NCBI GenBank assembly: GCA_017622295.1
Contig: JAGARK010000030.1
Coordinates: forward strand, 1 to 63,043
Direction: 5' to 3'
Length of the DNA stretch: 63,043 nt
Source: Oscillospiraceae bacterium
GTDB taxonomy: Bacteria > Bacillota > Clostridia > Oscillospirales > Oscillospiraceae
In this document: positions 1 to 63,043 of the stretch, one piece after another
Numbering within the stretch: the stretch's first letter is position 1
Layout of the letters: the number at the start of each line of letters is the position of its first letter
Notes under the pieces: generated by a model
The model's database searches: none
Told to the model about the DNA's origin: nothing
Seen by the model: only the letters and a program-made list of their open reading frames with translations
Position numbers and translations under genes: made by a program

Positions 1-2351
1 CCGAAGACATCCTGCTGAGCCAGCTGGGACTCCTGGGGAACCATCTTGATGGCATTGACGGGGCAGACGCCGACACAGACGCCGCAGCCCATGCAGTCCA
101 GAGGAGAAACAGCCATGGTGTAGGAGTACTTGCCCTTGCCCTTACCGGCCTTGACGGGAACGATCTTTGCAGCCTCGGGAGCAGCAGCGGCCTCCTCAGC
201 AGTCAGAGCGTAGGGACGGATGGTAGCGTGGGGGCAGACATATGCACAGTTGTTGCACTGGATACACTTGGTAGCATCCCACTCGGGAACGGAGACAGCA
301 ACGCCGCGCTTCTCGTATGCGGAAGCACCCAGGGGGAACTGGCCGTCTTCCAGATCGACGAAAGCGGAAACGGGCAGGCTGTAGCCGTCCATCTTGCCAA
401 CGGGATTCAGAATGGTCTTGACGACCTTGACGGTGTCAGCGGGGCCTTCCAGGTTCAGCTCAACAGCCTCAGCCTCAGCGTTGGCCCAGGAAGCGGGAAC
501 GTCGATCTTGACGAATGCGGTAGCACCGGCGTCGATAGCGTTCCAGTTCTTCTCAACAACGTCCATGCCCTTCTTGGCGTAGGAGTGCTCAGCAGCGTCC
601 TTCATGTACTTGACAGCATCCTCAGCGGGCATGACGTTTGCCAGGGTGAAGAATGCGGACTGCAGGATGGTGTTGGTGCGCTTGCCCATGCCGACCTTGA
701 CAGCCAGGTCAATGGCGTTGATGGTGTACAGCTGGATGTTGTTCTCAGCGATGTAACGCTTGGAAGCTGCATCCAGATGGTGCTCCAGCTCTTCCAGATT
801 CCACTGGCAGTTGATCAGGAAGATACCGCCGGGCTTGACGTCCTGGACGATCTTGAAGCCCTTGGTGATATAGGAGGGGTTATGGCAGGCGACGAAGTCA
901 ACCTTGTTGATATAGTAGGGAGACTTGATGGCATTATCACCGAAACGCAGATGGGAAACGGTAACGCCGCCGGTCTTCTTGGAGTCGTACTGGAAGTAAG
1001 CCTGTACGTACTTGTCGGTGTGGTCACCGATGATCTTGATGGAGTTCTTGTTAGCGCCAACGGTGCCGTCGCCGCCCAGACCCCAGAACTTGCACTCGAT
1101 GGTGCCTGCTGCTGCGGTGTTGGGGGAGACCTTCTCGTCCAGGGACAGGAAGGTGACGTCGTCAACGATGCCGATGGTGAACTCGTCCTTGGGCTCGTCC
1201 TTAGCCAGCTCTTCGTAGATAGCGAAGAAGGAGGAAGGAGTGGTGTCCTTGGAGCCCAGACCGTAACGGCCGCCGATCACCTTGACGTTGTTGCAGCCGC
1301 ACTTTGCCAGAGCCATCACGACATCCTGGTACAGAGGCTCACCCTGAGAGCCGGGCTCCTTGGTACGGTCCAGAACAGCAATGCTCTTGACGGTGTCGGG
1401 GATAGCGGCCAGCAGGTGCTTGGAGGACCAGGGACGGAACAGGCGGACCTTGACCAGGCCGACCTTCTCGCCGTGAGCGTTCAGGTAGTCGATGACTTCC
1501 TCGATAACGTCACAGACGGAGCCCATGGCGACGATGACGCGGTCAGCATCAGGTGCACCGTAGTAGTTGAACAGCTGATAGTTGGTGCCCAGCTTCTCGT
1601 TGACCTTAGCCATGTACTTCTCAACAACTGCGGGCAGTGCGTTGTAGTACTTGTTGCAGGACTCACGATGCTGGAAGAAGATGTCGTCGTTCTCGTGAGA
1701 GCCGCGCATTGCGGGGCGCTCGGGGTTCAGGGAGTGCTTGCGGAACTCAGCAACAGCCTCCATATTGGTCATTTCCTTCAGGTCCTCGTAGTCCCAGATA
1801 GCGACCTTCTGGATCTCGTGGGAGGTACGGAAACCGTCGAAGAAGTTCAGGAAGGGAACGCGGCCTTCCAGAGCTGCCAGGTGAGCGACAGCGCCCAGGT
1901 CCATAACTTCCTGAACGTTGGTCTCAGCCAGCATTGCGAAGCCGGTCTGGCGGCATGCGTAAACGTCGGAGTGGTCACCGAAGATGTTCAGTGCCTGAGA
2001 AGCGACGCAGCGTGCGGAGACGTGGAAGACGGAGGGCAGCAGCTCACCGGCGATCTTGTACATATTGGGGATCATCAGCAGCAGGCCCTGAGAAGCGGTG
2101 TAGGTGGTGGTCAGAGCACCGGCGGCCAGAGAGCCGTGAACGGTACCTGCAGCACCAGCCTCAGACTGCATCTCGACGACCTTAACAGTGTCACCAAAGA
2201 TGTTCTTACGACCGGCAGCGGCCCACTGGTCAACGTTGTCGGCCATAGGGCTGGAGGGGGTGATGGGGTAGATGCCAGCAACCTCGGTAAAGGCGTAACT
2301 GACGTGGGCGGCAGCAGTATTGCCGTCCATGGTTTTAAATTTTCTAGCCAA
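1..2351 (-). CDS. nifJ: Pyruvate:ferredoxin (flavodoxin) oxidoreductase, C-terminus beyond window
   Basis: Oxidatively decarboxylates pyruvate to acetyl-CoA with thiamine diphosphate and passes electrons to ferredoxin or flavodoxin. 783 codons are visible of the roughly 1170 usual for the single-chain enzyme. The N-terminus carries the family motif TMDGN followed by YPITPSSPMAD. Near the window edge lie two ferredoxin-type clusters (CIQCNNCAYVCP and CMGCGVCVGVCP), so the cut falls just before the TPP-binding C-terminal domain. The start chosen is TTG at 2351, nine bases after AGGAGG, giving the usual MARKFKTMDGN beginning; the ATG at residue 8 is too far from the ribosome site. It is transcribed away from comM from its own promoter. 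Its reduced ferredoxin would feed the hydrogenase and AORs encoded elsewhere in the window (inference). Confidence 0.96.
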   Translation of the reverse strand, partial: MARKFKTMDGNTAAAHVSYAFTEVAGIYPITPSSPMADNVDQWAAAGRKNIFGDTVKVVEMQSEAGAAGTVHGSLAAGALTTTYTASQGLLLMIPNMYKIAGELLPSVFHVSARCVASQALNIFGDHSDVYACRQTGFAMLAETNVQEVMDLGAVAHLAALEGRVPFLNFFDGFRTSHEIQKVAIWDYEDLKEMTNMEAVAEFRKHSLNPERPAMRGSHENDDIFFQHRESCNKYYNALPAVVEKYMAKVNEKLGTNYQLFNYYGAPDADRVIVAMGSVCDVIEEVIDYLNAHGEKVGLVKVRLFRPWSSKHLLAAIPDTVKSIAVLDRTKEPGSQGEPLYQDVVMALAKCGCNNVKVIGGRYGLGSKDTTPSSFFAIYEELAKDEPKDEFTIGIVDDVTFLSLDEKVSPNTAAAGTIECKFWGLGGDGTVGANKNSIKIIGDHTDKYVQAYFQYDSKKTGGVTVSHLRFGDNAIKSPYYINKVDFVACHNPSYITKGFKIVQDVKPGGIFLINCQWNLEELEHHLDAASKRYIAENNIQLYTINAIDLAVKVGMGKRTNTILQSAFFTLANVMPAEDAVKYMKDAAEHSYAKKGMDVVEKNWNAIDAGATAFVKIDVPASWANAEAEAVELNLEGPADTVKVVKTILNPVGKMDGYSLPVSAFVDLEDGQFPLGASAYEKRGVAVSVPEWDATKCIQCNNCAYVCPHATIRPYALTAEEAAAAPEAAKIVPVKAGKGKGKYSYTMAVSPLDCMGCGVCVGVCPVNAIKMVPQESQLAQQDVF

Positions 2352-2392
2352 AATGAAATACCTCCTAAAGTATTACAAATTTTGTCGCGTAT

Positions 2393-2421
2393 ATCATAGC
2401 ACTTTTTAATCCGTTTGTAAA
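2393..2421 (-). promoter_or_regulatory. Promoter of the pyruvate:ferredoxin oxidoreductase gene
   Basis: On the minus strand TTTACA (2416-2421) and TATGAT (2393-2398) are separated by exactly 17 bases, about 40 bases ahead of the TTG start. Confidence 0.65.
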
Positions 2422-2532
2422 GCCGTTATGAGACTCCTATCAGGAAAAAAACTTTTTAAAAAATAAAAATAATGGGAAAATGTGCACAACATGGAGAATG
2501 ATGTACATGGTCTGGGGAAAATAAAAAAATGA

Positions 2533-2561
2533 TTGAGTTTTTCTATAAAATAGAGTATGAT
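2533..2561 (+). promoter_or_regulatory. Promoter of the yifB/comM gene
   Basis: TTGAGT (2533-2538) and TATGAT (2556-2561) with a 17-base spacer. The -10 overlaps an upstream in-frame ATG at 2557, which therefore cannot be the translation start of the next gene. Confidence 0.65.
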
Positions 2562-2592
2562 TATTAAAACAAGGAAAAGGAGTACTGATACC

Positions 2593-4110
2593 ATGATCTG
2601 CAGCGTCCATACCCTGGGGGTTTCCGGAATCAGGGGCAACAGTATTCTTGCTGAGTGCTATATTTCCTCCGGTCTTCCGGGTTTTGACATCGTAGGTCTT
2701 CCCGATGCAGCGGTGAAGGAGGCAAGGGAGCGTGTCCGTGCTGCAGCAAAGAGCAGCGGCATGGCGTTTCCGGTGAGCCGGATTACTGTAAATCTGGCGC
2801 CGGCGAATCTGAAGAAGGCAGGCTCTCACTACGACCTTCCGATTCTGCTGAGCATCCTTGCCGCTTCCGGCAGCGTTCGGCGGCCCCGGTCCGACAGCGC
2901 ATTTCTGGGCGAGGTCAGCCTGGATGGTCAGCTGCGGCCGGTTTCCGGCGTGCTGCCCATGGCCCTTGCGGCCAAGCGGGAGGGAATCAAGGCACTGTTC
3001 GTTCCCGCGGAGAACGCCGCCGAGGCGACCCTTGCCCGTGGTCCTGCGGTCTACGGCATCCGCAATATCCGCCAGCTGGCCGATGCCCTCAATGGGGAGA
3101 TCACTCTGGCACCGGAGCCTTTGTGGGAGCCGGAACGCCGTGAGCGGACGGAGCTGGATTTTAAGGATGTTCTGGGTCAGGAGAATGTGAAGCGGGCGCT
3201 GGAAGTGGCTGCGGCGGGCAGCCATAATGTGCTGCTGATCGGCCCTCCCGGTTCCGGCAAGAGCATGCTTTCCAAGCGTCTTCCGTCGATCCTTCCGGAA
3301 ATGACCTGGGAGGAATCCCTGGAGATAACCCAGATCTGTTCCGTCATGGGTATGCTGACGCCGAAGGAGCCCCTTGTGACCAGCAGACCCTTCCGTTCGC
3401 CCCACCACACCATTTCCAACGCGGGTCTTGCCGGCGGCGGCACCAATCCCCGGCCCGGTGAGATCTCCATGGCCCATCAGGGCGTGTTGTTCCTGGATGA
3501 GCTTCCGGAATTTCGGAAGGACACTCTGGACATGATGCGTCAGCCTCTGGAGGACGGCCGGGTGACCATCTCGAGAGTATCCGGCGCGGTGACTTATCCC
3601 GCGGAATTCATGCTGGTGTGTGCCATGAATCCCTGCAAATGCGGCTGGTATGGCGACCCTTCCGGCAGATGTAAATGCTCCGACCGGGCGGTGACCGATT
3701 ACCGGGGCAGGATTTCCGGTCCGCTGCTGGACCGTATCGACATTGTGGTGGAGGTTCCTGCCGTCCATTTTGAAGACCTGCGTACAAGAGCTGAAGCGGA
3801 AACTTCCGCAGAGGTCAAGAAGCGGGTGGATGCGGCGCGGCTGCGCCAGAACCTCCGGTTCGGCGAGAACAGCTCCATGTGTAATGCCCGGATGGGTCCC
3901 GATGAGATGCGAAAGTATTGTGAGTTGGATGAGACCGGTGCTGCGCTGATGAAACAGGCCTTTGAAGCCATGGGTCTGACAGCCCGATCCTATGACCGAA
4001 TATTAAAGGTTGCCAGAACCGTCGCCGACCTGGATGGCTGTGAAAACATCGAGCCCCAGCACATTGCCGAGGCCATCCAGTATCGCGCCGTGAATCTGGG
4101 AAACCGATAA
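2593..4110 (+). CDS. comM: YifB/ComM family Mg-chelatase-like AAA+ ATPase
   Basis: 505 aa, the usual length for the ComM/YifB family. ComM is a helicase-like AAA+ ATPase that helps branch migration during natural transformation in some Gram-negatives; its role in Firmicutes is less clear. Order: N-terminal ChlI-like domain (GLPDAAVKEARERVRAA), Walker A GPPGSGKS at residues 217-224, Walker B LFLDELPEF, the cysteine-bearing MNPCKCGWYG loop, and a C-terminal Mg-chelatase lid. The start at 2593 is preceded by AAAAGGAG about ten bases upstream; the in-frame ATG at 2557 lies in the promoter. It is the first gene of a plus-strand run with thiI. Confidence 0.93.
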   Translation: MICSVHTLGVSGIRGNSILAECYISSGLPGFDIVGLPDAAVKEARERVRAAAKSSGMAFPVSRITVNLAPANLKKAGSHYDLPILLSILAASGSVRRPRSDSAFLGEVSLDGQLRPVSGVLPMALAAKREGIKALFVPAENAAEATLARGPAVYGIRNIRQLADALNGEITLAPEPLWEPERRERTELDFKDVLGQENVKRALEVAAAGSHNVLLIGPPGSGKSMLSKRLPSILPEMTWEESLEITQICSVMGMLTPKEPLVTSRPFRSPHHTISNAGLAGGGTNPRPGEISMAHQGVLFLDELPEFRKDTLDMMRQPLEDGRVTISRVSGAVTYPAEFMLVCAMNPCKCGWYGDPSGRCKCSDRAVTDYRGRISGPLLDRIDIVVEVPAVHFEDLRTRAEAETSAEVKKRVDAARLRQNLRFGENSSMCNARMGPDEMRKYCELDETGAALMKQAFEAMGLTARSYDRILKVARTVADLDGCENIEPQHIAEAIQYRAVNLGNR

Positions 4111-4132
4111 ACTCAGAAGGAGGTTTTGAGGG

Positions 4133-4387
4133 ATGATTCATATTTTCAATCGGGAAGAATTGATCATTACCCAGAAAATGGATGAAATGGCAAGAGTACG
4201 CAGCATTCTTGAGACGAACAATATTGAGTACAAGCTCAGAACCGAAAATGCTTTGGGTTCTTCTCCCATGGCCGGAGGCAGAGCCAGAACCATTCCCATT
4301 GGCAACAATAATTCCATGATTTTGTATACCATCTATGTCAAAGATGATGACCTTGAATACGCGACATACCTGATTAAGAAGAGATAA
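4133..4387 (+). CDS. Small conserved protein, DUF2007-like
   Basis: 84 aa with AAGGAGG seven bases before the ATG. The sequence reads as a compact alpha/beta fold; a segment around residues 20-35 (VRSILETNNIEYKL) and a C-terminal strand-helix (IYVKDDDLEYATYLI) resemble the DUF2007 putative signal-transducing family, in which a short protein alternates helix and strand. No catalytic residues stand out. It lies 22 bases after comM and 19 bases before thiI, so it is probably cotranscribed with both. The function is unknown and the DUF2007 assignment is from pattern only. Confidence 0.75.
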   Translation: MIHIFNREELIITQKMDEMARVRSILETNNIEYKLRTENALGSSPMAGGRARTIPIGNNNSMILYTIYVKDDDLEYATYLIKKR

Positions 4388-4406
4388 AACTGATTTAGGA
4401 GACCAT

Positions 4407-5597
4407 ATGAAAGAAATATTTCTGATGAAGCTGGGCGAGATCGTCCTGAAGGGCGCCAACAAGCGCCAGTTTGAGAGCAAGCTGCGTTCCAATGTCCGCC
4501 GCCGCATGAGAGTGTTCGGCAATTTCGACGTCTATCTGATGCAGTCTACCATCTATGTGGAGCCCATGGACGAAGAATGTGATGTGGAAGGCGCCTGGGA
4601 GGCCTGCCATTCCATCTTCGGCGTGGTGAGCCTGTGCCGCTGCCGCCCCTGTGAGAAGAATCTGGATGCCATCCATGAAGCTATTGAAGCCTACCTGGGC
4701 GACGATCTGGACTGCGCCAAGTCCTTCAAGGTGGAGTCCAAGCGTTCCGACAAGCAGTTTCCCCTGACCTCCATCGGTATTTCCCAGGAAATCGGCGGAC
4801 GAATTGCCGACGCCCATCCCGACCTGGCGGTGGATGTCCATCATCCCGATTACACTGTTTATGTTGAAGTCCGTGACCTTGCTGCCTATGTCCACGGCCC
4901 CGCGGAGCCCGGCGCTGGCGGTCTGCCCACCGGTGTCGGCGGCCGTGCCATGTGCCTGCTGTCCGGCGGCATCGATTCTCCCGTGGCTGCCTACATGATC
5001 GGCAAGCGCGGCGTGGAGATCGAGGCAGTCCATTTCTTCTCCTATCCCTACACCTCCCAGCTGGCCAAGGACAAGGTCCTGGAGCTTGCCCGTCTGGTGA
5101 CCAAGTATACCGGCAGAATGACCGTCAATGTGGTCTCCTTCACCAAGATCCAGGAAGCAATCCGTGACAACTGCCCCGAGGAGTTCTTCACTCTGATCAT
5201 GCGCCGCTTCATGATGGAGATCTCCCAGCGTATTGCCAAGGATGACGCTTGCGGTGCTCTGATCACCGGCGAAAACCTGGGTCAGGTCGCCTCCCAGACC
5301 ATGGAAGCCATGACCGTCACCGGCGCTGTTGTGGACATTCCCATCTTCATGCCCCTGGTCGGTATGGACAAGGAAGAGATCGTCACCATTGCCCGTAAGA
5401 TCGGCACGATGGAAACTTCCATCCTGCCTTATGAAGACTGCTGCACCGTATTCACCCCGAAGCATCCCAAGACCAAGCCCACCCTGGCTCAGGTCGAGAA
5501 AGCCGAAAGTAAGCTGGACCGTCAGGCCCTGATTGAAGAGGCTCTGGCAACCGTCGAAAAGATTCAGGTGAAGTATCATGATGAACCTCTGTGCTAA
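4407..5597 (+). CDS. thiI: tRNA 4-thiouridine sulfurtransferase ThiI
   Basis: 396 aa. ThiI adenylates uridine 8 of tRNA and transfers sulfur from a cysteine-desulfurase persulfide; in many bacteria it also serves thiamine thiazole synthesis. N-terminal ferredoxin-like and THUMP regions (about 1-165) are followed by the PP-loop ATP-binding motif SGGIDSP at residues 186-192. The C-terminal rhodanese extension of enterobacterial ThiI is absent, as is usual for Firmicutes; a CC pair lies near residue 345 in YEDCCTVF. It overlaps the next gene by 20 bases, suggesting translational coupling. No thiamine genes are nearby, so the tRNA role is favoured. Confidence 0.95.
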   Translation: MKEIFLMKLGEIVLKGANKRQFESKLRSNVRRRMRVFGNFDVYLMQSTIYVEPMDEECDVEGAWEACHSIFGVVSLCRCRPCEKNLDAIHEAIEAYLGDDLDCAKSFKVESKRSDKQFPLTSIGISQEIGGRIADAHPDLAVDVHHPDYTVYVEVRDLAAYVHGPAEPGAGGLPTGVGGRAMCLLSGGIDSPVAAYMIGKRGVEIEAVHFFSYPYTSQLAKDKVLELARLVTKYTGRMTVNVVSFTKIQEAIRDNCPEEFFTLIMRRFMMEISQRIAKDDACGALITGENLGQVASQTMEAMTVTGAVVDIPIFMPLVGMDKEEIVTIARKIGTMETSILPYEDCCTVFTPKHPKTKPTLAQVEKAESKLDRQALIEEALATVEKIQVKYHDEPLC

Positions 5598-6039
5598 AAT
5601 CGTAGAACGTCTTCAGGGCAGAACCCTGGTTACCGCTGAAAGCATCACTGGCGGAGGGATCGGCACGGCCCTGACCTGCATTTCCGGAAGCTCTGCCATC
5701 TATAAGGGCGGTATCATTTCCTATACCGACTGGGTCAAGAGTAACATTCTGGGCGTCAATGTGAAGCTGCTGGAAGAGGTGGGGGCTGTATCCGCCACGG
5801 TGGCCAAGCAAATGGCCCACGGTGCCCGCCGGGTTCTGGCTGCGGATATCGCAGTCTCCGTCACCGGCATCGCCGGCCCTCAGGGAGATGAATTCGGCAA
5901 CAGCGTCGGTACTGTGTACATCGGCTATGCCGATGCCCGCCGCACCGAGGCAAGAGAATATCATTTCTCCGGCACCCGTGCTGAGATCCGGAATCAGACC
6001 ATTTTCGCTGCGCTGGAATTGATTCTGGAGTATAATTGA
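5578..6039 (+). CDS. pncC: CinA C-terminal domain amidase (nicotinamide-nucleotide amidase family)
   Basis: 153 aa, the length of stand-alone CinA C-terminal domains, which deamidate NMN to NaMN in pyridine-nucleotide salvage. The family signature TAESITGG lies at residues 18-25, followed by the conserved YTDWVKSNILGV, SVTGIAGP and the closing tyrosine-rich strand. The gene starts within the end of thiI (20-base overlap), with AGGTGA upstream and two adjacent ATGs; the first is used here. There is no N-terminal molybdopterin-like CinA domain, so a competence role is not implied. Confidence 0.9.
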   Translation: MMNLCAKIVERLQGRTLVTAESITGGGIGTALTCISGSSAIYKGGIISYTDWVKSNILGVNVKLLEEVGAVSATVAKQMAHGARRVLAADIAVSVTGIAGPQGDEFGNSVGTVYIGYADARRTEAREYHFSGTRAEIRNQTIFAALELILEYN

Positions 6040-6044
6040 GTATG

Positions 6045-6074
6045 AAAAAATCCCTCCGACAGGAGGGATTTTTT
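6045..6074. terminator. Bidirectional intrinsic terminator
   Basis: Perfect 13-bp stem (AAAAAATCCCTCC / GGAGGGATTTTTT) with a 4-base loop and T-run. It closes the comM-thiI-pncC run and, read on the other strand, the convergent LRR gene. Confidence 0.9.
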
Positions 6075-6083
6075 TCATGCAAT

Positions 6084-7805
6084 TTAAGTGGGATCGTAGT
6101 TGACGATGATGCTGTGCTCCGTCAGGGCGGAGACGTCTTCAGCGTCCACATTATTGCCGTACACATTGACCATCACCAGATTGGGGCAGCCGGCAAGGTC
6201 GGCAATGGTGCTGATCTGGTTGTAGTCCATATAGACATAGGTCAGAGAGTCCATGGTGCTCAGGGAGGAAATGCTTGCAAGAGCATTGTAGGAACCATCA
6301 ATGATCCGCATGGGACAGCCCTCACCCCATTGGGGCAGCTGGGAGATCTCGTTGTAGGAGAAGTCGAAAATCTCCAGATTGACCAGGGTGGACAGGGCAC
6401 TGATGTCCGTCAGCGAGTTGCTGGCGATGCTCAGCTCCTTCAGCCCGGTGCAGGCGGAGAGAATGCTGACATCCGTCAGGGAGTTGTTGGGAACTGCCAG
6501 ATAGGTAAGGGCAGGCAGATTATTCACTGCGGTCAGGGCCGTCAGGGAATTGTTGCCAGCACTCAGCCAGCTGAGCTTGACACAGGAGGCAATGGAGGAG
6601 ACGGAAGTCAGGGAATTGTAGGATACATCCAGCTTTTCCAGCTCGGTCAGGCCGCTCAGTGCGGTCAGACCCGTCAGGGCATTGTTCTGAAGATGGATCT
6701 CCTTCAGGTGGATCATGGAAGCCAGAGGATCAATGTTTCGGATGGAGTTGCTGCTCAAGTCCAGATAGGTGACGCCCTGGGCTTTTTCCAGACCGGCAAC
6801 GGTGGACAGACTGCATTCCGACAGGGTCAGGCTGGACAGTGCGGGCAGGGAAGCGATGATGTTCAGATCCTCGGAGGGGAACTTGCAGTCCACCAGATTC
6901 AGCTTATCCAGCCGGTTCAGGCCGGACAGGAAGCTCAGGGAATCAAAGGACTGACCTTCCACATTCAAAGTTTCCAGATAGCTCATTCTGGAAATATCGG
7001 CGTAGGAAGAGGCACCGGCGGGAGCGGTAAACTCGGTGATGGTCCACAGGTCACTGGTGTACAGGGGTTCATCCGCTTCCGCGCCCAGAGTCTCGCGGAT
7101 GGCCTGCTCCACGGAGAAGTCTTCAAAAACGACTTCCTCAATGATGCCGCCGACGGTATAGCCGAAGACAGCCAGGGGGCTGACCAGACCGCTCTTGGAA
7201 ACAGCCACCGCCTGAATGGTGGTTTCGCCGATTTCCAGAGGGATGGGCTCGGAATAGGGATTCTTTCCGGTGGAAGGATACTCGCCGTCCATGGAGATAT
7301 AGAGATTGTGATCGGTGTTCTCAAAGCTGACGGAGATATACTCGCTGTAGAATCCGGGCTCGGGAGCCGCCACGGGAGCGGCGGGACGAAGCAGATCCAG
7401 CTGACTCTTGATGACAGGATCGCTGACATTGTTGAGCATGTTCACAGCGTCCAGAAGCTTGTCCTGCTGCACATAGGTCTTGCACAGGGCGATATACAGT
7501 TCAACGCTGCCGCCGTCGGCGATGGCGTTGGAAAGGGTATACTCAGCCTTGGTGTAGTTTCCGACGGCTTTGAACTGGTTGGCAAGTTCGATGGCGACGA
7601 TCTCATCCTGACCGGAGTGCTTGTAGGCCAGGTCATAGAACCAGCTGGCAAGCTCCGGGCTGCCGCTGACGGAATGGAAGCGGGCCTGCTTGAGCAGCAT
7701 ATCGCGGGTGAAATCACGGTCATAGACAAAACAGTACCATGCCATACTGGCGATAATCAGAATAACCAGCAAAATGGGTACGATTTTTCGAAGGGCTTGT
7801 TTCAT
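6084..7805 (-). CDS. Membrane-anchored leucine-rich-repeat protein with CHB_HEX-like domain
   Basis: 573 aa. One N-terminal membrane segment (about residues 7-26) has no lipobox, so the bulk is predicted outside the cell. A TPR-like helical stretch follows (about 45-135), then a beta domain resembling the chitobiase/hexosaminidase C-terminal module (SMDGEYPSTGKNPYSEPI), and from about residue 265 to the end a series of internalin-type 21-23-residue leucine-rich repeats (pattern LxxLxxLxLxxN). Such arrays bind proteins; no enzyme motif is visible. It stands alone, convergent with pncC, and shares the terminator between them. Function unknown; surface adhesion or signalling is only a guess. Confidence 0.85.
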   Translation of the reverse strand: MKQALRKIVPILLVILIIASMAWYCFVYDRDFTRDMLLKQARFHSVSGSPELASWFYDLAYKHSGQDEIVAIELANQFKAVGNYTKAEYTLSNAIADGGSVELYIALCKTYVQQDKLLDAVNMLNNVSDPVIKSQLDLLRPAAPVAAPEPGFYSEYISVSFENTDHNLYISMDGEYPSTGKNPYSEPIPLEIGETTIQAVAVSKSGLVSPLAVFGYTVGGIIEEVVFEDFSVEQAIRETLGAEADEPLYTSDLWTITEFTAPAGASSYADISRMSYLETLNVEGQSFDSLSFLSGLNRLDKLNLVDCKFPSEDLNIIASLPALSSLTLSECSLSTVAGLEKAQGVTYLDLSSNSIRNIDPLASMIHLKEIHLQNNALTGLTALSGLTELEKLDVSYNSLTSVSSIASCVKLSWLSAGNNSLTALTAVNNLPALTYLAVPNNSLTDVSILSACTGLKELSIASNSLTDISALSTLVNLEIFDFSYNEISQLPQWGEGCPMRIIDGSYNALASISSLSTMDSLTYVYMDYNQISTIADLAGCPNLVMVNVYGNNVDAEDVSALTEHSIIVNYDPT

Positions 7806-7910
7806 AAGGGATGCTCCATTTCTTACTTTTACAGATATCCATTATGAATTATACGCTGGATTACGAATAATGTCAAGTATTCGCAAAAAGTTACAAAATG
7901 TTCATATCGG

Positions 7911-7942
7911 CATAATTTGCCGGCCACAGCCGGCAAATTATG
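7911..7942 (-). terminator. Hairpin downstream of the small-protein cluster
   Basis: Perfect 13-bp inverted repeat CATAATTTGCCGG / CCGGCAAATTATG with a six-base loop, 15 bases past the stop of the last minus-strand small gene. There is no long T-run, so it may act as an RNA-stabilising hairpin rather than a strong terminator. Confidence 0.55.
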
Positions 7943-7956
7943 CGCCATCCGCCGTT

Positions 7957-8259
7957 TCAAAGAAATAAGTACAGCGCCAGAGTCAGAATTGCGGTATTCT
8001 GCTCTTTTGCACAGTCTCCTGCCATGAGAAGAAGCAGCAGTACTACCATCAGATCCCCGGTGTCGAAATCCCGGGGCAGAAGGTTTTTCAGAAAGCTTAT
8101 CGGCTGGGGCTGGGGGACGGGCTTTCTGCGCTGCTCCGGCTCCCGGTGTTCCGGGGTCTGATGAACCGGGGGCTGCCGGTTGGGCGGAGAGGATTTGTGA
8201 TCCTGAACCGAATTGCGCCGGAAGGAGCCATCGGACTGGGGAATGTAGCGGTTATACAT
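7957..8259 (-). CDS. Hypothetical small protein, polar head and hydrophobic tail
   Basis: 100 aa. The first 60 residues are polar and rich in Pro, Gln and Arg; the last 30 hold a leucine-rich hydrophobic segment (LMVVLLLLLMAG) and a second hydrophobic stretch at the extreme C-terminus (AILTLALYLFL). This suggests a tail-anchored or membrane-associated protein. The ATG at 8259 is chosen because AGGTG lies six bases upstream; the GTG three codons earlier overlaps that ribosome site. It is the last of three small minus-strand genes. I do not recognise a family. Confidence 0.7.
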   Translation of the reverse strand: MYNRYIPQSDGSFRRNSVQDHKSSPPNRQPPVHQTPEHREPEQRRKPVPQPQPISFLKNLLPRDFDTGDLMVVLLLLLMAGDCAKEQNTAILTLALYLFL

Positions 8260-8277
8260 GGGGTTCACCTGCCTGAT

Positions 8278-8607
8278 TTATAGTTGCACAGAGGTGGCGA
8301 GATTTGCAAGTCTGGCAGCACGCATGGCCTTTTCCAGCTTGGCGATTCGCTCCCGGGGAAGATAGGGCTTCAAAGCGTTCAGCAGATTCTGCTGATCCCG
8401 GTCGAGGGAGGTCTGTCGCGCAAAGCTCATGATCTTCTGGATCGACGCCATATCCAATTCCGGTGCGCTGCGCTCCTGGCGGGGCGGCGCGGGATTTGGC
8501 TGGGGCATTTCCTGAGATGCGCCCAGGGCCTGGGCCATGGACATGATCTTTTGCATCATGTCAGGATTTCCAAGAAGTGCTCCGAGTTTCTCTTCCATCT
8601 GCTCCAT
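8278..8607 (-). CDS. Hypothetical protein, helical
   Basis: 109 aa, predicted mainly helical, with a Pro/Gln-rich linker (about 37-50) between a Met-rich N-terminal helix (MMQKIMSMAQALG) and a basic C-terminal helical part (RIAKLEKAMRAARLANL). GGGAGG lies six bases before the ATG and inside the end of the preceding gene, so the two are translationally linked. No known domain was recognised. Its two flanking partners suggest a small conserved complex of unknown role. Confidence 0.75.
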   Translation of the reverse strand: MEQMEEKLGALLGNPDMMQKIMSMAQALGASQEMPQPNPAPPRQERSAPELDMASIQKIMSFARQTSLDRDQQNLLNALKPYLPRERIAKLEKAMRAARLANLATSVQL

Positions 8608-8610
8608 CGC

Positions 8611-8835
8611 TTACCTCCCCAGCTGCTGCAGCAAGGTTCGCGCCTCGGGATTTTCCATAAGGGCAGAAAACAGTTTTTTAACCTCATCATAATTTCCAGC
8701 AGAAGCCTGTTCCGCAGCGGTCTTCAGACTGTCTGCGCTGCCTTGCTGCAAAAGCGCCAGAAGCTGCTGGCCTGCGGGAGTGGATGCCAGCCGAACTGCG
8801 TCAGAAATCGAAAATTGATTGGAATTTTCCTGCAT
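8611..8835 (-). CDS. Hypothetical small protein, first gene of the cluster
   Basis: 74 aa, acidic and helical, with a repeated pattern of short helices (AGQQLLALLQQ, ARTLLQQLG). The start at 8835 has AGGAGG seven bases upstream; the longer open frame to 8976 overlaps the divergent phosphodiesterase gene and has no ribosome site. It heads a three-gene minus-strand run with the next two small proteins. No family recognised. Confidence 0.75.
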   Translation of the reverse strand: MQENSNQFSISDAVRLASTPAGQQLLALLQQGSADSLKTAAEQASAGNYDEVKKLFSALMENPEARTLLQQLGR

Positions 8836-8917
8836 ATGATTGCCTCCTGTCAAATTTCCTGCTATAATCATAATATTATCTGTAATACTATATGCAGGAA
8901 AGAGCGGTTGGTGCACT

Positions 8918-9415
8918 ATGAAGATACTTGTTTTATCCGATTCCCATGCGGCCCTGAGCTTTATGCGTCTTTGCATTGAGAAGGTGAAGCCGGATTGGAT
9001 CGTCCATCTGGGTGACTATTTTGATGATGGTCAGGCCATGGCGGAGGAATATCCCGAGATTTGCCTGGTTCAGGTGCCGGGCAATTGCGATAAATACCGC
9101 TGCCCTCCCTTCAGGCCGGAGATTCTGATCCAGCGGGTGGGAGATGTGCAGCTTTATATGACCCACGGCCACAAGCACCGGGTCAAGGTGGACACCGGCA
9201 AGCTCCTGAGCGATGCCCGGGCCAGCCGGGTGGATGCGGTGCTCTACGGCCACACCCATGTGGCAAACTGCTATCGCGATACCGACGGGCTGTGGATTCT
9301 CAACCCCGGCTCCTGCGGATATTTCGGCGGCAGTGCCGGCCTGATCGAAACGAAGGACGGAAAGATTCTGGGCTGCCGGATCCTGCGGCAGGAAGATCTG
9401 GAGGATGGTTTATGA
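8918..9415 (+). CDS. YfcE/MJ0936 family metallophosphoesterase
   Basis: 165 aa. It has all metal-binding blocks of the calcineurin-like phosphodiesterase fold: SDSHA, GDYFDDG, GNCDKY, THGHKH and GHTHV. Family members hydrolyse model phosphodiesters; the natural substrate is usually unknown. The start chosen is the ATG at 8918, which gives the standard MKILVLSDSH beginning; the upstream in-frame ATG at 8840 overlaps the divergent gene. The ribosome site is weak (AGGAAAG, rather far). Its stop overlaps the coaX start (ATGA), so the two genes form an operon. Confidence 0.92.
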   Translation: MKILVLSDSHAALSFMRLCIEKVKPDWIVHLGDYFDDGQAMAEEYPEICLVQVPGNCDKYRCPPFRPEILIQRVGDVQLYMTHGHKHRVKVDTGKLLSDARASRVDAVLYGHTHVANCYRDTDGLWILNPGSCGYFGGSAGLIETKDGKILGCRILRQEDLEDGL

Positions 9416-10182
9416 TACTGACTGTTGATATCGGCAATTCCAACATCGTTGTGGGCGGTGTCCGGGACGATGAGATCCTCTTTGAAGCGCGGCTTCGTAC
9501 CGACGCAACCAAGACCTCGGATGAATACTGCATCGACCTGAAAATGCTGCTGGATGTGAATCAGTGCAGCCCCCGGGACATCGAGGGCTCCATCATTGCC
9601 TCCGTGGTGCCCCAGGTTCTCAACTCCATGCAGACAGCCATCCGCAAGATCTCCGATCGTAAGATTCTGGTAGTGGGCCCCGGCTTGAAGACCGGCCTGA
9701 ACATCCAGATCGAAAATCCAGGCCAGACCGGTGCAGACCTGGTGGTAGGCAGCGTTGCGGCCCTGCGGCAGCATCAGCCCCCCATGATCGTCATCGACAT
9801 GGGCACGGCCACCACCATGATCGTCCTGGACAAGAACGGCGCCCTGGTGGGCGGCAGCATCAGCCCCGGCGTAAAGATCTCCATGGACGCTCTGACGGAG
9901 CGGACGGCACTGCTTCCGGGTCTGCAGCTGGACCAGCCCAGGAAGGCCATCGGCCGCAACACCATCGACTGTATGCGCAGCGGCATTATGCTGGGTACCG
10001 CCTGCATGATCGACGGAATGATCGAGCGGATGGAGCAGGAGCTGGGCTACAAGACCACTGTCATCGCCACCGGCGGCATTGCCAAATTTGTGCTGCCCCT
10101 GTGCCGGCGGGAGATCATCTATGACAAGGACCTGCTTTTAAAGGGCCTTGCGGCCCTTTACCGGGACAACCGGAAGGCCTGA
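9412..10182 (+). CDS. coaX: Type III pantothenate kinase
   Basis: 256 aa. Phosphorylates pantothenate, the first step of coenzyme A synthesis, using an ASKHA-fold kinase that is insensitive to CoA feedback. The phosphate motif DIGNSNIVVG is at the N-terminus, the second nucleotide motif DMGTATT and the GGSISPGVK substrate segment lie mid-protein, and ATGGIA near residue 222 completes the adenosine pocket. The ATG overlaps the stop codon of the phosphodiesterase gene. It is a complete gene of normal length. Confidence 0.95.
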   Translation: MILTVDIGNSNIVVGGVRDDEILFEARLRTDATKTSDEYCIDLKMLLDVNQCSPRDIEGSIIASVVPQVLNSMQTAIRKISDRKILVVGPGLKTGLNIQIENPGQTGADLVVGSVAALRQHQPPMIVIDMGTATTMIVLDKNGALVGGSISPGVKISMDALTERTALLPGLQLDQPRKAIGRNTIDCMRSGIMLGTACMIDGMIERMEQELGYKTTVIATGGIAKFVLPLCRREIIYDKDLLLKGLAALYRDNRKA

Positions 10183-10196
10183 TCATACTAATTCTT

Positions 10197-10313
10197 GATA
10201 AAATGGCCTTTCGCCATTTTATCGTGCCATATACATGGCACACCGCTTGCAGCGGCAAGAAAACGTATGGATTTCGTTTTTGAGGCAATGCCCCTCAGGC
10301 TGCTTAGGCAGCC
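10197..10313. repeat. Cluster of tandem hairpins
   Basis: Back-to-back inverted repeats fill this stretch: GATAAAATGGC/GCCATTTTATC (10197-10223), GTGCCAT/ATGGCAC (10224-10241), CCGCT/AGCGG (10243-10255), AAAACG/CGTTTT (10260-10280), GAGG/CCTC (10282-10296) and GGCTGC/GCAGCC (10298-10313). It sits directly after the stop codon of the minus-strand 58-residue gene and after coaX. A composite palindromic repeat element or a highly folded 3' untranslated region would both fit. Confidence 0.75.
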
Positions 10314-10318
10314 TTGTA

Positions 10319-10495
10319 TCACATGGTGACCAGAAACAGCATGGCGGAAACGGTTCCCAAACCTGTGACCACAGCCAGAACGGTATCGACGGCTTTGTCG
10401 ATATAGTAGTGGGGGTCTGCGGCATTGGGGTAGGGACGGCGGTAAATATGCAGATGGGACTTGCTCTTTCTGATGTTTTTTGCTGTGGTTTTCAT
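10319..10495 (-). CDS. Small membrane protein, 58 residues
   Basis: 58 aa. AAAGGAGG stands eight bases before the ATG at 10495, one of the best ribosome sites in the window. The N-terminal half is basic and rich in Tyr and His (KSHLHIYRRPYPN), the C-terminal half a single hydrophobic segment (TVLAVVTGLGTVSAMLFLV), giving a one-pass membrane protein with a cationic cytoplasmic head. It lies between coaX and the next plus-strand gene and its 3' end runs straight into the hairpin cluster. Function unknown. Confidence 0.75.
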   Translation of the reverse strand: MKTTAKNIRKSKSHLHIYRRPYPNAADPHYYIDKAVDTVLAVVTGLGTVSAMLFLVTM

Positions 10496-10591
10496 GATTT
10501 GTACCTCCTTTGTTTATGTAATGATAGTATACAAACGTTCGGGTACAATAAAGTGGACTCAATAGACTTTGTTAAGGTTTTTTGACGCCTC

Positions 10592-10620
10592 TTGCATCTG
10601 GGGCGTAAATGTGCTATGAT
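10592..10620 (+). promoter_or_regulatory. Promoter of the 132-residue membrane protein gene
   Basis: TTGCAT (10592-10597) and TATGAT (10615-10620) with a 17-base spacer, about 28 bases before the ATG. Confidence 0.6.
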
Positions 10621-10648
10621 ATGAAAAATATTTCTCCGGAGGTGGATT

Positions 10649-11047
10649 ATGAATAATTCCGGAAATCAAAATGAAAATCGTGCTTCCGGCCTGCAGAAGA
10701 TTAATCATGTGTTCGGAAAGATTGGCCATGTGTTTTATCTGATTGGTCTGTGGATCTACAGACTCAGACGGTTCCTGCTGGCGATCCCTGTGGTCCTTGC
10801 GGCGCTGAAAATTGCCAGCCTGAATATGGAACGTCTTCCCGAGATAGTGGGACTGAATCTTCAGTCCACCGGTGAGTTCGCCCAGATGGTGACGAGAGAA
10901 TATGCGGTCTACGGCCCCCTGGGTGTTACGGCGCTGTGTTTGCTGATGATGTTCTTTTCCAGAAAGGTCGTGTATCCCTGGATCATCAGCATCTTTACGC
11001 TGGTGCTGCCGTATTTGATCTATCTGACCAACGTTTATCCTGCCTAA
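10649..11047 (+). CDS. Hypothetical integral membrane protein
   Basis: 132 aa with three probable membrane segments (about 28-60, 92-105 and 108-128) after a polar Asn-rich N-terminus. GGAGG precedes the ATG by six bases; a promoter lies just upstream and an intrinsic terminator just downstream, so it is transcribed alone. No family recognised and no catalytic motif visible. Confidence 0.75.
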   Translation: MNNSGNQNENRASGLQKINHVFGKIGHVFYLIGLWIYRLRRFLLAIPVVLAALKIASLNMERLPEIVGLNLQSTGEFAQMVTREYAVYGPLGVTALCLLMMFFSRKVVYPWIISIFTLVLPYLIYLTNVYPA

Positions 11048-11054
11048 AGAAAAT

Positions 11055-11086
11055 GCCCCCGGTTTTGCTGGAACAAAACCGGGGGC
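11055..11086 (+). terminator. Intrinsic terminator
   Basis: Perfect 13-bp stem GCCCCCGGTTTTG / CAAAACCGGGGGC with a six-base loop, eight bases after the preceding stop; the tail is short (TTCT). Confidence 0.75.
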
Positions 11087-11210
11087 TTCTGCATAGAATG
11101 AAATACGTGCGCATCTTCGCGTTTGTGTAATATTCATAAAAACAGACATGGCATTTCAACAATTTATTTCCAGGTTGTTCAAAGAATCTTCACCAATGGA
11201 AGCCAGAATA

Positions 11211-11219
11211 TGGTATAAT
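11211..11219 (+). promoter_or_regulatory. Extended -10 promoter of a short transcript
   Basis: TGGTATAAT matches the extended -10 consensus (TGnTATAAT). No good -35 at 17 bases is visible. It would start a transcript of about 135 bases ending at the terminator at 11330-11362. Confidence 0.5.
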
Positions 11220-11252
11220 TCAGGTACACAACAGGTGAGGTGGAGAAAACCG

Positions 11253-11321
11253 ATGCCGTGGAAACATTCGCGGATAATCCGACGGTGGCCTCGTGACAGA
11301 CTTCATCCTAAGAAAGAATAA
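11253..11321 (+). CDS. Possible 22-residue cationic peptide
   Basis: A 22-codon frame beginning MPWKHSRIIRRWPRD, strongly basic with two tryptophans. GAGGTGGAG lies seven bases upstream, an extended -10 promoter lies 34 bases upstream, and an intrinsic terminator begins nine bases after the stop. This promoter-ribosome site-frame-terminator arrangement suggests a dedicated tiny gene; a small RNA with an incidental frame is the alternative. There is no homology evidence. Confidence 0.4.
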   Translation: MPWKHSRIIRRWPRDRLHPKKE

Positions 11322-11329
11322 CCACCCTG

Positions 11330-11362
11330 GCAGCGGTCTACCGGACCGCTGCATTTCGTTTT
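11330..11362 (+). terminator. Intrinsic terminator of the short transcript
   Basis: Stem GCAGCGGTC / GACCGCTGC (9 bp) with loop TACCG and a TTTCGTTTT tail. Confidence 0.75.
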
Positions 11363-11369
11363 AATAAGT

Positions 11370-11397
11370 AATCCGCCCGGATTTTTCCGGGCGGATT
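11370..11397 (-). terminator. Terminator-like hairpin after the phosphatidyltransferase gene
   Basis: Stem AATCCGCCCGG / CCGGGCGGATT (11 bp) six bases beyond the stop of the minus-strand gene. The tail on the minus strand is only moderately T-rich. Confidence 0.6.
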
Positions 11398-11403
11398 TGT
11401 CGT

Positions 11404-11982
11404 TTAGTTTTCCAGATCCTGGACTTTTTTCTTTTTGCCGAAATAGGCAAGAATATAGGATATGAAGGACCAGCTCAGAAATGCAAGGTCTGTAATGGCG
11501 ATTGCATCAATGATGGTTTCATTCAGATCCGGCATCAGCACCAGCAGGATCAGACTGATGAACAGCACCGTGGTGCAGACCTTGCCGGCAAGCAGGGCAC
11601 CGGGAAGCATCTTGCCCCGGCGAAGATTGACCAGACCGGCAATGCCCTGAAACAGTTCCTTGACAATAAAGAGCACTAATACAAACCGTAAAATGGGATA
11701 TTTGATGGAAAGGCACAGCGTCAGTGTGAACTGGGTCGCTTTATCGGCAATGGGGTCCAGAATTTTGCCCAGGGTGGAGATCATATTGAAATGTCGGGCG
11801 ATTTTGCCGTCAATCATATCGGTCAGACAGGATACGGCAAGAATTGTACCTGCCAGAAAATAATCTGACAAGTCCTTCGCATTCAGATAGATGACCACAT
11901 ATACCGGAATCAGTACCAGGCGGAACATACTGAGAATATTTGGAATGGTAAAAACATCTTTTTTCCAGTCTTTAATGAACAT
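11404..11982 (-). CDS. CDP-alcohol phosphatidyltransferase family protein (PgsA-like)
   Basis: 192 aa integral membrane enzyme. The family motif DG-x2-AR-x8-G-x3-D-x3-D is complete: DGKIAR, then G and the pair D-P-I-A-D. Enzymes of this fold join a CDP-diacylglycerol to a small alcohol, most often glycerol-3-phosphate (PgsA) in Clostridia; the substrate cannot be read from sequence alone. Five or six membrane segments are apparent, with a lysine-rich C-terminus. GGAGGAAGGAATCC precedes the ATG and a consensus-like promoter lies upstream. Confidence 0.88.
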   Translation of the reverse strand: MFIKDWKKDVFTIPNILSMFRLVLIPVYVVIYLNAKDLSDYFLAGTILAVSCLTDMIDGKIARHFNMISTLGKILDPIADKATQFTLTLCLSIKYPILRFVLVLFIVKELFQGIAGLVNLRRGKMLPGALLAGKVCTTVLFISLILLVLMPDLNETIIDAIAITDLAFLSWSFISYILAYFGKKKKVQDLEN

Positions 11983-12031
11983 GGATTCCTTCCTCCGTGA
12001 GGGATAAATGGTAAAAATATATTTAAAATAT

Positions 12032-12060
12032 ATTATATTCCTCTTTGTTCAATGAATCAA
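12032..12060 (-). promoter_or_regulatory. Promoter of the phosphatidyltransferase gene
   Basis: Minus-strand TTGATT (12055-12060) and TATAAT (12032-12037) with a 17-base spacer. Confidence 0.65.
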
Positions 12061-12097
12061 GAGTTTAAACTGCCATTGCGGAAAATTAATAAATTAT

Positions 12098-12655
12098 CTA
12101 CATTTTGGAATTCGGCATTTCACGGGCTACACCGCGCCCCAGGTTTGCCGCCAACGGGAAATGCAGTGCCAGATGCTTCCAGGTGATCTTATCCAGTTCT
12201 CCCGTCATGGGAAGGCCGCTGAGAGCCTGGAAGGAGGCCAGGGAATCGCTGGTTGCCGGATCCAGAATCCCGGATTGTGTGGGCGTGCCGACGCTTGCAT
12301 AGGTCTGGGACAGAACCAGAAGCAGGGCCTGGGCAACATAGAGGTAGGGGCTGGCTTCGCCCCGCCGAAGCACCTGGCCGGGATTGAGAATGACCTCCAC
12401 AGGCTGTGCTTCGATCAGCTTTATCAGTGCCGGTTCATATGCAGCCACGAGGGTTTCCCAGGTGTCCTGATCTGTGATGCCTGTAACGCTCAGACCATGA
12501 TTGCGCTGAAAGGCTGTAACGGCGGCCATGGTTTGAGGGCCATAAATTCCATCCGGGATGACCCGGGCGTATTTTCCGTCGGATTCCGCCAGCACCCGGA
12601 GCATGGTCTGAAGGCTTCGGATGGGCTGCGCGATAAAGGATTCATTGGGTCTCAT
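12098..12655 (-). CDS. Peptidoglycan-binding (PG_binding_1) repeat protein
   Basis: 185 aa built from two peptidoglycan-binding domain 1 units: residues about 12-70 (DGIYGPQTMAAVTAFQRNHGL, split by family consensus) and about 105-165 (ILDPATSDSLASFQ). No signal peptide is seen, which fits spore-associated proteins made inside the mother cell. The ATG overlaps the stop of the upstream SpoIID-like gene (ATGA), so the genes are translationally coupled. It is the last gene of a four-gene minus-strand operon that probably concerns the spore envelope; that role is inferred from partners. Confidence 0.82.
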   Translation of the reverse strand: MRPNESFIAQPIRSLQTMLRVLAESDGKYARVIPDGIYGPQTMAAVTAFQRNHGLSVTGITDQDTWETLVAAYEPALIKLIEAQPVEVILNPGQVLRRGEASPYLYVAQALLLVLSQTYASVGTPTQSGILDPATSDSLASFQALSGLPMTGELDKITWKHLALHFPLAANLGRGVAREMPNSKM

Positions 12656-13878
12656 CGTACTGCCTCCTGTCTGACCGGGTCCTGGTTGCCTGTGCGCAGA
12701 TTCCTTCCTGGAAACTGTGTCATGGTGGTGGTTTGGGAATAGCGGTTTCTGGGAGTCGTCTGGGCTGCCTGGGCATCGGTGTAGGGGAAGGTCTCTCTGT
12801 TTCGCAAAGCCGTGTTTTCGATACCGGAGAACTGGTCGTAAATCTCATCCCAGGTATCGTCGTCCACCTCACCGGTTTGGGGCAGGCCGAACCACCGCTG
12901 GGCGGCCAGTACGGCTTCCCGGGTTCTGGGGCCGAAGATGCCGTCCACGGCAATATCGGGGATCTGGGGAATGAAGGACGATAGAACGGAGAGCATGTAT
13001 TGCAGGTGCCGGATCTTATCGCCGGTGTCTCCCTGTTGGAGGGGATCGGGGTAGGACCAGTTGATGGAGTAGAACTGTTGCCCCTGACTGCGAAGCTCCG
13101 ACAAAGATGTGACCGCCGTATAAAGCCGCACCAGTGCATACCAGGTGGCTTTCCCGACGATGCCGTCGGGAGTCAGATTGAATATTTCCTGGAATTTCCG
13201 CACGGAGGCTTCCGTCCTGCTACCGAAGATGCCGTCCACCGTGGGGACCTTTGGAATGGCCGGATAATTCTGGGAGATCCGGTTCAGCGCAACCTGGATC
13301 ACCACCACATTGGGCCCGGAGCTGCCGCGGCGCAGGGCGGTGCCGGGATAGGAGGATGTGTAGCCCCGGATGGGGGCGTTGGGGACGATCTCCACGTTGC
13401 CGTAGTAGCTTCTGAGGATCTGGGTGGAGCTGTAGCCCTGCCGGGCCAGATTCTGGCTGCCCCACTGGCTGAGACCCTCGCAGGTGACGGTTGTGCCGTT
13501 GCAGAATTTGGCCGCCAGAGGCTCGACAAAACCGGGGCGGCGCAGATAGTCGTTGAAGAGTTCATCCACCAGCCGGGCCACATTGTCGAAATAGCTTCTG
13601 CCATTGACGAAGAACTGGTCATAGGCGGTGGAGCTGGTGATGTCAAAATCATAGCCCCGGCTCCGGTAGAACTCTGTATAAACCCGGTTCAGGGCAAAGG
13701 AAACGATGGCCAGAATGTTTGCCCGAAGGGCGCTTTCCTCCCAGGTCGGGTATATCTCACTGGAAGCGACGTTCTTGACATAGTCGGAGAAGGACACCGT
13801 CACATTGGCCGCAGAGGCTGAGGGAGGACCCAGGTGAACAGTGATATATTGGGGTACAAAGGGGATGACGGTCGGCAT
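12652..13878 (-). CDS. SpoIID-like protein with two peptidoglycan-binding domains
   Basis: 408 aa. The first 170 residues resemble the SpoIID/LytB amidase-enhancer fold (FSDYVKNVASSEIYP aligns with the catalytic LxxYLxGVxxxEMP strand of SpoIID, and LSQWGSQNLARQGY with its GHGVGMSQYGA block), but the catalytic Glu region reads SSEIYP and the GHGVG part is degenerate. Two PG_binding_1 domains follow (about 195-255 and 285-345), then a Thr/Gln/Arg-rich tail. There is no signal peptide. Coupled to the neighbouring PG-binding gene. Likely a spore cortex or coat protein (inference). Confidence 0.8.
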   Translation of the reverse strand: MPTVIPFVPQYITVHLGPPSASAANVTVSFSDYVKNVASSEIYPTWEESALRANILAIVSFALNRVYTEFYRSRGYDFDITSSTAYDQFFVNGRSYFDNVARLVDELFNDYLRRPGFVEPLAAKFCNGTTVTCEGLSQWGSQNLARQGYSSTQILRSYYGNVEIVPNAPIRGYTSSYPGTALRRGSSGPNVVVIQVALNRISQNYPAIPKVPTVDGIFGSRTEASVRKFQEIFNLTPDGIVGKATWYALVRLYTAVTSLSELRSQGQQFYSINWSYPDPLQQGDTGDKIRHLQYMLSVLSSFIPQIPDIAVDGIFGPRTREAVLAAQRWFGLPQTGEVDDDTWDEIYDQFSGIENTALRNRETFPYTDAQAAQTTPRNRYSQTTTMTQFPGRNLRTGNQDPVRQEAVR

Positions 13879-13889
13879 GGGTCACCTCC

Positions 13890-14270
13890 TTAGAGATTCT
13901 GGGCCGGGGTCACAAAGAGCTCCCGCCTGTCCCAGGTGTCCGGCAATTCGGAGATGGGGATCATTTCAAGATCCTGATCGGTGGTGGTTTCGGGGAAGAC
14001 CTGAAGGTCCTCGTTTTCGATCTGCTCGAAGCCTTTCAGCCGGGCATAGAGATTCACCCGGGTAAATGGAATCTGTCCGGTGTCCGGTGTCTGGCCGGCC
14101 TCGATATCCGGCACCGGTATCTCGATGGGTTCAATCAGACCGTTTCGGTTTGTAACGCGCATGGCGATGGCAGTGCCATCCGGGGCGGTGACGGAAATTG
14201 CAACATCCGCCAGAGGGATCCGGGCTTTGCCTGTGAATGCATAGACCTGTATGTATCCTGTGGCTGACAG
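13890..14270 (-). CDS. Small beta-rich protein of the spore-type operon (carboxypeptidase-regulatory-like)
   Basis: About 126 aa, rich in beta strands, with a Gly/Thr/Asn pattern (TAPDGTAIAMRVTNRNGLI) like carboxypeptidase-regulatory or transthyretin-type folds. Start: AAAGGAG lies eight bases before an in-frame CTG at 14270, which gives a natural beginning (SATGYIQVYAF). The in-frame ATG at 14288 has no ribosome site and would place AAAGGAG inside the gene. A CTG start is therefore preferred but unproven. It is 11 bases ahead of the SpoIID-like gene and almost certainly cotranscribed. Confidence 0.75.
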   Translation of the reverse strand: MSATGYIQVYAFTGKARIPLADVAISVTAPDGTAIAMRVTNRNGLIEPIEIPVPDIEAGQTPDTGQIPFTRVNLYARLKGFEQIENEDLQVFPETTTDQDLEMIPISELPDTWDRRELFVTPAQNL

Positions 14271-14345
14271 AACGATCACTCCTTTCATGACAAAGCTATC
14301 ATATGCGTCTGGGTCCCTTCCTGTGCGGAAAGGACCCTTTGCAGA

Positions 14346-14774
14346 TTAAAGATAGGACTGCATCTGTCGGATGTTGGCTGTTTCACAGTCCAGCAGCTTC
14401 TGGGACAGAATGGAGACCTGCTCATCCTGACCGGTAAACTGATGGATATTTTTGAGTCCCGTGATCATGCCGCGGGTATTACCCTGTATCATCATTCCGG
14501 CGATTTTGGATTCGGTATTGCCATGGGTCAGCTTCGCCCGGGTCATCATATCAGAAAAGAACCGAACCCCCGGATCCAGCTCCGGCAGGTCCCAGCCCCG
14601 CCGGGCGGCAATGGCGTGGGCTTCCGATTCAATCAGATCGTACTCCCGAAGCTGGGACTCCAGTGCACTGCGGATATTAGACGCCATGGCTTTGTCCAGA
14701 ACGCTGCGGATACCAACCTGGCCCATCTGTGTTGTTTTTAAAATGGAGGATAGGATTTCCTTATTTGTTTTCAT
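14346..14774 (-). CDS. Ferritin-like four-helix protein (DUF2383-like)
   Basis: 142 aa, almost entirely helical, with spacing of acidic and hydrophobic residues typical of a four-helix bundle (AMASNIRSALESQLREYDLI; NIRQMQSYL at the end). It resembles DUF2383 and spore-coat CotF-like proteins, without an obvious di-iron motif. Start at 14774 (MKTNKE), with AAGGGTG about six bases upstream. A GGGTCC/GGACCC hairpin lies between it and the next gene. Position at the head of the spore-type operon suggests a spore role. Confidence 0.72.
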   Translation of the reverse strand: MKTNKEILSSILKTTQMGQVGIRSVLDKAMASNIRSALESQLREYDLIESEAHAIAARRGWDLPELDPGVRFFSDMMTRAKLTHGNTESKIAGMMIQGNTRGMITGLKNIHQFTGQDEQVSILSQKLLDCETANIRQMQSYL

Positions 14775-14875
14775 ATTCATCACCCTTTTAAGAATGTCCA
14801 TTATTTTCTTTTTTATCCGTTCCGAATTGGGTTTTGGCCGCATACAATACGGAAGTGGAAAGGATTGTGATGTCT

Positions 14876-16696
14876 ATGTGTGCAATTGCGGGTATCCTCG
14901 GTCTGAATGTGGATGATGTGACAGCTAAGCAGATGCTCGGGTCCATGCTCCGCCGTGGCCCAGACGGCACAGGTGTATATCAGGAAGAGATCTGCACGCT
15001 GCTTCACGCCCGGCTGGCGATTATTGATCCTCTGGGCGGAAAACAGCCCATGGAGCTTAAGCTTGAAGGGGAGCATTACACGCTGGTTTATAATGGGGAG
15101 CTTTATAATACGGCGGAGTTGCGGCGTGATCTGGAAAAAGAAGGCCATGAATTTGAAGGGCACTCCGATACGGAGGTGGTGCTACATGCCTATGCCCGGT
15201 GGGGGGAGGGATGCCTGGAAAAACTCAACGGGATTTTCTCCTTCGCCGTCTGGGAAAAGAAAAAGATGCGGCTGTTTCTGGCCCGGGACCGGATCGGCGT
15301 GAAGCCCCTGTTTTATAAGCTCCATGAGGGCGGTCTGATCTTCGCGTCGGAGATCAAGACCATTTTGAAATACCCATCCGTGAAAGCAGAACTCGATGAG
15401 CAGGGGGCGGCGGAGATTGTGCTGTTGGGCCCTGGCAGGACCCCGGGCTGCGGTGTCTTCCGGGGAATATCGGAGCTGGAGCCGGGCTGCTGCGGCTATT
15501 GGGATGCGGGAAGATTGAACATCCGTCGATATTGGAAGCTGCTGGATCGGGAGCACACCCAGGATTTTTCCGAAACAGCGGCTTATGTCCGCTATTTGGT
15601 GGAGGATGCCATCCGGCGGCAGATGGTATCGGATGTACCCATCGGAACCTTTCTGTCCGGCGGGCTGGATTCCAGCCTCATTTCCTCTGTCTGCGCCCGT
15701 CAGCTGCGGCAGCGGGGGAAGCGGCTGAAGACCTTTTCGGTGGATTATGAGAACAACGACCGGTATTTTGTACCCGGAAAATTCCAGCCCAATTCTGACG
15801 GCGATTACATTCGCCTGATGGCAGAGGCTATCGACACGGACCACAGCTGGAGCGTACTGACTCCGGAAAACCTGATGGACGCGCTGGAAGACGCTACAAT
15901 TGCAAGGGATCTGCCAGGGATGGCGGATGTGGATTTTTCCCTGCTGGCATTCTGCCGGGCGATTCGCCGGGATGTGAAGGTAGCCCTTTCAGGGGAGTGC
16001 GCCGATGAGATCTTCGGTGGCTATCCCTGGTACCGGGATCCGGAGATCCGGGACGCTGACGGCTTCCCCTGGGCCCAGAATACCGCAAGCAGAGTCGGGA
16101 TGTTGAATCCATCCCTGGTAGCTAAGACAGGCGGCGCCGATTATATCCGGGAGCGGTATCTTCAAACACTCCGGGAAATCGACATTCTCCCGGGGCAGTC
16201 TCATCAGGAACGCCGGATGAAGGAAATGGTGAATCTGAATTTCCGCTGGTTCATGCAGACACTGCTGGACCGGAAGGACCGGATGAGTATGTATTCAGGG
16301 CTTGAGGTCCGGGTTCCCTTCTGTGATTACCGGATCGCCGAATACCTCTACGGGGTTCCCTGGGAATATAAAGACCACGGTGGAGTTGAAAAGGGACTGC
16401 TGCGGCATGCCATGAACGGCCTGCTTCCGGATGCGGTGCTGTGGCGGAAGAAGAGTCCCTATCCCAAAACATTTGATCCGGCCTATACCCGCCTGGTCAG
16501 CGGAAGGCTTGAAAAACTCCTGATGGAGGACTCGCCTCTGTTTTATCTTGTTTCCCGGGATGGGGTTCGGAAACTTTTATCCGGCGATGAGAAATGGCCC
16601 TGGTATGGCCAGCTGATGAAGGGCCCCCAGACCATCGCCTATTTTTTGCAGATCGATTTCTGGCTGAAGCATTACAGGATCGATTTCGCTTTCTGA
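14876..16696 (+). CDS. asnB: Asparagine synthase (glutamine-hydrolysing)
   Basis: 606 aa. Converts aspartate to asparagine using glutamine and ATP. The start at 14876 exposes the catalytic cysteine as residue 2 (MCAIAGILG), the reason for rejecting the longer frame. The N-terminal class-II glutamine amidotransferase domain (about 1-200: RGPDGTG, YNGELYN, RDRIGVKPLFY) is followed by the AMP-forming synthase domain with PP-loop SGGLDSS and ECADEIFGGYPW. It is monocistronic, divergent from the spore-type operon and closed by a strong terminator. Confidence 0.95.
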   Translation: MCAIAGILGLNVDDVTAKQMLGSMLRRGPDGTGVYQEEICTLLHARLAIIDPLGGKQPMELKLEGEHYTLVYNGELYNTAELRRDLEKEGHEFEGHSDTEVVLHAYARWGEGCLEKLNGIFSFAVWEKKKMRLFLARDRIGVKPLFYKLHEGGLIFASEIKTILKYPSVKAELDEQGAAEIVLLGPGRTPGCGVFRGISELEPGCCGYWDAGRLNIRRYWKLLDREHTQDFSETAAYVRYLVEDAIRRQMVSDVPIGTFLSGGLDSSLISSVCARQLRQRGKRLKTFSVDYENNDRYFVPGKFQPNSDGDYIRLMAEAIDTDHSWSVLTPENLMDALEDATIARDLPGMADVDFSLLAFCRAIRRDVKVALSGECADEIFGGYPWYRDPEIRDADGFPWAQNTASRVGMLNPSLVAKTGGADYIRERYLQTLREIDILPGQSHQERRMKEMVNLNFRWFMQTLLDRKDRMSMYSGLEVRVPFCDYRIAEYLYGVPWEYKDHGGVEKGLLRHAMNGLLPDAVLWRKKSPYPKTFDPAYTRLVSGRLEKLLMEDSPLFYLVSRDGVRKLLSGDEKWPWYGQLMKGPQTIAYFLQIDFWLKHYRIDFAF

Positions 16697-16699
16697 TTG

Positions 16700-16745
16700 A
16701 AAAAACTGCTGTTCCACAGTGAAAAGAGGGGAACAGCAGTTTTTT
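16700..16745 (+). terminator. Intrinsic terminator of asnB
   Basis: Perfect 16-bp stem AAAAAACTGCTGTTCC / GGAACAGCAGTTTTTT with a 14-base loop. Confidence 0.92.
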
Positions 16746-16804
16746 TATACGAATGAAAAAGTGAAATTTTGGCAATTTTACCACATGAAATTTTGAGTGG
16801 AAAG

Positions 16805-16813
16805 TGCTATAAT
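16805..16813 (+). promoter_or_regulatory. Extended -10 promoter of the CarD-like gene
   Basis: TGCTATAAT matches TGnTATAAT and lies about 48 bases before the ATG; no strong -35 is visible. Confidence 0.5.
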
Positions 16814-16860
16814 CATATACATAGTAGGGGATTTCGGGACTTTTACGGAGGAGATTGGAT

Positions 16861-17358
16861 ATGTTTGAAACTGGTCAATGGGTATTATACGGCGTACACG
16901 GTGTGTGCCGGGTCATCGGCACGGAGAAGCAGCTGGTCAATCGCAAGAGAACGGAATATCTGGTCCTGGAGCCGCTGTCCCGGAATGAATCCCGGTTTTA
17001 TCTGCCCACCGGCAACCCCACGGCAATGGCTAAGCTGAAAGCGGTGCTCTCTGCCGGGGAACTGCAGGCACTGCTCTCATCTGACGAAATACGGGAAAAT
17101 GTCTGGATTGCCGATGAGAATCAGCGCAAGCAGACCTATCGGGAACTGATCAGCAGCGGTGATCGGGTGATGCTGCTGAAGATGGTCACCACCCTTTACG
17201 TATACCGGGAGGCCCAGGCTGCTGCGGGACGGAAATTCCACCTGTGTGATGACAATTTCCTCCGGGACGCGGAGAAGCTGCTCTCTTCGGAGATCGCTCT
17301 GGTTCTGGATAAGACCCCGGAAGAAGCCCGGGCTTACTTACAGGAACAGCTGAAATAA
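16861..17358 (+). CDS. CarD/CdnL-family transcription regulator
   Basis: 165 aa. The N-terminal Tudor-like RNA-polymerase interaction domain begins FETGQWVLYGVHGVCRV, matching the CarD/CdnL/TRCF family, in which the protein binds the RNA polymerase beta subunit and stabilises open complexes. The rest is a helical DNA-binding domain. The ATG at 16861 has GGAGGAG six bases upstream; a TTG two codons earlier is the alternative. It is a single-gene unit between two terminators. In related Clostridia such proteins are housekeeping regulators; targets cannot be predicted. Confidence 0.88.
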   Translation: MFETGQWVLYGVHGVCRVIGTEKQLVNRKRTEYLVLEPLSRNESRFYLPTGNPTAMAKLKAVLSAGELQALLSSDEIRENVWIADENQRKQTYRELISSGDRVMLLKMVTTLYVYREAQAAAGRKFHLCDDNFLRDAEKLLSSEIALVLDKTPEEARAYLQEQLK

Positions 17359-17366
17359 GGAACAAA

Positions 17367-17398
17367 AAACATCCACCGGCTTTTGCCGGTGGATGTTT
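17367..17398. terminator. Bidirectional intrinsic terminator
   Basis: Perfect 14-bp stem AAACATCCACCGGC / GCCGGTGGATGTTT with loop TTTT, between the CarD-like gene and the convergent transglutaminase-like gene. Confidence 0.9.
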
Positions 17399-17403
17399 CT
17401 GTT

Positions 17404-18780
17404 TTATACCTGCTCGCAAAGAAGGGTTTCCTTGGAACGGATAAAGGCGCTATAAGGAAGTGCATGGGTATCTGTTTCCATTTCACCGACCTGGTTGTCA
17501 CAGGGATCACTCCGCCAGTGGACCTTTGGCACGGTGAAGTTGCCCGCAAAGGCGCTGTTGGCAACCATCCGGTAGGGGTCCAGATTGCCGAAGTAGAAGC
17601 GTCTGCGCTCCTCGTTCTTGTTCCGGTGGGCGGAAATGCCGTAGGAGGTATCTGCGAACAGCCAACCGTAAGGCTCAACGTAGAAGCGGATCCAGTCGTG
17701 AGCGCCGCAGAAGCTGGGCTCAGCCGTTAAGCCGCTCTGCCACTGGGCGGGGATGCCAGCGCATCGGCAAAGGGTCAAAAACAGCAGTGCGAACACGCCG
17801 CAGTCACCGGTATGATTCCGGGCACAGGCGTCGGCAATGTTATCCAGCACGAAATAGGAGGGCATGAAGGTGTAGTTCATGTTCAAGGTAATGAAGTCAT
17901 AAAAAGCCCGTGCCTTTTCCAGCGGATCAGAGATCCCTTCGGTCAGTTCCGCCGCCAGCTGGCGGATATAGGGGGTAAAGACGATGTGGGGAGCTTCCTC
18001 TTCGGTGCAGAAGTCGCAGTGGGCGTCAATACCGGGTCTTGCGGCAGTATCATGATAAACTGCGGTGTGCAGGTAGGAGTACTCTACGACAAATTCGTGG
18101 TTTTCTGCCATGTGCTCTTCCCAACAGATGGTGCGCTGGGGTGCATCCTCGGGAGCGATCATGCCGCTTTCGGGGAAGACCTTTTCAATTCGGATATCCC
18201 GCTGCTGCTCGCAGGCGGAGGGGATGGGCAGGTGGGCCCGGATAAACATGCCGGAGGTGAAGCATTCGTCCTTGACCTGCATGGAGGCCCGGATGCGGAT
18301 CCGGTTGGTCATGGAGCCTTTTTCCTTCATCACGCCGATGGCGTGATCCAGCAGCGGAATGCCGCCCACGGCGCTTTCCACACCGGGGAGTGCTACACCT
18401 GCCCGCTGGGCAAAGCCGGCATAGGCCTTGCAGAGGCTGGAATAGAAGCGGTTGAAGATCCGCATTTCGCCATTGACATAAATCCAGCGGATCCGGCGAC
18501 CATCCACCAAATCGTCAAATTCGGCTTCGGTGAAATCGGGGATATCCTGCCGGATGATGGCAATGGCTTCGTCACGGGTGTAGGGGAATTCCTCCGGCAG
18601 ACGCAGGATCATTTCCCGGTGCACCGTCAGACAATTACGCATGGCCTGGGGCAGATCGGGCTCACCCAGACGCCGGTCGATGAGGCGAATGGCGCCTTCA
18701 AAATCGCCGTGGAGCTTTCTGCGCAGGATATCGTCGGGAAGTCCCACATTCTGAAATCGGAGTGTATCATTGATATTCAT
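17404..18780 (-). CDS. Transglutaminase-like (papain-fold) protein
   Basis: 458 aa, no signal peptide, so probably cytoplasmic. The C-terminal half holds the transglutaminase-core triad: Cys327 in GDCGVFALLF, His361 in GAHDWIRFYV and Asp377 in FADTSYG. In prokaryotes this fold usually gives proteases or peptidases acting on peptides rather than cross-linking enzymes. The N-terminal 250 residues are a beta-rich module with no clear family. It is separated from the upstream DUF819 gene by a terminator but has AAGGAG before the ATG. Being beside a dipeptidase, epimerase and transporter, a role in peptide breakdown is plausible. Confidence 0.87.
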   Translation of the reverse strand: MNINDTLRFQNVGLPDDILRRKLHGDFEGAIRLIDRRLGEPDLPQAMRNCLTVHREMILRLPEEFPYTRDEAIAIIRQDIPDFTEAEFDDLVDGRRIRWIYVNGEMRIFNRFYSSLCKAYAGFAQRAGVALPGVESAVGGIPLLDHAIGVMKEKGSMTNRIRIRASMQVKDECFTSGMFIRAHLPIPSACEQQRDIRIEKVFPESGMIAPEDAPQRTICWEEHMAENHEFVVEYSYLHTAVYHDTAARPGIDAHCDFCTEEEAPHIVFTPYIRQLAAELTEGISDPLEKARAFYDFITLNMNYTFMPSYFVLDNIADACARNHTGDCGVFALLFLTLCRCAGIPAQWQSGLTAEPSFCGAHDWIRFYVEPYGWLFADTSYGISAHRNKNEERRRFYFGNLDPYRMVANSAFAGNFTVPKVHWRSDPCDNQVGEMETDTHALPYSAFIRSKETLLCEQV

Positions 18781-18803
18781 AGACTAGTCTCCTTATAAAA
18801 ATT

Positions 18804-18826
18804 CTCCCGCCCCAAATGGGCGGGAG
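18804..18826 (-). terminator. Intrinsic terminator after the DUF819 transporter gene
   Basis: Minus-strand stem CTCCCGCCC / GGGCGGGAG (9 bp) followed by AATTTTTA. Confidence 0.85.
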
Positions 18827-18839
18827 AGGCATTTGTGGT

Positions 18840-20069
18840 TTAGCCGAAGATGCCGACCATCCACTGCAGGATAGCGCCCATACCAATGCCAAAGAAGTTG
18901 CCGATGGCAGCGCCCAGAACGCCCATCAGAACGCCGATACCGGCGAAGTTGGGGTTATAAGCGGTGGCAACGATGGGAGCGGAAGCGGAACCACCGATAT
19001 TGGCCAGAGAAGCGGTGGACACCATGCACAGATCCCACTTGAAGACCTTGGACAGAACGAACATCAGGACAACGTGGATAGCCAGAATCACGAAGCCGTA
19101 AACAACCCACATGGGAGCGGTGATCAGGTCAACCAGGCTTGCACGGGATGCCAGCATGGAAACGACCAGATACAGGTAGACACTGGACATTTCCTCGACG
19201 CCAGCCATCTTGCCCATGGGGGTCATGGCGCAAATCAGGCCCAGGATGGTGATCAGGATGGTGGTGACGGTGGAAGCACCGAACATATCCAGACCGATGT
19301 TAACCAGCCAGCCGTTCATGATGCCGCCCAGCCACTGGCAGACAGCGGAAACCAGCAGGGAAATGCCGAACAGGAAGATCCAGTCAGCAGCACCGGCCTG
19401 CTTCTTGGTGCCGGCGACTTCTGCGTTGGCAGCCTCAGCGACGGCGTCCAGCTTGGAGGTGTCAGCCTTGCACATAGCATTCCACTTGGGTGCGAACTTG
19501 ACAGCCAGCAGCAGCAGAGCGATCCAGATGGAGTAGCAGACGGTATCCAGAGCCAGAGCGGCACCGTATGCACCGTAATCCATGTATTCCTCGAAGACGA
19601 CTTCCATAGCAGCCATGTTGCCGGAGCCTCCGACCCAGGAGGCGTACAGGGCAGCAACAGCAGCCCAGGTGGTCTCGCCGCCGCCCATGGAATTCATAAA
19701 CAGGGGATAAGCAGCGATGGTGCCGATTGCCAGGGTGATGGAGCAGCCCAGGAAGATGGCGATCATCCGGCCGCCCAGCTTGCTGAGCTTACGGAAGTCG
19801 CAGCGCAGCAGCATGACGAAGATCATGGCGTACAGCAGATTGTTCTTGAAAGAGGAATAGGTGCTCTTGACAGCGTCGGACTCATAGATACCCAGAGTGC
19901 ACAGGATCATGTGCAGGACGTAGATCCAGACCAGGGGAGGAACGATGTCGAAGATCTTCCACTTGGTGGTTCTCTGCAGGAACATCAGACCGCCGGCAAC
20001 GAACATCAGCAGAGCGATGTAGGTCAGGCCGTTGGCGATGACGAGAGAACCGTTTTCGATAGCAAACAT
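18840..20069 (-). CDS. DUF819 family integral membrane protein (putative transporter)
   Basis: 409 aa with about ten membrane segments. The family resembles glutamate/keto-acid type carriers; conserved features here include GSGNMAAMEVVFEEY, TPMGKMAGVEEMSS and ASLANIGGSASAPIVATAYN. The ATG at 20069 has AAGGAG upstream; the extra N-terminal residues of the longer frame are polar and lack a ribosome site. DUF819 genes are often found next to dipeptide epimerases, as here, which supports transport of a peptidoglycan-derived dipeptide or its product (inference from context). Confidence 0.85.
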   Translation of the reverse strand: MFAIENGSLVIANGLTYIALLMFVAGGLMFLQRTTKWKIFDIVPPLVWIYVLHMILCTLGIYESDAVKSTYSSFKNNLLYAMIFVMLLRCDFRKLSKLGGRMIAIFLGCSITLAIGTIAAYPLFMNSMGGGETTWAAVAALYASWVGGSGNMAAMEVVFEEYMDYGAYGAALALDTVCYSIWIALLLLAVKFAPKWNAMCKADTSKLDAVAEAANAEVAGTKKQAGAADWIFLFGISLLVSAVCQWLGGIMNGWLVNIGLDMFGASTVTTILITILGLICAMTPMGKMAGVEEMSSVYLYLVVSMLASRASLVDLITAPMWVVYGFVILAIHVVLMFVLSKVFKWDLCMVSTASLANIGGSASAPIVATAYNPNFAGIGVLMGVLGAAIGNFFGIGMGAILQWMVGIFG

Positions 20070-20226
20070 ATGGTTTTCTCCTTTTCTTCCCAGCTGCCTC
20101 GGAAAGTATTTTTTCCAAAGCATCCGGTTATTTTCTTACCTGCTCGGATTTATGTAAGTGTGGAAACATTTCTGGCCGTGTATTTCAGCACACTTCGGAA
20201 ATCCAATGGTAAAATTTACAAAACCG

Positions 20227-21324
20227 TTAGTCGATGTAAACCAGACGGCCGGGTTCCAAACCCTTGATACCCAGGCCGGGCTCGTCGGAAACGGTAATGA
20301 TCTTCTCATTGAACACGGCACCGCCGATGATGGGGTCCTCGCTGCACAGCACGGGGCCGTCCAGGTCCACCTTGGTGATGATGTTCTTTGCGCAGGCCAG
20401 ATGGACAGCGGCGTTGACTGCGATCTTGGCCTCCAGCATGCAGCCGATCATGCACTCCACGCCGAATACTTCAGCGGCAGAGGCAATTTTCAGGGCGTTG
20501 TACAGACCGCCGCACTTCATCAGCTTGATGTTGATCAGATCGGCGGCGCCCATCTTCATGATGGTCATGGCGTCCTCGGGGGAGAAGACAGATTCGTCAG
20601 CCAGAACGGGCACATAGCTGCGCTCGGTGACGTACTTCAGACCCTCGAAGTCGTGAGCCTTGACGGGCTGTTCCACCAGCTCGATATCCAGACCCTGGTC
20701 CTGCATGGAGTTCAGGATCTTGACAGCCTGCTTGGGAGTCCAGGCCTGGTTGGCATCGATGCGGATGGTAATGTCGTTGCCCACGGCCTTGCGGACTGCG
20801 CTCAGACGGGCAACGTCCAGCTCGGGGCTGACGCCGACCTTCATCTTCAGGCAGTCATAGCCGCGATCGAGTGCCTCCAGGGCATCCCGGACCATGACCT
20901 CGGGGTCGTTGACGGAGATGGTGATGTCGGTGACGATCTGCTTCCTGGCGCCGCCCATCAGTTTGTAAACGGGGATGTTGTACAGCTGGCCGTACAGATC
21001 CCACAGAGCCATGTCAACAGCGGCCTTGGCGCTGGTGTTGTGGACGATGCACTTCTGCACGGTCTGGCACAGGGTTTCAAATTCATCAACGTCCTTGCCG
21101 ATGATGTTCTTGGCGATGTGATCCCGGATGGCACCGATGATGGCACCGGTGGTATCGCCGGTGATGACACCGGTGGGAGGTGCTTCGCCGTAGCCGACTG
21201 CGCCGGTGTCGGTGTGGATCTCAACTACAACGTCCTCGACGGAGTTGACAGTTCTCAGAGCGGTCTTGAAGGGATGAATCAGGGGGACGGAAATCCGGCC
21301 GATGCGTACTTCGGTAATCTTCAT
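20227..21324 (-). CDS. Dipeptide epimerase (L-Ala-D/L-Glu type, enolase superfamily)
   Basis: 365 aa. Muconate-lactonising subgroup signatures are complete: the KMK lysine motif in CLKMKVG, metal ligands in DANQAW, VEQP and ADES, and the second lysine in NIKLMKCGG. These enzymes epimerise the second residue of dipeptides such as L-Ala-D-Glu from murein. The gene is 20 bases downstream of a PepV-like dipeptidase and upstream of a DUF819 transporter, matching a murein-peptide salvage unit. Exact dipeptide specificity cannot be read from sequence. Confidence 0.92.
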   Translation of the reverse strand: MKITEVRIGRISVPLIHPFKTALRTVNSVEDVVVEIHTDTGAVGYGEAPPTGVITGDTTGAIIGAIRDHIAKNIIGKDVDEFETLCQTVQKCIVHNTSAKAAVDMALWDLYGQLYNIPVYKLMGGARKQIVTDITISVNDPEVMVRDALEALDRGYDCLKMKVGVSPELDVARLSAVRKAVGNDITIRIDANQAWTPKQAVKILNSMQDQGLDIELVEQPVKAHDFEGLKYVTERSYVPVLADESVFSPEDAMTIMKMGAADLINIKLMKCGGLYNALKIASAAEVFGVECMIGCMLEAKIAVNAAVHLACAKNIITKVDLDGPVLCSEDPIIGGAVFNEKIITVSDEPGLGIKGLEPGRLVYID

Positions 21325-21344
21325 AGCTAGTTCCTTCTTTCGGA

Positions 21345-22715
21345 TTATTTTGCAAGCTCATACATGGCCGCAGCAATGATCTGAGCGTTTTTCACGAGGC
21401 TTTCGATGGAGATATACTCATCGGGCTTGTGTTCCCGGATCTCATCACCGGGGAAGATGGGGCCGAAGGCCAGCAGATTGGAGATGGCCTTGGCGTAGGT
21501 ACCGCCGCCGATGGACTTGGGGGAGCCTTCCAGGCCGGTCTGCTCGGTGTAGACCTTCATCAGGGAGGACACCAGCTGGGAGTCGGCGGGGATATAGAGC
21601 TTTGCCTTGTGGACTTCGGAGTCCAGAGTGAAGCCTGCCTGCCTGAATGCCTCGTTGAAGGCGGGGCCGCAGTCTTCGTAAGAATAGGTGACGGGATAGC
21701 GATAGTTGATCTTCAGGGAGAAGGTCTCGCCGTTTCCTTCGATGGTGCCCCAGTTCAGGGACAGCTCACCGGAGACGTCATCGTGCAGGTAGATGCCTGC
21801 GGAAGCACCGTCGGTCTCCATGCCCAGCTTTTGGGCCAGGAAGTGGATGGCGTCTGCCAGCTCACCCTCCAGGGGCAGATTGTCCAGGGCTATCACCAGG
21901 CGGCCGATGGCATTCTCGCCGAGGCCGGGGGTGGAGCCGTGGGCGCTGACGCCGAAGGCTTCGGCCTTGAAGCCGCCGGGGATCAGGCTGAATTTCATGC
22001 TGGGAGCATAGAGCTGACTCATACGCACAGCAAGCTCCTCGTCGCATTCAAAACGGGCGCAGGCGTAGGAGGGGACTACATTGGGGGCGGAGCCGCCCTG
22101 GATCTGCACCAGCTTTACAGGGCCGGTCTGCTTGTAGCTCTTGGAGAAGGTGGCGTTGATAATACCCTTTTCACCGTTGATCACGGGATACTCACCGTCG
22201 GGAGTAAAGCCCATGACGGGGATCTCACCGCCCTGAGCCAGATAGTACTTGACGTCAGCGGAGCCGGTTTCCTCGTTACAGCCCAGCAGCACACGGATTC
22301 TGCGCTTGATGGGAAGACCGGAATCTCTGACAGCGGCCAATGCATACAGCGCCGCGATGGAGGGACCCTTGTCGTCAGTGGTGCCGCGGCCCCAAATCTT
22401 GCCGTCAATGATCTCTGCACCGTAGGGATCGACGGTCCAGCCGTCACCGGCGGGGACCACATCCAGATGGCCCAGAACCGCGACCATTTCTTCACCCTCG
22501 CCGTATTCGCACCAGCCCATGTGGCCGTCCACATTGGTGGTTTTGAAGCCCAGCCTTTCGGCGGTGGCAAGGGCGTGATCCAGGCTGCGGCGTACGTCAG
22601 CACCGTAGGGAGCGCCGGACTCGGCAGGACCCTGGACACTGGGAATCCGCAGATTCTGCTGAAGCGCTTCGATCATGGCGTCTTTATGGAACAGAACAGC
22701 ATCATTCAGATTCAT
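21345..22715 (-). CDS. pepV: M20 family dipeptidase (PepV-like)
   Basis: 456 aa zinc-dependent peptidase. Metal ligands are seen in VLGHLDVVPAGDGW (His and Asp), WGRGTTDDKGP (bridging Asp), GCNEETGSAD (catalytic and metal Glu), GFTPDGEYP and a C-terminal HKPDEY. The insert between metal blocks (about 190-320) is the PepV lid. PepV cleaves a wide range of dipeptides. It heads an operon with the dipeptide epimerase and is preceded by a consensus promoter, which suggests strong expression. Confidence 0.92.
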   Translation of the reverse strand: MNLNDAVLFHKDAMIEALQQNLRIPSVQGPAESGAPYGADVRRSLDHALATAERLGFKTTNVDGHMGWCEYGEGEEMVAVLGHLDVVPAGDGWTVDPYGAEIIDGKIWGRGTTDDKGPSIAALYALAAVRDSGLPIKRRIRVLLGCNEETGSADVKYYLAQGGEIPVMGFTPDGEYPVINGEKGIINATFSKSYKQTGPVKLVQIQGGSAPNVVPSYACARFECDEELAVRMSQLYAPSMKFSLIPGGFKAEAFGVSAHGSTPGLGENAIGRLVIALDNLPLEGELADAIHFLAQKLGMETDGASAGIYLHDDVSGELSLNWGTIEGNGETFSLKINYRYPVTYSYEDCGPAFNEAFRQAGFTLDSEVHKAKLYIPADSQLVSSLMKVYTEQTGLEGSPKSIGGGTYAKAISNLLAFGPIFPGDEIREHKPDEYISIESLVKNAQIIAAAMYELAK

Positions 22716-22754
22716 GATTATCCTCCAGTTTTGTTATTGGCGAGATTTCCCTTC

Positions 22755-22783
22755 ATTATATAAAAATACCTGCTTTTTGTCAA
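22755..22783 (-). promoter_or_regulatory. Consensus promoter of the pepV operon
   Basis: Minus-strand TTGACA (22778-22783) and TATAAT (22755-22760) with a 17-base spacer: both hexamers match the sigma-A consensus exactly. Confidence 0.9.
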
Positions 22784-22832
22784 TATAAAATCAACAAAAA
22801 ATGAACATTTGAAGCCATAAAAATGCAAAAAT

Positions 22833-22860
22833 CGCCTGATGTTGACAAGAACATCAGGCG
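22833..22860 (-). terminator. Intrinsic terminator of the HAD-cutC unit
   Basis: Stem CGCCTGATGTT / AACATCAGGCG (11 bp) followed on the minus strand by ATTTTTGCATTTTT. Confidence 0.85.
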
Positions 22861-22893
22861 AAAATGAATGATTCTAAAAGAATTATTGCAAAA

Positions 22894-23649
22894 TTAAGAA
22901 TTGGCCTCCAGAACAGCCTTCGCATCCCGGATTGCATTCGCGCAGGTCTGCTGAATGTGCCATTCATCCAGGCCTGGAATACCCATGGGAACATCGTTCC
23001 GGCGGAAGAGCATCCCGCTTTCCAGCTCGATCTTACCGCTCATGTGGAAGGCAGTTGCTTCGGGGTGCTTGTTCAGGATGGATGCAATGACCGATGCCTT
23101 GACGCCTGCGCCGATGAGGATCTCGGGGCCGCCCACTTCGTGCCGCAGCTGCAGCAGGGTTCCGATGGCCTCAATACCTGCTATGCAGTTGGCAGCGGCG
23201 CCGCTGGTCAGCACAGTGTCGATGCCCACAGCGGCGGCGTCCAGATAGGTCTTCACGGGATCCCGGGAGACGTCGATGCAGCGGTGCAGGGTCAGCCCGG
23301 AGTTTCCGGCAGCGGTAATCAGGGGCTTCAGGGCGTCCATGTCCAGTTTGCCGTCAGGCGTCAGGCATCCGATGACGAAGCCGTCAGCCCCGGCGGATTT
23401 CAGTTCTTCAATCTGGCGGGCCATCAGGTCGATCTCCTCCGGAGAATAGAGAAAATCTCCTGCCCGGGGCCGCATCAGGCAGCGGATGGGGATGCCGCTT
23501 TCCCTGCGGATCTGCCGCAGCAGCTGGGTATAGGGCGTCAGGCCGCCCAGAGCCAGAGCAGAGCAGAGCTCCAGCCGGTCCGCGCCGCCAGCGATGGCGG
23601 CTCTGGCGGAGGCCAGGGAGTCCACGCAAACTTCCAGTAAACGGGCCAT
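22894..23649 (-). CDS. cutC: CutC family protein
   Basis: 251 aa TIM-barrel protein. Starts with the family beginning LLEVCVDSLASARAAIAGGADRLE (shown in parts: LEVCVDS; GGADRLELCS) and contains GGLTPY, RPRAGDFLYS and the SGAA block. CutC was linked to copper tolerance in E. coli, but that role is disputed and its reaction is unknown. The ATG at 23649 has AAGGAGG five bases upstream. It lies 10 bases after the HAD phosphatase gene, in one transcription unit. Confidence 0.92.
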   Translation of the reverse strand: MARLLEVCVDSLASARAAIAGGADRLELCSALALGGLTPYTQLLRQIRRESGIPIRCLMRPRAGDFLYSPEEIDLMARQIEELKSAGADGFVIGCLTPDGKLDMDALKPLITAAGNSGLTLHRCIDVSRDPVKTYLDAAAVGIDTVLTSGAAANCIAGIEAIGTLLQLRHEVGGPEILIGAGVKASVIASILNKHPEATAFHMSGKIELESGMLFRRNDVPMGIPGLDEWHIQQTCANAIRDAKAVLEANS

Positions 23650-23659
23650 GGAAACCTCC

Positions 23660-24298
23660 TTATTCATTCAGCAGTCCGAACAGCTCCTGGGAGGTGTCTG
23701 CAATGGCGGCAGCTCCCGCGGCGGTCATATCCTCGGTCTTGCCGTAGCCCCAGGATACGCCGATGGTGGGGATGCCATGGGCCTTTGCACCGATGACGTC
23801 AAAGGCGGTGTCGCCCACCATCACGGCGTGGGCAACGTCGCCGGTTTCCTTCAGCAGGTAGGCAATGACATCCTCCTTGGTGCTGCGGGTCTCATCGGTG
23901 CTGGCGCCGCAGATCCGGTCGAAATACTGTGCAAGGTCAAAGCGGGCGAGGACCTGCTCTGCCATGAATTCGGGCTTGGAGGTGGCGACGTAGAGCTTGT
24001 GGCCCGCTGCTTTCAGGTCCCGCAGCAGTTCGGGGATGCCGGGGTAGGGGAAGTTCTCGAAAATGCCCTTGGTGGTATAGTAGCTGCGGAAAACCCGGAT
24101 ACCTTCATCACAGTCTTCCTTGCGCATGCCGAATTTCACGAAAGTGTCCCGAAGGGGAGGGCCCACGAAGACCCGCATGGTCTGCCGGTCAGGGACAGGA
24201 ATGCCGAAATGCTCCAGAGCCAGGGATGCGCTGTTGATGATGCCCTCACCGGAGTCGGTCAGGGTGCCGTCCAGGTCAAAGAGAATCGTTTTTGTCAT
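23660..24298 (-). CDS. HAD family hydrolase (phosphoglycolate phosphatase-like)
   Basis: 212 aa. Motif I FDLDGTLTDSG supplies the nucleophile and acid-base aspartates at the N-terminus; motif II is the VATSKP threonine/serine; the motif III lysine precedes EDVIAYLL; motif IV is MVGDTAFDV. A helical cap between motif I and II makes it subclass I, like phosphoglycolate phosphatases and beta-phosphoglucomutases. Substrate unknown. It is the first gene of a two-gene unit with cutC and has its own promoter. Confidence 0.9.
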   Translation of the reverse strand: MTKTILFDLDGTLTDSGEGIINSASLALEHFGIPVPDRQTMRVFVGPPLRDTFVKFGMRKEDCDEGIRVFRSYYTTKGIFENFPYPGIPELLRDLKAAGHKLYVATSKPEFMAEQVLARFDLAQYFDRICGASTDETRSTKEDVIAYLLKETGDVAHAVMVGDTAFDVIGAKAHGIPTIGVSWGYGKTEDMTAAGAAAIADTSQELFGLLNE

Positions 24299-24328
24299 GA
24301 TGGTATCATCCTTTCTGTACTTTCGACC

Positions 24329-24357
24329 ATCATATCACAGAAAAGAATTGTCTACAA
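24329..24357 (-). promoter_or_regulatory. Promoter of the HAD-cutC unit
   Basis: Minus-strand TTGTAG (24352-24357) and TATGAT (24329-24334) with a 17-base spacer. Confidence 0.6.
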
Positions 24358-24381
24358 GAAGAATCGGTTCAGCTGCCAGGA

Positions 24382-24419
24382 AAAAATCCCAACGCCCCGA
24401 ACGTGGCGTTGGGATTTTT
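24382..24419 (-). terminator. Intrinsic terminator of the AOR-alcohol dehydrogenase unit
   Basis: Perfect 15-bp stem AAAAATCCCAACGCC / GGCGTTGGGATTTTT with an 8-base loop, 22 bases after the alcohol dehydrogenase stop. Confidence 0.9.
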
Positions 24420-24441
24420 GGCATATACTTCGTGTATGGCT

Positions 24442-25656
24442 TTATTTCCGAATCGATTCAATCAATCTTCTGAAATCCTTCCGAACCCAAATCACCGGGA
24501 CAGGGTACAGCGGGTTGGCTTCCTTCTTTGCCCAGGTGATCATCTGGTCGATGTCCTTGTCCTGAACCACGTCGAACTTGTCAGGCAGACCCATTTTTTT
24601 GTTGGTTTCTTCGATCCAGCGGATGAAGGCATTGGCCTTTTCCGCCTCATTGGCGCCGCCGATGCCGCAGACGTCCGCCAGTTCTGCAAGACGCTTGTGG
24701 GCGGAGGCACCGAATTCCCGCATGACATGGGGCAGCAGCACCGCCATGGCAAGACCGTGAGCAACGCCATACAGACCGCCCAGGGTATGGCCGATGGCGT
24801 GGACATAGCCGACACAGCCACGGGTGAAGGCGCGGCCCGCGTAGAAGGCGCCCCGCTGCATATTCTGCCGGGCCTCCAAATCAGAGCCATCCTCAAAGGC
24901 TTTCAGAATATTGTCGTGGATCAGCTTGACGGCCTCTTTTGCCAGCCTGTTTTCCAGTTTGGTGTTATAGGTCTTGTTGGTATAGGCTTCCACAGCGTGG
25001 GCAAGGGCGTCCATGCCGGTGGTGGCGGTGGTGAAGGGCGGCAGGCCTACCGTCAGCTCCGGATCCAGAACAGCATATTTGGGGATCAGGAAAGGATCGT
25101 TGATGGCGGCTTTCCGGTGGGTGGCAGAGTCGGTGATGACTGCCGCAACGGTGGTCTCGGAGCCTGCACCTGCGGTGGTGGGAATCGCCACAAAAGGCGG
25201 GATGGGCCAGTGGACCTTCAGCAGGCCCTGCAGCTGGGCGACGGTTTTTCTCGGGTGAACAGCCTTGGCGGCAATGCCCTTGGCGCAGTCGATTCGGGAG
25301 CCGCCGCCAATGGCAACGATGGACTTGCAGCCGTTTTCCTTGTATGTCTTGTAGCCCAGCTCCACATCGTCGGAGGTGGGGTCTGTGGTGTCGAAGGTCT
25401 GCAGCGTGTAGCGGATCCCGCTTCGCTCAAAGCCGTCAAGCATGGGCTGTACCTGACCACGTCGAACCATGCCGGAACCGGTGACCACCAGCACATCATT
25501 GATACCCTTTTTTTTCAGAAAGGCACCCAACTCTCTGATCTTGCCGGGGCCTTCCAGATACTTGGGCATCCGGTAACCCATAAAGTAGTTGCCGATCTTC
25601 AGAACACTCTGAAAGGTGCGGCACCAAAGCACTTCCAGTTGATAAGGCATTTCCAT
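24442..25656 (-). CDS. Iron-containing alcohol dehydrogenase
   Basis: 404 aa type III NAD(P)-dependent alcohol dehydrogenase. The nucleotide-binding GGGSRIDCAKG motif and the phosphate loop PTTAGAGSETT are present; metal ligands are in the MDALAHAVEAY block and in the two histidine motifs GYVHAIGHTLGG and YGVAHG. The ATG at 25656 has AGGAGG five bases before it. It sits 10 bases after a MoaD-like gene and an AOR gene in the same unit, which suggests it works with the AOR on alcohol-aldehyde-acid conversion (inference). Confidence 0.92.
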   Translation of the reverse strand: MEMPYQLEVLWCRTFQSVLKIGNYFMGYRMPKYLEGPGKIRELGAFLKKKGINDVLVVTGSGMVRRGQVQPMLDGFERSGIRYTLQTFDTTDPTSDDVELGYKTYKENGCKSIVAIGGGSRIDCAKGIAAKAVHPRKTVAQLQGLLKVHWPIPPFVAIPTTAGAGSETTVAAVITDSATHRKAAINDPFLIPKYAVLDPELTVGLPPFTTATTGMDALAHAVEAYTNKTYNTKLENRLAKEAVKLIHDNILKAFEDGSDLEARQNMQRGAFYAGRAFTRGCVGYVHAIGHTLGGLYGVAHGLAMAVLLPHVMREFGASAHKRLAELADVCGIGGANEAEKANAFIRWIEETNKKMGLPDKFDVVQDKDIDQMITWAKKEANPLYPVPVIWVRKDFRRLIESIRK

Positions 25657-25666
25657 AAGTAACCTC

Positions 25667-25897
25667 CTATCCGCCGGCGACGGGGGACAGCAGCTGGACC
25701 ACATCGCCATCTTGTAACTTGCTTCGTTTGTTTGCAGGTTTTCCGTTGACCAGAATCACGCAGCCGTTGATGTCTTTGGGGGAGATACCCTGGGCTGTCA
25801 GATCCTGGATCACATCCTTCATTGCGGCGGCTTCCAGCCTCCGTTCTTTGATGCCGGAGTCCAGCCGAAGCAGGCCGTATAGCTTTACCGTAATCAT
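25667..25897 (-). CDS. MoaD/ThiS-family sulfur carrier associated with AOR (copy 1)
   Basis: 76 aa ubiquitin-like fold. It ends in the required Gly-Gly (SPVAGG), the site that is adenylated and thiocarboxylated in MoaD and ThiS; the preceding VQLLSP strand and GCVILVNGKPA fit the family. It overlaps the upstream AOR gene by four bases and precedes the alcohol dehydrogenase gene. Placement with AOR rather than with moaE suggests a carrier for the tungsten-pterin enzymes (inference). Confidence 0.85.
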   Translation of the reverse strand: MITVKLYGLLRLDSGIKERRLEAAAMKDVIQDLTAQGISPKDINGCVILVNGKPANKRSKLQDGDVVQLLSPVAGG

Positions 25898-27801
25898 TTG
25901 ATCTTCAGGCGCCGCAGGGTCTTCTCGGTGGGGATGCCGTTTTGGTCCCAGCCCCGGGCTGCGTAATAGGTTTTCTTCATGGTCTCCAGGGGGATCTTGG
26001 TTTTGGGGTTGTTGGGGTCCTGGGGAACGTCTGTCAGCCGTTTGGGCAGCTTGTCATTGGCGGCGCTGACGCCGAATTTGCAGTTGATGTAGCGCTCCAT
26101 GGTATAGCCCCGCTCGCCGATGGAAATGTACTTGCCGAAGTCCATGTACATGCCCGTTGCCAGCCGGATCATCTTGGTGTGGTGGAACACAGGAAGATGC
26201 AGCGCGGCGACCCGGGGACATTTATTGATAAACCGAACTGCCCAGCCCACATGGGGAACTGCGGCGTTGACAGTTTTCGTAATGATGCCGTTGGGCTTGG
26301 TCAGCAGGAAGCCGGGGAAGAAGGCGTAGGAAGTGAACAGGCACTGTCCCGAAGCGGAAATGGTTTCCATCAGATCCTGGAACAGCATGGTCAGGTCTGC
26401 CTTTGCCTTGGGTGTCTGGGAGTCGGCGTTGAGGCCCAGACCTTCCATAATGACCAGATAGCCGCCGTTCAGGTGGCAGCCGCCCCGGTTGGACACGGCA
26501 TAGCCAAGTCCCTGTCCAACGGCCCGGCGGGGCTCGTAGGCTGCCAGCTCCAGACCCTTGGCGTGCATGGCGAATTCCTTGCCGCCATATTTCTGGCTCA
26601 ACCGCTTGCTGCCTTCGGCCAGCTCGTCGCCGATGCCCCGGCGATGGGCGATATCCTCAAAAACCTGGGAGAGGTTGTCGGTTTTTCCGAATTCCAGACC
26701 GTTGTCCCACAGGCCCTTTTCGTTTGCTTCCATGGCCCAGGCGATGGTGTTGGCGGTGGAGATGGTGTCCATGCCCAGCTCGTCCAGCTCATAGTTCCAG
26801 TCCAGAATCTTCTGCAGGTCGTTGTTGCAGATATTGCCGCCCAGAAGGCCCAGGGTTTCCAGTTCCGGTCCCTTCACTTCCTGGCCCTTGACACTGACCG
26901 TTCTGGCGCAGCGGATGGGGCAGGTCAGGCAGCCTGAGTTTCTGATGTTGTATTCTTCTGCAAGGGTTTCGCCGCTGACCTTTTCAAAATCTTCGTACTG
27001 GCCCGCGGAGTAATTTTTGGTGGAAAGGAGTCCGTGCATCTGCATGGAGCTGACCAGTCCGGCGGTGCCCACCCGGGGCAGCTGCTTGCCGGTGAGAGGG
27101 TGGCTCTGCAGGTAAGCGAACCACTTTTTACACCAGGCGGTGGTCTTTTCCTTGTCGTAAATGGGAACGGTCTTGCTGCCGCTGACGGTGATTGCTTTTA
27201 GTCCCTTCCAGCCCAGTACCGCGCCCAGGCCGGTGCGTCCCGCGGCCCGCTCGTCGGAGATGATGCCGGCGTATTTGACAAGATTTTCACCGGCGGGGCC
27301 AATGCACAGCTTGCCGAACTTCTTCTTGCCGATGAGCCGGATCAGCATTTCCTGACACTGACCGACCTTGGTGCCCCACAGGTCGCCGGCGTCGTGGAAG
27401 ATGAAGGCATCGTCATGAATCTCCAGCCATTTGCGGCCGTTGCATTTCCCTTTCAGGATCAGAGCGTCATAGCCGGCCTTCTTCAGGTGGAAGCCGAAGC
27501 TGCCGCCGCAGTTGGAGGAGGCGAGGATTCCTGTCTGGGGAGAAAGGGCGGAAATATTGAACCGGGCGGAGCTGGGGGCGCCGGTACCCGTCAGGGGGCC
27601 GGTGGAGATCACCATCCAGTTTTCTTCGCTGAAGGCGGTTTCCTTGCCTGTCAGATGGTCACATAAAATCCGTGCGGCCATGATCTTGCCGCCGAGGTAA
27701 AGCTCCCGCTGCTCATCGTTCCAGGGGTATTCCGTGGCGGTCTCGGCAGTAAGATCCACCAGCATGACCTTCCCCATATAACCTGCGTACTTTGATTCCA
27801 T
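25894..27801 (-). CDS. Aldehyde:ferredoxin oxidoreductase family protein (copy 1)
   Basis: 635 aa tungsten-pterin enzyme. Pterin-binding N-terminal domain: GPLTGTGAPSSARFN and ASSNCGGSFG. The [4Fe-4S] cluster cysteines are seen in CLTCPIRC, with the fourth in GGNICNNDL, and the pterin-contact ELDELGMDTIS follows. Oxidises aldehydes to acids with ferredoxin, or runs in reverse at low potential. It begins with AAGGAGG and is separated from the upstream chromate-transporter gene by a terminator, so it has its own start of transcription, then overlaps the MoaD-like gene. Substrate unknown. Confidence 0.92.
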   Translation of the reverse strand: MESKYAGYMGKVMLVDLTAETATEYPWNDEQRELYLGGKIMAARILCDHLTGKETAFSEENWMVISTGPLTGTGAPSSARFNISALSPQTGILASSNCGGSFGFHLKKAGYDALILKGKCNGRKWLEIHDDAFIFHDAGDLWGTKVGQCQEMLIRLIGKKKFGKLCIGPAGENLVKYAGIISDERAAGRTGLGAVLGWKGLKAITVSGSKTVPIYDKEKTTAWCKKWFAYLQSHPLTGKQLPRVGTAGLVSSMQMHGLLSTKNYSAGQYEDFEKVSGETLAEEYNIRNSGCLTCPIRCARTVSVKGQEVKGPELETLGLLGGNICNNDLQKILDWNYELDELGMDTISTANTIAWAMEANEKGLWDNGLEFGKTDNLSQVFEDIAHRRGIGDELAEGSKRLSQKYGGKEFAMHAKGLELAAYEPRRAVGQGLGYAVSNRGGCHLNGGYLVIMEGLGLNADSQTPKAKADLTMLFQDLMETISASGQCLFTSYAFFPGFLLTKPNGIITKTVNAAVPHVGWAVRFINKCPRVAALHLPVFHHTKMIRLATGMYMDFGKYISIGERGYTMERYINCKFGVSAANDKLPKRLTDVPQDPNNPKTKIPLETMKKTYYAARGWDQNGIPTEKTLRRLKIK

Positions 27802-27860
27802 AGGCTGTCCCTCCTTTTCTTCTCATTATATATGCAATGCTTCCATTTATCAATAAAAAA

Positions 27861-27897
27861 CAACTCCTGCAAGGGCAAAATGCGCTTGCAGGAGTTG
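27861..27897 (-). terminator. Intrinsic terminator after the chromate-transporter pair
   Basis: Perfect 13-bp stem CAACTCCTGCAAG / CTTGCAGGAGTTG with an 11-base loop, then TTTTTTATTG on the minus strand. Confidence 0.9.
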
Positions 27898-27898
27898 A

Positions 27899-28453
27899 TT
27901 AAAATCCATATGCGATGATTCCGATGCAGGCGGAAAGAAGGATGAAGGCAATGGGAGATATCTTTTTCTTCAGGATCCCTTTGGCGCCAAACAGGATCAG
28001 TGCCAGCAGTACTGTGATGATCGTGTCTGCGGCGTTGAGCTGTCCTGTTCTGAAGCAATTCCTGAAAACCATGAATCCGCCTGTGGCCAGGATGATACCT
28101 ATGACGCAGGGTTTCAGACCACGAAGAACGGCCTGGACATACCTGTTCTTAATTACTGTTTTCAATACAACCATCACAAGAAGGATGATGAAGAAAGAAG
28201 GCAGCACCACAGCTGTGGTGGCAATCAGCGCGCCCGAGAGACCTGCCTGGCTGCTGCCGACATAGGTGGCCATATTCACCATAATGGGTCCTGGCGTGCT
28301 CTCACTGACCGCGATCATATGGGCAAGGGTTTCCTCACTGAGCCAGCCGTTGGACAGGACCAATTCCCGAATGATGGGGATGGCGGCATAACCGCCGCCG
28401 AATGTAAAGGCACCAACTTTCAGAAATCCGATAAACAATTCCCAGAAGATCAT
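27899..28453 (-). CDS. Chromate transporter (CHR) family protein, half-size, second of pair
   Basis: 184 aa, five or six membrane segments. Half-size CHR proteins work as heterodimers encoded by adjacent genes. The signature FTFGGGYAAIP is at the N-terminus, followed by SESTPGPIMVNMATYVG. The ATG at 28453 overlaps the stop of its partner (ATGA). CHR proteins move chromate and possibly related oxyanions; because it lies in a tungsten-enzyme operon, a link to tungstate or molybdate is worth testing. Ends at a strong terminator. Confidence 0.9.
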   Translation of the reverse strand: MIFWELFIGFLKVGAFTFGGGYAAIPIIRELVLSNGWLSEETLAHMIAVSESTPGPIMVNMATYVGSSQAGLSGALIATTAVVLPSFFIILLVMVVLKTVIKNRYVQAVLRGLKPCVIGIILATGGFMVFRNCFRTGQLNAADTIITVLLALILFGAKGILKKKISPIAFILLSACIGIIAYGF

Positions 28454-29019
28454 GCCGCACCGCCTTCCTTCTGCGGCGTACAGGCTACGAGACTGATAAC
28501 ACCGGCGATCAACATTAAACTGACAGAGGAAATCTTCCAGGAGAATATGTTGATCAGAAGCATTGCCGCGCAGGAGCAAACGGAAAGCACACATGCAAGC
28601 GGCGTCTTTTTCATTTTCCTGAGCATGGTTACGGCGGCATTCACAATCAGCAGACCCACTGCGATCTTGATGCCCTGAAATGCACTTGCGATGATGGTGA
28701 TCTCCATAAAGTTCTCCAGAACCATGGAGATCAGATAGATGATTACAAAAGATGGCACAACCATACCCGCTGTGGCGGCTACGGCGCCGGAAAAGCCTGC
28801 CTGCCGATAACCGACATAGGTGGCGCAGTTGATGGCAATGGGTCCGGGGGTGGATTCTGCAATGACCGTCATGTCCATCATTTCATCATGCGTCAGCCAC
28901 TTCTTCTGCTCCACACAGGCGTTTGTGATCACAGAAATCATGGCATATCCGCCGCCAAAGGTAAACATTCCGACTTTCAGAAATGTCAGAAATAATTCAG
29001 TCAGCGTTTTTCTTTTCAT
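28450..29019 (-). CDS. Chromate transporter (CHR) family protein, half-size, first of pair
   Basis: 189 aa, the partner of the next gene; shares FTFGGGYAMIS and ESTPGPIAINCATYVGY. The ATG at 29019 lies 13 bases after the ThiF-like gene, inside the same operon. The upstream portion of the open frame (to 29151) overlaps that gene and has no ribosome site, so it is excluded. Both halves have the same size and motif layout, as expected for a gene-pair CHR. Confidence 0.9.
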   Translation of the reverse strand: MKRKTLTELFLTFLKVGMFTFGGGYAMISVITNACVEQKKWLTHDEMMDMTVIAESTPGPIAINCATYVGYRQAGFSGAVAATAGMVVPSFVIIYLISMVLENFMEITIIASAFQGIKIAVGLLIVNAAVTMLRKMKKTPLACVLSVCSCAAMLLINIFSWKISSVSLMLIAGVISLVACTPQKEGGAA

Positions 29020-29032
29020 TGTGCCGATCACC

Positions 29033-29704
29033 TCAGACCATTGGAATGGTTTCAAATTCCTGATGCAGCAGATCGAAATAATACAGGGTTCCGGTTTCCA
29101 CCGGTCTTCCCACCAGCAGCTTGACGCAGAGGGAAATCTGCATGGATGCACACATAGAGGGGGTGAAGCTTAAGACGCTCTTGTCCTTCAGCGTAGCTTC
29201 TTCGGGATACAGCAGATCGATGAGATGATCTCCCGGCATGGATACTGCTGCCTGGCAGACCCAGCCGCTGACGGCGCCGTAGATGCAGGGGATCCCGGCT
29301 TCGCTGCAGGCCTTCGCCAGAATCTTTCTGCTTTGGATGTTGTCCAGACCGTCCAGTACCGCATCGAAGCCTTTCAGGAGCGTCCGTACATTGTCCTCGG
29401 TCAGGAGGGTTACGATGGCCTCCACATCCACTTCCGGATTGACCCGGCGTACTCTTTCGGCGGCGGCTTGCGCCTTGCTGACGCCCAGCAGCGGCACTTC
29501 GCAAAGAAGCTGACGGTTCAGATTGGAGGCTTCAAATACATCGCTGTCCACTGCCCGGATGGCGCCGATGCCGATGCGGGCAAGCATGTCGATGAGATGT
29601 CCGCCCAGACCGCCGCAGCCCACCACCAGAACGCGCTTTTCTTTCAGAATTGTGCACTCCGCTTCCGACAGGGCGGGGATATTTCGTTCGTAGCGGGACT
29701 CCAT
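29033..29704 (-). CDS. ThiF/MoeB/HesA-family adenylating enzyme
   Basis: 223 aa, short for the family (MoeB is near 250). The nucleotide loop is VVGCGGLGG, the arginine finger region SNLNRQLL, and the Mg-binding aspartate lies in DAVLDGLDN. The CxxC zinc pairs of MoeB/ThiF are missing. These enzymes adenylate the C-terminal Gly-Gly of MoaD or ThiS. It follows a MoaD-like gene by three bases, so that protein is its probable partner. The first cluster gene downstream is the CHR pair. Confidence 0.88.
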   Translation of the reverse strand: MESRYERNIPALSEAECTILKEKRVLVVGCGGLGGHLIDMLARIGIGAIRAVDSDVFEASNLNRQLLCEVPLLGVSKAQAAAERVRRVNPEVDVEAIVTLLTEDNVRTLLKGFDAVLDGLDNIQSRKILAKACSEAGIPCIYGAVSGWVCQAAVSMPGDHLIDLLYPEEATLKDKSVLSFTPSMCASMQISLCVKLLVGRPVETGTLYYFDLLHQEFETIPMV

Positions 29705-29707
29705 GGC

Positions 29708-29929
29708 TCAGCCGCCTCCCACGGGCGGGAACAGCGCGACGATATCGCCGTCTTTGACGGGGGTTTCCGGCTTTTGATGGAATCCGTTGATAAGCAGAAT
29801 GGCGACCTCCTCAGTGGGGATATCCAGATGGCGGATGATATCGCCGGCGCATGCAAACTCCGATGCATTCAGCATCTGGATCTTGCCCCGGCCCTCCCGC
29901 AGCGTCGCAAAAAGACGTACCTCAATCAT
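29708..29929 (-). CDS. MoaD/ThiS-family sulfur carrier associated with AOR (copy 2)
   Basis: 73 aa ubiquitin-like protein starting MIEVRLFATLREGRG, the classic MoaD opening, and ending PPVGGG. The ATG at 29929 has GGAGAA upstream; the longer frame runs through the terminator of the preceding AOR gene. It lies just before the ThiF-like gene, giving a carrier-activator pair. Differs from copy 1 in length and in the three-glycine tail. Confidence 0.85.
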   Translation of the reverse strand: MIEVRLFATLREGRGKIQMLNASEFACAGDIIRHLDIPTEEVAILLINGFHQKPETPVKDGDIVALFPPVGGG

Positions 29930-29953
29930 AGGTATTCTCCAATCTATAAAAAT

Positions 29954-29974
29954 GGGAGGGGACGAACCCCTCCC
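29954..29974 (-). terminator. Terminator-like hairpin between AOR copy 2 and the MoaD-like gene
   Basis: Stem GGGAGGGG / CCCCTCCC with a 5-base loop followed on the minus strand by ATTTTTATAG. Some read-through is needed for the downstream carrier gene, so it may set the ratio of AOR to the accessory proteins. Confidence 0.75.
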
Positions 29975-29987
29975 TTTATTATTATAC

Positions 29988-31805
29988 TTATTTACCGATG
30001 CATTCGTCAAGACCCAGCTTTTTCAGAGTCTCGTCGGTGGGGAATGCGTTGACCCAGCCGCGGGCCTCATAGTACTGAGGCAGCGTCAGAGGCAGCTGGG
30101 AAACCATGCCCTTGGAGGGGCCGTTGACAATGGGCTCCTGCAGCAGACGCTTGGGCAGGCGGTCATCCTCGGGCTTCATGCCGGCAGCCTTGTTGAACAT
30201 TCTCTCGATGTTGTAGATCCGGTCGCCGATTTCCAGAACCTGTTCCACGGTCCAGTTGGTGCCGGTGGCGGCATTCAGCAGGTCGGTGTACTCGGGAGCG
30301 CCCATGGCGAAGGAGGTGAACAGGCAGTGACCCATGGAGTCGATGACAGCGGTCAGATCCTGGAAGGTCTTGGCCCATGCGGCCTTCTCGTCAATGACGG
30401 TGCGGTCCAGCTGCTGAGGCAGGCCCAGAACCTCGGGGGAGATCATATAGCCGCGGACATGGCAGCCGCCGCGGTTGGAGGTGGCGTAGGTGATACCGAT
30501 GCCCTGGATGCCGCGGGCGTCATAAGCAGGCATTTCCTGCTTCTTGACGGACATGGAAATCTCAGGCATACCGTAATGCTCGCACAGTCTTGCGGAGCCG
30601 GAGCTCATCAGCCAGTCCAGCTCGGTCTCGGGATCGCCCATGCGCTTGGTCCACTCAATCAGAGCCTTGGTGGAGCCCCACTCCAGAGGTACACCTGCGC
30701 ACTCCTCTTCCTTGATGGCGCCGCGCTGGTACAGCTCCATGGCTGCGGCAATGGTGCAGGGGGTACCGATGGCGTCCAGACCGTACTCGTTGCAGAGCAT
30801 GTTGCACTCGTCGATGACATTCAGATCATTGTTGCCACAGTTGGCGCCGTAAGCCCACAGAGGCTCATACTCAGGGCCACCGGCAACCTTGCCGTTGATG
30901 TTGACCACGCGGCCGCAGGCGATGGGGCAGCGGGCACAGGCACTGGGTCTGACCAGATATTTCTCAGCCAGAGCTTCGCCGGAGATGTCTTCGGCCTGAT
31001 CGTAGTAACTTTCCTGCCAGTTGCGGGTGGGCAGGGAACCGACGTTGTTGATGATGTTGACCAGAACAGCGGTGCCCAGAGCCCGAAGACCGGAGCCGGT
31101 GACGCCGTTGGCCTTGATCAGATCCATGGAGCGCTTGGTGGCGGCCTTCAGGGCGTCGATGTCGGCGATGTTGTCCAGCTTGGTGCGGCTGGTCTTGACA
31201 ACGATGGCCTTCAGCTTCTTGCTGCCCATGACAGCGCCGACGCCGGAGCGGCCGGCAGCCCGGTCCTTGTCATTCATGATGGCGGCAAGCAGGACCTTCT
31301 TCTCACCGGCGGGGCCGATGTTCAGAACGGAAGCGTCTGCGCCGTGCTTTTCCTTCAGCTTTTCATCGATCTCTTCGCTCTTGACGCCCACATATTCCCG
31401 GGCATCCAGCAGCTCAATCTTGTCATCGACGATGTTCAGGTAGCACCACTCGGGAGCTTCGCCTTCAACGATCAGAGCATCCCAGCCTGCATACTTCAGC
31501 TTCTGACCCCAGATACCGCCAGAGTTGGAAGAAGCGATCATGCCGGTCAGGGGGGACTTGGTGACGACCATATAGCGGCCGGTGGAGGGAGCGGCGGCAC
31601 CGGTCATGGGGCCGGTGATATAAACCAGCTTGTTTTCGGGGGACAGGGGATCGACGGTTGCGACACCTTCGTCATACAGAATCTTGGTGCCCAGGCCACG
31701 GCCGCCGATAAACTTGTGAGCCAGATCCAGATCCAGCTTTTCAATCTTGATCTCACCGGTGGTCAGGTTGATACGGGCAATCTTTTCGTAATATGCACCA
31801 GCCAT
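29988..31805 (-). CDS. Aldehyde:ferredoxin oxidoreductase family protein (copy 2)
   Basis: 605 aa. Pterin-binding region GPMTGAAAPSTGRYMVV and ASSNSGGIWG; cluster cysteines CARCPIAC with the fourth in GANCGNNDLN; then EYGLDAIGTP. Clearly a paralogue of copy 1, sharing the domain order. The ATG at 31805 has GGAGG seven bases upstream. It is the first gene of the operon that continues into the MoaD-like, ThiF-like and chromate-transporter genes, and is divergent from the HTH-PBP regulator gene. Substrate unknown. Confidence 0.93.
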   Translation of the reverse strand: MAGAYYEKIARINLTTGEIKIEKLDLDLAHKFIGGRGLGTKILYDEGVATVDPLSPENKLVYITGPMTGAAAPSTGRYMVVTKSPLTGMIASSNSGGIWGQKLKYAGWDALIVEGEAPEWCYLNIVDDKIELLDAREYVGVKSEEIDEKLKEKHGADASVLNIGPAGEKKVLLAAIMNDKDRAAGRSGVGAVMGSKKLKAIVVKTSRTKLDNIADIDALKAATKRSMDLIKANGVTGSGLRALGTAVLVNIINNVGSLPTRNWQESYYDQAEDISGEALAEKYLVRPSACARCPIACGRVVNINGKVAGGPEYEPLWAYGANCGNNDLNVIDECNMLCNEYGLDAIGTPCTIAAAMELYQRGAIKEEECAGVPLEWGSTKALIEWTKRMGDPETELDWLMSSGSARLCEHYGMPEISMSVKKQEMPAYDARGIQGIGITYATSNRGGCHVRGYMISPEVLGLPQQLDRTVIDEKAAWAKTFQDLTAVIDSMGHCLFTSFAMGAPEYTDLLNAATGTNWTVEQVLEIGDRIYNIERMFNKAAGMKPEDDRLPKRLLQEPIVNGPSKGMVSQLPLTLPQYYEARGWVNAFPTDETLKKLGLDECIGK

Positions 31806-31871
31806 AATAAAACCTCCAAAAAGATGATATATGTTTGCATTGTGATAATTTTGCATGGTTTTGATACTATA

Positions 31872-31899
31872 ATTATATTAAATAATTGCTTATCTTCAA
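31872..31899 (-). promoter_or_regulatory. Probable promoter of AOR copy 2
   Basis: Minus-strand TTGAAG (31894-31899) and TATAAT (31872-31877) with a 16-base spacer. The 305-base gap (31806-32110) between the divergent genes holds this promoter, repeated CGAA motifs and the promoter of the regulator gene. Confidence 0.55.
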
Positions 31900-31928
31900 G
31901 CTGCGTGGGGGATTTTCGCGTGAAACAG

Positions 31929-31999
31929 TACGAAACCGTCTCAATTCGTATGAACGGCTTTTCTGCGTGTTGGGAAAGCCTGTGCGAAATAATACGAAA
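31929..31999. promoter_or_regulatory. Repeated CGAA-type motifs, possible operators
   Basis: TACGAA (31929-31934) and its inverse TTCGTA (31945-31950) form an inverted repeat 10 bases apart; TGCGAAAT and TACGAAAT follow as direct copies (31983-32000). They lie about 30 bases upstream of the AOR copy 2 -35 and could bind the HTH-PBP regulator encoded next door. This is inferred from placement only. Confidence 0.4.
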
Positions 32000-32037
32000 T
32001 GTGATGAATTGGAATGAATTAACGATATGCCGGGCTC

Positions 32038-32066
32038 TTGTGGAAGCATCCAAAAACGAGTATAAT
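32038..32066 (+). promoter_or_regulatory. Promoter of the HTH-PBP regulator operon
   Basis: TTGTGG (32038-32043) and TATAAT (32061-32066) with a 17-base spacer, 45 bases before the ATG. Confidence 0.6.
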
Positions 32067-32110
32067 ATTGATTAGAAAAAGCGCGGTGTCACGCCGGAGG
32101 AGGGAGCATT

Positions 32111-33046
32111 ATGGGGCAGAATAAGTCATTATCCACCCAGGAAGTGGCGGAGATTCTTCATGTCAGCAAATCCACGATCTACGACCTCATCCGCAGGGGT
32201 GAGATCCATTCCTATAAAATCGGCCGCAAGGTGCGTTTTACCCAGGATGATGTGGATGCCTATATCGCCCGTTCCCGGCATGAGCATTCCACCCGTCCTG
32301 TGAAAAACATCGATACCCACTCCACGCTCCTGACGCCTGTTCAGGAGGAAGCCCCGGAGCTGATCATTTCCGGCCAGGATGTGGTGCTGGATATTCTGGC
32401 AAACCATCTGCAGCAGGAGGGCGTCAATGCCGCCCGGACGTACCTGAGCAGCTTCGAGGGCCTGCTGTCGCTGTATCAGGATAACGTTCATGTAGTGGCC
32501 TGCCATCTCTTTGATGGCTATGAGTATAATGCATCCTTTGTCCGCAGTCTGATGCCTGGCATCAGCGCCGTGCTGGTGAATGTCAGCTATCGTATCCAGG
32601 GCTTCTATGTGCGCAAGGGCAATCCCAGGAATATTCAGGGCTGGGATGATCTGGGCCGGGAGGATATTTCCATTTTAAACCGGCGGGTGGGCTCCGGCTC
32701 CCGCATTCTGTTGGACACCCAGCTGAAGCGGTTGGGAATTCCTGCTGCCTCCGTCAGAGGTTATCAAAGAATCATGAAATCCCACCTGACCATGGCTGCC
32801 GCCATCGCCGAGGGCGAGGCCGATCTTGCCATCGGAACCGAGCGGATATCCCGGCAGATCGACGGAATAGATTTTATCCCGTTGCAGGAAGAGCGGTTTG
32901 ATTTTGTGATCAAAAAGGAAATGATGGAAACGGAGGCGGTCCGCAAGCTGCTGAAGGTTCTGAATTCCCCTGCATTCCGCAGGGAAGTGGACCATTTTTC
33001 GGGAAATGACTACCGGGATATGGGAAAGATGATCTGCGAGGTATGA
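32111..33046 (+). CDS. Helix-turn-helix regulator with periplasmic-binding-protein-like domain
   Basis: 311 aa. Residues about 7-54 form an excisionase/MerR-type winged helix (STQEVAEILHVSKSTIYDLIRRGEI). From about residue 85 to the end is a cytoplasmic PBP-like domain (PF12727-type) with the block RVGSGSRILLDTQL and ADLAIGTERI. The same type of domain is fused to MoeA two genes downstream. In this family the domain is thought to sense an oxyanion or pterin. It heads the cofactor operon and is divergent from AOR copy 2, so it probably controls one or both. Confidence 0.88.
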   Translation: MGQNKSLSTQEVAEILHVSKSTIYDLIRRGEIHSYKIGRKVRFTQDDVDAYIARSRHEHSTRPVKNIDTHSTLLTPVQEEAPELIISGQDVVLDILANHLQQEGVNAARTYLSSFEGLLSLYQDNVHVVACHLFDGYEYNASFVRSLMPGISAVLVNVSYRIQGFYVRKGNPRNIQGWDDLGREDISILNRRVGSGSRILLDTQLKRLGIPAASVRGYQRIMKSHLTMAAAIAEGEADLAIGTERISRQIDGIDFIPLQEERFDFVIKKEMMETEAVRKLLKVLNSPAFRREVDHFSGNDYRDMGKMICEV

Positions 33047-33047
33047 T

Positions 33048-34268
33048 ATGCTGCATGTGAAAACGCCGGAAGAAGTTCTGGCTTTGATTGAATGTGAATT
33101 CCACTCCCTTGGCGCGGCGGAGCAGGTCTGCCTGGTTGACGCCATGGGCCGGTGTCTGGCGGAGGATATCGCCGCCACGGAATATGTTCCCGATTTTGAC
33201 CGCTCTACCGTGGATGGCTATGCCGTACGGGCAAGGGATACCTTCGGCTGCAGTGATGCCATTCCCGCCATTTTGCCCCTGCAGCGGGAAGTGCTCATGG
33301 GCGAGGGTGCGGAATTTGAACTCAATGCTGAAGAATGTGTGGCTGTTCCCACCGGCGGTGCGGTACCCCGGGGCGCCGACAGCGTGGTAATGATCGAATA
33401 CACCGAGGATTACGGCGACGGCACCATTGGCATCGCCAAGGCCGCCGCACCGGGACAGAACATGATCTTCCGGGGTGACGATGTGTATCCCGGCAAGGTG
33501 ATTCTGAGAAAGGGCAGCGTTTTGTCCGCTCAGGACATCGGCGCGCTGGCCGCCATTGGCCGGGTGCAGGTCCCCGTGGTGAAGAAGCTGACTGTAGGTG
33601 TCATTTCCACCGGCGATGAGCTGGTTCCTCCGGAAGCGGCTCCCGGTCCTGGACAGGTGCGGGATGTGAACAGCCCCATGCTGGAGGCCATGCTGACTGC
33701 GTTCGGAGCAAAGGTCATTAATTACGGCATTGTGGTCGATGATGAGGCCCTGCTCAGCTCCAAAATGACCCAGGCAGCCGCAGAATGCGATGCGGTGCTG
33801 ATTTCCGGCGGCAGCAGCGTTGGCGTCAAGGATGCAGCCTGCCGGATCATCGAATCCATGGGCAGAGTGCTGCTGCATGGCATCGCCATCAAGCCTGGCA
33901 AGCCGACCATTCTGGGCAAGGCCGGGGTGAAGCCCCTGGTGGGTCTGCCCGGCCATCCTGTGGCGGCTTTCTTTGTCACCAAGCTCTTCGTTCTGCCTCT
34001 GCTGGATCGGCTCATGGGGAAAAAACGCGAGCGTTACACCGTTACCGCCAAAATCGCGGAAAGCGTCAGCGCCAACCATGGCCGGGCACAGTATCACTGC
34101 TGCCGCCTGGAACGCAAAGACGGACAGCTGATCGCCTATCCGATCCGGGGTAAATCCGGCCTCATTACCACTCTGGCAGGCAGCTCAGGCTACTTCTGCA
34201 TCGACCGGGACTGCGAGGGCCTGCCGCAATCTGCTGGAATTCAAGTGACTGTTTCTACTGGAGATTGA
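33048..34268 (+). CDS. moeA: Molybdopterin molybdotransferase MoeA
   Basis: 406 aa. Inserts molybdate (or tungstate) into adenylylated molybdopterin. Domain order is typical: MoeA N-terminal part with FDRSTVDGYAVRA and VPTGGAVPRGADSVVMIEYTE (in pieces), the MoCF-biosynthesis domain with GVISTGDELVPP, DVNSPML and SGGSSVGVKD, and the C-terminal beta domain (about 330-405) with PGKPTILG and GLPGHPVAAF. It begins one base after the regulator gene, so the two are translationally coupled. Confidence 0.93.
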   Translation: MLHVKTPEEVLALIECEFHSLGAAEQVCLVDAMGRCLAEDIAATEYVPDFDRSTVDGYAVRARDTFGCSDAIPAILPLQREVLMGEGAEFELNAEECVAVPTGGAVPRGADSVVMIEYTEDYGDGTIGIAKAAAPGQNMIFRGDDVYPGKVILRKGSVLSAQDIGALAAIGRVQVPVVKKLTVGVISTGDELVPPEAAPGPGQVRDVNSPMLEAMLTAFGAKVINYGIVVDDEALLSSKMTQAAAECDAVLISGGSSVGVKDAACRIIESMGRVLLHGIAIKPGKPTILGKAGVKPLVGLPGHPVAAFFVTKLFVLPLLDRLMGKKRERYTVTAKIAESVSANHGRAQYHCCRLERKDGQLIAYPIRGKSGLITTLAGSSGYFCIDRDCEGLPQSAGIQVTVSTGD

Positions 34269-34273
34269 CATAT

Positions 34274-36184
34274 ATGGGATTTGAATATTTAACCAATATG
34301 CCTCTTGCCAAGGCCAGAGAGGACTATCTGAACCTGCTGAAAGGCTATGGCTTTGGCCCCAAAACCGAGCTTATCCCGGTCAGTGAAGCCTGCGGCCGTG
34401 TGACTGCCCATGCGGTCTACGCTCACATCTGTGCACCCCACTATGCCGCCAGCGCTATGGACGGCGTTGCGGTGAACGCAAAGGACACCTTTGGCGCGAC
34501 GGAAACCACCCCCATCACCCTGAACGAGGAGCGGTACATCGTTCTGGATACCGGCGACCCGATTCCGGATGGCTGTGATGCCGTGATCATGGTGGAGGAC
34601 ATTGTTAAGAACGACGATGGCTCCATTACCATCCATGCCGCTGCCGCACCCTGGCAGCACATCCGCCAGATCGGTGAGGACGTCTGCGCGGGCGAAATGA
34701 TCCTGCCCAGCCATGTGACGGTCTCTCCGTCTGCCATCGGCGCCATGATCGCCGGCGGCGTGCTGGAGATCGAGGTCATCCGCAAGCCCCTGGTGGGCAT
34801 CATTCCCACCGGCGACGAGATCATCCCACCCTGTACCGATCCCAAGCCCGGCGATATTCTGGAATTCAATGGCTCCATTTTCTCCGCCATGGTGCGGCAA
34901 TGGGGCGCCGAAGCCCGGGTCTATCCCATCGTTCCCGACAAATTTGAACAGATCAAGGCCATGGTTGCCAAGGCAACTTCCGAGTGTGATATGGTCATTC
35001 TGAACGCCGGTTCCTCTGCAGGACGGGAGGATTATTCCGTGAAGGTCATCCGCCAGCTGGGGGAAGTGCTGTACCACGGTATTGCTATGAAGCCCGGCAA
35101 GCCCGCGATCCTGGGCTGCCAGGGGGCCAAGCCCATCCTGGGTGTTCCCGGCTATCCCGTTTCCGGCATCATCGTCATCGAAGAGCTGCTCAGGCCCCTC
35201 ATCGACCACTGGCTGAAGGCTCCCGCAGCCCATCGCCAGTATGCTGCGGCAACCCTGACCCGGCCTGTGGTTTCCGGGCTCAAATATGAGGAATTCGTCC
35301 GTGTCCGTATGGGTTATGTGGGCAGCAAGCTGATGGCCTCCCCCTTGAGCCGGGGCAGCGGTGTCGTGTCCTCCTTCATGAAGGCTGACGGCATTCTGGA
35401 AGTACCCCAGGGCCTGGAGGGCTATGAGGCCGGCGCTGAGGTGAATGTACGCCTGCTGAGCTCTGTCGACAAGCTGAAAAATACCCTGGTGGTCATCGGC
35501 AGCCATGATCCTCTGCTGGACGAGCTGGGGGACATGCTCCATCTGGAAAACAATGACCTGTATATGAGTTCTTCCCATGTGGGCTCCATGGGCGGTATCA
35601 TGGCCATCCGCCGGGGCGAGGCCCATGCCGCGGGCTGCCATTTGCTCGATACCGCCAACGGTGAATACAATGTCGCGTTTATGAAGAAATATTTCCCCAA
35701 AGGCGGCGTGAAGCTGATCCGCTGCGTGGGCCGTCAGCAGGGTCTGATGGTGGCTAAGGGGAATCCACTGGGCATCGAAGCCTTTGCGGATATTACCAGG
35801 GAGGGCCTGCGCTACGTCAACCGCCAGAAAGGTTCCGGCACCCGCATCCTCACCGATTACCTGTGCAAGCGGGAGGGGTTGGATACTGCCGCCATCTATG
35901 GCTACGACCGGGAGGAACTGACCCACACCTCCGTGGCGGCGCAGATCGTCAGCGGCAGCGCTGATGCGGGCATGGGCATCTACTCTGCAGCCAAGCTCTA
36001 TGATCTGGATTTCATCCCCATCTGCATTGAAGAATACGATCTGATCATCCCTGATCACGCCTGGGATACGCCTCAGGTAGCGCAGCTGCTGAAGACCTTG
36101 AAGAGTGAAGAATTCAAAGAAAAGATCCTGGCTCTGGGCGGCTACACGGTAGACAATCCCGGCCAGATTATCCCCCTGGACTGA
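34274..36184 (+). CDS. MoeA fused to a PBP-like domain
   Basis: 636 aa. Residues about 1-400 form a second MoeA (SAMDGVAVNA, VMVEDIV, GIIPTGDEIIPP, EFNGSIFSAMV, NAGSSAGREDY, PGVPVSG-like loop). Residues about 408-600 form the PBP-like domain seen in the HTH regulator (QKGSGTRILTDYL, SADAGMGIYSAA). Such fusions are found in Firmicutes and archaea and may channel or sense the metal. The ATG at 34274 has GGAG about ten bases upstream; a TTG at 34265 overlapping the moeA stop is the alternative. Two MoeA proteins may serve different metals (inference). Confidence 0.9.
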   Translation: MGFEYLTNMPLAKAREDYLNLLKGYGFGPKTELIPVSEACGRVTAHAVYAHICAPHYAASAMDGVAVNAKDTFGATETTPITLNEERYIVLDTGDPIPDGCDAVIMVEDIVKNDDGSITIHAAAAPWQHIRQIGEDVCAGEMILPSHVTVSPSAIGAMIAGGVLEIEVIRKPLVGIIPTGDEIIPPCTDPKPGDILEFNGSIFSAMVRQWGAEARVYPIVPDKFEQIKAMVAKATSECDMVILNAGSSAGREDYSVKVIRQLGEVLYHGIAMKPGKPAILGCQGAKPILGVPGYPVSGIIVIEELLRPLIDHWLKAPAAHRQYAAATLTRPVVSGLKYEEFVRVRMGYVGSKLMASPLSRGSGVVSSFMKADGILEVPQGLEGYEAGAEVNVRLLSSVDKLKNTLVVIGSHDPLLDELGDMLHLENNDLYMSSSHVGSMGGIMAIRRGEAHAAGCHLLDTANGEYNVAFMKKYFPKGGVKLIRCVGRQQGLMVAKGNPLGIEAFADITREGLRYVNRQKGSGTRILTDYLCKREGLDTAAIYGYDREELTHTSVAAQIVSGSADAGMGIYSAAKLYDLDFIPICIEEYDLIIPDHAWDTPQVAQLLKTLKSEEFKEKILALGGYTVDNPGQIIPLD

Positions 36185-36185
36185 T

Positions 36186-37541
36186 ATGAGATATTTTGAT
36201 GCAGCCGTCATCGGCGGCGGCGTGCTGGGCTGCTTAGCGGCCCGGAATCTGATGAGGTGGAATCTTTCTGCCGTGCTGATTGAGGCAGCGGAGGATGTCT
36301 GTACCGGCATTACCAGATCCAATACAGCAATCGTTTATGCCGGCTATGACAACAAGGTGGGCAGTTTGAAGGCCCGGATGACCGTCCGGGGAAATAGGCA
36401 CTTTGACGCACTGTGTGAAACGCTGGAGGTTCCCTTCAACCGCTGTGGCAGTCTGATGGTAAGCTTCGGTCCCGGTGCAGACAGGGTGCTTCGCAAGAAA
36501 TACGAAAACGGCCTGCAAAGCGGCGTTTCAGGTCTGCGGCTGATCTCCGGGCCGGAGGCGTTGGAAATGGAGCCCATGCTGGCGTCCGGTGTTTCCTTGG
36601 CCCTCCATGCGCCTTCCACCGGTACCGTCAATCCCTGGCAGCTGGGTATTGCTGCCTTTGAAAATGCTCTCCACAACGGCTGTGAACCCCGGCTGCAAAC
36701 CTGGGTCCTTGGAATCCGGCATACGAACGATGGCTATATCATCCAAACCGACAAAGGGGAAATCTGCTGCAAAGTGGTTTTGAACTGTGCAGGTCTGAAT
36801 GCCGATAAGGTGCAGGAGCTGCTGTTTCCGCCCTCGGTGCGGCTATTCTGTGACGGTGCGGATTTCCTGATTTTAGACAAGCATGCGGCAAAGCCCCAAT
36901 ACATCATTTTCCAGGAATCGGAAGAGAAGGGGAAAGGTGTCACCGCCGTTCCCACGGTGGACGGCAATTTGCTGCTCGGCCCCTCCCAGCGGCCCCTTGA
37001 CGCAAAGCCCTGGGCCACTTCCCATGACGGCATGGACTTTTTGCGGGAGGCCACCGCGCAGGTACTCCCAGGCGTCGATTTGGCCCAGGTGATCCGATCC
37101 TTCGCTTCCGTCAGGCCCAATCCCCATCGGGTGGTTTGGCGCGATGGCGCCTATATACCCGACGGCAAGAGCATCGGCAGCTTCTGCATTGAGAATCCTG
37201 CTCCCGGCTTTTACAGCCTCATTGGCATCAAGACTCCGGGCTTGACCTGCGCTGATGAGCTGGGCGTGCATTTGGCCCGGGAAACAGCCGAATATTTGGG
37301 GGCGGGGGAGAGGAAATCCTTTGACCCTTACCGAAAAGCCATTCACCGCAAAGATCATGAGATCATATGCCAGTGCGAGCAAATCTCCAAAGCGGAGATC
37401 CTGGAGGCTATTGCCCGGGGCGCAGCGACTGTTGACGGCGTGAAGCGCCGGGTTGGCAGCGGCATGGGCCGGTGCCAGGGCGCCCGGTGCAGCTTGGAAA
37501 TTGAGAGATTGCTGGAGGCTGCGAAGCGTGGAATACTGTGA
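36186..37541 (+). CDS. FAD-dependent oxidoreductase with C-terminal BFD-like [2Fe-2S] domain (GlpA-like)
   Basis: 451 aa. N-terminal dinucleotide motif AVIGGGVLGCLAARNL; DAO-family core (about 5-360) similar to anaerobic glycerol-3-phosphate or sarcosine-type dehydrogenases; C-terminal BFD-like domain (about 390-451) with cysteines in ICQCEQI and MGRCQGARC, which usually bind an iron-sulfur cluster. The start is two bases after the moeA-PBP stop. It lies inside the cofactor operon, which is unusual for this family. Substrate unknown; see the partner next to it. Confidence 0.87.
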   Translation: MRYFDAAVIGGGVLGCLAARNLMRWNLSAVLIEAAEDVCTGITRSNTAIVYAGYDNKVGSLKARMTVRGNRHFDALCETLEVPFNRCGSLMVSFGPGADRVLRKKYENGLQSGVSGLRLISGPEALEMEPMLASGVSLALHAPSTGTVNPWQLGIAAFENALHNGCEPRLQTWVLGIRHTNDGYIIQTDKGEICCKVVLNCAGLNADKVQELLFPPSVRLFCDGADFLILDKHAAKPQYIIFQESEEKGKGVTAVPTVDGNLLLGPSQRPLDAKPWATSHDGMDFLREATAQVLPGVDLAQVIRSFASVRPNPHRVVWRDGAYIPDGKSIGSFCIENPAPGFYSLIGIKTPGLTCADELGVHLARETAEYLGAGERKSFDPYRKAIHRKDHEIICQCEQISKAEILEAIARGAATVDGVKRRVGSGMGRCQGARCSLEIERLLEAAKRGIL

Positions 37542-38394
37542 CATCCTCATCATCGGCGCAGGTGCCGCCGGAATTGCCGCCGCAAGGGCGGCCCATGGGG
37601 CAGGATGTACAAGCGTTCTGCTGGTGGACAGAAAAGAAAACATGGGTGGTGTGCTGCTCCAGTGCGCCCACCATGGCTTCGGGCCGAATCTGAACGGCCC
37701 GGAATACACAAAGAAGCTACTGGAAAACTTCCCCAAATCGATCGGCTGGATCCCCAATGTCACCGTTTTGTCTGTTTCCGGGGACAAAAGGGCGATTCTT
37801 TCCGGCGCTGGTTTCGGTGCGAAAGAGGTTTCCTTCCAACAGCTGATTCTGGCAACGGGCTGCCGGGAGATTCCCATCGGCGCCCTGCCCATTGCGGGAA
37901 CCCGCCCCAAAGGGGTCTATACCGCCGGGCAGATGCAGGAAATGATGAATTTGTATGGCTTCATTCCGGAGGGGCCGGTGGTGATTCTGGGCAGCGGCGA
38001 TCTGGGACTGGTCATGGCAAAACAGCTGGCCCAAACCGGTCTTGCCGTTACGCTGGTAGAGCAGCGGCCCGAGTGCGGCGGCATGGTAAAGAATCAGCGC
38101 TGCCTGACGGAACTGCCCATTCAGCTTCAATGCAGCACCACCATCTCCGAGGTTTTCGGAGAGAAAAATCTGGAAGGTATTATGACAGTTGACGGCAGAT
38201 ACCTTCCTTGTAAAACGCTGCTCATTGCCGTGGGACTCCGGCCGGAACGAGAAGTGATTTTCGGGTTGGAAAACCCTGACTGGCTTCATCTGTGCGGAAA
38301 CTGCAATGCGGTTCATCCCATGGTGGAAGCAGTTGTGAATGAAGGAAAACGTGCAGGCATTGCCGCCTGGGAAAAGATACGAGGTAGCTTATGA
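37528..38394 (+). CDS. Pyridine nucleotide-disulfide-type FAD oxidoreductase, short
   Basis: 288 aa. GTG start at 37528 with GGAGG nine bases upstream, inside the end of the preceding gene. FAD motif IIGAGAAGIAAARAAHGAG, second dinucleotide motif VVILGSGDLGLVMAKQL (about 145-160), and a closing GLRPERE. The standard partner in glpA-like operons is about 410-420 aa; this one is shorter and has no visible cysteine pair of a disulfide reductase. Probably forms a complex with the GlpA-like protein and passes electrons to or from NAD(P)H. Confidence 0.85.
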   Translation: MEYCDILIIGAGAAGIAAARAAHGAGCTSVLLVDRKENMGGVLLQCAHHGFGPNLNGPEYTKKLLENFPKSIGWIPNVTVLSVSGDKRAILSGAGFGAKEVSFQQLILATGCREIPIGALPIAGTRPKGVYTAGQMQEMMNLYGFIPEGPVVILGSGDLGLVMAKQLAQTGLAVTLVEQRPECGGMVKNQRCLTELPIQLQCSTTISEVFGEKNLEGIMTVDGRYLPCKTLLIAVGLRPEREVIFGLENPDWLHLCGNCNAVHPMVEAVVNEGKRAGIAAWEKIRGSL

Positions 38395-39344
38395 TCGACC
38401 GACTTGGCCGCAGCATCACATATATGCGGATCTCTGTCACGGATAAATGCAATCTGCGCTGCCGCTACTGCATGCCGGAGGAGGGCGTCTGCAAAAAGAG
38501 CCACTTTGACATGCTGACAGAGGATGAAATGATCACCGCTGTGGAAGCGGCGGCGGCTCTGGGCATCAAAAAGCTCCGCATCACCGGCGGCGAACCGCTG
38601 GTCAAGAAAAACATTGTTTCCATCTGCCGCCGGGCGGCGGGAGTGGAGGGTATCAGCGAAGTTTGCCTGACCACCAACGGCATTTTGCTGCCGCGGCTGG
38701 CAAAGCCCTTAAAGGAAGCCGGCGTGAAGCGGCTGAATCTGAGCCTTGACACCCTTGACCCTCAGAAGTATGCTTACATTACCCGCATCGGAACGCTGGA
38801 TGATTTCTGGGCAGGATTGGAAGCTGCCTTTGATGCGGGGTTTGAAAAAATCAAGATCAATGCGGTTCTTATCGGCGGCTTCAATGACGACGAGATCGTC
38901 CCGCTGGCCCAGCTGACGAAACAGTATCCTGTGGATATGCGTTTTATCGAGATGATGCCCATGTACGACAGCGGGGATTTCGATGAAAAGGCCTTCATTC
39001 CCTGTACGAACGTGCTGGACCATCTTCCGGAAGCCCTGCCTGCGGAACAGGACGGGGGCGTTGCCAGGCTCTACCGCTTGCCGGGGGCCCAGGGGAATAT
39101 CGGGCTGATCAGCCCCGTCAGCGCTCACTTCTGCGGCGAATGCAACCGAATCCGATTGACGGCGGACGGCCGCGTCAAGCCCTGCCTCCATGCTTCCGAC
39201 GAATACTCCCTGAAGGGACTGGATTTTGAAGGCATGAAGCGGGTTCTGGAAGAAGCCATCCGGAGCAAGCCCGCCTGGCATGGCGATCTGGATGCACTTC
39301 ACCGCTCTCAGGCGGGACGCAATATGAACCAAATCGGAGGTTAA
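38391..39344 (+). CDS. moaA: GTP 3',8-cyclase MoaA
   Basis: 317 aa radical-SAM enzyme for the first step of pterin cofactor synthesis. N-terminal cluster motif CNLRCRYCMPEEG; C-terminal cluster CGECNRIRLTADGRVKPC (CxxCx13C); the chain ends in the conserved IGG whose Gly-Gly tail enters the active site. TGGEPL and SLDTL are present. The ATG overlaps the stop of the FAD oxidoreductase. Complete and of usual length. Confidence 0.96.
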   Translation: MIDRLGRSITYMRISVTDKCNLRCRYCMPEEGVCKKSHFDMLTEDEMITAVEAAAALGIKKLRITGGEPLVKKNIVSICRRAAGVEGISEVCLTTNGILLPRLAKPLKEAGVKRLNLSLDTLDPQKYAYITRIGTLDDFWAGLEAAFDAGFEKIKINAVLIGGFNDDEIVPLAQLTKQYPVDMRFIEMMPMYDSGDFDEKAFIPCTNVLDHLPEALPAEQDGGVARLYRLPGAQGNIGLISPVSAHFCGECNRIRLTADGRVKPCLHASDEYSLKGLDFEGMKRVLEEAIRSKPAWHGDLDALHRSQAGRNMNQIGG

Positions 39345-39347
39345 GTG

Positions 39348-39827
39348 ATGAGTGACTTTACCCATTTTAACGAACAGGGTCGTGCAAAAATGGTGGATGT
39401 GGGCGAAAAGCCCATTTCCCAGCGTGTTGCCGTGGCGGCGGGCCGGGTTTTGGTCAATGATAAGACCTTTGAACTGATCCGTTCCGGCGGCATGAAGAAG
39501 GGTGACGTTCTGACCGTTGCCCAGATCGCGGGCGTCATGGGCGCCAAGCGCACCCCGGATATCATTCCCATGTGCCATCCGATTCTGATAGACGGCATCA
39601 ATCTGGAGATGTTGCTGGACGAAAGCCGCAAATCTGTTGAGATCAAAGCAACCGTTTCCTGCGACGGCAGAACCGGCGTGGAGATGGAGGCTCTGACCGC
39701 CGTATCCACGGCGGCGCTGACGGTCTACGATATGTGCAAGGCTGTTCAGAAGGATATGGTCATCACCGACATCCGCCTGCTTAGCAAGACCGGCGGCGTC
39801 CACGGAGATTACAAACGGGAGGAATAA
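39348..39827 (+). CDS. moaC: Cyclic pyranopterin monophosphate synthase MoaC
   Basis: 159 aa. Works with MoaA to form cyclic pyranopterin monophosphate. Family blocks MVDVGEKPISQRVA, KKGDVLTVAQIAGVMGAK (in part), IPMCHP and TGVEMEALTAVS are present. The ATG at 39348 has CGGAGG seven bases upstream; a GTG three bases earlier is less well placed. Four bases after moaA and followed within three bases by mogA. Confidence 0.95.
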   Translation: MSDFTHFNEQGRAKMVDVGEKPISQRVAVAAGRVLVNDKTFELIRSGGMKKGDVLTVAQIAGVMGAKRTPDIIPMCHPILIDGINLEMLLDESRKSVEIKATVSCDGRTGVEMEALTAVSTAALTVYDMCKAVQKDMVITDIRLLSKTGGVHGDYKREE

Positions 39828-39829
39828 CC

Positions 39830-40321
39830 ATGTATACAGCAGCAGTCATCACCATCAGCGACAAGGGCCACCGCGGAGAGCGGGTGGATACCAGCGGCCC
39901 CAATTTGGTGCACATTCTCAAAGAGCGGGGCTATGATGTGACCTACACCGCCATTGTCCCCGATGAACGGGACGCTATTAAGGCAGAGCTGATCAAGTGC
40001 GCCGATGAGCTGCACATCGCGCTGGTTCTCACCACCGGCGGTACAGGCTTCTCCCCCCGGGATATTACGCCCGAAGCGGCCATGGATGTGATCGAGCGCC
40101 CTACTCCCGGCATTCCGGAGGCTATGCGTGCCGAATCCATGCGCATTACCCCCAAGGGCTGCCTGAGCCGCAGCGTGGCGGGCATCCGTAAGCGTAGCCT
40201 GATTATCACCCTTCCCGGCAGCAAGAAGGCTTCCCAGGAGAATATACTGGCTGTCATCGACCCTGTGGAGCATGGTCTGGATATGCTCTACAGCGAAGGC
40301 AGCGCAGACTGTGCAAAGTAA
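39830..40321 (+). CDS. mogA: MogA/MoaB family molybdopterin adenylyltransferase
   Basis: 163 aa. MoCF-fold protein that adenylylates molybdopterin before metal insertion. The family signature TTGGTGFSPRDITPEA is complete, and SRSVAGIR and LPGSKKA complete the active site. Whether it is MogA or MoaB type cannot be separated on this basis. It is the last plus-strand gene of the operon that starts with the HTH-PBP regulator, closed by a terminator. Confidence 0.92.
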   Translation: MYTAAVITISDKGHRGERVDTSGPNLVHILKERGYDVTYTAIVPDERDAIKAELIKCADELHIALVLTTGGTGFSPRDITPEAAMDVIERPTPGIPEAMRAESMRITPKGCLSRSVAGIRKRSLIITLPGSKKASQENILAVIDPVEHGLDMLYSEGSADCAK

Positions 40322-40355
40322 AAAACAAGGCCATCCCAACGGATGGCCTTGTTTT
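40322..40355. terminator. Bidirectional intrinsic terminator
   Basis: Perfect 15-bp stem AAAACAAGGCCATCC / GGATGGCCTTGTTTT with loop CAAC, ending in the stop codon of the convergent moaE-like gene. Confidence 0.9.
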
Positions 40356-40749
40356 AATTCAGTTCGATTTCCGTGACGCATTCATTTTTCAGGCGGCCCA
40401 CCAGATACTGCAGAGCCTCCACAACTCGGGGGCGGATATCGCCGCCGATGAGGACGTACATGATATCGTCGCCCATTTCCAGCTGCCCCTCGTTCAGCCA
40501 GACCTTGATGTAGTAGATGCCGTCCATTTTATATGTTTCTGCAATCACGGCATCAACCCTGGCCCGGTCATAGGAAAATAGCATTCCCGTGACTTCCTTC
40601 GTTCCTTCCGTACCATAGCGGACTTTGGCCTTTGCGCTCTGGCGGACGGTACCGTTGTGGGTCAGGTACATGCCGATCTTCGGCGCAGATTCGTGGGCCT
40701 TGGCTTCTTTCAGCCAGGCGTCGATGGAAGGGGATGTTTTTTTGTTCAT
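40354..40749 (-). CDS. MoaE-like protein (molybdopterin synthase large-subunit family)
   Basis: 131 aa. The block THNGTVRQ resembles the GxVRN loop of MoaE, MLFSYDRARVDAVIAETYKM its long helix, and MGDDIMYVLIGG the central strand. The chain stops soon after VGRLKNECVTEIE, so the C-terminal catalytic lysine segment (PFWKKE in MoaE) is absent. It has GGAGG eight bases upstream of the ATG. It is convergent with mogA. It may be a divergent synthase subunit or a non-catalytic relative. Confidence 0.7.
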   Translation of the reverse strand: MNKKTSPSIDAWLKEAKAHESAPKIGMYLTHNGTVRQSAKAKVRYGTEGTKEVTGMLFSYDRARVDAVIAETYKMDGIYYIKVWLNEGQLEMGDDIMYVLIGGDIRPRVVEALQYLVGRLKNECVTEIELN

Positions 40750-40807
40750 GGGGGTACCTCCGGCGTTTTTTCTAATTATAATGGGATCCGGTGTAAGATG
40801 CAACCGT

Positions 40808-41059
40808 TCATCCTCCGGCAGATAAAAATCTCAGATAAAAACGCCGGTGAATGGCGCGGACATCCTCGTCGCTGCCTTCCATCCGGACCCAGGTTCTGGG
40901 CATGTTCCAATGTCCCAGAATGGTTGACTGCGTCCCGGTCAGGGTGATACGGCAATCTGCGTATTCAAAACCTTCTGGCGTTTGGAGAATATCCGGCTGC
41001 TGCGTGAAGAACTGCTGAACCCGCTCGATAGATACGGCCCAGTTTTCTTCGATGATCAT
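40808..41059 (-). CDS. Hypothetical small protein
   Basis: About 83 aa. The polypeptide has a mixed alpha/beta look (SIERVQQFFTQQPDIL, then YADCRITL and LGHWNMPRTWVRMEG). No family is recognised. The ATG at 41059 lies six bases after GGGGTG; the upstream ATG and GTG would overlap that site. It is divergent from the tup operon and 58 bases upstream of the moaE-like gene, so it may be cotranscribed with it. Confidence 0.6.
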   Translation of the reverse strand: MIIEENWAVSIERVQQFFTQQPDILQTPEGFEYADCRITLTGTQSTILGHWNMPRTWVRMEGSDEDVRAIHRRFYLRFLSAGG

Positions 41060-41123
41060 GTCCATCACCCCGCTTTTTGTATATCATAACTGAAAAAACT
41101 TCAAAAAGAAAGATAGAAAAGGA

Positions 41124-41152
41124 TTGATATTGGATAATTTCCGTGATATAAT
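41124..41152 (+). promoter_or_regulatory. Promoter of the tupABC operon
   Basis: TTGATA (41124-41129) and TATAAT (41147-41152) with a 17-base spacer. Transcription would start near 41159. Confidence 0.85.
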
Positions 41153-41158
41153 CTCGAA

Positions 41159-41319
41159 AGAACAACGCAGGCCCTGAAAGCAGATGGGCTGCTGAAATAG
41201 CGTTTTGTAAAGCGGTGGACGAGCCTCTTTCCAAAAGCAAAGGCAGTACGCAATTTTTGCGCCCTTTTGACTTTGGAATGGGCTCGTTGTTTTATTATCT
41301 ACATTCTGGAGGAAATGAA
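41159..41319 (+). promoter_or_regulatory. Structured 5' leader of tupA, possible metal- or cofactor-responsive RNA
   Basis: Nested complementarity fills the leader. First module: AACGC (41164-41168) with GCGTT (41200-41204) enclosing GCCC/GGGC. Second module: ACGAGCC (41219-41225) with GGCTCGT (41281-41287), then inside it TTCCAAA/TTTGGAA, AAAGG/CCTTT and CGCAA/TTGCG, stacked as one long irregular stem. The outer stem ends in TTGTTTTATT, so it could act as a terminator. Mo- and W-cofactor sensing RNAs occur before such genes, but I could not match a known consensus. Confidence 0.5.
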
Positions 41320-42366
41320 ATGAAAAAGATCATCTCTATGCTGCTGGTCCTGGTCATGGTGCTGGGTCTGGTGGCCTGTGGCGCTTCCGAGCCTGCTGCT
41401 ACCGATGCTCCCGCCACCGAAGCACCCGTTGTCACTGAGGCTCCCGTCCCTGAGACCGAAGCTCCCGAAGCCGAGCCTGCTCTGGTGGTCGACACCTGCA
41501 TCCTGAAGGAAGCAGACGACAAGATGCTCAACACCTACTCCGTCATCGGCGTCAATGCCGAGGCTCCCTTTGTGGATGCCGACGGTAATGCGGTTGCAGA
41601 TGTCTATGTCAACACCGCCGGTGCCGACGCTCTGATCCAGTGGCTGATGACCGAAGAGGCTCTGAACATGGCCGGTGAGTATGGTGTTGCCGAGTACGGT
41701 GAGTACCTGTTCTACGTCAAGGACGATGCTCCCGTTTACTCCGGTGAGATCGCTGCCGCTACCGAAGAGACCAAGACCATCCGTCTGTCTACTACTACTT
41801 CCGTCAAGGACTCCGGCCTGCTGGGTTACCTGCTGCCCGCTTTCGAGTCTGCATACGGCTACACTGTTGAAGTTCAGTCCGCCGGTACCGGCAAGGCCAT
41901 CGCCGCTGCCAAGGCCGGCAATGCCGACCTGATCCTGGTCCACTCCAAGAGCCAGGAGGAAGCTTTCATCGAGGGCGGCTTCGGCCGCGTTGTAGAAGGC
42001 TTCGAGGCTGAACGCCTGTCCTTCATCTACAACTACTTCGTCCTGTGCGGTCCTTCCGCTGACCCCGCCGGTGTCGAGGCGGCTGCTTCCGTTCTGGATG
42101 CTTTTGCAGCCATCGCTGACGGCAAGTACACCTTCGTTTCCCGTGGTGACGGTTCCGGTACCCACACCAAGGAGCTGGCTCTGTGGCCCGAGGCTCTGGG
42201 TATCACTGCAGAGGCTGAGTCCTTCGCTGACTACACCGAGTGGTACATCTCTGCCAACACCGGCATGGGCGCATGCCTGGTCATGGCTGAGGAAATGGGC
42301 GCCTACATCCTGACCGACAAGGCTACCTTCCTGACCTTCGTTGCCAACGACGGCGTTATGGGTTGA
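41320..42366 (+). CDS. tupA: Tungstate-binding lipoprotein TupA, apparently circularly permuted
   Basis: 348 aa. Lipoprotein signal LGLVAC with Cys20 as the lipidated residue, then an Ala/Pro/Glu/Thr linker to about 53. Residues 54-133 (MLNTYSVIGVN, LIQWLMTEEALNMAGEYGV) correspond to the segment that ends ordinary TupA proteins. Residues 152-348 (STTTSVKDSGLL, VSRGDGSGTH, SANTGMGACLVMAEE, YILTDKATFL) correspond to the part that begins ordinary TupA, and the chain stops just where the C-terminal segment would follow. Binds tungstate outside the cell for TupB/TupC. The ATG at 41320 follows GGAGG. Confidence 0.88.
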   Translation: MKKIISMLLVLVMVLGLVACGASEPAATDAPATEAPVVTEAPVPETEAPEAEPALVVDTCILKEADDKMLNTYSVIGVNAEAPFVDADGNAVADVYVNTAGADALIQWLMTEEALNMAGEYGVAEYGEYLFYVKDDAPVYSGEIAAATEETKTIRLSTTTSVKDSGLLGYLLPAFESAYGYTVEVQSAGTGKAIAAAKAGNADLILVHSKSQEEAFIEGGFGRVVEGFEAERLSFIYNYFVLCGPSADPAGVEAAASVLDAFAAIADGKYTFVSRGDGSGTHTKELALWPEALGITAEAESFADYTEWYISANTGMGACLVMAEEMGAYILTDKATFLTFVANDGVMG

Positions 42367-42392
42367 TTTTCAATCTGAAGTAAAGTAAAATG

Positions 42393-42418
42393 AATCCCGT
42401 GGGGCAACCCACGGGATT
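42393..42418 (+). terminator. Hairpin between tupA and tupB
   Basis: Stem AATCCCGTGGG / CCCACGGGATT (11 bp) with a GCAA loop and TTTTCTA tail, in the 72-base gap. It would lower transcription of the membrane components relative to the binding protein. Confidence 0.75.
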
Positions 42419-42438
42419 TTCTAAAAAGGGGGAAAGGT

Positions 42439-43125
42439 ATGAAAACATCTGTGATGAAAGCCATTGCGCTGATTCTGTCTGCGGACGCAGAATTGATCGA
42501 TATTCTGGGCGTTACGGCAGAAATGAGTATCCAGAGCTCTGTCTTTGCCCTGTTGCTGGGCTTGCCCATCGGCATCTGGCTGGGGGCCTGCCGCTTCCCT
42601 GGGAGAAATGTTCTGCTGGTTGCCAACCGGACGCTTCAGGGCATGCCGCCTGTGGTTTGCGGTCTTTTGTTTTATATGCTGTTTTCCGGTGTGGGACCTT
42701 TCCGACATCTGAAACTGCTGTTTACCGTGGATATTATGATTCTGGCACAGGTGGTTCTGATCACCCCCATTGTGGTGGGAACCATGGAGACCTATGTTTC
42801 CGGTGTCGCCCCCGCTGTCCGGGAAACGGCAAAGGGATTGCGCCTCGGGGGGTTGAAGACCTTCTGTCTGCTGTGCAATGAGTGCGTCTACCAGATCATT
42901 TCCGCGTATTTGCTGGCTTTTGCCCGCTCCATTGCGGAGGTGGGGGCGGTATCCATGGTGGGCGGTGCCATCGCCTGGAAGACCAATGTCATGACCACTG
43001 CCATCATGCAGTATACCAACCGGGGTAATTTCACCCTGGGTATCGCCCTGGGTATGATTCTGCTGACGGTGTCGCTGGTGGTGAATATTCTCATCTCCCT
43101 GCTGCAAAGGAGGCTGAGCCGATGA
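42439..43125 (+). CDS. tupB: Tungstate ABC transporter permease TupB
   Basis: 228 aa, five or six membrane segments. The EAA-type cytoplasmic loop is ETAKGLRLGGLKTFCLLC-like (about residues 135-150), which docks on the ATPase. The family also includes GMPPVVCGLLFYML and SIAEVGAVSMVGGAI, shared with tungstate and molybdate permeases. Starts after GGGGGAAAGG. Its stop overlaps the tupC start (ATGA). Confidence 0.9.
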   Translation: MKTSVMKAIALILSADAELIDILGVTAEMSIQSSVFALLLGLPIGIWLGACRFPGRNVLLVANRTLQGMPPVVCGLLFYMLFSGVGPFRHLKLLFTVDIMILAQVVLITPIVVGTMETYVSGVAPAVRETAKGLRLGGLKTFCLLCNECVYQIISAYLLAFARSIAEVGAVSMVGGAIAWKTNVMTTAIMQYTNRGNFTLGIALGMILLTVSLVVNILISLLQRRLSR

Positions 43126-43775
43126 AGATTCATGCATTTTCCAAAACCTACGATGGAAGAACCGTGCTGGATTTCCCAGGTATGGAGCTGCAGCCCGGAA
43201 AGATTTATGCGGTCATCGGCGCCAACGGAAGCGGAAAATCCACTTTTGCAAAAATTCTGGCAGGTGTGCTGAAAGCAGACCGAAAGGATATTCATCTGGA
43301 AACAGACTGCGTTGGCTATATGCCCCAGAAGAATTATGCCTTCCGTATGACCACAAAAGCCAACATCCTGCTGAACGGCCGGGATGTATCCCGAGCAGAA
43401 GAATTGATGGATGCCATTCAGCTGCGCCATCTGGAAAACAAACGGGCAGACCGGCTCTCCGGCGGCGAGACCGCCCGCATGGCTTTGGCCCGGCTGATGA
43501 TGAAGCGCTATGATGTGGCAATTCTGGATGAGCCCACTGCCGCCATGGATATGGAGACCACATCCGTGTCGGAAGACCTGATTGTGCGCTATGTCCGGGA
43601 GATGGGCTGTACCTTGATCCTCGTGACCCACAGCCTGCAGCAGGCCCGGCGTATTGCTGATGAAGTGCTCTATTTCCACAAGGGAAAGCTGCTGGAATGC
43701 GGATCGAAAGAGCAGGTCCTGTATGAGCCGCAACTCCCGGAAACCAGACAGTTTCTGGATTTCTACGGCGTATGA
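43122..43775 (+). CDS. tupC: Tungstate ABC transporter ATP-binding protein TupC
   Basis: 217 aa, short because it lacks the C-terminal regulatory domain of many ModC proteins. Walker A GANGSGKS at residues 33-40, signature LSGGETARMALARL, Walker B VAILDEPTAA, and the switch histidine in LVTHSL. Overlaps tupB by four bases. Its small size and partners fit the TupC family rather than the larger molybdate ATPases. Confidence 0.9.
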   Translation: MKIHAFSKTYDGRTVLDFPGMELQPGKIYAVIGANGSGKSTFAKILAGVLKADRKDIHLETDCVGYMPQKNYAFRMTTKANILLNGRDVSRAEELMDAIQLRHLENKRADRLSGGETARMALARLMMKRYDVAILDEPTAAMDMETTSVSEDLIVRYVREMGCTLILVTHSLQQARRIADEVLYFHKGKLLECGSKEQVLYEPQLPETRQFLDFYGV

Positions 43776-43857
43776 TGGCGGTGCCCCATACTGAAGTACG
43801 TTGCTTTGAACCCGCCATCAAATGCAATCCGACATGTACTTTTGATTTCCATTACAT

Positions 43858-43893
43858 AAAAAACCAGATACCCTCTTGGGTATCTGGTTTTTT
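43858..43893. terminator. Bidirectional terminator of tupC and tRNA-Ala
   Basis: Perfect 16-bp stem AAAAAACCAGATACCC / GGGTATCTGGTTTTTT with loop TCTT. It ends one base before the CCA of the convergent tRNA gene, so it also terminates that transcript. Confidence 0.92.
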
Positions 43894-43969
43894 TGGTGGA
43901 CTCGAAGGGGATCGAACCCTCGGCCTTACGGATGCGAACCGTACGCTCTCCCAGCTGAGCTACGAGCCC
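43894..43969 (-). tRNA. tRNA-Ala, anticodon CGC
   Basis: Cloverleaf reads from GGGCTCG at 43969 through D arm GCTC/GAGC, anticodon loop TTCGCAT (anticodon CGC, reads GCG), T arm with TTCGATC, and acceptor CGAGTCC. The G3-U70 wobble pair that identifies alanine tRNAs is present, with discriminator A and an encoded CCA end at 43894. A hairpin (ACTGCGG/CCGCAGT, 43973-43991) lies just upstream. Confidence 0.95.
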
Positions 43970-43996
43970 GTGACTGCGGGGGATCCGCAGTGATTG

Positions 43997-44884
43997 TCAG
44001 CGTTTGATGGCGTATTCCACAGGAGTGTCGGCAGGCAGCTCCAGCAGCTCCGGATGGGCCAGAAGCTCCTTTACGAGAGCTACGGTCCCGGAATAGTAAT
44101 AGCCATCGGCAATGCGCTCATCCAGGGTGATGCCCAGGGGAATGACCTCGTGGAGGTCTTCGTTGCCATTGGCGTCGTATTCCATTTTCATGTACTTCTT
44201 GCCGACCACGATGAAGCAGGAGTTCGTGCCCCAGTTCACCAGATGGTGGTAACCGCCGGGCAGACCGATGGAGCCCAGATTGCTCAGGAAAATGGAGGCG
44301 TGGTTGGGGTCGCTGCCGATGAGAAAATCCGGAGCCCAGCCATGCTTATCCAGCCACAGGACAAATTTCACGATTCCCGCGATGACACACTGGGGCAGCT
44401 TACAGATGATGTCCATGGCGCCGGTGGAAGTATCCTTCTCCTCATAGCTCTTGGTGGAGTGAATAATCTTCATGATCTTCTCGTGATAGGAGGCCATGGT
44501 CTCCCTGGGATCGAATTCAAAGAAAGCCAGGGCTTCTTCTGCATGGTCACTGAAGCGCTTTTTCACTGTAAAGGCCACGGTGATGTTCTTGCGCTGATAC
44601 ATCTTGCTGCCTACCACGAAACGGTTCATCTTGGGCCGCAGAACAAAAGCCTTACCTGCGGCGGCACTGATGAGGTGGAAGAAGGTGTATTTATCATCGG
44701 TGCGGCCCTCGTTGACTTTTTCCAGATAGGCGTTCAGGGGCCGGGCGTCGATATCAATGCTGATGTGGGCTTCGTTGTCAGCCCGGTTGGGAAGCAATGA
44801 GGGCATGATCCGGTTCATGGCGGGGATGTCCTTCAGCCATACGCCATCCTTGCGGTCGCCCCATTTCTTTTTCTGCGCAGACAT
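43997..44884 (-). CDS. Chloramphenicol-acetyltransferase/E2-fold protein with altered active site
   Basis: 295 aa. The fold is that of the 2-oxo-acid dehydrogenase acyltransferase catalytic domain (about 25-275), but no lipoyl or E1-binding domain is present, and no dehydrogenase genes are nearby. The E2 active-site motif HxxxDG is ERIADG here, so the catalytic histidine is glutamate. The ATG at 44884 has GGAGG upstream; the longer frame overlaps the spoIID promoter region. Divergent from spoIID. Probably an acyltransferase relative of unknown or altered activity. Confidence 0.8.
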   Translation of the reverse strand: MSAQKKKWGDRKDGVWLKDIPAMNRIMPSLLPNRADNEAHISIDIDARPLNAYLEKVNEGRTDDKYTFFHLISAAAGKAFVLRPKMNRFVVGSKMYQRKNITVAFTVKKRFSDHAEEALAFFEFDPRETMASYHEKIMKIIHSTKSYEEKDTSTGAMDIICKLPQCVIAGIVKFVLWLDKHGWAPDFLIGSDPNHASIFLSNLGSIGLPGGYHHLVNWGTNSCFIVVGKKYMKMEYDANGNEDLHEVIPLGITLDERIADGYYYSGTVALVKELLAHPELLELPADTPVEYAIKR

Positions 44885-45009
44885 GGAATACCTCCATAAT
44901 ATGTTTTGGATATATGATATCAGAATAAAGCCCCGATTGCAATCAATTCTTTCTTTTGACAGCCTTTTTAGGAAGAAAATGGTAGGATAACCTACAGGGA
45001 GGGGAAGAT

Positions 45010-45984
45010 ATGATACCAAGTTGGAAGGAAATATGGCTGTCAATTGTGCTGGGGCTGGTGATGCCGGCGGTGGTGCTGAGCCTGGCGGTCCGGTTCGGCG
45101 CCCCGGAACAGCGGTCGGAAGAACTCAGGATCACCGAGGTACCCACGGAAACGCTGCAGCAGGAGGAGCCGGTGATGATCAGGGTCCTGACGGACGAGAG
45201 CGTGGCTGAGGAAATGGAGCTGGAAGAATACCTGGTGGGGGTGGTGCTGGCGGAGATGCCGGTGTCCTTTGAGCCGGAAGCCCAAAAGGCTCAGGCAGTT
45301 GTCGCCCGGACCTTCACGCTGCGCTCAGCTCAGAGGGGAAAGCATGCTGAAGCGGCGGTGTGTATGGACTCCGGCTGCTGTCAGGCTTACATCGCGCCGG
45401 AGGAATATCTGGAAAAAGGCGGAACGGAGGAAGGAATCGACCGGATGCGCGATGCAGTGGAGCAGACCACCGGACAGGTACTGACCTACGAGGGGGCGTT
45501 GATCGAAGCAACCTATTTTTCCTGCAGCGGTGGTGCCACGGAGGATGCGGTGGCGGTATGGGGGACGGATGTGGCCTATCTTCGCTCCGTGGACAGCCCC
45601 GGGGAGGAATATGCGACGCATTACACCGATACCGTTACATATAAGGCGGATGCTTTTGCGGATGCCCTGGGCCTGAATCTGACAGGATCGCCGGAAACCT
45701 GGCTGGGAAAGGCTACTTATACCGCCGGCGGCGGGGTGGACACCATGCTCATCGGCGGCGTCAGCTTTAAGGGAACCGATCTGCGCAAAGCGCTGGGACT
45801 TCGCTCCACGGCCTTTACCATGACGGCAGAGGGGGACTGCATAACCGTGACCACAAGAGGCTATGGCCACCGGGTAGGCATGAGTCAGTACGGCGCAGAC
45901 GCCATGGCGGCAGCGGGCAGCAGCTATGAGGAAATCCTGACCCACTATTATCAGGGAACGGTGCTGGAGGATCGGGAGAATTGA
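45010..45984 (+). CDS. spoIID: Stage II sporulation protein D (SpoIID)
   Basis: 324 aa. N-terminal membrane anchor (about 9-29) and a lytic transglycosylase domain that cuts glycan strands during engulfment. The catalytic glutamate is E82 in VVLAEMPVSF; SCSGGATEDA and the GYGHRVGMSQYGADAMA block fit the family. It begins ATG nine bases after AGGGG. Firm evidence that the organism forms endospores or derives from a spore former; SpoIIM/SpoIIP partners are outside the window. Confidence 0.93.
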   Translation: MIPSWKEIWLSIVLGLVMPAVVLSLAVRFGAPEQRSEELRITEVPTETLQQEEPVMIRVLTDESVAEEMELEEYLVGVVLAEMPVSFEPEAQKAQAVVARTFTLRSAQRGKHAEAAVCMDSGCCQAYIAPEEYLEKGGTEEGIDRMRDAVEQTTGQVLTYEGALIEATYFSCSGGATEDAVAVWGTDVAYLRSVDSPGEEYATHYTDTVTYKADAFADALGLNLTGSPETWLGKATYTAGGGVDTMLIGGVSFKGTDLRKALGLRSTAFTMTAEGDCITVTTRGYGHRVGMSQYGADAMAAAGSSYEEILTHYYQGTVLEDREN

Positions 45985-46009
45985 CAAACCTTTGAAACTG
46001 GGATAGAAT
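45981..46009 (+). promoter_or_regulatory. Promoter of metA
   Basis: TTGACA (45981-45986) and TAGAAT (46004-46009) with a 17-base spacer; the -35 overlaps the spoIID stop codon. No S-box or T-box leader is present. Confidence 0.75.
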
Positions 46010-46043
46010 GGGTGAAAATACATTTCGGAGCAGGTGAACGACT

Positions 46044-46967
46044 ATGCCCATTCAGATCCCCAATGACCTTCCTGCAGCGGAAACGCTGAAGCAGGAAAAT
46101 ATCTTCGTCATGAAGGCCACCCGGGCCACCACCCAGGATATCCGCCCCCTGGAGATCGTGGTACTGAATCTGATGCCCACAAAGATCGTCACGGAGACCC
46201 AGCTCAGCCGCCTTCTGGGCAATACGCCCCTTCAGGTGAATCTGGAGCTGATGCATACCACGTCCCACAAGGCCAAAAACGTCTCCCAGGAGCATCTTCT
46301 GACCTTTTATAAGAGCTTTGAGGAACTCAAGCATCGTAAATTCGATGGAATGGTCATCACCGGAGCGCCGGTGGAGCAGATGCCCTTTGAAGAGGTAGAC
46401 TACTGGCCGGAGCTTTGTGAAATCATGGAATGGAGCAAGACCCATGTTCACTCCACCTTCCACATCTGCTGGGGCGCCCAGGCGGGACTGTATTATCACT
46501 ACGGCGTAGGCAAGCATGATTTGCCCCAGAAGCTCTTCGGCGTATATCCTCACAAGCGCGATTATAAACGCTCCATTCTGCTACGGGGCTTTGACGATGA
46601 GTTCTATGCACCCCATTCCCGCCACACTACGGTGCTGCGGGAGGATATCGAGGCGATACCCGGCCTGAAGATTCTGGCCTCTTCCGAGGAAGCCGGCGTT
46701 TATGCAGTCATGAACAAGGAAGGACAGCATATCTTCATCACCGGTCATGCTGAGTATGACCCTCTGACCCTGGAAACCGAGTATCTGCGGGACAAGAAAT
46801 TGGGAAAGCCCATTTCTGTGCCCGCCCATTACTATCCCGACGATGACGAGACCCGGGAGCCCATCGTCCGCTGGCGGGGACATGCCAATCTGCTGTTTTC
46901 CAATTGGCTGAACTATTTCGTCTATCAGACTACGCCCTATGATATCATGTCCATCGGCAAGGAATAA
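46044..46967 (+). CDS. metAA: Homoserine O-acetyltransferase (MetA family)
   Basis: 307 aa. Acylates homoserine in methionine synthesis. Catalytic Cys142 is in [10 protein letters not shown] and the His in [11 protein letters not shown]. Residue 111 is Glu (TGAPVEQ), the position that in this family selects acetyl-CoA over succinyl-CoA (glycine in E. coli MetA), so an acetyltransferase is predicted. It has AGGTG before the ATG and its own promoter and terminator. Neighbours do not belong to methionine synthesis. Confidence 0.94.
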
Positions 46968-46991
46968 TCTCGTTTCTCAAACATACACTTC

Positions 46992-47020
46992 AGAAGCTGT
47001 TCTTTTTCAGAACGGCTTCT
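46992..47020 (+). terminator. Intrinsic terminator of metA
   Basis: Stem AGAAGCTGTTCT / AGAACGGCTTCT with one T-G wobble, loop TTTTC, then TTTTTT. Confidence 0.8.
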
Positions 47021-47036
47021 TTTTTGTATTTTCCAG

Positions 47037-47065
47037 TTGCATAATGACTAAAAATGTGTTATTAT
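47037..47065 (+). promoter_or_regulatory. Promoter of the nucleoside kinase gene
   Basis: TTGCAT (47037-47042) and TATTAT (47060-47065) with a 17-base spacer. Confidence 0.65.
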
Positions 47066-47105
47066 TACGATTACAATTTGTGCAAAACCCAAAGGAGGCG
47101 CTGAT

Positions 47106-48806
47106 ATGAATCTGATGATCGACGGAAGAGCCATTGTTGCTCATGCCGGCCAGTCCCTGCTGGATCTGGTGCGGGAGCTGGGGCTGGACGAAAAGCGTAT
47201 GTCCGGCCGTCCGTTGGCTGCGAAAATTGCAGGCGAAGTCTTTACGCTTAACTATATTCCCGTCCGTGAGAAAGAGGCTTCCGGAGAACGCACCTCCATG
47301 CGCCGGGCCATGGCGGCCTCCGGCGGGGAGATCCGTCTGCTGCGATACTCCGACAATGCCGGTAAGGAGGCCTATATCCGCACTGCCCAGTTTGCCATTT
47401 TCCTGGCTCTGCGGCAGCTGTGGCCCCATGCGGTGACCAAGATGAACTGCACCATCGGTGCCAGCGTTTACATGAAAGTCAGCGGTGCTGAGGATTTCTC
47501 TGTTACGAAGCTGAAGCAGCGGGTCCAGGAATTGGTGCAGGAGGATATCCCCCTTCTGCGGCGCAGAGTTCCCCTGGAGGAGGCGCTGGAGCATTTTCGT
47601 GCCGATGGCCAGAACGATAAGGCACGGCTGCTGTCCTGGCGTAATTTCAACTACTTCGACGAGTATTCCCATGGTGACTTCGCCGACTATTACTATGGCG
47701 AGATGATGCCCTCTACGGGCTATCTGATGGTCTGGGACATCCGGGAGGCGGAGGATGGCTTCCTCTTTGTATACCCCGATGACAAGAATCCCGATGTGGT
47801 GGCTCATTATCTGGATTCACCCAATTTCTTCAATGTCTTTGCCGAAGGCGAACGCTGGTGCGAGCTGATGGAATGCGAGACCGTTGCGGATCTGAATGAC
47901 CTGACCGTCAGCGGCCGGATCCGGGAGCTGATCCGTGTCAATGAGGCCCTCCATGAGAAGCGTTATTCCAAGGTGGCGGATATGGTCTGCGAGCGGGGAG
48001 CCAAGGCTGTCATGCTGGCAGGCCCCAGCTCCTCCGGCAAGACTACCTCTGCCAACCGCCTTGCCACCCAGCTGCGGGTGCACGGCAAGAAGCCCATCCT
48101 CATGAGTCTGGATGACTACTATATCGATCGGGAGAAGATCGCCCCCGGCCCCGACGGCAAGCTGGATCTGGAGCATATCAACACCATCGATACGGAACTC
48201 TTCCGGGCAGATATGGCAAAGCTTCTGCGGGGTGAGGAGGTAGAGCTGCCCAGCTTCGATTTTAAACTGGGCAAGCGGGAGTGGAAGGGCCACAAGCTGA
48301 AGCTTCATCCTGATTCCGTCATCATTGTGGAGGGCCTCCACGGACTGAATCCGGTGATGCTGCCGGATAATGTGGATAAGAGCATGATCTTCCGGCTCTA
48401 TGTCAGCCCTCTGCTGCCTCTGAACCTGGATAACCACAACCGGATACCCACCTCCTATCTGCGGCTTCTGCGGCGTATCGTCCGGGACTACGAGACCCGG
48501 GGCTCTTCCGTGCAGAAAACGCTGTCCATGTGGGCCTCGGTCCAGCGGGGTGAAAAACGGTGGATTTTCCCCTTCCAGGAAAATGCGGACGTGATCTTCA
48601 ACAGCTCGACGCTCTATGAGCTGGCGGTGCTGAAGAAGTTCATTTTCCCGCTGCTGACGGCCATCGGGCCCGAGGATGAGTGCTATGACGAGGTGCAGAA
48701 CATCGTCAAGATCCTCAACTACATCATCGAAGCGGATGTGGATGATGAGATCCCGCCTACCAGCCTGGTGAGAGAATTCATCGGCGGAAATTCTTTCTAC
48801 AGATAA
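47106..48806 (+). CDS. Uridine kinase-like nucleoside kinase with ThrRS-like N-terminal domains
   Basis: 566 aa. Residues about 1-65 form a TGS-like domain and 70-260 a threonyl/alanyl-tRNA-synthetase second-additional-domain-like region; residues about 290-500 are a P-loop kinase of the uridine/phosphoribulokinase type with Walker A GPSSSGKT at 306-313, LDDYYIDR and EGLHGLNP. It is a known Clostridia architecture usually named nucleoside kinase, of unproven substrate. The ATG is preceded by AAAGGAGG. Monocistronic. Confidence 0.9.
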   Translation: MNLMIDGRAIVAHAGQSLLDLVRELGLDEKRMSGRPLAAKIAGEVFTLNYIPVREKEASGERTSMRRAMAASGGEIRLLRYSDNAGKEAYIRTAQFAIFLALRQLWPHAVTKMNCTIGASVYMKVSGAEDFSVTKLKQRVQELVQEDIPLLRRRVPLEEALEHFRADGQNDKARLLSWRNFNYFDEYSHGDFADYYYGEMMPSTGYLMVWDIREAEDGFLFVYPDDKNPDVVAHYLDSPNFFNVFAEGERWCELMECETVADLNDLTVSGRIRELIRVNEALHEKRYSKVADMVCERGAKAVMLAGPSSSGKTTSANRLATQLRVHGKKPILMSLDDYYIDREKIAPGPDGKLDLEHINTIDTELFRADMAKLLRGEEVELPSFDFKLGKREWKGHKLKLHPDSVIIVEGLHGLNPVMLPDNVDKSMIFRLYVSPLLPLNLDNHNRIPTSYLRLLRRIVRDYETRGSSVQKTLSMWASVQRGEKRWIFPFQENADVIFNSSTLYELAVLKKFIFPLLTAIGPEDECYDEVQNIVKILNYIIEADVDDEIPPTSLVREFIGGNSFYR

Positions 48807-48810
48807 TATA

Positions 48811-48842
48811 AAAGCGGTGACGGCTACGGCTGTCACCGCTTT
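48811..48842. terminator. Hairpin after the nucleoside kinase gene
   Basis: Stem AAAGCGGTGAC / GTCACCGCTTT (11 bp). The plus-strand tail is A-rich, so termination is plausible but weaker than the others. Confidence 0.5.
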
Positions 48843-48908
48843 AAAAAAAGTGAAGTACTTTTCTGGTTCCCTGCGTATAAGAAGTGAAAGACAGCAAGGA
48901 GGAGATCT

Positions 48909-49457
48909 ATGAAAAACGGTGAAAGTAGCTACCGCCGTTATCTGGATGGTGACCAGTCTGCCTTTGACGAGATCATGGGATTATACCGCAACAGCCTGAC
49001 GTTCTTTATCAACCGCTTTGTCCATGACATGGACACGGCGGAGGATCTGGCCATTGATACGTTTATGTATCTGATCGTACATCGTCACCGCTATAACTTC
49101 AAAACCAGTCTGAAAACATATCTGTTTATGATCGGCCGCTCCAGGGCGCTGGATTATCTGCGCCGCCGCGGAAGATTCTCAATGGTGGAGCTGTCCGAGG
49201 CAGAAAAGGAACTGCCGGCCCAGCCTTCCGTGGAGGCGCTGATCCTTCTCGACGAGCGTAAGCAGGCTCTGAACCGGGCTCTGACCCGGCTGCCCCGGGA
49301 TATGCAGACGGCCATCCATCTGGTGTATTTTGAAGACCTCAGTTATGAGGACGCGGCAAAGGTCATGCGAAAGAACAAAAAGCAGGTTGCGAATCTCCTG
49401 TATCGGTCCAAGGTGCAGCTTCGGTCCATCCTGGGAAAGGACGGTGCGTTGGTTTGA
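48909..49457 (+). CDS. ECF-type RNA polymerase sigma factor
   Basis: 182 aa. Region 2 spans about 25-95 (FVHDMDTAEDLAIDTFMYL, YLFMIGRSRALDYLRRR) and region 4 about 118-175 with the helix-turn-helix LSYEDAAKVMRKNKKQVANLLYRSK. No region 3 and no signal peptide. AAGGAGGAG is seven bases before the ATG. It overlaps the next gene by four bases, and that product is a single-pass membrane protein, probably its anti-sigma factor. Target promoters are not identified. Confidence 0.93.
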   Translation: MKNGESSYRRYLDGDQSAFDEIMGLYRNSLTFFINRFVHDMDTAEDLAIDTFMYLIVHRHRYNFKTSLKTYLFMIGRSRALDYLRRRGRFSMVELSEAEKELPAQPSVEALILLDERKQALNRALTRLPRDMQTAIHLVYFEDLSYEDAAKVMRKNKKQVANLLYRSKVQLRSILGKDGALV

Positions 49458-50080
49458 GACGAACAGATGTTGAGTTTAAAGCGGAAGTGCTGCGCCGTGC
49501 GGAGCAGTACCGGGTCGAGAGAAAAAAGCGCGCGAAGAGGATGCTGCTTGTATGCCTGCCGCTGCTGCTTTGCTGTGGTGGTGTGCTGGCGGTGTTTTCA
49601 ATGGGCTTCGGAGGTTCCACCAAGGGAGTCGCGTATGACAACGCCATGAGCGTCGAATGCATGGATGCTCCGGCGGCTCCGGCTCCGGAATCCGTCGAGG
49701 AAGAAAGCGCATCCCAGGCAGACCGCCCCATGGAGCCTGCGGAAGGGGAGAAGACCCAGAGTAATGAGAATCAGGTGCTGTCCATCACAGTAACTACCCA
49801 TTCAGAATCCGCGGAACTTGGAAGGCTCTTCACTTCTGAATCTGAAATGCAGGCCATCCTGGATGCGATCAATGCTTTCCCCAAGGATCCGGAAACGGTC
49901 ATCGGAGATGATTCGATAGGGGACAGCGAAGGCATGGCCTATGTCATTGGTGTTATTACCGAAACTGGGGATCGGGAATATGTCCTGTTCAACGATGCCT
50001 TGCTCATTGATGGCACTTGGTATATCAATGCCCGGTGTTATCGGCTGTTGGAAGAAATGATTTTACAGGAGGGGGAATGA
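49454..50080 (+). CDS. Membrane protein, probable anti-sigma factor partner of the ECF sigma
   Basis: 208 aa with a TTG start that overlaps the sigma stop codon (TTGA). A short basic cytoplasmic part (about 1-28), one membrane segment (about 29-48, LLVCLPLLLCCGGVLAVF), a Ser/Pro/Ala/Glu-rich linker and a beta-rich outer domain. The cytoplasmic segment is shorter than usual anti-sigma domains and lacks the HxxxCxxC zinc motif. The anti-sigma role is inferred from gene order. Followed one base later by a lipoprotein gene. Confidence 0.78.
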   Translation: MRRTDVEFKAEVLRRAEQYRVERKKRAKRMLLVCLPLLLCCGGVLAVFSMGFGGSTKGVAYDNAMSVECMDAPAAPAPESVEEESASQADRPMEPAEGEKTQSNENQVLSITVTTHSESAELGRLFTSESEMQAILDAINAFPKDPETVIGDDSIGDSEGMAYVIGVITETGDREYVLFNDALLIDGTWYINARCYRLLEEMILQEGE

Positions 50081-50081
50081 C

Positions 50082-50600
50082 ATGAAGAAAGTGATACTGA
50101 TATTACTTTTGCTGGCGACGCTGGCAGGCTGCGCTGATTCAAAGGTACAATACCCGGAGCATATGCCGGAGGATTTTGCCATCCGTTACAGCTGGGCCAT
50201 TGGGTCGGAAAACGTCTATGATACCTACGAAGGAATTCTCCAGAAGGACCTGGTACTGGACGGCATCGCCCTGATGGAGTTTGTGCCGGAAAGGGAAGAG
50301 CTCGAGCAGATCTATCAGAAGATCCGGGAGCTGGACATTGCTTCCATCGATCGGGAAATGACCGCCGCCCAATTGGCAAAGGGCGACGAGATGGTCGCCA
50401 TGACACCCCTGACGGTTTATAAAATCCAATTCACGATAAATGGATCGGTTTACGACATCAATGGCGATGCCACCGCTTCCTGTTATCCGAACAATGAAGA
50501 GGCTGCGCGTTTCATGGAATTTGTGGAGTTCATGCGTGATCTTATGGTAAATATCCCGGAATATAAGCAAATGCCGGAACACAACGGCGGTTATGATTGA
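50082..50600 (+). CDS. Lipoprotein of the ECF sigma operon
   Basis: 172 aa. Signal peptide with a lipobox LAGC (Cys17), then an acidic extracellular domain with no recognised family (TYEGILQKDLVLDGI, VYKIQFTINGSVYDI). It may act with the upstream membrane protein as an envelope sensor for the ECF sigma factor, but only context supports that. The first ATG has GGGGG upstream. Followed by a terminator. Confidence 0.8.
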   Translation: MKKVILILLLLATLAGCADSKVQYPEHMPEDFAIRYSWAIGSENVYDTYEGILQKDLVLDGIALMEFVPEREELEQIYQKIRELDIASIDREMTAAQLAKGDEMVAMTPLTVYKIQFTINGSVYDINGDATASCYPNNEEAARFMEFVEFMRDLMVNIPEYKQMPEHNGGYD

Positions 50601-50606
50601 TTAAAA

Positions 50607-50650
50607 TTACCCGGTGCGACTGTGAAAAAAGTTAGCATCGGGTAACTTTT
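50607..50650 (+). terminator. Intrinsic terminator of the ECF sigma operon
   Basis: Stem TTACCCGGTGC / GCATCGGGTAA with one wobble pair, followed by CTTTTATTG. Confidence 0.75.
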
Positions 50651-50718
50651 ATTGTTTGATTTTACAATTTTTGCTTAAAAATTTATGAAAATATGTATAT
50701 AGAAAATCCGTCGATTTA

Positions 50719-50727
50719 TGCTATAAT
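50719..50727 (+). promoter_or_regulatory. Extended -10 promoter of the hydrogenase operon
   Basis: TGCTATAAT, an exact TGnTATAAT match, about 66 bases before the hndA start. The region 50640-50720 is AT-rich; a weak TTGT...ACAA pair is present but is not a convincing Rex site. Confidence 0.6.
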
Positions 50728-50792
50728 TTAATATGTGGTTATCTGCAAAGTTCTCAATAGAAAAACCAATTAAACAAGGAGGAAACAACATC

Positions 50793-51275
50793 ATGCTGGA
50801 TGAATCCTACTACCGCAAAACGGATGAGATCATCGCCCGGTATGTCCGGGACGCACGTTCTCTGATTCCCATTATGCAGGATATTCAGGCAGAATATCGT
50901 TATCTGCCCGGAGAACTGCTGACCTATGTTGCCGAGCAGATCGGCATCACTGAGGCAAAGGCCTATTCTGTCGCTACCTTCTATGAAAACTTCTCCTTCG
51001 AGGCAAAGGGCAAGTATATCATCAAGGTCTGTGACGGCACTGCCTGCCACGTCAAGAAGTCCATTCCCGTCCTGCAGGCCCTGAACAAAAAGCTCGGCCT
51101 CAGCGGCAAGAAGCACACCACGGATGATATGCTGTTCACCGTGGAAACCGTCTCCTGTCTGGGCGCCTGCGGTCTTGCTCCCACCATGATGGTCAATGAG
51201 GACGTCTATCCCCGCATGACCCCCGAAGCCGCTGAAGCACTGATCGATCAGTTAAAAGGAGGTGCTGACGCATGA
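50793..51275 (+). CDS. hndA: Hydrogenase subunit HndA (NuoE-like, [2Fe-2S])
   Basis: 160 aa thioredoxin-fold ferredoxin of the NuoE/HndA type. Cluster cysteines in CDGTACHVKKS and CLGACGLAP. The ATG at 50793 has AAGGAGG upstream; the longer frame to 50733 lies in the leader. It is the first gene of a three-gene NADH/ferredoxin-dependent [FeFe] hydrogenase, and its stop is four bases past the start of hndC. Together they form an HndACD-type enzyme. Confidence 0.95.
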   Translation: MLDESYYRKTDEIIARYVRDARSLIPIMQDIQAEYRYLPGELLTYVAEQIGITEAKAYSVATFYENFSFEAKGKYIIKVCDGTACHVKKSIPVLQALNKKLGLSGKKHTTDDMLFTVETVSCLGACGLAPTMMVNEDVYPRMTPEAAEALIDQLKGGADA

Positions 51276-53161
51276 TTGAAAACATCGAAGCTCTGGACAA
51301 GGTTCGCGAAGCTGCTGCGCAGGTGCTGGCCGGTACTGATTGCCGTATTCTGGTCTGCTCCGGCACCGGCTGTATTGCCACCGGTTCCGAAAAGATTTAT
51401 GAGAAGTTCGTTGAGATCTGCAAGGATGCTCCCGGCATTACCCTGGAGTTCTCTGCCTGCGGCGGCCACGACGGTGAAAAGTCCGTCGGCGTAAAGCACA
51501 CCGGCTGTCAGGGCATCTGTGAGCTGGGCCCCCTGGTCCGTATTCAGAAGGGTGCAGTTTCTGTTCAGTATACCAAGGTTCAGCTGTCTGACTGTGAAGA
51601 GATCTTCAATCAGAGCGTTCTGGGCGACGGTGTTGTGGACCGCCTGCTCTACACCCAGAACGGCGAATCCTATGTACATCCTGAAGACATTCCCTTCCTT
51701 GCCAAGCAGACCAGAATTGTTCTGGAAAACTGCGGCAAGTTTGATGCTGAGTCTCTGGAAGAGTATCTGGTCAGCGGCGGCTTCAAGGCACTGGAAAGGG
51801 CCATGACCGAGATGACTCCCGACCAGGTTATCGACGAAGTCGACAAGTCCGGCCTGCGCGGCCGCGGCGGCGGCGGCTTCCCCGCCGGCCGTAAGTGGAA
51901 GCAGGTTGCCCGCCAGAAGGAGACCTGCCGCTATGTGGTCTGTAATGGTGACGAAGGCGACCCCGGCGCCTTCATGGACGGCTCTGTTATGGAAGGCGAC
52001 CCCTTCAAGCTGATCGAAGGTATGATGATCGCCGCTTACGCCGTCAAGGCTGAGCACGGCTATATCTACGTCCGTGCCGAGTATCCCAACTCTGTCCGCC
52101 GCCTGAGAAACGCCATTGCACAGCTGGAAGAGCATGGCCTGCTGGGTGACAACATTATGGGCACCGGCTTCAATTTCCACATGCACATCAACCGCGGTGC
52201 CGGCGCATTCGTCTGCGGCGAAGGCTCCGCCCTGACTGCCTCCATCGAAGGCAGCCGCGGTATGCCCCGTGTCAAGCCTCCCAGAACCGTTGAGAAGGGC
52301 CTGTGGGAGAAGCCCACTGTCCTGAACAACGTTGAGACCTATGCCAACGTTCCCAAGATTATTCTCCAGGGCGCCGACTGGTTCCGTTCCATCGGTACCG
52401 CAGGCAGCCCCGGCTGTAAGACTTTCTCCCTGACCGGCTCCATTCAGAACACTGGCCTGATCGAAGTGCCCATGGGCACCACCCTGCGGGAGATCATCTT
52501 TGACATCGGCGGTGGCCTGAAGTCCGGCGGCAAGTTCAAGGCCGTTCAGATCGGCGGTCCCTCCGGCGGCTGTCTGGTGGAGAAGCACCTGGATGAGCCT
52601 CTGGACTTTGATTCCGTCAAGAAATTCGACGCCATCGTCGGTTCCGGCGGTCTGGTCGTCATGGACGAGCATACCTGCATGGTCGAAGTTGCCCGTTTCT
52701 TCATGTCCTTCACCCAGCGCGAGTCCTGCGGTAAGTGCATCCCCTGCCGCGAGGGCACCAAGCGTATGCTGGAGATTCTGGAGCGGATCGTAGACGGCAA
52801 GGGCGAGCTGGAGGATCTGGACAAGCTGGAAGAGCTGGCCACCATGATCCGTACCATGGCTCTGTGCGGCCTGGGCAAGAGCGCACCGCTGCCCGTTCTG
52901 TCCACCCTGAAGGTCTTCAAGGATGAATACATCGAGCACATTGTCGATAAGAAGTGTCGGGCTCATGTCTGCAGCGCTATGCGCAAGTATGTCATCGATC
53001 CCAACAAGTGTATCGGCTGCAGCAAGTGCTCCAGAAACTGCCCCGTGGGCGCTATTTCCGGCAAGATCAAGGCTGCGCATACCATCGATCCCGCAACCTG
53101 CATCAAGTGCAACGCCTGCCGCGAGAACTGTGCCTTCGATGCAATCTATATCGAAGGATAA
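51272..53161 (+). CDS. hndC: Hydrogenase subunit HndC (NuoF-like, FMN and NADH binding)
   Basis: 629 aa. N-terminal [2Fe-2S] thioredoxin-like domain (about 15-120, CSGTGC and CQGIC), NuoF core with FMN/NADH motif GLRGRGGGGFPAGRKWK (split) and NGDEGDPGAFMD, SLBB domain, the four-cysteine cluster ESCGKCIPCREGT, and two C-terminal ferredoxin clusters CIGCSKCSRNCP and CIKCNACRENC. Such subunits oxidise NAD(P)H and in bifurcating enzymes also ferredoxin. Confidence 0.95.
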   Translation: MIENIEALDKVREAAAQVLAGTDCRILVCSGTGCIATGSEKIYEKFVEICKDAPGITLEFSACGGHDGEKSVGVKHTGCQGICELGPLVRIQKGAVSVQYTKVQLSDCEEIFNQSVLGDGVVDRLLYTQNGESYVHPEDIPFLAKQTRIVLENCGKFDAESLEEYLVSGGFKALERAMTEMTPDQVIDEVDKSGLRGRGGGGFPAGRKWKQVARQKETCRYVVCNGDEGDPGAFMDGSVMEGDPFKLIEGMMIAAYAVKAEHGYIYVRAEYPNSVRRLRNAIAQLEEHGLLGDNIMGTGFNFHMHINRGAGAFVCGEGSALTASIEGSRGMPRVKPPRTVEKGLWEKPTVLNNVETYANVPKIILQGADWFRSIGTAGSPGCKTFSLTGSIQNTGLIEVPMGTTLREIIFDIGGGLKSGGKFKAVQIGGPSGGCLVEKHLDEPLDFDSVKKFDAIVGSGGLVVMDEHTCMVEVARFFMSFTQRESCGKCIPCREGTKRMLEILERIVDGKGELEDLDKLEELATMIRTMALCGLGKSAPLPVLSTLKVFKDEYIEHIVDKKCRAHVCSAMRKYVIDPNKCIGCSKCSRNCPVGAISGKIKAAHTIDPATCIKCNACRENCAFDAIYIEG

Positions 53162-53173
53162 GGAGGGGAAATC

Positions 53174-54868
53174 ATGGGTACTATTACGATCAACGGCCGT
53201 CAGGTCGAGTTTACCAACGAAAAGAATGTGCTGACCATCATCCGCAAGGCGGGTATCGATATCCCCACCCTGTGCTATCAGCCTGAGCTGTCCACCTTTG
53301 GCGCCTGCCGTCTGTGCACCGTCGAGGACGACAGAGGCCGCTTCTTTGCCTCCTGCTCTGAGGAGCCCCGGGATGGCATGGTCATCTACACCAACACCGA
53401 AAAGCTGCGCTCCTACCGCAAGCTGATCGTGGAGCTGCTGCTGGCTTCCCACGACCGTGACTGCACCACCTGCGAAAAGAGCGGTCACTGCCCTCTGCAG
53501 AATGTGGCACAGCGCCTGGGTGTCAATACCGTCCGTTTCGAGAATTACAAGGAGCCTCAGCCCATCGACGACAGCTCCTATGCCATCATCCGCAACCCCA
53601 ACAAGTGCATCCTCTGCGGCAATTGCGTTCGTGCCTGTAACGAGCTGCAGAGCGTCGGTGCTCTGGACTTCGCATTCCGCGGCTCCGAAGCCACCGTCAG
53701 CCCCGCTTTCGATAAGAAGCTGGCTGCTACCAAGTGCGTCAGCTGCGGCCAGTGCCGTGTTGTCTGTGATACCGGCGCCCTGACCATCCGCAGCCATACT
53801 GACAAGGTCTGGGCTGCCATCAACGATCCCAACACCCGTGTGGTTTGTCAGATCGCTCCTGCTGTCCGTGTCGCTGTCGGCGAAGCCTTCGGCCTGCCCG
53901 CCGGTCAGAACTCTCTTTACAAGCTGGTTGCTGCGCTGCATGCCATGGGCTTCAACCGGGTCTTTGACACCACCTACACCGCTGACCTGACCATCATGGA
54001 AGAGTCTGCTGAGTTCCTGGGCCGTGTGTCCCGCGGTCAGAAGCTGCCCCTGCTGACCTCCTGCTGTCCCGCCTGGGTCAAGTTCGTTGATAACGAATAT
54101 CCCGAGTTCAAGCAGAACGTTTCTACCTGCCGCAGTCCCCAGGGTATGTTCTCCGCTGTGCTGAAGGAATACTACCGCAGCCCTGAGCACAACAAGAGCA
54201 ACAAGAAGACCTTCGTGGTCTCCATCATGCCCTGTACTGCCAAGAAGATGGAAGCAGAGCGTCCCAATTCCTATACCTATGGCGAGAAGGACACCGATGC
54301 TGTCCTGACCACCACCGAGCTGGTTCAGATGATCAAGCAGTTCGGTCTGGACTTTGCCAACCTGCCTGAGGAATCCTGCGACATGCCCTTCGGTATGGGT
54401 TCCGGCGGCGGCGTCATCTTCGGCGTTACCGGCGGTGTTACCGAGGCTGTCCTGCGCCGTCTGGTTCAGGATCATAATCCCAAGTCTCTGGAAGCTGTGG
54501 CTGCTTCCGGCGTCCGCGGCAACGAAGGCATCAAGGAGATCACCGTGCCCTACAATGGCATGGATGTGAAGATCTGCGTTGCTTCCGGTCTGGCCAATGC
54601 CCGTAAGGTCATGGATGCCGTCAAGTCCGGCGAGAAGGAATATCACCTGATCGAAGTCATGGCCTGCCCCGGTGGCTGTGTCATGGGCGGCGGTCAGCCC
54701 ACCAGACTGGACCACAAGTCCGTTGTCAACGAGCGTGACGAGGGTATCTACCGCACCGACAGAAAGATGGTTCTGAAGAAGTCTCACGAGAATCCTCTGA
54801 TGGACTTCTTCTATCAGAACGAGATCTTCAAGCACAAGATCCACGATCTGCTGCACAATCACGAATAA
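53174..54868 (+). CDS. hndD: [FeFe] hydrogenase catalytic subunit HndD
   Basis: 564 aa. N-terminal [2Fe-2S] ferredoxin domain (CYQPELSTFGACRLC), His-Cys cluster motif, two [4Fe-4S] clusters (CILCGNCVRAC, CVSCGQCRVVC), then the H-cluster domain with L1 TSCCPAW, L2 MPCTAKKME and L3 EVMACPGGCVMGGGQP. It ends with the small C-terminal domain. AGGAGGG is upstream of ATG. Probably cytoplasmic. H-cluster maturases HydE/F/G are not in the window. Confidence 0.96.
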   Translation: MGTITINGRQVEFTNEKNVLTIIRKAGIDIPTLCYQPELSTFGACRLCTVEDDRGRFFASCSEEPRDGMVIYTNTEKLRSYRKLIVELLLASHDRDCTTCEKSGHCPLQNVAQRLGVNTVRFENYKEPQPIDDSSYAIIRNPNKCILCGNCVRACNELQSVGALDFAFRGSEATVSPAFDKKLAATKCVSCGQCRVVCDTGALTIRSHTDKVWAAINDPNTRVVCQIAPAVRVAVGEAFGLPAGQNSLYKLVAALHAMGFNRVFDTTYTADLTIMEESAEFLGRVSRGQKLPLLTSCCPAWVKFVDNEYPEFKQNVSTCRSPQGMFSAVLKEYYRSPEHNKSNKKTFVVSIMPCTAKKMEAERPNSYTYGEKDTDAVLTTTELVQMIKQFGLDFANLPEESCDMPFGMGSGGGVIFGVTGGVTEAVLRRLVQDHNPKSLEAVAASGVRGNEGIKEITVPYNGMDVKICVASGLANARKVMDAVKSGEKEYHLIEVMACPGGCVMGGGQPTRLDHKSVVNERDEGIYRTDRKMVLKKSHENPLMDFFYQNEIFKHKIHDLLHNHE

Positions 54869-54880
54869 TTCCAGCGAATT

Positions 54881-54985
54881 CGTACCTGATAAGAAGAGGA
54901 AGCTCTGACAGCAAGGTACGGCATATCAGGATAGCCGTAGTCTAACCATTTTTTGCCGTACCTGCCTGTCAGGTACGGCAATTTT
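54881..54985 (+). promoter_or_regulatory. Riboswitch-like leader with terminator before the hydrogenase regulator
   Basis: A perfect 11-bp terminator stem TGCCGTACCTG / CAGGTACGGCA (54954-54980) with TTTTTT tail sits directly before the ribosome site. Upstream, CGTACCT (54881-54887) pairs with AGGTACG (54914-54920); the same strand AGGTACGGC can instead pair with the terminator arm GCCGTACCT (9 bp), and TACGGC pairs with GCCGTA around a loop whose ATCAGG matches upstream CCTGAT. Mutually exclusive pairings of this kind are typical of transcription attenuation. No known class was recognised. Confidence 0.55.
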
Positions 54986-55003
54986 TTATAAGGAGGTAAG
55001 ACT

Positions 55004-55249
55004 ATGGACACCAGAATCGCCGTCATGAGCATTATTGTGGAGAAGGACGGAGCCGTCGACCAGCTCAACGCCCTGCTTCACGATCATGGCGAGTGGATCA
55101 TCGGCCGCATGGGCATCCCTTACCGGGAGCGGGGGATCAATATCATCAGTGTGGTGCTGGATGCACCTCAGGATAAAATCGCCGCCCTTTCCGGAAAAAT
55201 CGGAAATCTTCCCGGCGTGACCGCAAAAACCGCCTATTCCAAGGTGTAA
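55004..55249 (+). CDS. TM1266-family iron-only hydrogenase system regulator
   Basis: 81 aa ferredoxin-like ACT-type fold (RIAVMSIIVEKDGAVDQLN; INIISVVLDAPQDKI). TM1266-like proteins occur next to [FeFe] hydrogenase genes or maturation genes and are thought to be regulatory. It sits after hndD and behind a structured terminator leader, so its level may be set separately from the hydrogenase subunits. AAGGAGG is seven bases upstream of the ATG. Confidence 0.85.
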   Translation: MDTRIAVMSIIVEKDGAVDQLNALLHDHGEWIIGRMGIPYRERGINIISVVLDAPQDKIAALSGKIGNLPGVTAKTAYSKV

Positions 55250-55255
55250 TACTCA

Positions 55256-55287
55256 TTTTAAATTGAAATATTGATTTCAATTTAAAA
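55256..55287. repeat. AT-rich perfect palindrome
   Basis: Inverted repeat TTTTAAATTGAAAT / ATTTCAATTTAAAA (14 bp), loop ATTG, 7 bases after the regulator gene stop. Confidence 0.75.
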
Positions 55288-55322
55288 GACACCACCTGAC
55301 GGTGTTGTCGATTCTGATCTTC

Positions 55323-55363
55323 ATATTAAAACCTTCAACGCTTCGCCTTAAAGGTTTTAATAT
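55323..55363. repeat. Second palindrome before the ABC transporter
   Basis: Inverted repeat ATATTAAAACCTT / AAGGTTTTAATAT (13 bp) with a 15-base loop, 31 bases before the ATG of the binding-protein gene. With the first palindrome it fills most of the 144-base gap; a terminator and an operator are both possible. Confidence 0.7.
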
Positions 55364-55393
55364 CAATATAATTGAGTAAAGGAGAAAAATAAC

Positions 55394-56458
55394 ATGAAAA
55401 AATATCTTTCCATCATTCTGGCAGCTGCCATGCTGCTGTCCCTGCTGGCCGGCTGCGCCGCAAAGAATGAAAAAGGCACCATCGCAACCGAAGCACCGAC
55501 GGAAGCGCCCACCGAAGCAGAAGTGATCGAAACCGTTCCTGCAACCGAGGCACCCGCTGCTGTTGAGGCACTGCCCAAGCTGATGGTCATGTCCGGCCCC
55601 ACCGGTGTCGGCGCTGCAAAGCTGATGGCAGACAATGAAACTGATGAGTGGCCCGTGATCGCTTCTGCAGAAGTGGTCGCCGACAATGAAGCCGTCAAGA
55701 ACGCCCTGATCAATGGTGAAGCCGACATCGCGGCCGTTGCAACCAACATGGCCGCAACCCTGTGCAACAAGACTGATGGTGCGCTGCAAGTTATGACTGT
55801 CAACACCCTGGGCGTCCTGTATATTCTGGAAAAGGGCGATTCTGTTCAGTCTATGGCTGATCTGGAGGGCAAGACTGTCTACGCCACCGGCCAGAGTGCA
55901 AATCCCGAGTACATCCTCAATCACCTGCTGACCGAAAACGGCGTGGAGCCTGCGAATGTCGACATCCAGTGGATGACCGCCCAGGAAGTCATCGCCAAGA
56001 TGACCACCGAGGAAGCTGCCATCTGCATGCTGCCCGTTCCTGCTGCCACCACCGTCATGATGAAGGATGCTGGTATCCGTCAGGCAATCTCCCTGTCCGA
56101 GGAGTGGGATAAGCTGGGCAATGGCGCTCTGGCTCAGGGCTGCATCGTGGTCCGCACTGCATTTCTGGAAGAGAATCCCAATGTCGTTGCCAGCTTCCTG
56201 AAGGCTTATGAAAAGTCCATCAACTACATGAACGATGAAGCCAACCGGGAGGACGCTGCTGCACTGGTGGCCCAGTATGGCATCACCGCCAACGCCCAGA
56301 TCGCCGCCAAGGCTATCCCCACCTGTAATCTGACCTTCATCACCGGTCAGGAAATGAAGGACATTCTGGTTCAGTTCTTTGATGTGATGTATCAGGCTAA
56401 TCCTGCTTCTATCGGCGGTGCAATGCCCGCTGACGAGTTCTATTATGGCGTCGGCTAA
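55394..56458 (+). CDS. ABC transporter substrate-binding lipoprotein (SsuA/ThiY/NMT1-like)
   Basis: 354 aa. Lipoprotein signal with Cys19 in LLAGCAA, then a Glu/Pro/Thr-rich linker like that of TupA and a NMT1-type binding fold (GPTGVGAAKLM, DLEGKTVYATGQ, QGCIVVRTAFLEENP). The fold covers taurine, nitrate, pyrimidine-precursor and other anions or heterocycles; the ligand here is unknown. Start at 55394 with AAAGGAG upstream. First gene of a three-gene transporter operon behind two palindromes. Confidence 0.88.
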   Translation: MKKYLSIILAAAMLLSLLAGCAAKNEKGTIATEAPTEAPTEAEVIETVPATEAPAAVEALPKLMVMSGPTGVGAAKLMADNETDEWPVIASAEVVADNEAVKNALINGEADIAAVATNMAATLCNKTDGALQVMTVNTLGVLYILEKGDSVQSMADLEGKTVYATGQSANPEYILNHLLTENGVEPANVDIQWMTAQEVIAKMTTEEAAICMLPVPAATTVMMKDAGIRQAISLSEEWDKLGNGALAQGCIVVRTAFLEENPNVVASFLKAYEKSINYMNDEANREDAAALVAQYGITANAQIAAKAIPTCNLTFITGQEMKDILVQFFDVMYQANPASIGGAMPADEFYYGVG

Positions 56459-57236
56459 AACCTTCCGAAGGCTGGCCCTCTGGCTGCTGCCGGTGATCTT
56501 CTGGATCGGCGTGTGGCAGCTGGCGGCCTGGCTTGTGGAGCTCAGCGTGGAGGGGAGGGGCAATGAACTGCTTCTGCCGTATCCGCTGTCCGTTGCCAAA
56601 TCTCTGATCCGCCTGGCAGGGGAGGGCGGCTTCTGGAAGACAGTGGCCGCATCTCTGGTTCGGATCCTCTCCGGAATGGTTCTCGGCGCCGCCGCGGGCA
56701 TAGTGCTGGCGGTACTGACCAGCGCATCACCTGTGCTTGACCATATCCTGTCCCCTGCGATACGGGTGGTCCGCGCCACCCCGGTGGCATCGTTTATCCT
56801 GTTGGTGCTGCTGTGGACGGGCCGGGATGCGGTTCCGGTCATCATTGCGGCGCTGATGGTGCTGCCGGTGGTGTGGGAGAATTTCTCCCGGGGCATCAAA
56901 GCTACAGACCCGCAGCTGTTGGAAATGGCGAAAACCTACCGCTTTTCCGGCTTCAAGACCCTGTGGCTGATCTACATTCATTCGCTGCGGCCCTATTTTT
57001 CCGCCGCCCTGACCAATGCCATGGGTCTTGCCTGGAAATCCGGCGCGGCTGCGGAGGTGCTGTGTCTGCCGAAGGAGGCCATCGGCACCCGGATCTATAA
57101 TTCCAAGATGTATCTGGAGATCCCCGACCTGTTCGCCTGGACGGTGGTCGTGGTCAGTCTGTCACTGATTCTGGAAAAGCTGCTGCGCTGGGCTCTGTCC
57201 CGCTGGAATGGAGGTGCCCAAAATGATTGGTCTTGA
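56445..57236 (+). CDS. ABC transporter permease (SsuC-like)
   Basis: 263 aa with six membrane segments. The docking loop resembles EAA-x3-G ([15 protein letters not shown], about 158-172), and [12 protein letters not shown] is characteristic of the SsuC/TauC class. The ATG at 56445 overlaps the end of the binding-protein gene; the longer frame has no ribosome site. Overlaps the ATPase gene by 14 bases. Confidence 0.9.
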
Positions 57237-57807
57237 AAATGCCTGTCTTTCCTTCGGTGAGAAGGTGATTCTGGATCATTTTTCCATCGATATTCCAGAT
57301 TCCGGTGTCACGGCCCTCCGGGGCCCATCGGGCTGTGGTAAGACCACGGTGCTGCGGGCGTTGGCAGGGCTTCAGAGGTTGGAATCCGGCCGTGTTTTCG
57401 GTGTCAGCGGAGATCAGACCGCATTTCTATTCCAGGAAAACCGGCTGCTTCCCTGGCGGAGGGTGGCCCAGCATATCACCGATGTTCTGCCCCGGGATCG
57501 CTGGAATGAAGCCCGGCAGTGGCTGGAGCTGGTGGAGCTGGAGAATGAAGAAAAGGCTTATCCCGCCGCTCTTTCCGGTGGAATGTGCCGCCGACTGGCT
57601 TTGGCGAGATGTCTGGCCCTGGGTGGCAGGTTGTATCTGCTGGACGAACCCTTTGCCGGAATCGACCCGGAGCGGGGCCGGCGGATCATTGGAAGGATCC
57701 GGTCGCTGAATACCCCCGTGGTATTGGTAACCCATGAGGAATCCATTTTGAAAGTGGCTGACCACATCATCTCCTTCGATGGCCCTCCGCTGACAATTGT
57801 CAGATGA
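57223..57807 (+). CDS. ABC transporter ATP-binding protein (SsuB-like)
   Basis: 194 aa, short for the class (about 240 is common). Walker A GPSGCGKT (34-41), Q-loop [11 protein letters not shown], signature [14 protein letters not shown], Walker [11 protein letters not shown], switch histidine VTHEE. The missing C-terminus is outside the core NTPase. GGAGG is eight bases before ATG. Completes the transporter. Confidence 0.9.
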
Positions 57808-57828
57808 GGTAACCGTACAATTTGTATG

Positions 57829-57856
57829 AAAACCCGGCTCTTTTGAGCCGGGTTTT
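57829..57856 (+). terminator. Intrinsic terminator of the transporter operon
   Basis: Stem AAAACCCGGCTC / GAGCCGGGTTTT (12 bp) with loop TTTT. Confidence 0.92.
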
Positions 57857-57868
57857 TGATTGTAATTG

Positions 57869-57897
57869 TTGAAAAACAGGATTCAATCATATATAAT
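57869..57897 (+). promoter_or_regulatory. Promoter of the Gfo/Idh/MocA gene
   Basis: TTGAAA (57869-57874) and TATAAT (57892-57897) with a 17-base spacer. Confidence 0.7.
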
Positions 57898-57933
57898 ATT
57901 TGTATTCAAATTATGATGCAGAGGAGAACTGTT

Positions 57934-58905
57934 ATGAAAATTGGTATCATCGGTCCCGGAAGAATCGCCAACACCGTCGCACCCGCGCTGGTCAACACGG
58001 ATTGCATCGATTGCTATGCCGTTGCCTCCCGGGATCTGGCAAAGGCAGAGGCCTTTGCGAAGAAATATGGCTTCCAGAAGGTTTATAACAGTTATGAGGC
58101 AATGCTCCGTGATCCCGAAGTGGAGCTGGTGTATGTTGCTACGCCCCATTCCCACCATTATGAGCACATCATGCTCTGTCTGGAGTATGGCAAGGCTGTC
58201 ATCTGCGAGAAGGCATTTACCTTGAATGCCGATCAGGCACAAAAGATCCGGGAAGCATCTGAGGAAAAGGGAATTTATGTGGCAGAAGCCATATGGACCC
58301 GCTATATGCCCTCCCGGAATATGATCCAGCAGACCATTGACAGCGGCATCATTGGTGAGGTCAACACCCTGACTGCCAATCTGTCCTACGACATCGACGA
58401 TAAGGAGCGCATCTGGAATCCCAATCTTGCCGGCGGCGCGCTGCTGGACATCGGCGTTTACGGCCTGAACTTTGCCACCATGCACTTCGGCACCGACATC
58501 GAGCGCATCGAGTCCTCCGTTCGGATGCTTGATACCGGAGTGGATGCCATGGAGACCATTACCATCTTCTATAAGGACGGACGCATGGCGGTGCTGACCC
58601 ACAGCATCTTCTGCCGCTCTGACAGAAAGGGCATCATCCACGGCGACAAGGGTTACATTGTGGTGGAGAACATCAATAATCCCAGCTCCATTTCTGTCTA
58701 TGACCTGGACGATAAGCTGGTTTCCTTCCAGGAGGTTCCGCCCCAGATCAACGGCTATGAGTATGAATTCATCGAAGCTGCCCAGCAGATCGCCAAGGGT
58801 GAGCATGAGTCCAAGTCCATGCCGCTGGATGACTCCGTTTACATTATGGAGCTGATGGACGGCCTTCGCAGACAGTGGGGCATGGTCTATCCGCAGGAGA
58901 AATAA
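57934..58905 (+). CDS. Gfo/Idh/MocA family oxidoreductase
   Basis: 323 aa NAD(P)-dependent dehydrogenase. N-terminal Rossmann domain with GIIGPGRIANTV and the cofactor motif CEKAFTLN (Lys of the EKP-like triad), and a C-terminal beta-sheet substrate domain (GGALLDIGVYGLN, catalytic Asp/His region). Sugars, inositols or trans-dihydrodiols are typical substrates; none is indicated here. The ATG at 57934 has AGGAG upstream; the longer frame to 57856 lies before the promoter -10. Alone in its unit. Confidence 0.9.
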   Translation: MKIGIIGPGRIANTVAPALVNTDCIDCYAVASRDLAKAEAFAKKYGFQKVYNSYEAMLRDPEVELVYVATPHSHHYEHIMLCLEYGKAVICEKAFTLNADQAQKIREASEEKGIYVAEAIWTRYMPSRNMIQQTIDSGIIGEVNTLTANLSYDIDDKERIWNPNLAGGALLDIGVYGLNFATMHFGTDIERIESSVRMLDTGVDAMETITIFYKDGRMAVLTHSIFCRSDRKGIIHGDKGYIVVENINNPSSISVYDLDDKLVSFQEVPPQINGYEYEFIEAAQQIAKGEHESKSMPLDDSVYIMELMDGLRRQWGMVYPQEK

Positions 58906-58984
58906 GAATTTACAGTATTGTTACAATTGATCAACGATCATAGAGTAGAATATTTGATATACATCGTTTGAATGGGGGATTTTT

Positions 58985-59827
58985 ATGGTACGGATCATCA
59001 CCGATTCCGCTGCTGATTTTGAACCTTTTGAATTGGATAAGCTGGGCATTTCCTGCATTCCACTGACGGTAATTTTTGATGAGCAGGAGTATCAGGAGAA
59101 TAGCGATCTTTCCAAGAAGAAGTTCTATGACCTGCTGCTTGCTTCCGGGAATCCTCCCAAAACGGCCCAGGCCTCTCCCCAGATTCTGATGGATCTGTTT
59201 GAAGAGGCCCACGCCCAGGGCGATGAGGCAATCTACATCTGCCTTTCCTCCGCCCTCAGCGGAACCTATCAGAGCGCTGTCATGACAAAGAATCTGCTGG
59301 GCTATGACAGCTGCCATGTGTTTGACAGCCGCAATGCCACTGGCGGCCAGCGGATGATTCTGGAGCAGGCGGCGAAGCTGCGGGATGCCGGTAAGTCCGC
59401 ATCCGAGATCATTGCCGAGCTGGAGCAGCTGCGCAGCAGAGTGGTTCTCTACGCCTGTATGGATACTCTGGAATACCTCTACAAAGGCGGACGGATTTCC
59501 CACACCACCTACAAGCTGGGTACCCTTGCCAACATCAAGCCCATCATCAATGTGGATGCCCAGGGCAGGGTGGAGGTACCAGCCAAGGCCATGGGTATGC
59601 GAAAGGGCATGGATTTCCTGTGCAAGCGCCCGGGGATCCAGAAGCCGGACGTGGCATATCCGCTGTACGTCATGTACACCAACAACCGCTCCGTGGGCGA
59701 GCAGCTGGCAAAGCACCTGAGCTCTGCCGGCTGGGAAGTGCCGGATGATCGGATCATCCAGGTTGGCGCCGCTATCGGCAGCCACATCGGCCCCGATGCC
59801 TGCGGACTGGTTTATATCGCAGAATGA
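58985..59827 (+). CDS. DegV family fatty-acid-binding protein
   Basis: 280 aa. DegV/FakB fold: fatty-acid binding domain with ITDSAADF, SSALSGTYQSAV, DSRNATGGQRMI and MDTLEYLYKGGRIS. FakB proteins present fatty acids to the kinase FakA; no kinase gene is adjacent. ATG preceded by AATGGGGGA. Possibly cotranscribed with the next gene through a weak terminator-like hairpin. Confidence 0.93.
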   Translation: MVRIITDSAADFEPFELDKLGISCIPLTVIFDEQEYQENSDLSKKKFYDLLLASGNPPKTAQASPQILMDLFEEAHAQGDEAIYICLSSALSGTYQSAVMTKNLLGYDSCHVFDSRNATGGQRMILEQAAKLRDAGKSASEIIAELEQLRSRVVLYACMDTLEYLYKGGRISHTTYKLGTLANIKPIINVDAQGRVEVPAKAMGMRKGMDFLCKRPGIQKPDVAYPLYVMYTNNRSVGEQLAKHLSSAGWEVPDDRIIQVGAAIGSHIGPDACGLVYIAE

Positions 59828-59878
59828 TTACAACAGGCCTCCCGTTTGGGAGGCCCATTGTTCGATAGGAGGTATCCT

Positions 59879-60538
59879 ATGCTGAAATTCCCGTGTCTGG
59901 TTCTGGATCACGACGATACCGTTGTTCAGAGCGAAGCGACTGTCAATTATCCCTTTTTTGTCTATATTCTCGACCAGTATCGCCCCGGGGCCACCATCAC
60001 CCTTGACGAGTATGTCAGCGGCTGCTGCAATCTGGGATTTGCGGAGATGTGCCGCCGGTGGTATGGCTTTACGGAGCAGGAGCTGGTGGATGAGTACAGG
60101 CTCTGGCAGGAGTATATCAGAGATCATATCCCGGCAGCCTTTCCCGGAATCCATCGGATTATTTGCCGCCAGAAGGAGGAGGGGGGACTGGTCTGCGTGG
60201 TATCCCATTCCTGCAATGACAACATCACCCGGGACTATGATGCCCACTTTGGCATCCGGCCCGATCATATCTTCGGCTGGGACTACCCGGAGCATCAGCG
60301 AAAGCCCAATCCATGGCCCCTGGTACAAATCATGAAAAAGTATGATCTGCGGCCGGAGCAGCTGCTGGTGGTTGACGATATGAAGCCTGCATACGATATG
60401 GCGAGCGGGGCAGGGGTGCCCATTGCTTTCGCAGCCTGGGGCCGGAAGGATTATCCCCAGATCATGGCGGAGATGACAAGTCTGTGCGACTATACCTTCA
60501 ACTCTACAGAGGAACTGGAAAAATTCCTGTTTGAATAA
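59879..60538 (+). CDS. HAD family hydrolase
   Basis: 219 aa. Motif I VLDHDDTVV differs from the usual DxDGT but keeps both aspartates; motif II is VSHS, motif III the lysine in RKPNPW, motif IV VVDDMKP. A helical cap lies between motif I and II. The substrate is unknown. Start at 59879 with AGGAGG upstream. A GGCCTCCC/GGGAGGCC hairpin precedes it. Confidence 0.88.
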   Translation: MLKFPCLVLDHDDTVVQSEATVNYPFFVYILDQYRPGATITLDEYVSGCCNLGFAEMCRRWYGFTEQELVDEYRLWQEYIRDHIPAAFPGIHRIICRQKEEGGLVCVVSHSCNDNITRDYDAHFGIRPDHIFGWDYPEHQRKPNPWPLVQIMKKYDLRPEQLLVVDDMKPAYDMASGAGVPIAFAAWGRKDYPQIMAEMTSLCDYTFNSTEELEKFLFE

Positions 60539-60549
60539 CTTGACAATTA

Positions 60550-60558
60550 TGGTATAAT
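60550..60558 (+). promoter_or_regulatory. Extended -10 promoter before smpB
   Basis: TGGTATAAT, an exact TGnTATAAT match, about 33 bases upstream of the probable smpB start; no good -35 at 17 bases. Confidence 0.5.
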
Positions 60559-60590
60559 ACATTTCAGAGTATACTGAGGAGGTGAGCAAG

Positions 60591-61052
60591 CTGGAAAAGG
60601 AAAGCATCAAAGTCATGGCCACCAACCGGGAGGCCCGGCATGAATACTTCATCGAAGAAGAATACGAGGCGGGCATCGAGCTGATGGGCACCGAAGTCAA
60701 GTCCATCCGGGCGGGTACCCTGAATCTGAAGGACGCCTGGTGCGGCATCAAGGACGGCGAACTGATCCTGAACCAGATGCACATCTCCCCCTATGACCAC
60801 GGCAACCGGTTCAATCCCGATCCCCGCCGGCCCCGCCGCCTGCTGATGCACAAGCGTGAGATCATGCGGCTCTTCGGCAAGGTCAAGCAGGACGGCTTCT
60901 CCCTGATTCCCCTGAGCGTGTATTTCAAGGGCAGCCGGGTGAAGGTGAAGGTGGGCCTGTGTAAGGGTAAAAAGCTTTACGATAAAAGACAATCCGCGGC
61001 CGAGCGCGACGCCAAGCGTCAGATCGACCGTGCCATGAAGGAGAGATATTAA
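60591..61052 (+). CDS. smpB: SsrA-binding protein SmpB
   Basis: 153 aa if the CTG at 60591 is the start. SmpB carries tmRNA to stalled ribosomes. Core motifs NREARHEYFIEE, GTEVKSIRAG, ISPYDHGN and the basic C-terminal tail (LYDKRQSAAERDAKRQ) fit. AGGAGG stands eight bases before the CTG; the GTG at 60582 is within that site, and the ATG at 60615 would cut away the usual N-terminus (KESIKVMATNR). The gene is upstream of a cyclophilin and ssrA. Confidence 0.92.
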   Translation: MEKESIKVMATNREARHEYFIEEEYEAGIELMGTEVKSIRAGTLNLKDAWCGIKDGELILNQMHISPYDHGNRFNPDPRRPRRLLMHKREIMRLFGKVKQDGFSLIPLSVYFKGSRVKVKVGLCKGKKLYDKRQSAAERDAKRQIDRAMKERY

Positions 61053-61056
61053 CACT

Positions 61057-61596
61057 ATGGCAAATCCTACTTTTAAGATCACCATGGAAAACGGCGGCGT
61101 CATCGAAGGTGAACTGTATCCTGAGAAGGCTCCCCAGAGCGTTTACAACTTCATCGATCTGTGTAATCACAACTACTATGACGGCCTGATCTTCCACCGC
61201 GTCATCCCCGGCTTTATGATCCAGGGCGGCTGCCCTGAGGGCACCGGCATGGGCGGCCCCGGCTACTGCATCAAGGGCGAGTTCTTCTACAACGGTGTCA
61301 AGAACGATCTGAAGCACAAGCGCGGCGTTCTGTCCATGGCCCGCAGTCAGAGCCCCAACTCCGGCGGCTCCCAGTTCTTCATCATGCACCAGGATGCCAA
61401 GCATCTGGATGGCCAGTATGCCGCATTCGGCAAGGTCACTTCCGGTCTGGAAGTGGTGGACGCCATCGCCGGTGTGAAGACCAACCGCATGGACCGTCCT
61501 CTGGAGGATCAGAAGATCGCTTCCATCGTGGTTGACACCAAGGGCGAGACCTATCCTGAGCCCAAGAAGCTGCCCGATCCCTACGGCCGTTTCTGA
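61057..61596 (+). CDS. Peptidyl-prolyl cis-trans isomerase (cyclophilin type)
   Basis: 179 aa. Cyclophilin fold with FHRVIPGFMIQGG, KRGVLSMAR, NSGGSQFF and FGKVTSGLEVV. No signal peptide, so cytoplasmic. It begins four bases after smpB and ends 46 bases before ssrA; cotranscription with smpB is likely. Confidence 0.93.
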   Translation: MANPTFKITMENGGVIEGELYPEKAPQSVYNFIDLCNHNYYDGLIFHRVIPGFMIQGGCPEGTGMGGPGYCIKGEFFYNGVKNDLKHKRGVLSMARSQSPNSGGSQFFIMHQDAKHLDGQYAAFGKVTSGLEVVDAIAGVKTNRMDRPLEDQKIASIVVDTKGETYPEPKKLPDPYGRF

Positions 61597-61642
61597 TAAT
61601 TGTTTTCAAACGGTGGGATGCCAGCCATCCCACCGCCCATAC

Positions 61643-61990
61643 GGGGCCGTACTGGTTTCGACGGGGGTAGTGAGGCTGGATAAGCGGGCCGTGGCACCTG
61701 ACCACGATAAAACGGGTACTTTTTAAAATTAACTGACAACAATACTGTTGCTCTGGCTGCCTAATTAGGCGCCCATCCGCCCCGGAAGGTCCACGAGCCG
61801 GGCTCGGGTGTGATCTGAGTGGAGACCGTGCGTATGGTAAGCTTTGCCCATACCATGCATCATGAAGCTACTGATTCCTGCAGAGTGTTTGTTCCCGGCA
61901 GGATGAGGGAATGTAAATAACAAACTGCGCCCGGAGAAAGTCCCTCCAAGTTGCTTTCGGACAGGGGTTCGATTCCCCTCGGCTCCACCA
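61643..61990 (+). ncRNA. ssrA: Transfer-messenger RNA (tmRNA)
   Basis: About 348 nt. The 5' acceptor arm GGGGCCG pairs with CGGCTCC at the 3' end, followed by encoded ACCA. The conserved start GGTTTCGACGGGGGTAG and the T-arm GGGTTCGATTCCCC are present. The tag frame ends in TDNNTVALAA followed by TAA-TTAG, the ALAA degradation ending. The exact resume codon cannot be assigned by eye. Beside smpB, its protein partner. Confidence 0.96.
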
Positions 61991-61994
61991 AATA

Positions 61995-62055
61995 AGGTTG
62001 ATAGTTTTGATACCATTGGTATTGAAACTATCAACCTTTTTCTTTTTGCAAAAAT
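61995..62055 (+). terminator. Intrinsic terminator of ssrA
   Basis: Stem AGGTTGATAGTTT / AAACTATCAACCT (13 bp), inner GATACC/GGTAT pairs, tail TTTTCTTTTT. Confidence 0.92.
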
Positions 62056-62092
62056 GCTTGTAGCACAAGGCTTTTCGGCATATCACCACTTT

Positions 62093-62240
62093 GGAATAGT
62101 TTCATTGTGAACTTTAGGTAGGAGTTTTACCATTCTCTGACCACCTCTTCTGTGCCAAGCATAAAGCCACGCTGAAACTTTTCTCCGAGGAATAGTTTCA
62201 GCGTGGCTATAAAAGTTTCATTGTGATAGGAATAGTTTCA
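62093..62240. repeat. Short direct repeats and a 14-bp palindrome
   Basis: GGAATAGTTTCA occurs three times (62093-62104, 62189-62200, 62229-62240) and AGTTTCATTGTGA twice (62098-62110, 62214-62226). Between them AGCCACGCTGAAAC (62165-62178) and GTTTCAGCGTGGCT (62195-62208) form a perfect inverted repeat. No gene is seen in 62060-62250. Confidence 0.8.
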
Positions 62241-62250
62241 GATTGAGTTC

Positions 62251-62790
62251 TCACTCTTCTGTTGGAATGGAGCCGACAAGGGATATATCCAGCTCACCTT
62301 TGTCCGTTTCGGTTATCACAACCGTGTAGCACCGCACCTCGAACTCTGTACCTGCCTCAACAGGATAGACTGTAGGGGCTTCCGGATTTCTCACATCCGC
62401 CAGGACAAAGCCGCAGTGAGAGTACTCCCTCAGCAGTTCCCGGCAGGTGCTACAGAAATACTTCTCCTCGTACTTTTCAATTCCATCCGGGACGGTGACG
62501 TGGGTTTCCGGCACACACGCGTCCAGATAGCCCCGGAGACCAGCAACGGACACAAAGCTAAAGTAGCCGCCTCGCTGCTCCTCTGCGATTTCGCCCACTA
62601 AGGTGTGGTGCGGTTCGTAGAGTGCAATCTCTCCAACCTCGCCAGTGTTGAGGTTAACAAGGCACGGCGCATGGCTGGGAATGTAGTCACATATGCTGCA
62701 ACGATCTGGCTCTGGGGCGCTGATGCCAGAACAAGCCACCAAAGATAACAGCAGTGTCATCATCATGAAAACGAGGATAATTCTTCGCAT
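62251..62790 (-). CDS. Hypothetical lipoprotein
   Basis: 179 aa. Signal peptide with a lipobox LVAC (Cys20), then a domain with five cysteines in pairs (CSICDYIPSHAPC, CSTCREL) that may form disulfides or bind metal. No family is recognised. Start at 62790 with GGGGTGAG upstream; overlaps nothing. Base composition is lower in GC than the main genome and it follows the repeats after ssrA, so it may belong to accessory DNA. Confidence 0.7.
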   Translation of the reverse strand: MRRIILVFMMMTLLLSLVACSGISAPEPDRCSICDYIPSHAPCLVNLNTGEVGEIALYEPHHTLVGEIAEEQRGGYFSFVSVAGLRGYLDACVPETHVTVPDGIEKYEEKYFCSTCRELLREYSHCGFVLADVRNPEAPTVYPVEAGTEFEVRCYTVVITETDKGELDISLVGSIPTEE

Positions 62791-62794
62791 CAAC

Positions 62795-63043
62795 TCACCC
62801 CTTAATAAATTCCACCGGCACATTCTGCCGGATCGCATAATCTATCGTATTTTTTGTTCCGCTCTTTTCTCCGTTGAACACAGCGATAACTCTGGCAGAG
62901 TGATTTACCATCCATTCATTCCGAATTTGGAAACAGGATCGGCTGTAACCCTCGCAGACGTATTTAACGAAGTCAGCTGCCGACAGGATCTCCTTGTACT
63001 GACGCTGCCATTCTTGCTCTCGCTCTCGCTCTCGCTCTCGCTC
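62795..63043 (-). CDS. DUF1273/YpsA-like SLOG protein, C-terminal part, 5' end cut by window
   Basis: 82 visible codons. The C-terminal half matches DUF1273/YpsA-like SLOG proteins: ILSAADFVKYVCEGY, RNEWMVNHSARVIAVFNGEKSGT (split), NTIDYAIRQNV. These are often carried on mobile elements. The visible N-terminal part is a run of alternating Glu and Arg from a GAGCGA hexanucleotide repeat, which may be a natural linker or an assembly feature at the window edge. It is coupled to the lipoprotein gene by four bases. Confidence 0.7.
   Translation of the reverse strand, partial: EREREREREQEWQRQYKEILSAADFVKYVCEGYSRSCFQIRNEWMVNHSARVIAVFNGEKSGTKNTIDYAIRQNVPVEFIKG
63015..63043. repeat. Hexanucleotide repeat (GCTCTC)
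   Basis: Almost five tandem copies of GCTCTC run to the window edge, within the SLOG-type gene and encoding (Glu-Arg)n. Confidence 0.8.

Follow-up and report, generated by a model that had tools for sequence, protein, structure and literature searches.

The tupA gene of the window (the whole stretch of 63,043 nucleotides from an Oscillospiraceae bacterium that was analysed) very probably encodes a naturally occurring circular permutant of TupA, a working lipoprotein predicted to bind tungstate. The open reading frame and its coordinates were re-checked and both were correct; the product is a lipoprotein of 348 residues (Table 1). By sequence, its chain runs from a signal peptide with lipobox and tether into the old C-terminal piece of TupA, and then through a junction of fixed length into the old N-terminal and middle pieces. 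An earlier note had proposed this permutation from the letters of the gene. Profile, PDB and NCBIfam matches in swapped order uphold the proposal, and we regard the circular permutation of TupA as confirmed at the sequence level.

Table 1. Features of the window around permuted tupA, with their coordinates and the basis of each assignment
Feature	Position	Strand	Basis
AFOR_C-family gene (tungsten aldehyde:ferredoxin oxidoreductase family; AFOR_C region only), probable metal user	25900..27132	-	Family search
Second AFOR_C-family gene (AFOR_C region only)	30009..31139	-	Family search
MoeA fused to PBP_like domain (pterin-metal insertion), near tungsten genes	34265..36184	+	Family search, from 34292
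moaA, moaC and mog cofactor genes	38391..40321	+	Named by eye from translations
MoaE-family protein	40354..40803	-	PF02391, 6.8e-08
Sigma-70-type promoter-like site, TTGATA-17-TATAAT, TG before second hexamer	41124..41152	+	11/12 consensus bases; consensus match only
Conserved leader RNA candidate: GGTGGACGAGCCTCTT, then long hairpin and T-rich run	41196..41298	+	Conservation, folding, covariation
Permuted tupA, 348 residues plus stop	41320..42366	+	ORF, profile and PDB matches
Signal peptide with lipobox, Cys20	41320..41379	+	Read from sequence
Acidic Pro/Ala/Thr-rich tether, residues 21-56	41380..41487	+	Read from sequence
Moved TupA C-terminal piece, residues 57-132	41488..41715	+	52-protein profile: residues 58-135 = TupA positions 179-245
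Junction of old C-terminus and old N-terminus, residues 133-152	41716..41775	+	Constant motif spacing
TupA N-terminal and middle piece, residues 153-340	41776..42339	+	52-protein profile: residues 153-340 = TupA positions 2-174; ligand-residue equivalents inside
New C-terminal tail, residues 341-348, plus stop	42340..42366	+	ORF, profile limits
TupB-like permease	42439..43125	+	NF041773 143.9 bits (below cut-off of 320); NF038017 above its cut-off
ABC ATPase in TupC position	43122..43775	+	ABC ATPase families; NF041774 90.2 bits, below cut-off; gene position

The window protein was compared with a profile of 52 conventional TupA proteins from the order, class and phylum, and gave two matches in swapped order (Table 1). 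For this profile, 56 conventional proteins were hand-picked among 79 rows, the omitted rows being permuted, duplicated or truncated, or in some cases conventional as well, and four of the 56 were dropped for lack of the start motif. The separate alignment of the two pieces to TupA structures that the earlier note had suggested was carried out with phmmer against the PDB. Residues 152-340 strongly matched positions 5-178 of 3muq, and residues 58-103 matched positions 183-230, again in swapped order and weakly (independent E 13; E 0.059 for the segment alone). The NCBIfam TupA model (NF041772) matched the protein in two stretches with 125.6 bits, its cut-off of 400 bits not being reached, and the isolated N-terminal segment corresponded to positions 199-252/253 of 266, the C-terminal end of TupA, with an E of about 0.02. 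The Pfam PBP_like_2 match covered residues 148-340. Taken alone, the moved segment of the window matches weakly (E 0.02-0.06); the strength comes from the family profile.

Seventy-five copies were scored, namely the window protein, 69 of the 71 permuted loci of the genome scan described below, L087 and L089 from a search of the order and L120-L122 from a search of the class. Two scan loci were left out, L078 being cut by its contig and L079 being frame-disrupted. Seventy-four of the 75 copies were distinct; L054 and L087 were identical in their core and probably represent one species in two collections. In every copy the main match ran from profile positions 1-3 to 169-177, and a second match (33-47 bits), N-terminal to the main one, ran from 178-180 to 242-245. 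The two matches never overlapped and a third was never present, which bears out the earlier claim of complementary pieces without duplication and rules out an internal duplication. When the pieces were rotated to the ordinary order, the best-domain score rose by 45 to 59 bits in all 75 copies. With the moved segment shuffled (750 controls), the gain was at most 8.4 bits, and a chance match of the N-terminal segment was thereby ruled out. We also ruled out an unrelated N-terminal domain, on the basis of the moved segments themselves. When 177,635 PDB sequences were searched with a profile built from 31 rows of the segment only, TupA C-termini were the top three hits (whole-sequence E of 1.8e-4 for 3muq, 0.0038 for 3kn3 and 0.017 for 5my5); the fourth TupA structure, 3lr1, was missed by this search. 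As isolated segments, 30 of 31 matched the NCBIfam TupA model at E up to 1 (best 4.4e-06), and the next family was matched by four. The LFY/LFF motif at the old C-terminus and the motif at the STTTS position of the old N-terminus were spaced by 24 residues in 75 of 75 copies, indicating that the junction is constrained.

Since the genome of the window (G000) is a draft, 75.55% complete and in 80 contigs, we considered whether the swapped order might be due to faulty assembly or, in this one genome, to a chance resemblance. The earlier note had itself raised misassembly as a doubt and had proposed a search for the same order in related genomes. Among the 75 loci from our genome scan, 71 encode the permuted protein, whereas four match signal and tether only. 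The 71 loci come from 70 assemblies (accession prefixes, counted by eye); because these other assemblies carry the family, the permuted order is not a misassembly. Both pieces were present in the same order in 69 further copies from other assemblies, the junction length was fixed and the shuffled controls gained little, making an artefact or chance resemblance vanishingly improbable.

The source titles of the 71 loci were those of uncultured or metagenome-assembled genomes, many from ruminant and other animal guts. Most named Oscillospiraceae, Ruminococcaceae, Lachnospiraceae or Clostridia, with single ones naming Bacillales and Coriobacteriales. One assembly, RUG12358, holds two permuted tupA loci (L026 and L030). 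In the order of the window, 5 of 197 genomes had a TupA match at 1e-10; judged by protein, the form was permuted in G000, G101 and G114 and conventional or paralogous in G070, G169 and G114. In the class, 47 of 391 genomes matched and four were permuted (G000, G236, G549 and G392), the form being judged by profile range only for rows whose protein was not read. The family profile matched 186 of 398 genomes in a sample of the phylum, where, among the matches listed, only the genome of the window matched from the first profile position. Two more permuted copies were found in the order of G854 (G964 and G965). The lipobox cysteine was absent by a simple pattern in 13 of the 68 permuted copies judged (L034, L035, L036, L042, L043, L044, L046, L047, L048, L049, L056, L063 and L065), which have an AxA-like signal end and, in several cases, almost no tether. 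In the permuted TupA of L068 (3527-4900), some 95 additional residues separate the tether from the moved piece. L086, L171 and the second open reading frame of L160 hold TupA paralogues in which STTTS is replaced by a motif of the STTIGPVDAG or STIGPIDAG type, and that of L086 has an N-terminal region recognised by eye as LysM-like.

The position of the cut was then related to the TupA of Desulfovibrio alaskensis (DaTupA), in which, according to the available part of PMC5517513, lobe A comprises residues 2-76 and 201-251 and lobe B residues 91-200. DaTupA numbering was carried over through the alignment with 5my5 (offset 23 from the TTTS position). Residue 343 of the window protein corresponds to DaTupA 180 and residue 61 to DaTupA 189. 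The earlier note had placed the new chain ends near the hinge, a placing that the alignment corrects: on these lobe limits, the cut would lie at about DaTupA 181-188, within lobe B and some 12 residues before the crossover at 200/201. Both new termini would accordingly be situated in lobe B, with residues 61-72 ending this lobe and residue 73 entering lobe A. Both lobe crossovers would stay, and the pieces may well refold into the ordinary two-lobed TupA structure. As the cut is inside lobe B, the lipid tether would move from lobe A to lobe B.

Concerning function, the oxyanion-binding residues reported or proposed in DaTupA (Thr9-11, Ser12, His59, Arg118, Thr124 and Asp170; available text of PMC5517513) are all kept in the permuted protein, their equivalents in the window being T158-T160, S161, H208, R275, T281 and D333. 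The columns of T159, T160, S161 and the His, Arg, Thr and Asp were invariant in 51 of 51 rows, and that of T158 was nearly so. As in TupABC, tupB and an ABC ATPase gene adjoin permuted tupA. In 67 of the 71 loci tupB follows; the remaining four loci are cut off by the end of the contig, at most about 150 bases away from the tupA open reading frame. In the window the genes in the TupB and TupC positions are adjacent, and both fall below the NCBIfam TupB and TupC cut-offs. Cofactor genes are frequent near permuted tupA. A short open reading frame of 86 residues (40808-41068, minus strand) is divergent from tupA; it gave no match in a Pfam search and has relatives at several permuted loci.

Potential users of the metal were examined in the same genomes. 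The tungsten-oxidoreductase (WOR) family, PF01314, was present in all eight permuted-TupA genomes tested, with two copies in the window. A PF00384 molybdopterin enzyme was found in three of the eight; among the five without, the absence carries little weight for G000, G964 and G965, which are only 76-84% complete. In the order, WOR occurred in 9 of 197 genomes, and all five genomes with TupA of either form were among these nine. The probability of this overlap under independence is about 5e-8 by a hand calculation that ignores relatedness. The four remaining WOR genomes, which had no TupA match at 1e-10 (G055, G085, G139 and G191), may use another tungsten importer. Taking into account the kept ligand residues and the WOR genes in eight of eight genomes, permuted TupA probably still feeds tungstate to TupBC. 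Tungstate would bind between the side carrying TTTS and the side carrying Arg, Thr and Asp, and TupBC would import it for the pterin cofactors of tungsten oxidoreductases.

A real permutant might nevertheless have drifted to another oxyanion or to sensing. The score of 125.6 bits is far from the NCBIfam TupA cut-off of 400, the permease and ATPase are also under their TupB and TupC cut-offs, the moved piece has some 11 inserted residues when compared with 3muq, and MoeA-PBP and other cofactor genes are often neighbours. On the other hand, the conventional TupA proteins of the class miss the same cut-off (0 of 391 genomes above it), the ligand residues are kept, tupB adjoins in 67 of 71 loci, WOR is present in all eight genomes tested, and five of these eight, some of them incomplete, have no PF00384. 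We consider such a drift unlikely, and the best reading of the sequences is that permuted TupA would carry out ordinary tungstate capture with an unusual chain order.

As for the origin of the permutation, FastTree trees of 30 permuted and 52 conventional proteins placed the permuted proteins in one clade, with support of 1.0 for the full alignment, 1.0 for the N-piece and 0.992 for the C-piece. In all three trees this clade adjoined L133 and L134 (0.908, 0.883 and 0.817). With 32 permuted and 59 conventional proteins, the permuted clade had support of 1.0 in the full, N-piece and C-piece trees and shared a group with seven conventional proteins of the G854 order (0.954, 0.948 and 0.78); the last node, to the single nearest protein, had 0.802, 0.0 and 0.23, respectively. 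IQ-TREE on the full set gave 100 for the permuted clade, and 95, 32, 93 and 40 for the nodes below it. The TupB proteins of 29 permuted operons also formed a clade (0.743), whose neighbours, at 1.0, were five operons of the order of G854. Both pieces of permuted TupA thus appear to descend from the same parent, the support for the C-piece being moderate at 0.78.

These trees bear on the alternative that the protein is a chimera, in which the C-terminal piece of TupA was lost by truncation and an N-terminal piece was acquired from another binding-protein gene, the likeness to TupA having arisen by convergence. A doubt of this type has been raised for the permuted sugar-binding lipoprotein TpMglB-2 (available text of PMC4990184), and here the C-piece alignment has only 69 columns and yields weak support at the deeper nodes. 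The C-piece alone nevertheless puts the permuted clade by the same conventional proteins as the N-piece does, and the TupA model recognises 30 of the 31 isolated segments, only four of which match the next family. The shared history of both pieces and TupB argues against a chimera, which we regard as very improbable; were the donor a sister copy of tupA, the event would amount to the duplication route to permutation.

Because the piece trees and the TupB tree place the family by the same conventional lineage, a single permutation inside the tupABC operon is suggested. It would have arisen once, within an intact operon, and permuted tupA would then have reached a patchy set of gut Clostridia and of related Bacillota. 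The permuted gene was probably produced by tandem duplication and in-frame fusion, after which the outer parts were lost. The second half of the junction, AATEETK-IRLSTTTS, resembles the mature start of relatives from the order of G854 (VATPENPVIRLSTTTS), as expected if the old N-terminus was fused to the old C-terminus. In G854, a near relative of the permuted lineage, two tupA genes of conventional order flank tupBC (L175:3757-7150), and the TTTS and SGTH motifs of the second are altered; duplication therefore does occur in this lineage. Fusion intermediates of the C-N-C or N-C-N type were found neither among the 75 scored copies nor among the related proteins inspected.

A conserved leader RNA candidate lies between the promoter-like site and tupA. 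Its core string, TGGACGAGCC, was present upstream of permuted tupA in 46 of the 68 loci with enough upstream sequence and absent in 22; in two further loci the upstream sequence was too short to judge. Copies of the string inside tupC, seen in several loci and as the sole copies in four, were rejected as codons of an ATPase motif (named by eye). A known riboswitch was also rejected, as no Rfam family reached its gathering score over the leader; the two matches in the window that did reach it lay elsewhere and were a tRNA and a tmRNA. Within 41000-41400, a search at E up to 10 gave only mir-2063, PyrG_leader and SNORA27, all weakly (E 0.15-8.8). An alignment of 30 leaders, chosen among the core-string loci and G114, had at least 16 invariant columns, and six leaders folded singly gave z-scores from -3.55 (window) to -7.36. 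RNAalifold gave a poor structure for this mixed alignment. In a hand-picked subset of 16 leaders, the window not included, 82.5% of cells were paired and 13 pairs were changed on both sides; the small first helix was only 60.7% paired. This structure beat all 500 shuffles and all slid registers, an outcome favoured by its derivation from a single folded member. The exact 17-mer of the leader was found in 3 of 197 genomes of the order, exactly the three with permuted TupA. Among 391 class genomes the exact 16-mer was found only in that of the window; the three other permuted-TupA genomes were without it, G392 differing by a single base. The leader may be a metal or cofactor riboswitch. G114 carries a second leader copy (L188:2934), with a Peripla_BP_2 gene on one side and, on the other, genes for a FecCD-type permease, an ATPase named by eye and a further Peripla_BP_2 protein; these genes may encode another oxyanion or metal transporter controlled by this RNA.

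Permuted substrate-binding proteins are already known as a kind. The available text of PMC4990184 describes TpMglB-2 (Tp0684) of Treponema pallidum, a circularly permuted type I sugar-binding lipoprotein of solved structure, for which a 'Type Ic / Cluster Bc' was proposed and which has relatives in gut Gram-positives. Like permuted TupA, TpMglB-2 is a natural circular permutant and a tethered substrate-binding lipoprotein with transporter genes adjacent. Judged by sequence, the window protein falls outside the type I sugar-binding fold family and matches PBP_like_2 and TupA instead. In TpMglB-2 it is the N-terminal strands that have moved to the C-terminus, and a lobe crossover has been added, whereas the crossovers of permuted TupA would remain two. 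The moved part of TpMglB-2 has 13% identity and its ancestry was left open, while that of permuted TupA is clearly homologous. CPSARST, according to the available text of PMC2395249, related glycine-betaine-binding, molybdate-binding and CysB folds by permutation. As this group includes molybdate-binding proteins, two-lobed binding folds are known to tolerate re-cutting. Those relations were found by structure among proteins of less than 24% identity, while permuted TupA lies within one sequence family and operon type. It is homologous over both pieces to the TupA of TupABC (D. alaskensis, 5my5; also 3lr1, 3muq and 3kn3), and differs in that the canonical N-middle-C order is swapped, with the C-terminal piece at the N-terminus, a junction of about 20 residues, a short insertion in the moved piece and termini that would lie in lobe B. 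The earlier note knew of no described permuted TupA, and we found none in the literature searched, most subscription papers lying outside the reach of the search.

The precedents, as far as their available text goes, compare distant proteins (less than 24% identity, or 13% in the moved part), and at such distances the way in which the permutation came about is hidden. For TupA, forms with and without the permutation share an operon type and are clearly homologous in sequence, and the closest unpermuted lineage has been identified; the step can therefore be traced and is open to experimental test. A shift of the anchor from lobe A to lobe B, if true in structure, would test how tethering affects binding proteins, a question also raised for TpMglB-2 in the available text of its report. 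It is conceivable, though we think it rather doubtful, that these proteins are the founders of a permuted sub-class within the type II, two-lobed oxyanion-binding proteins, the re-cut having been selected for this move and the changed presentation to the TupB dimer, with some members (13 of 68 without lipobox) later doing without the lipid anchor. Since the family falls far short of the cut-off of the whole-length TupA model, annotation may leave a probable tungstate transporter of gut Clostridia without a name, at a time when the tungsten enzymes of gut bacteria are of current interest (available text of PMC11980592). In permuted TupA, nature has re-cut the chain of a protein that apparently still works, and dozens of related bacteria share the same re-cut form.
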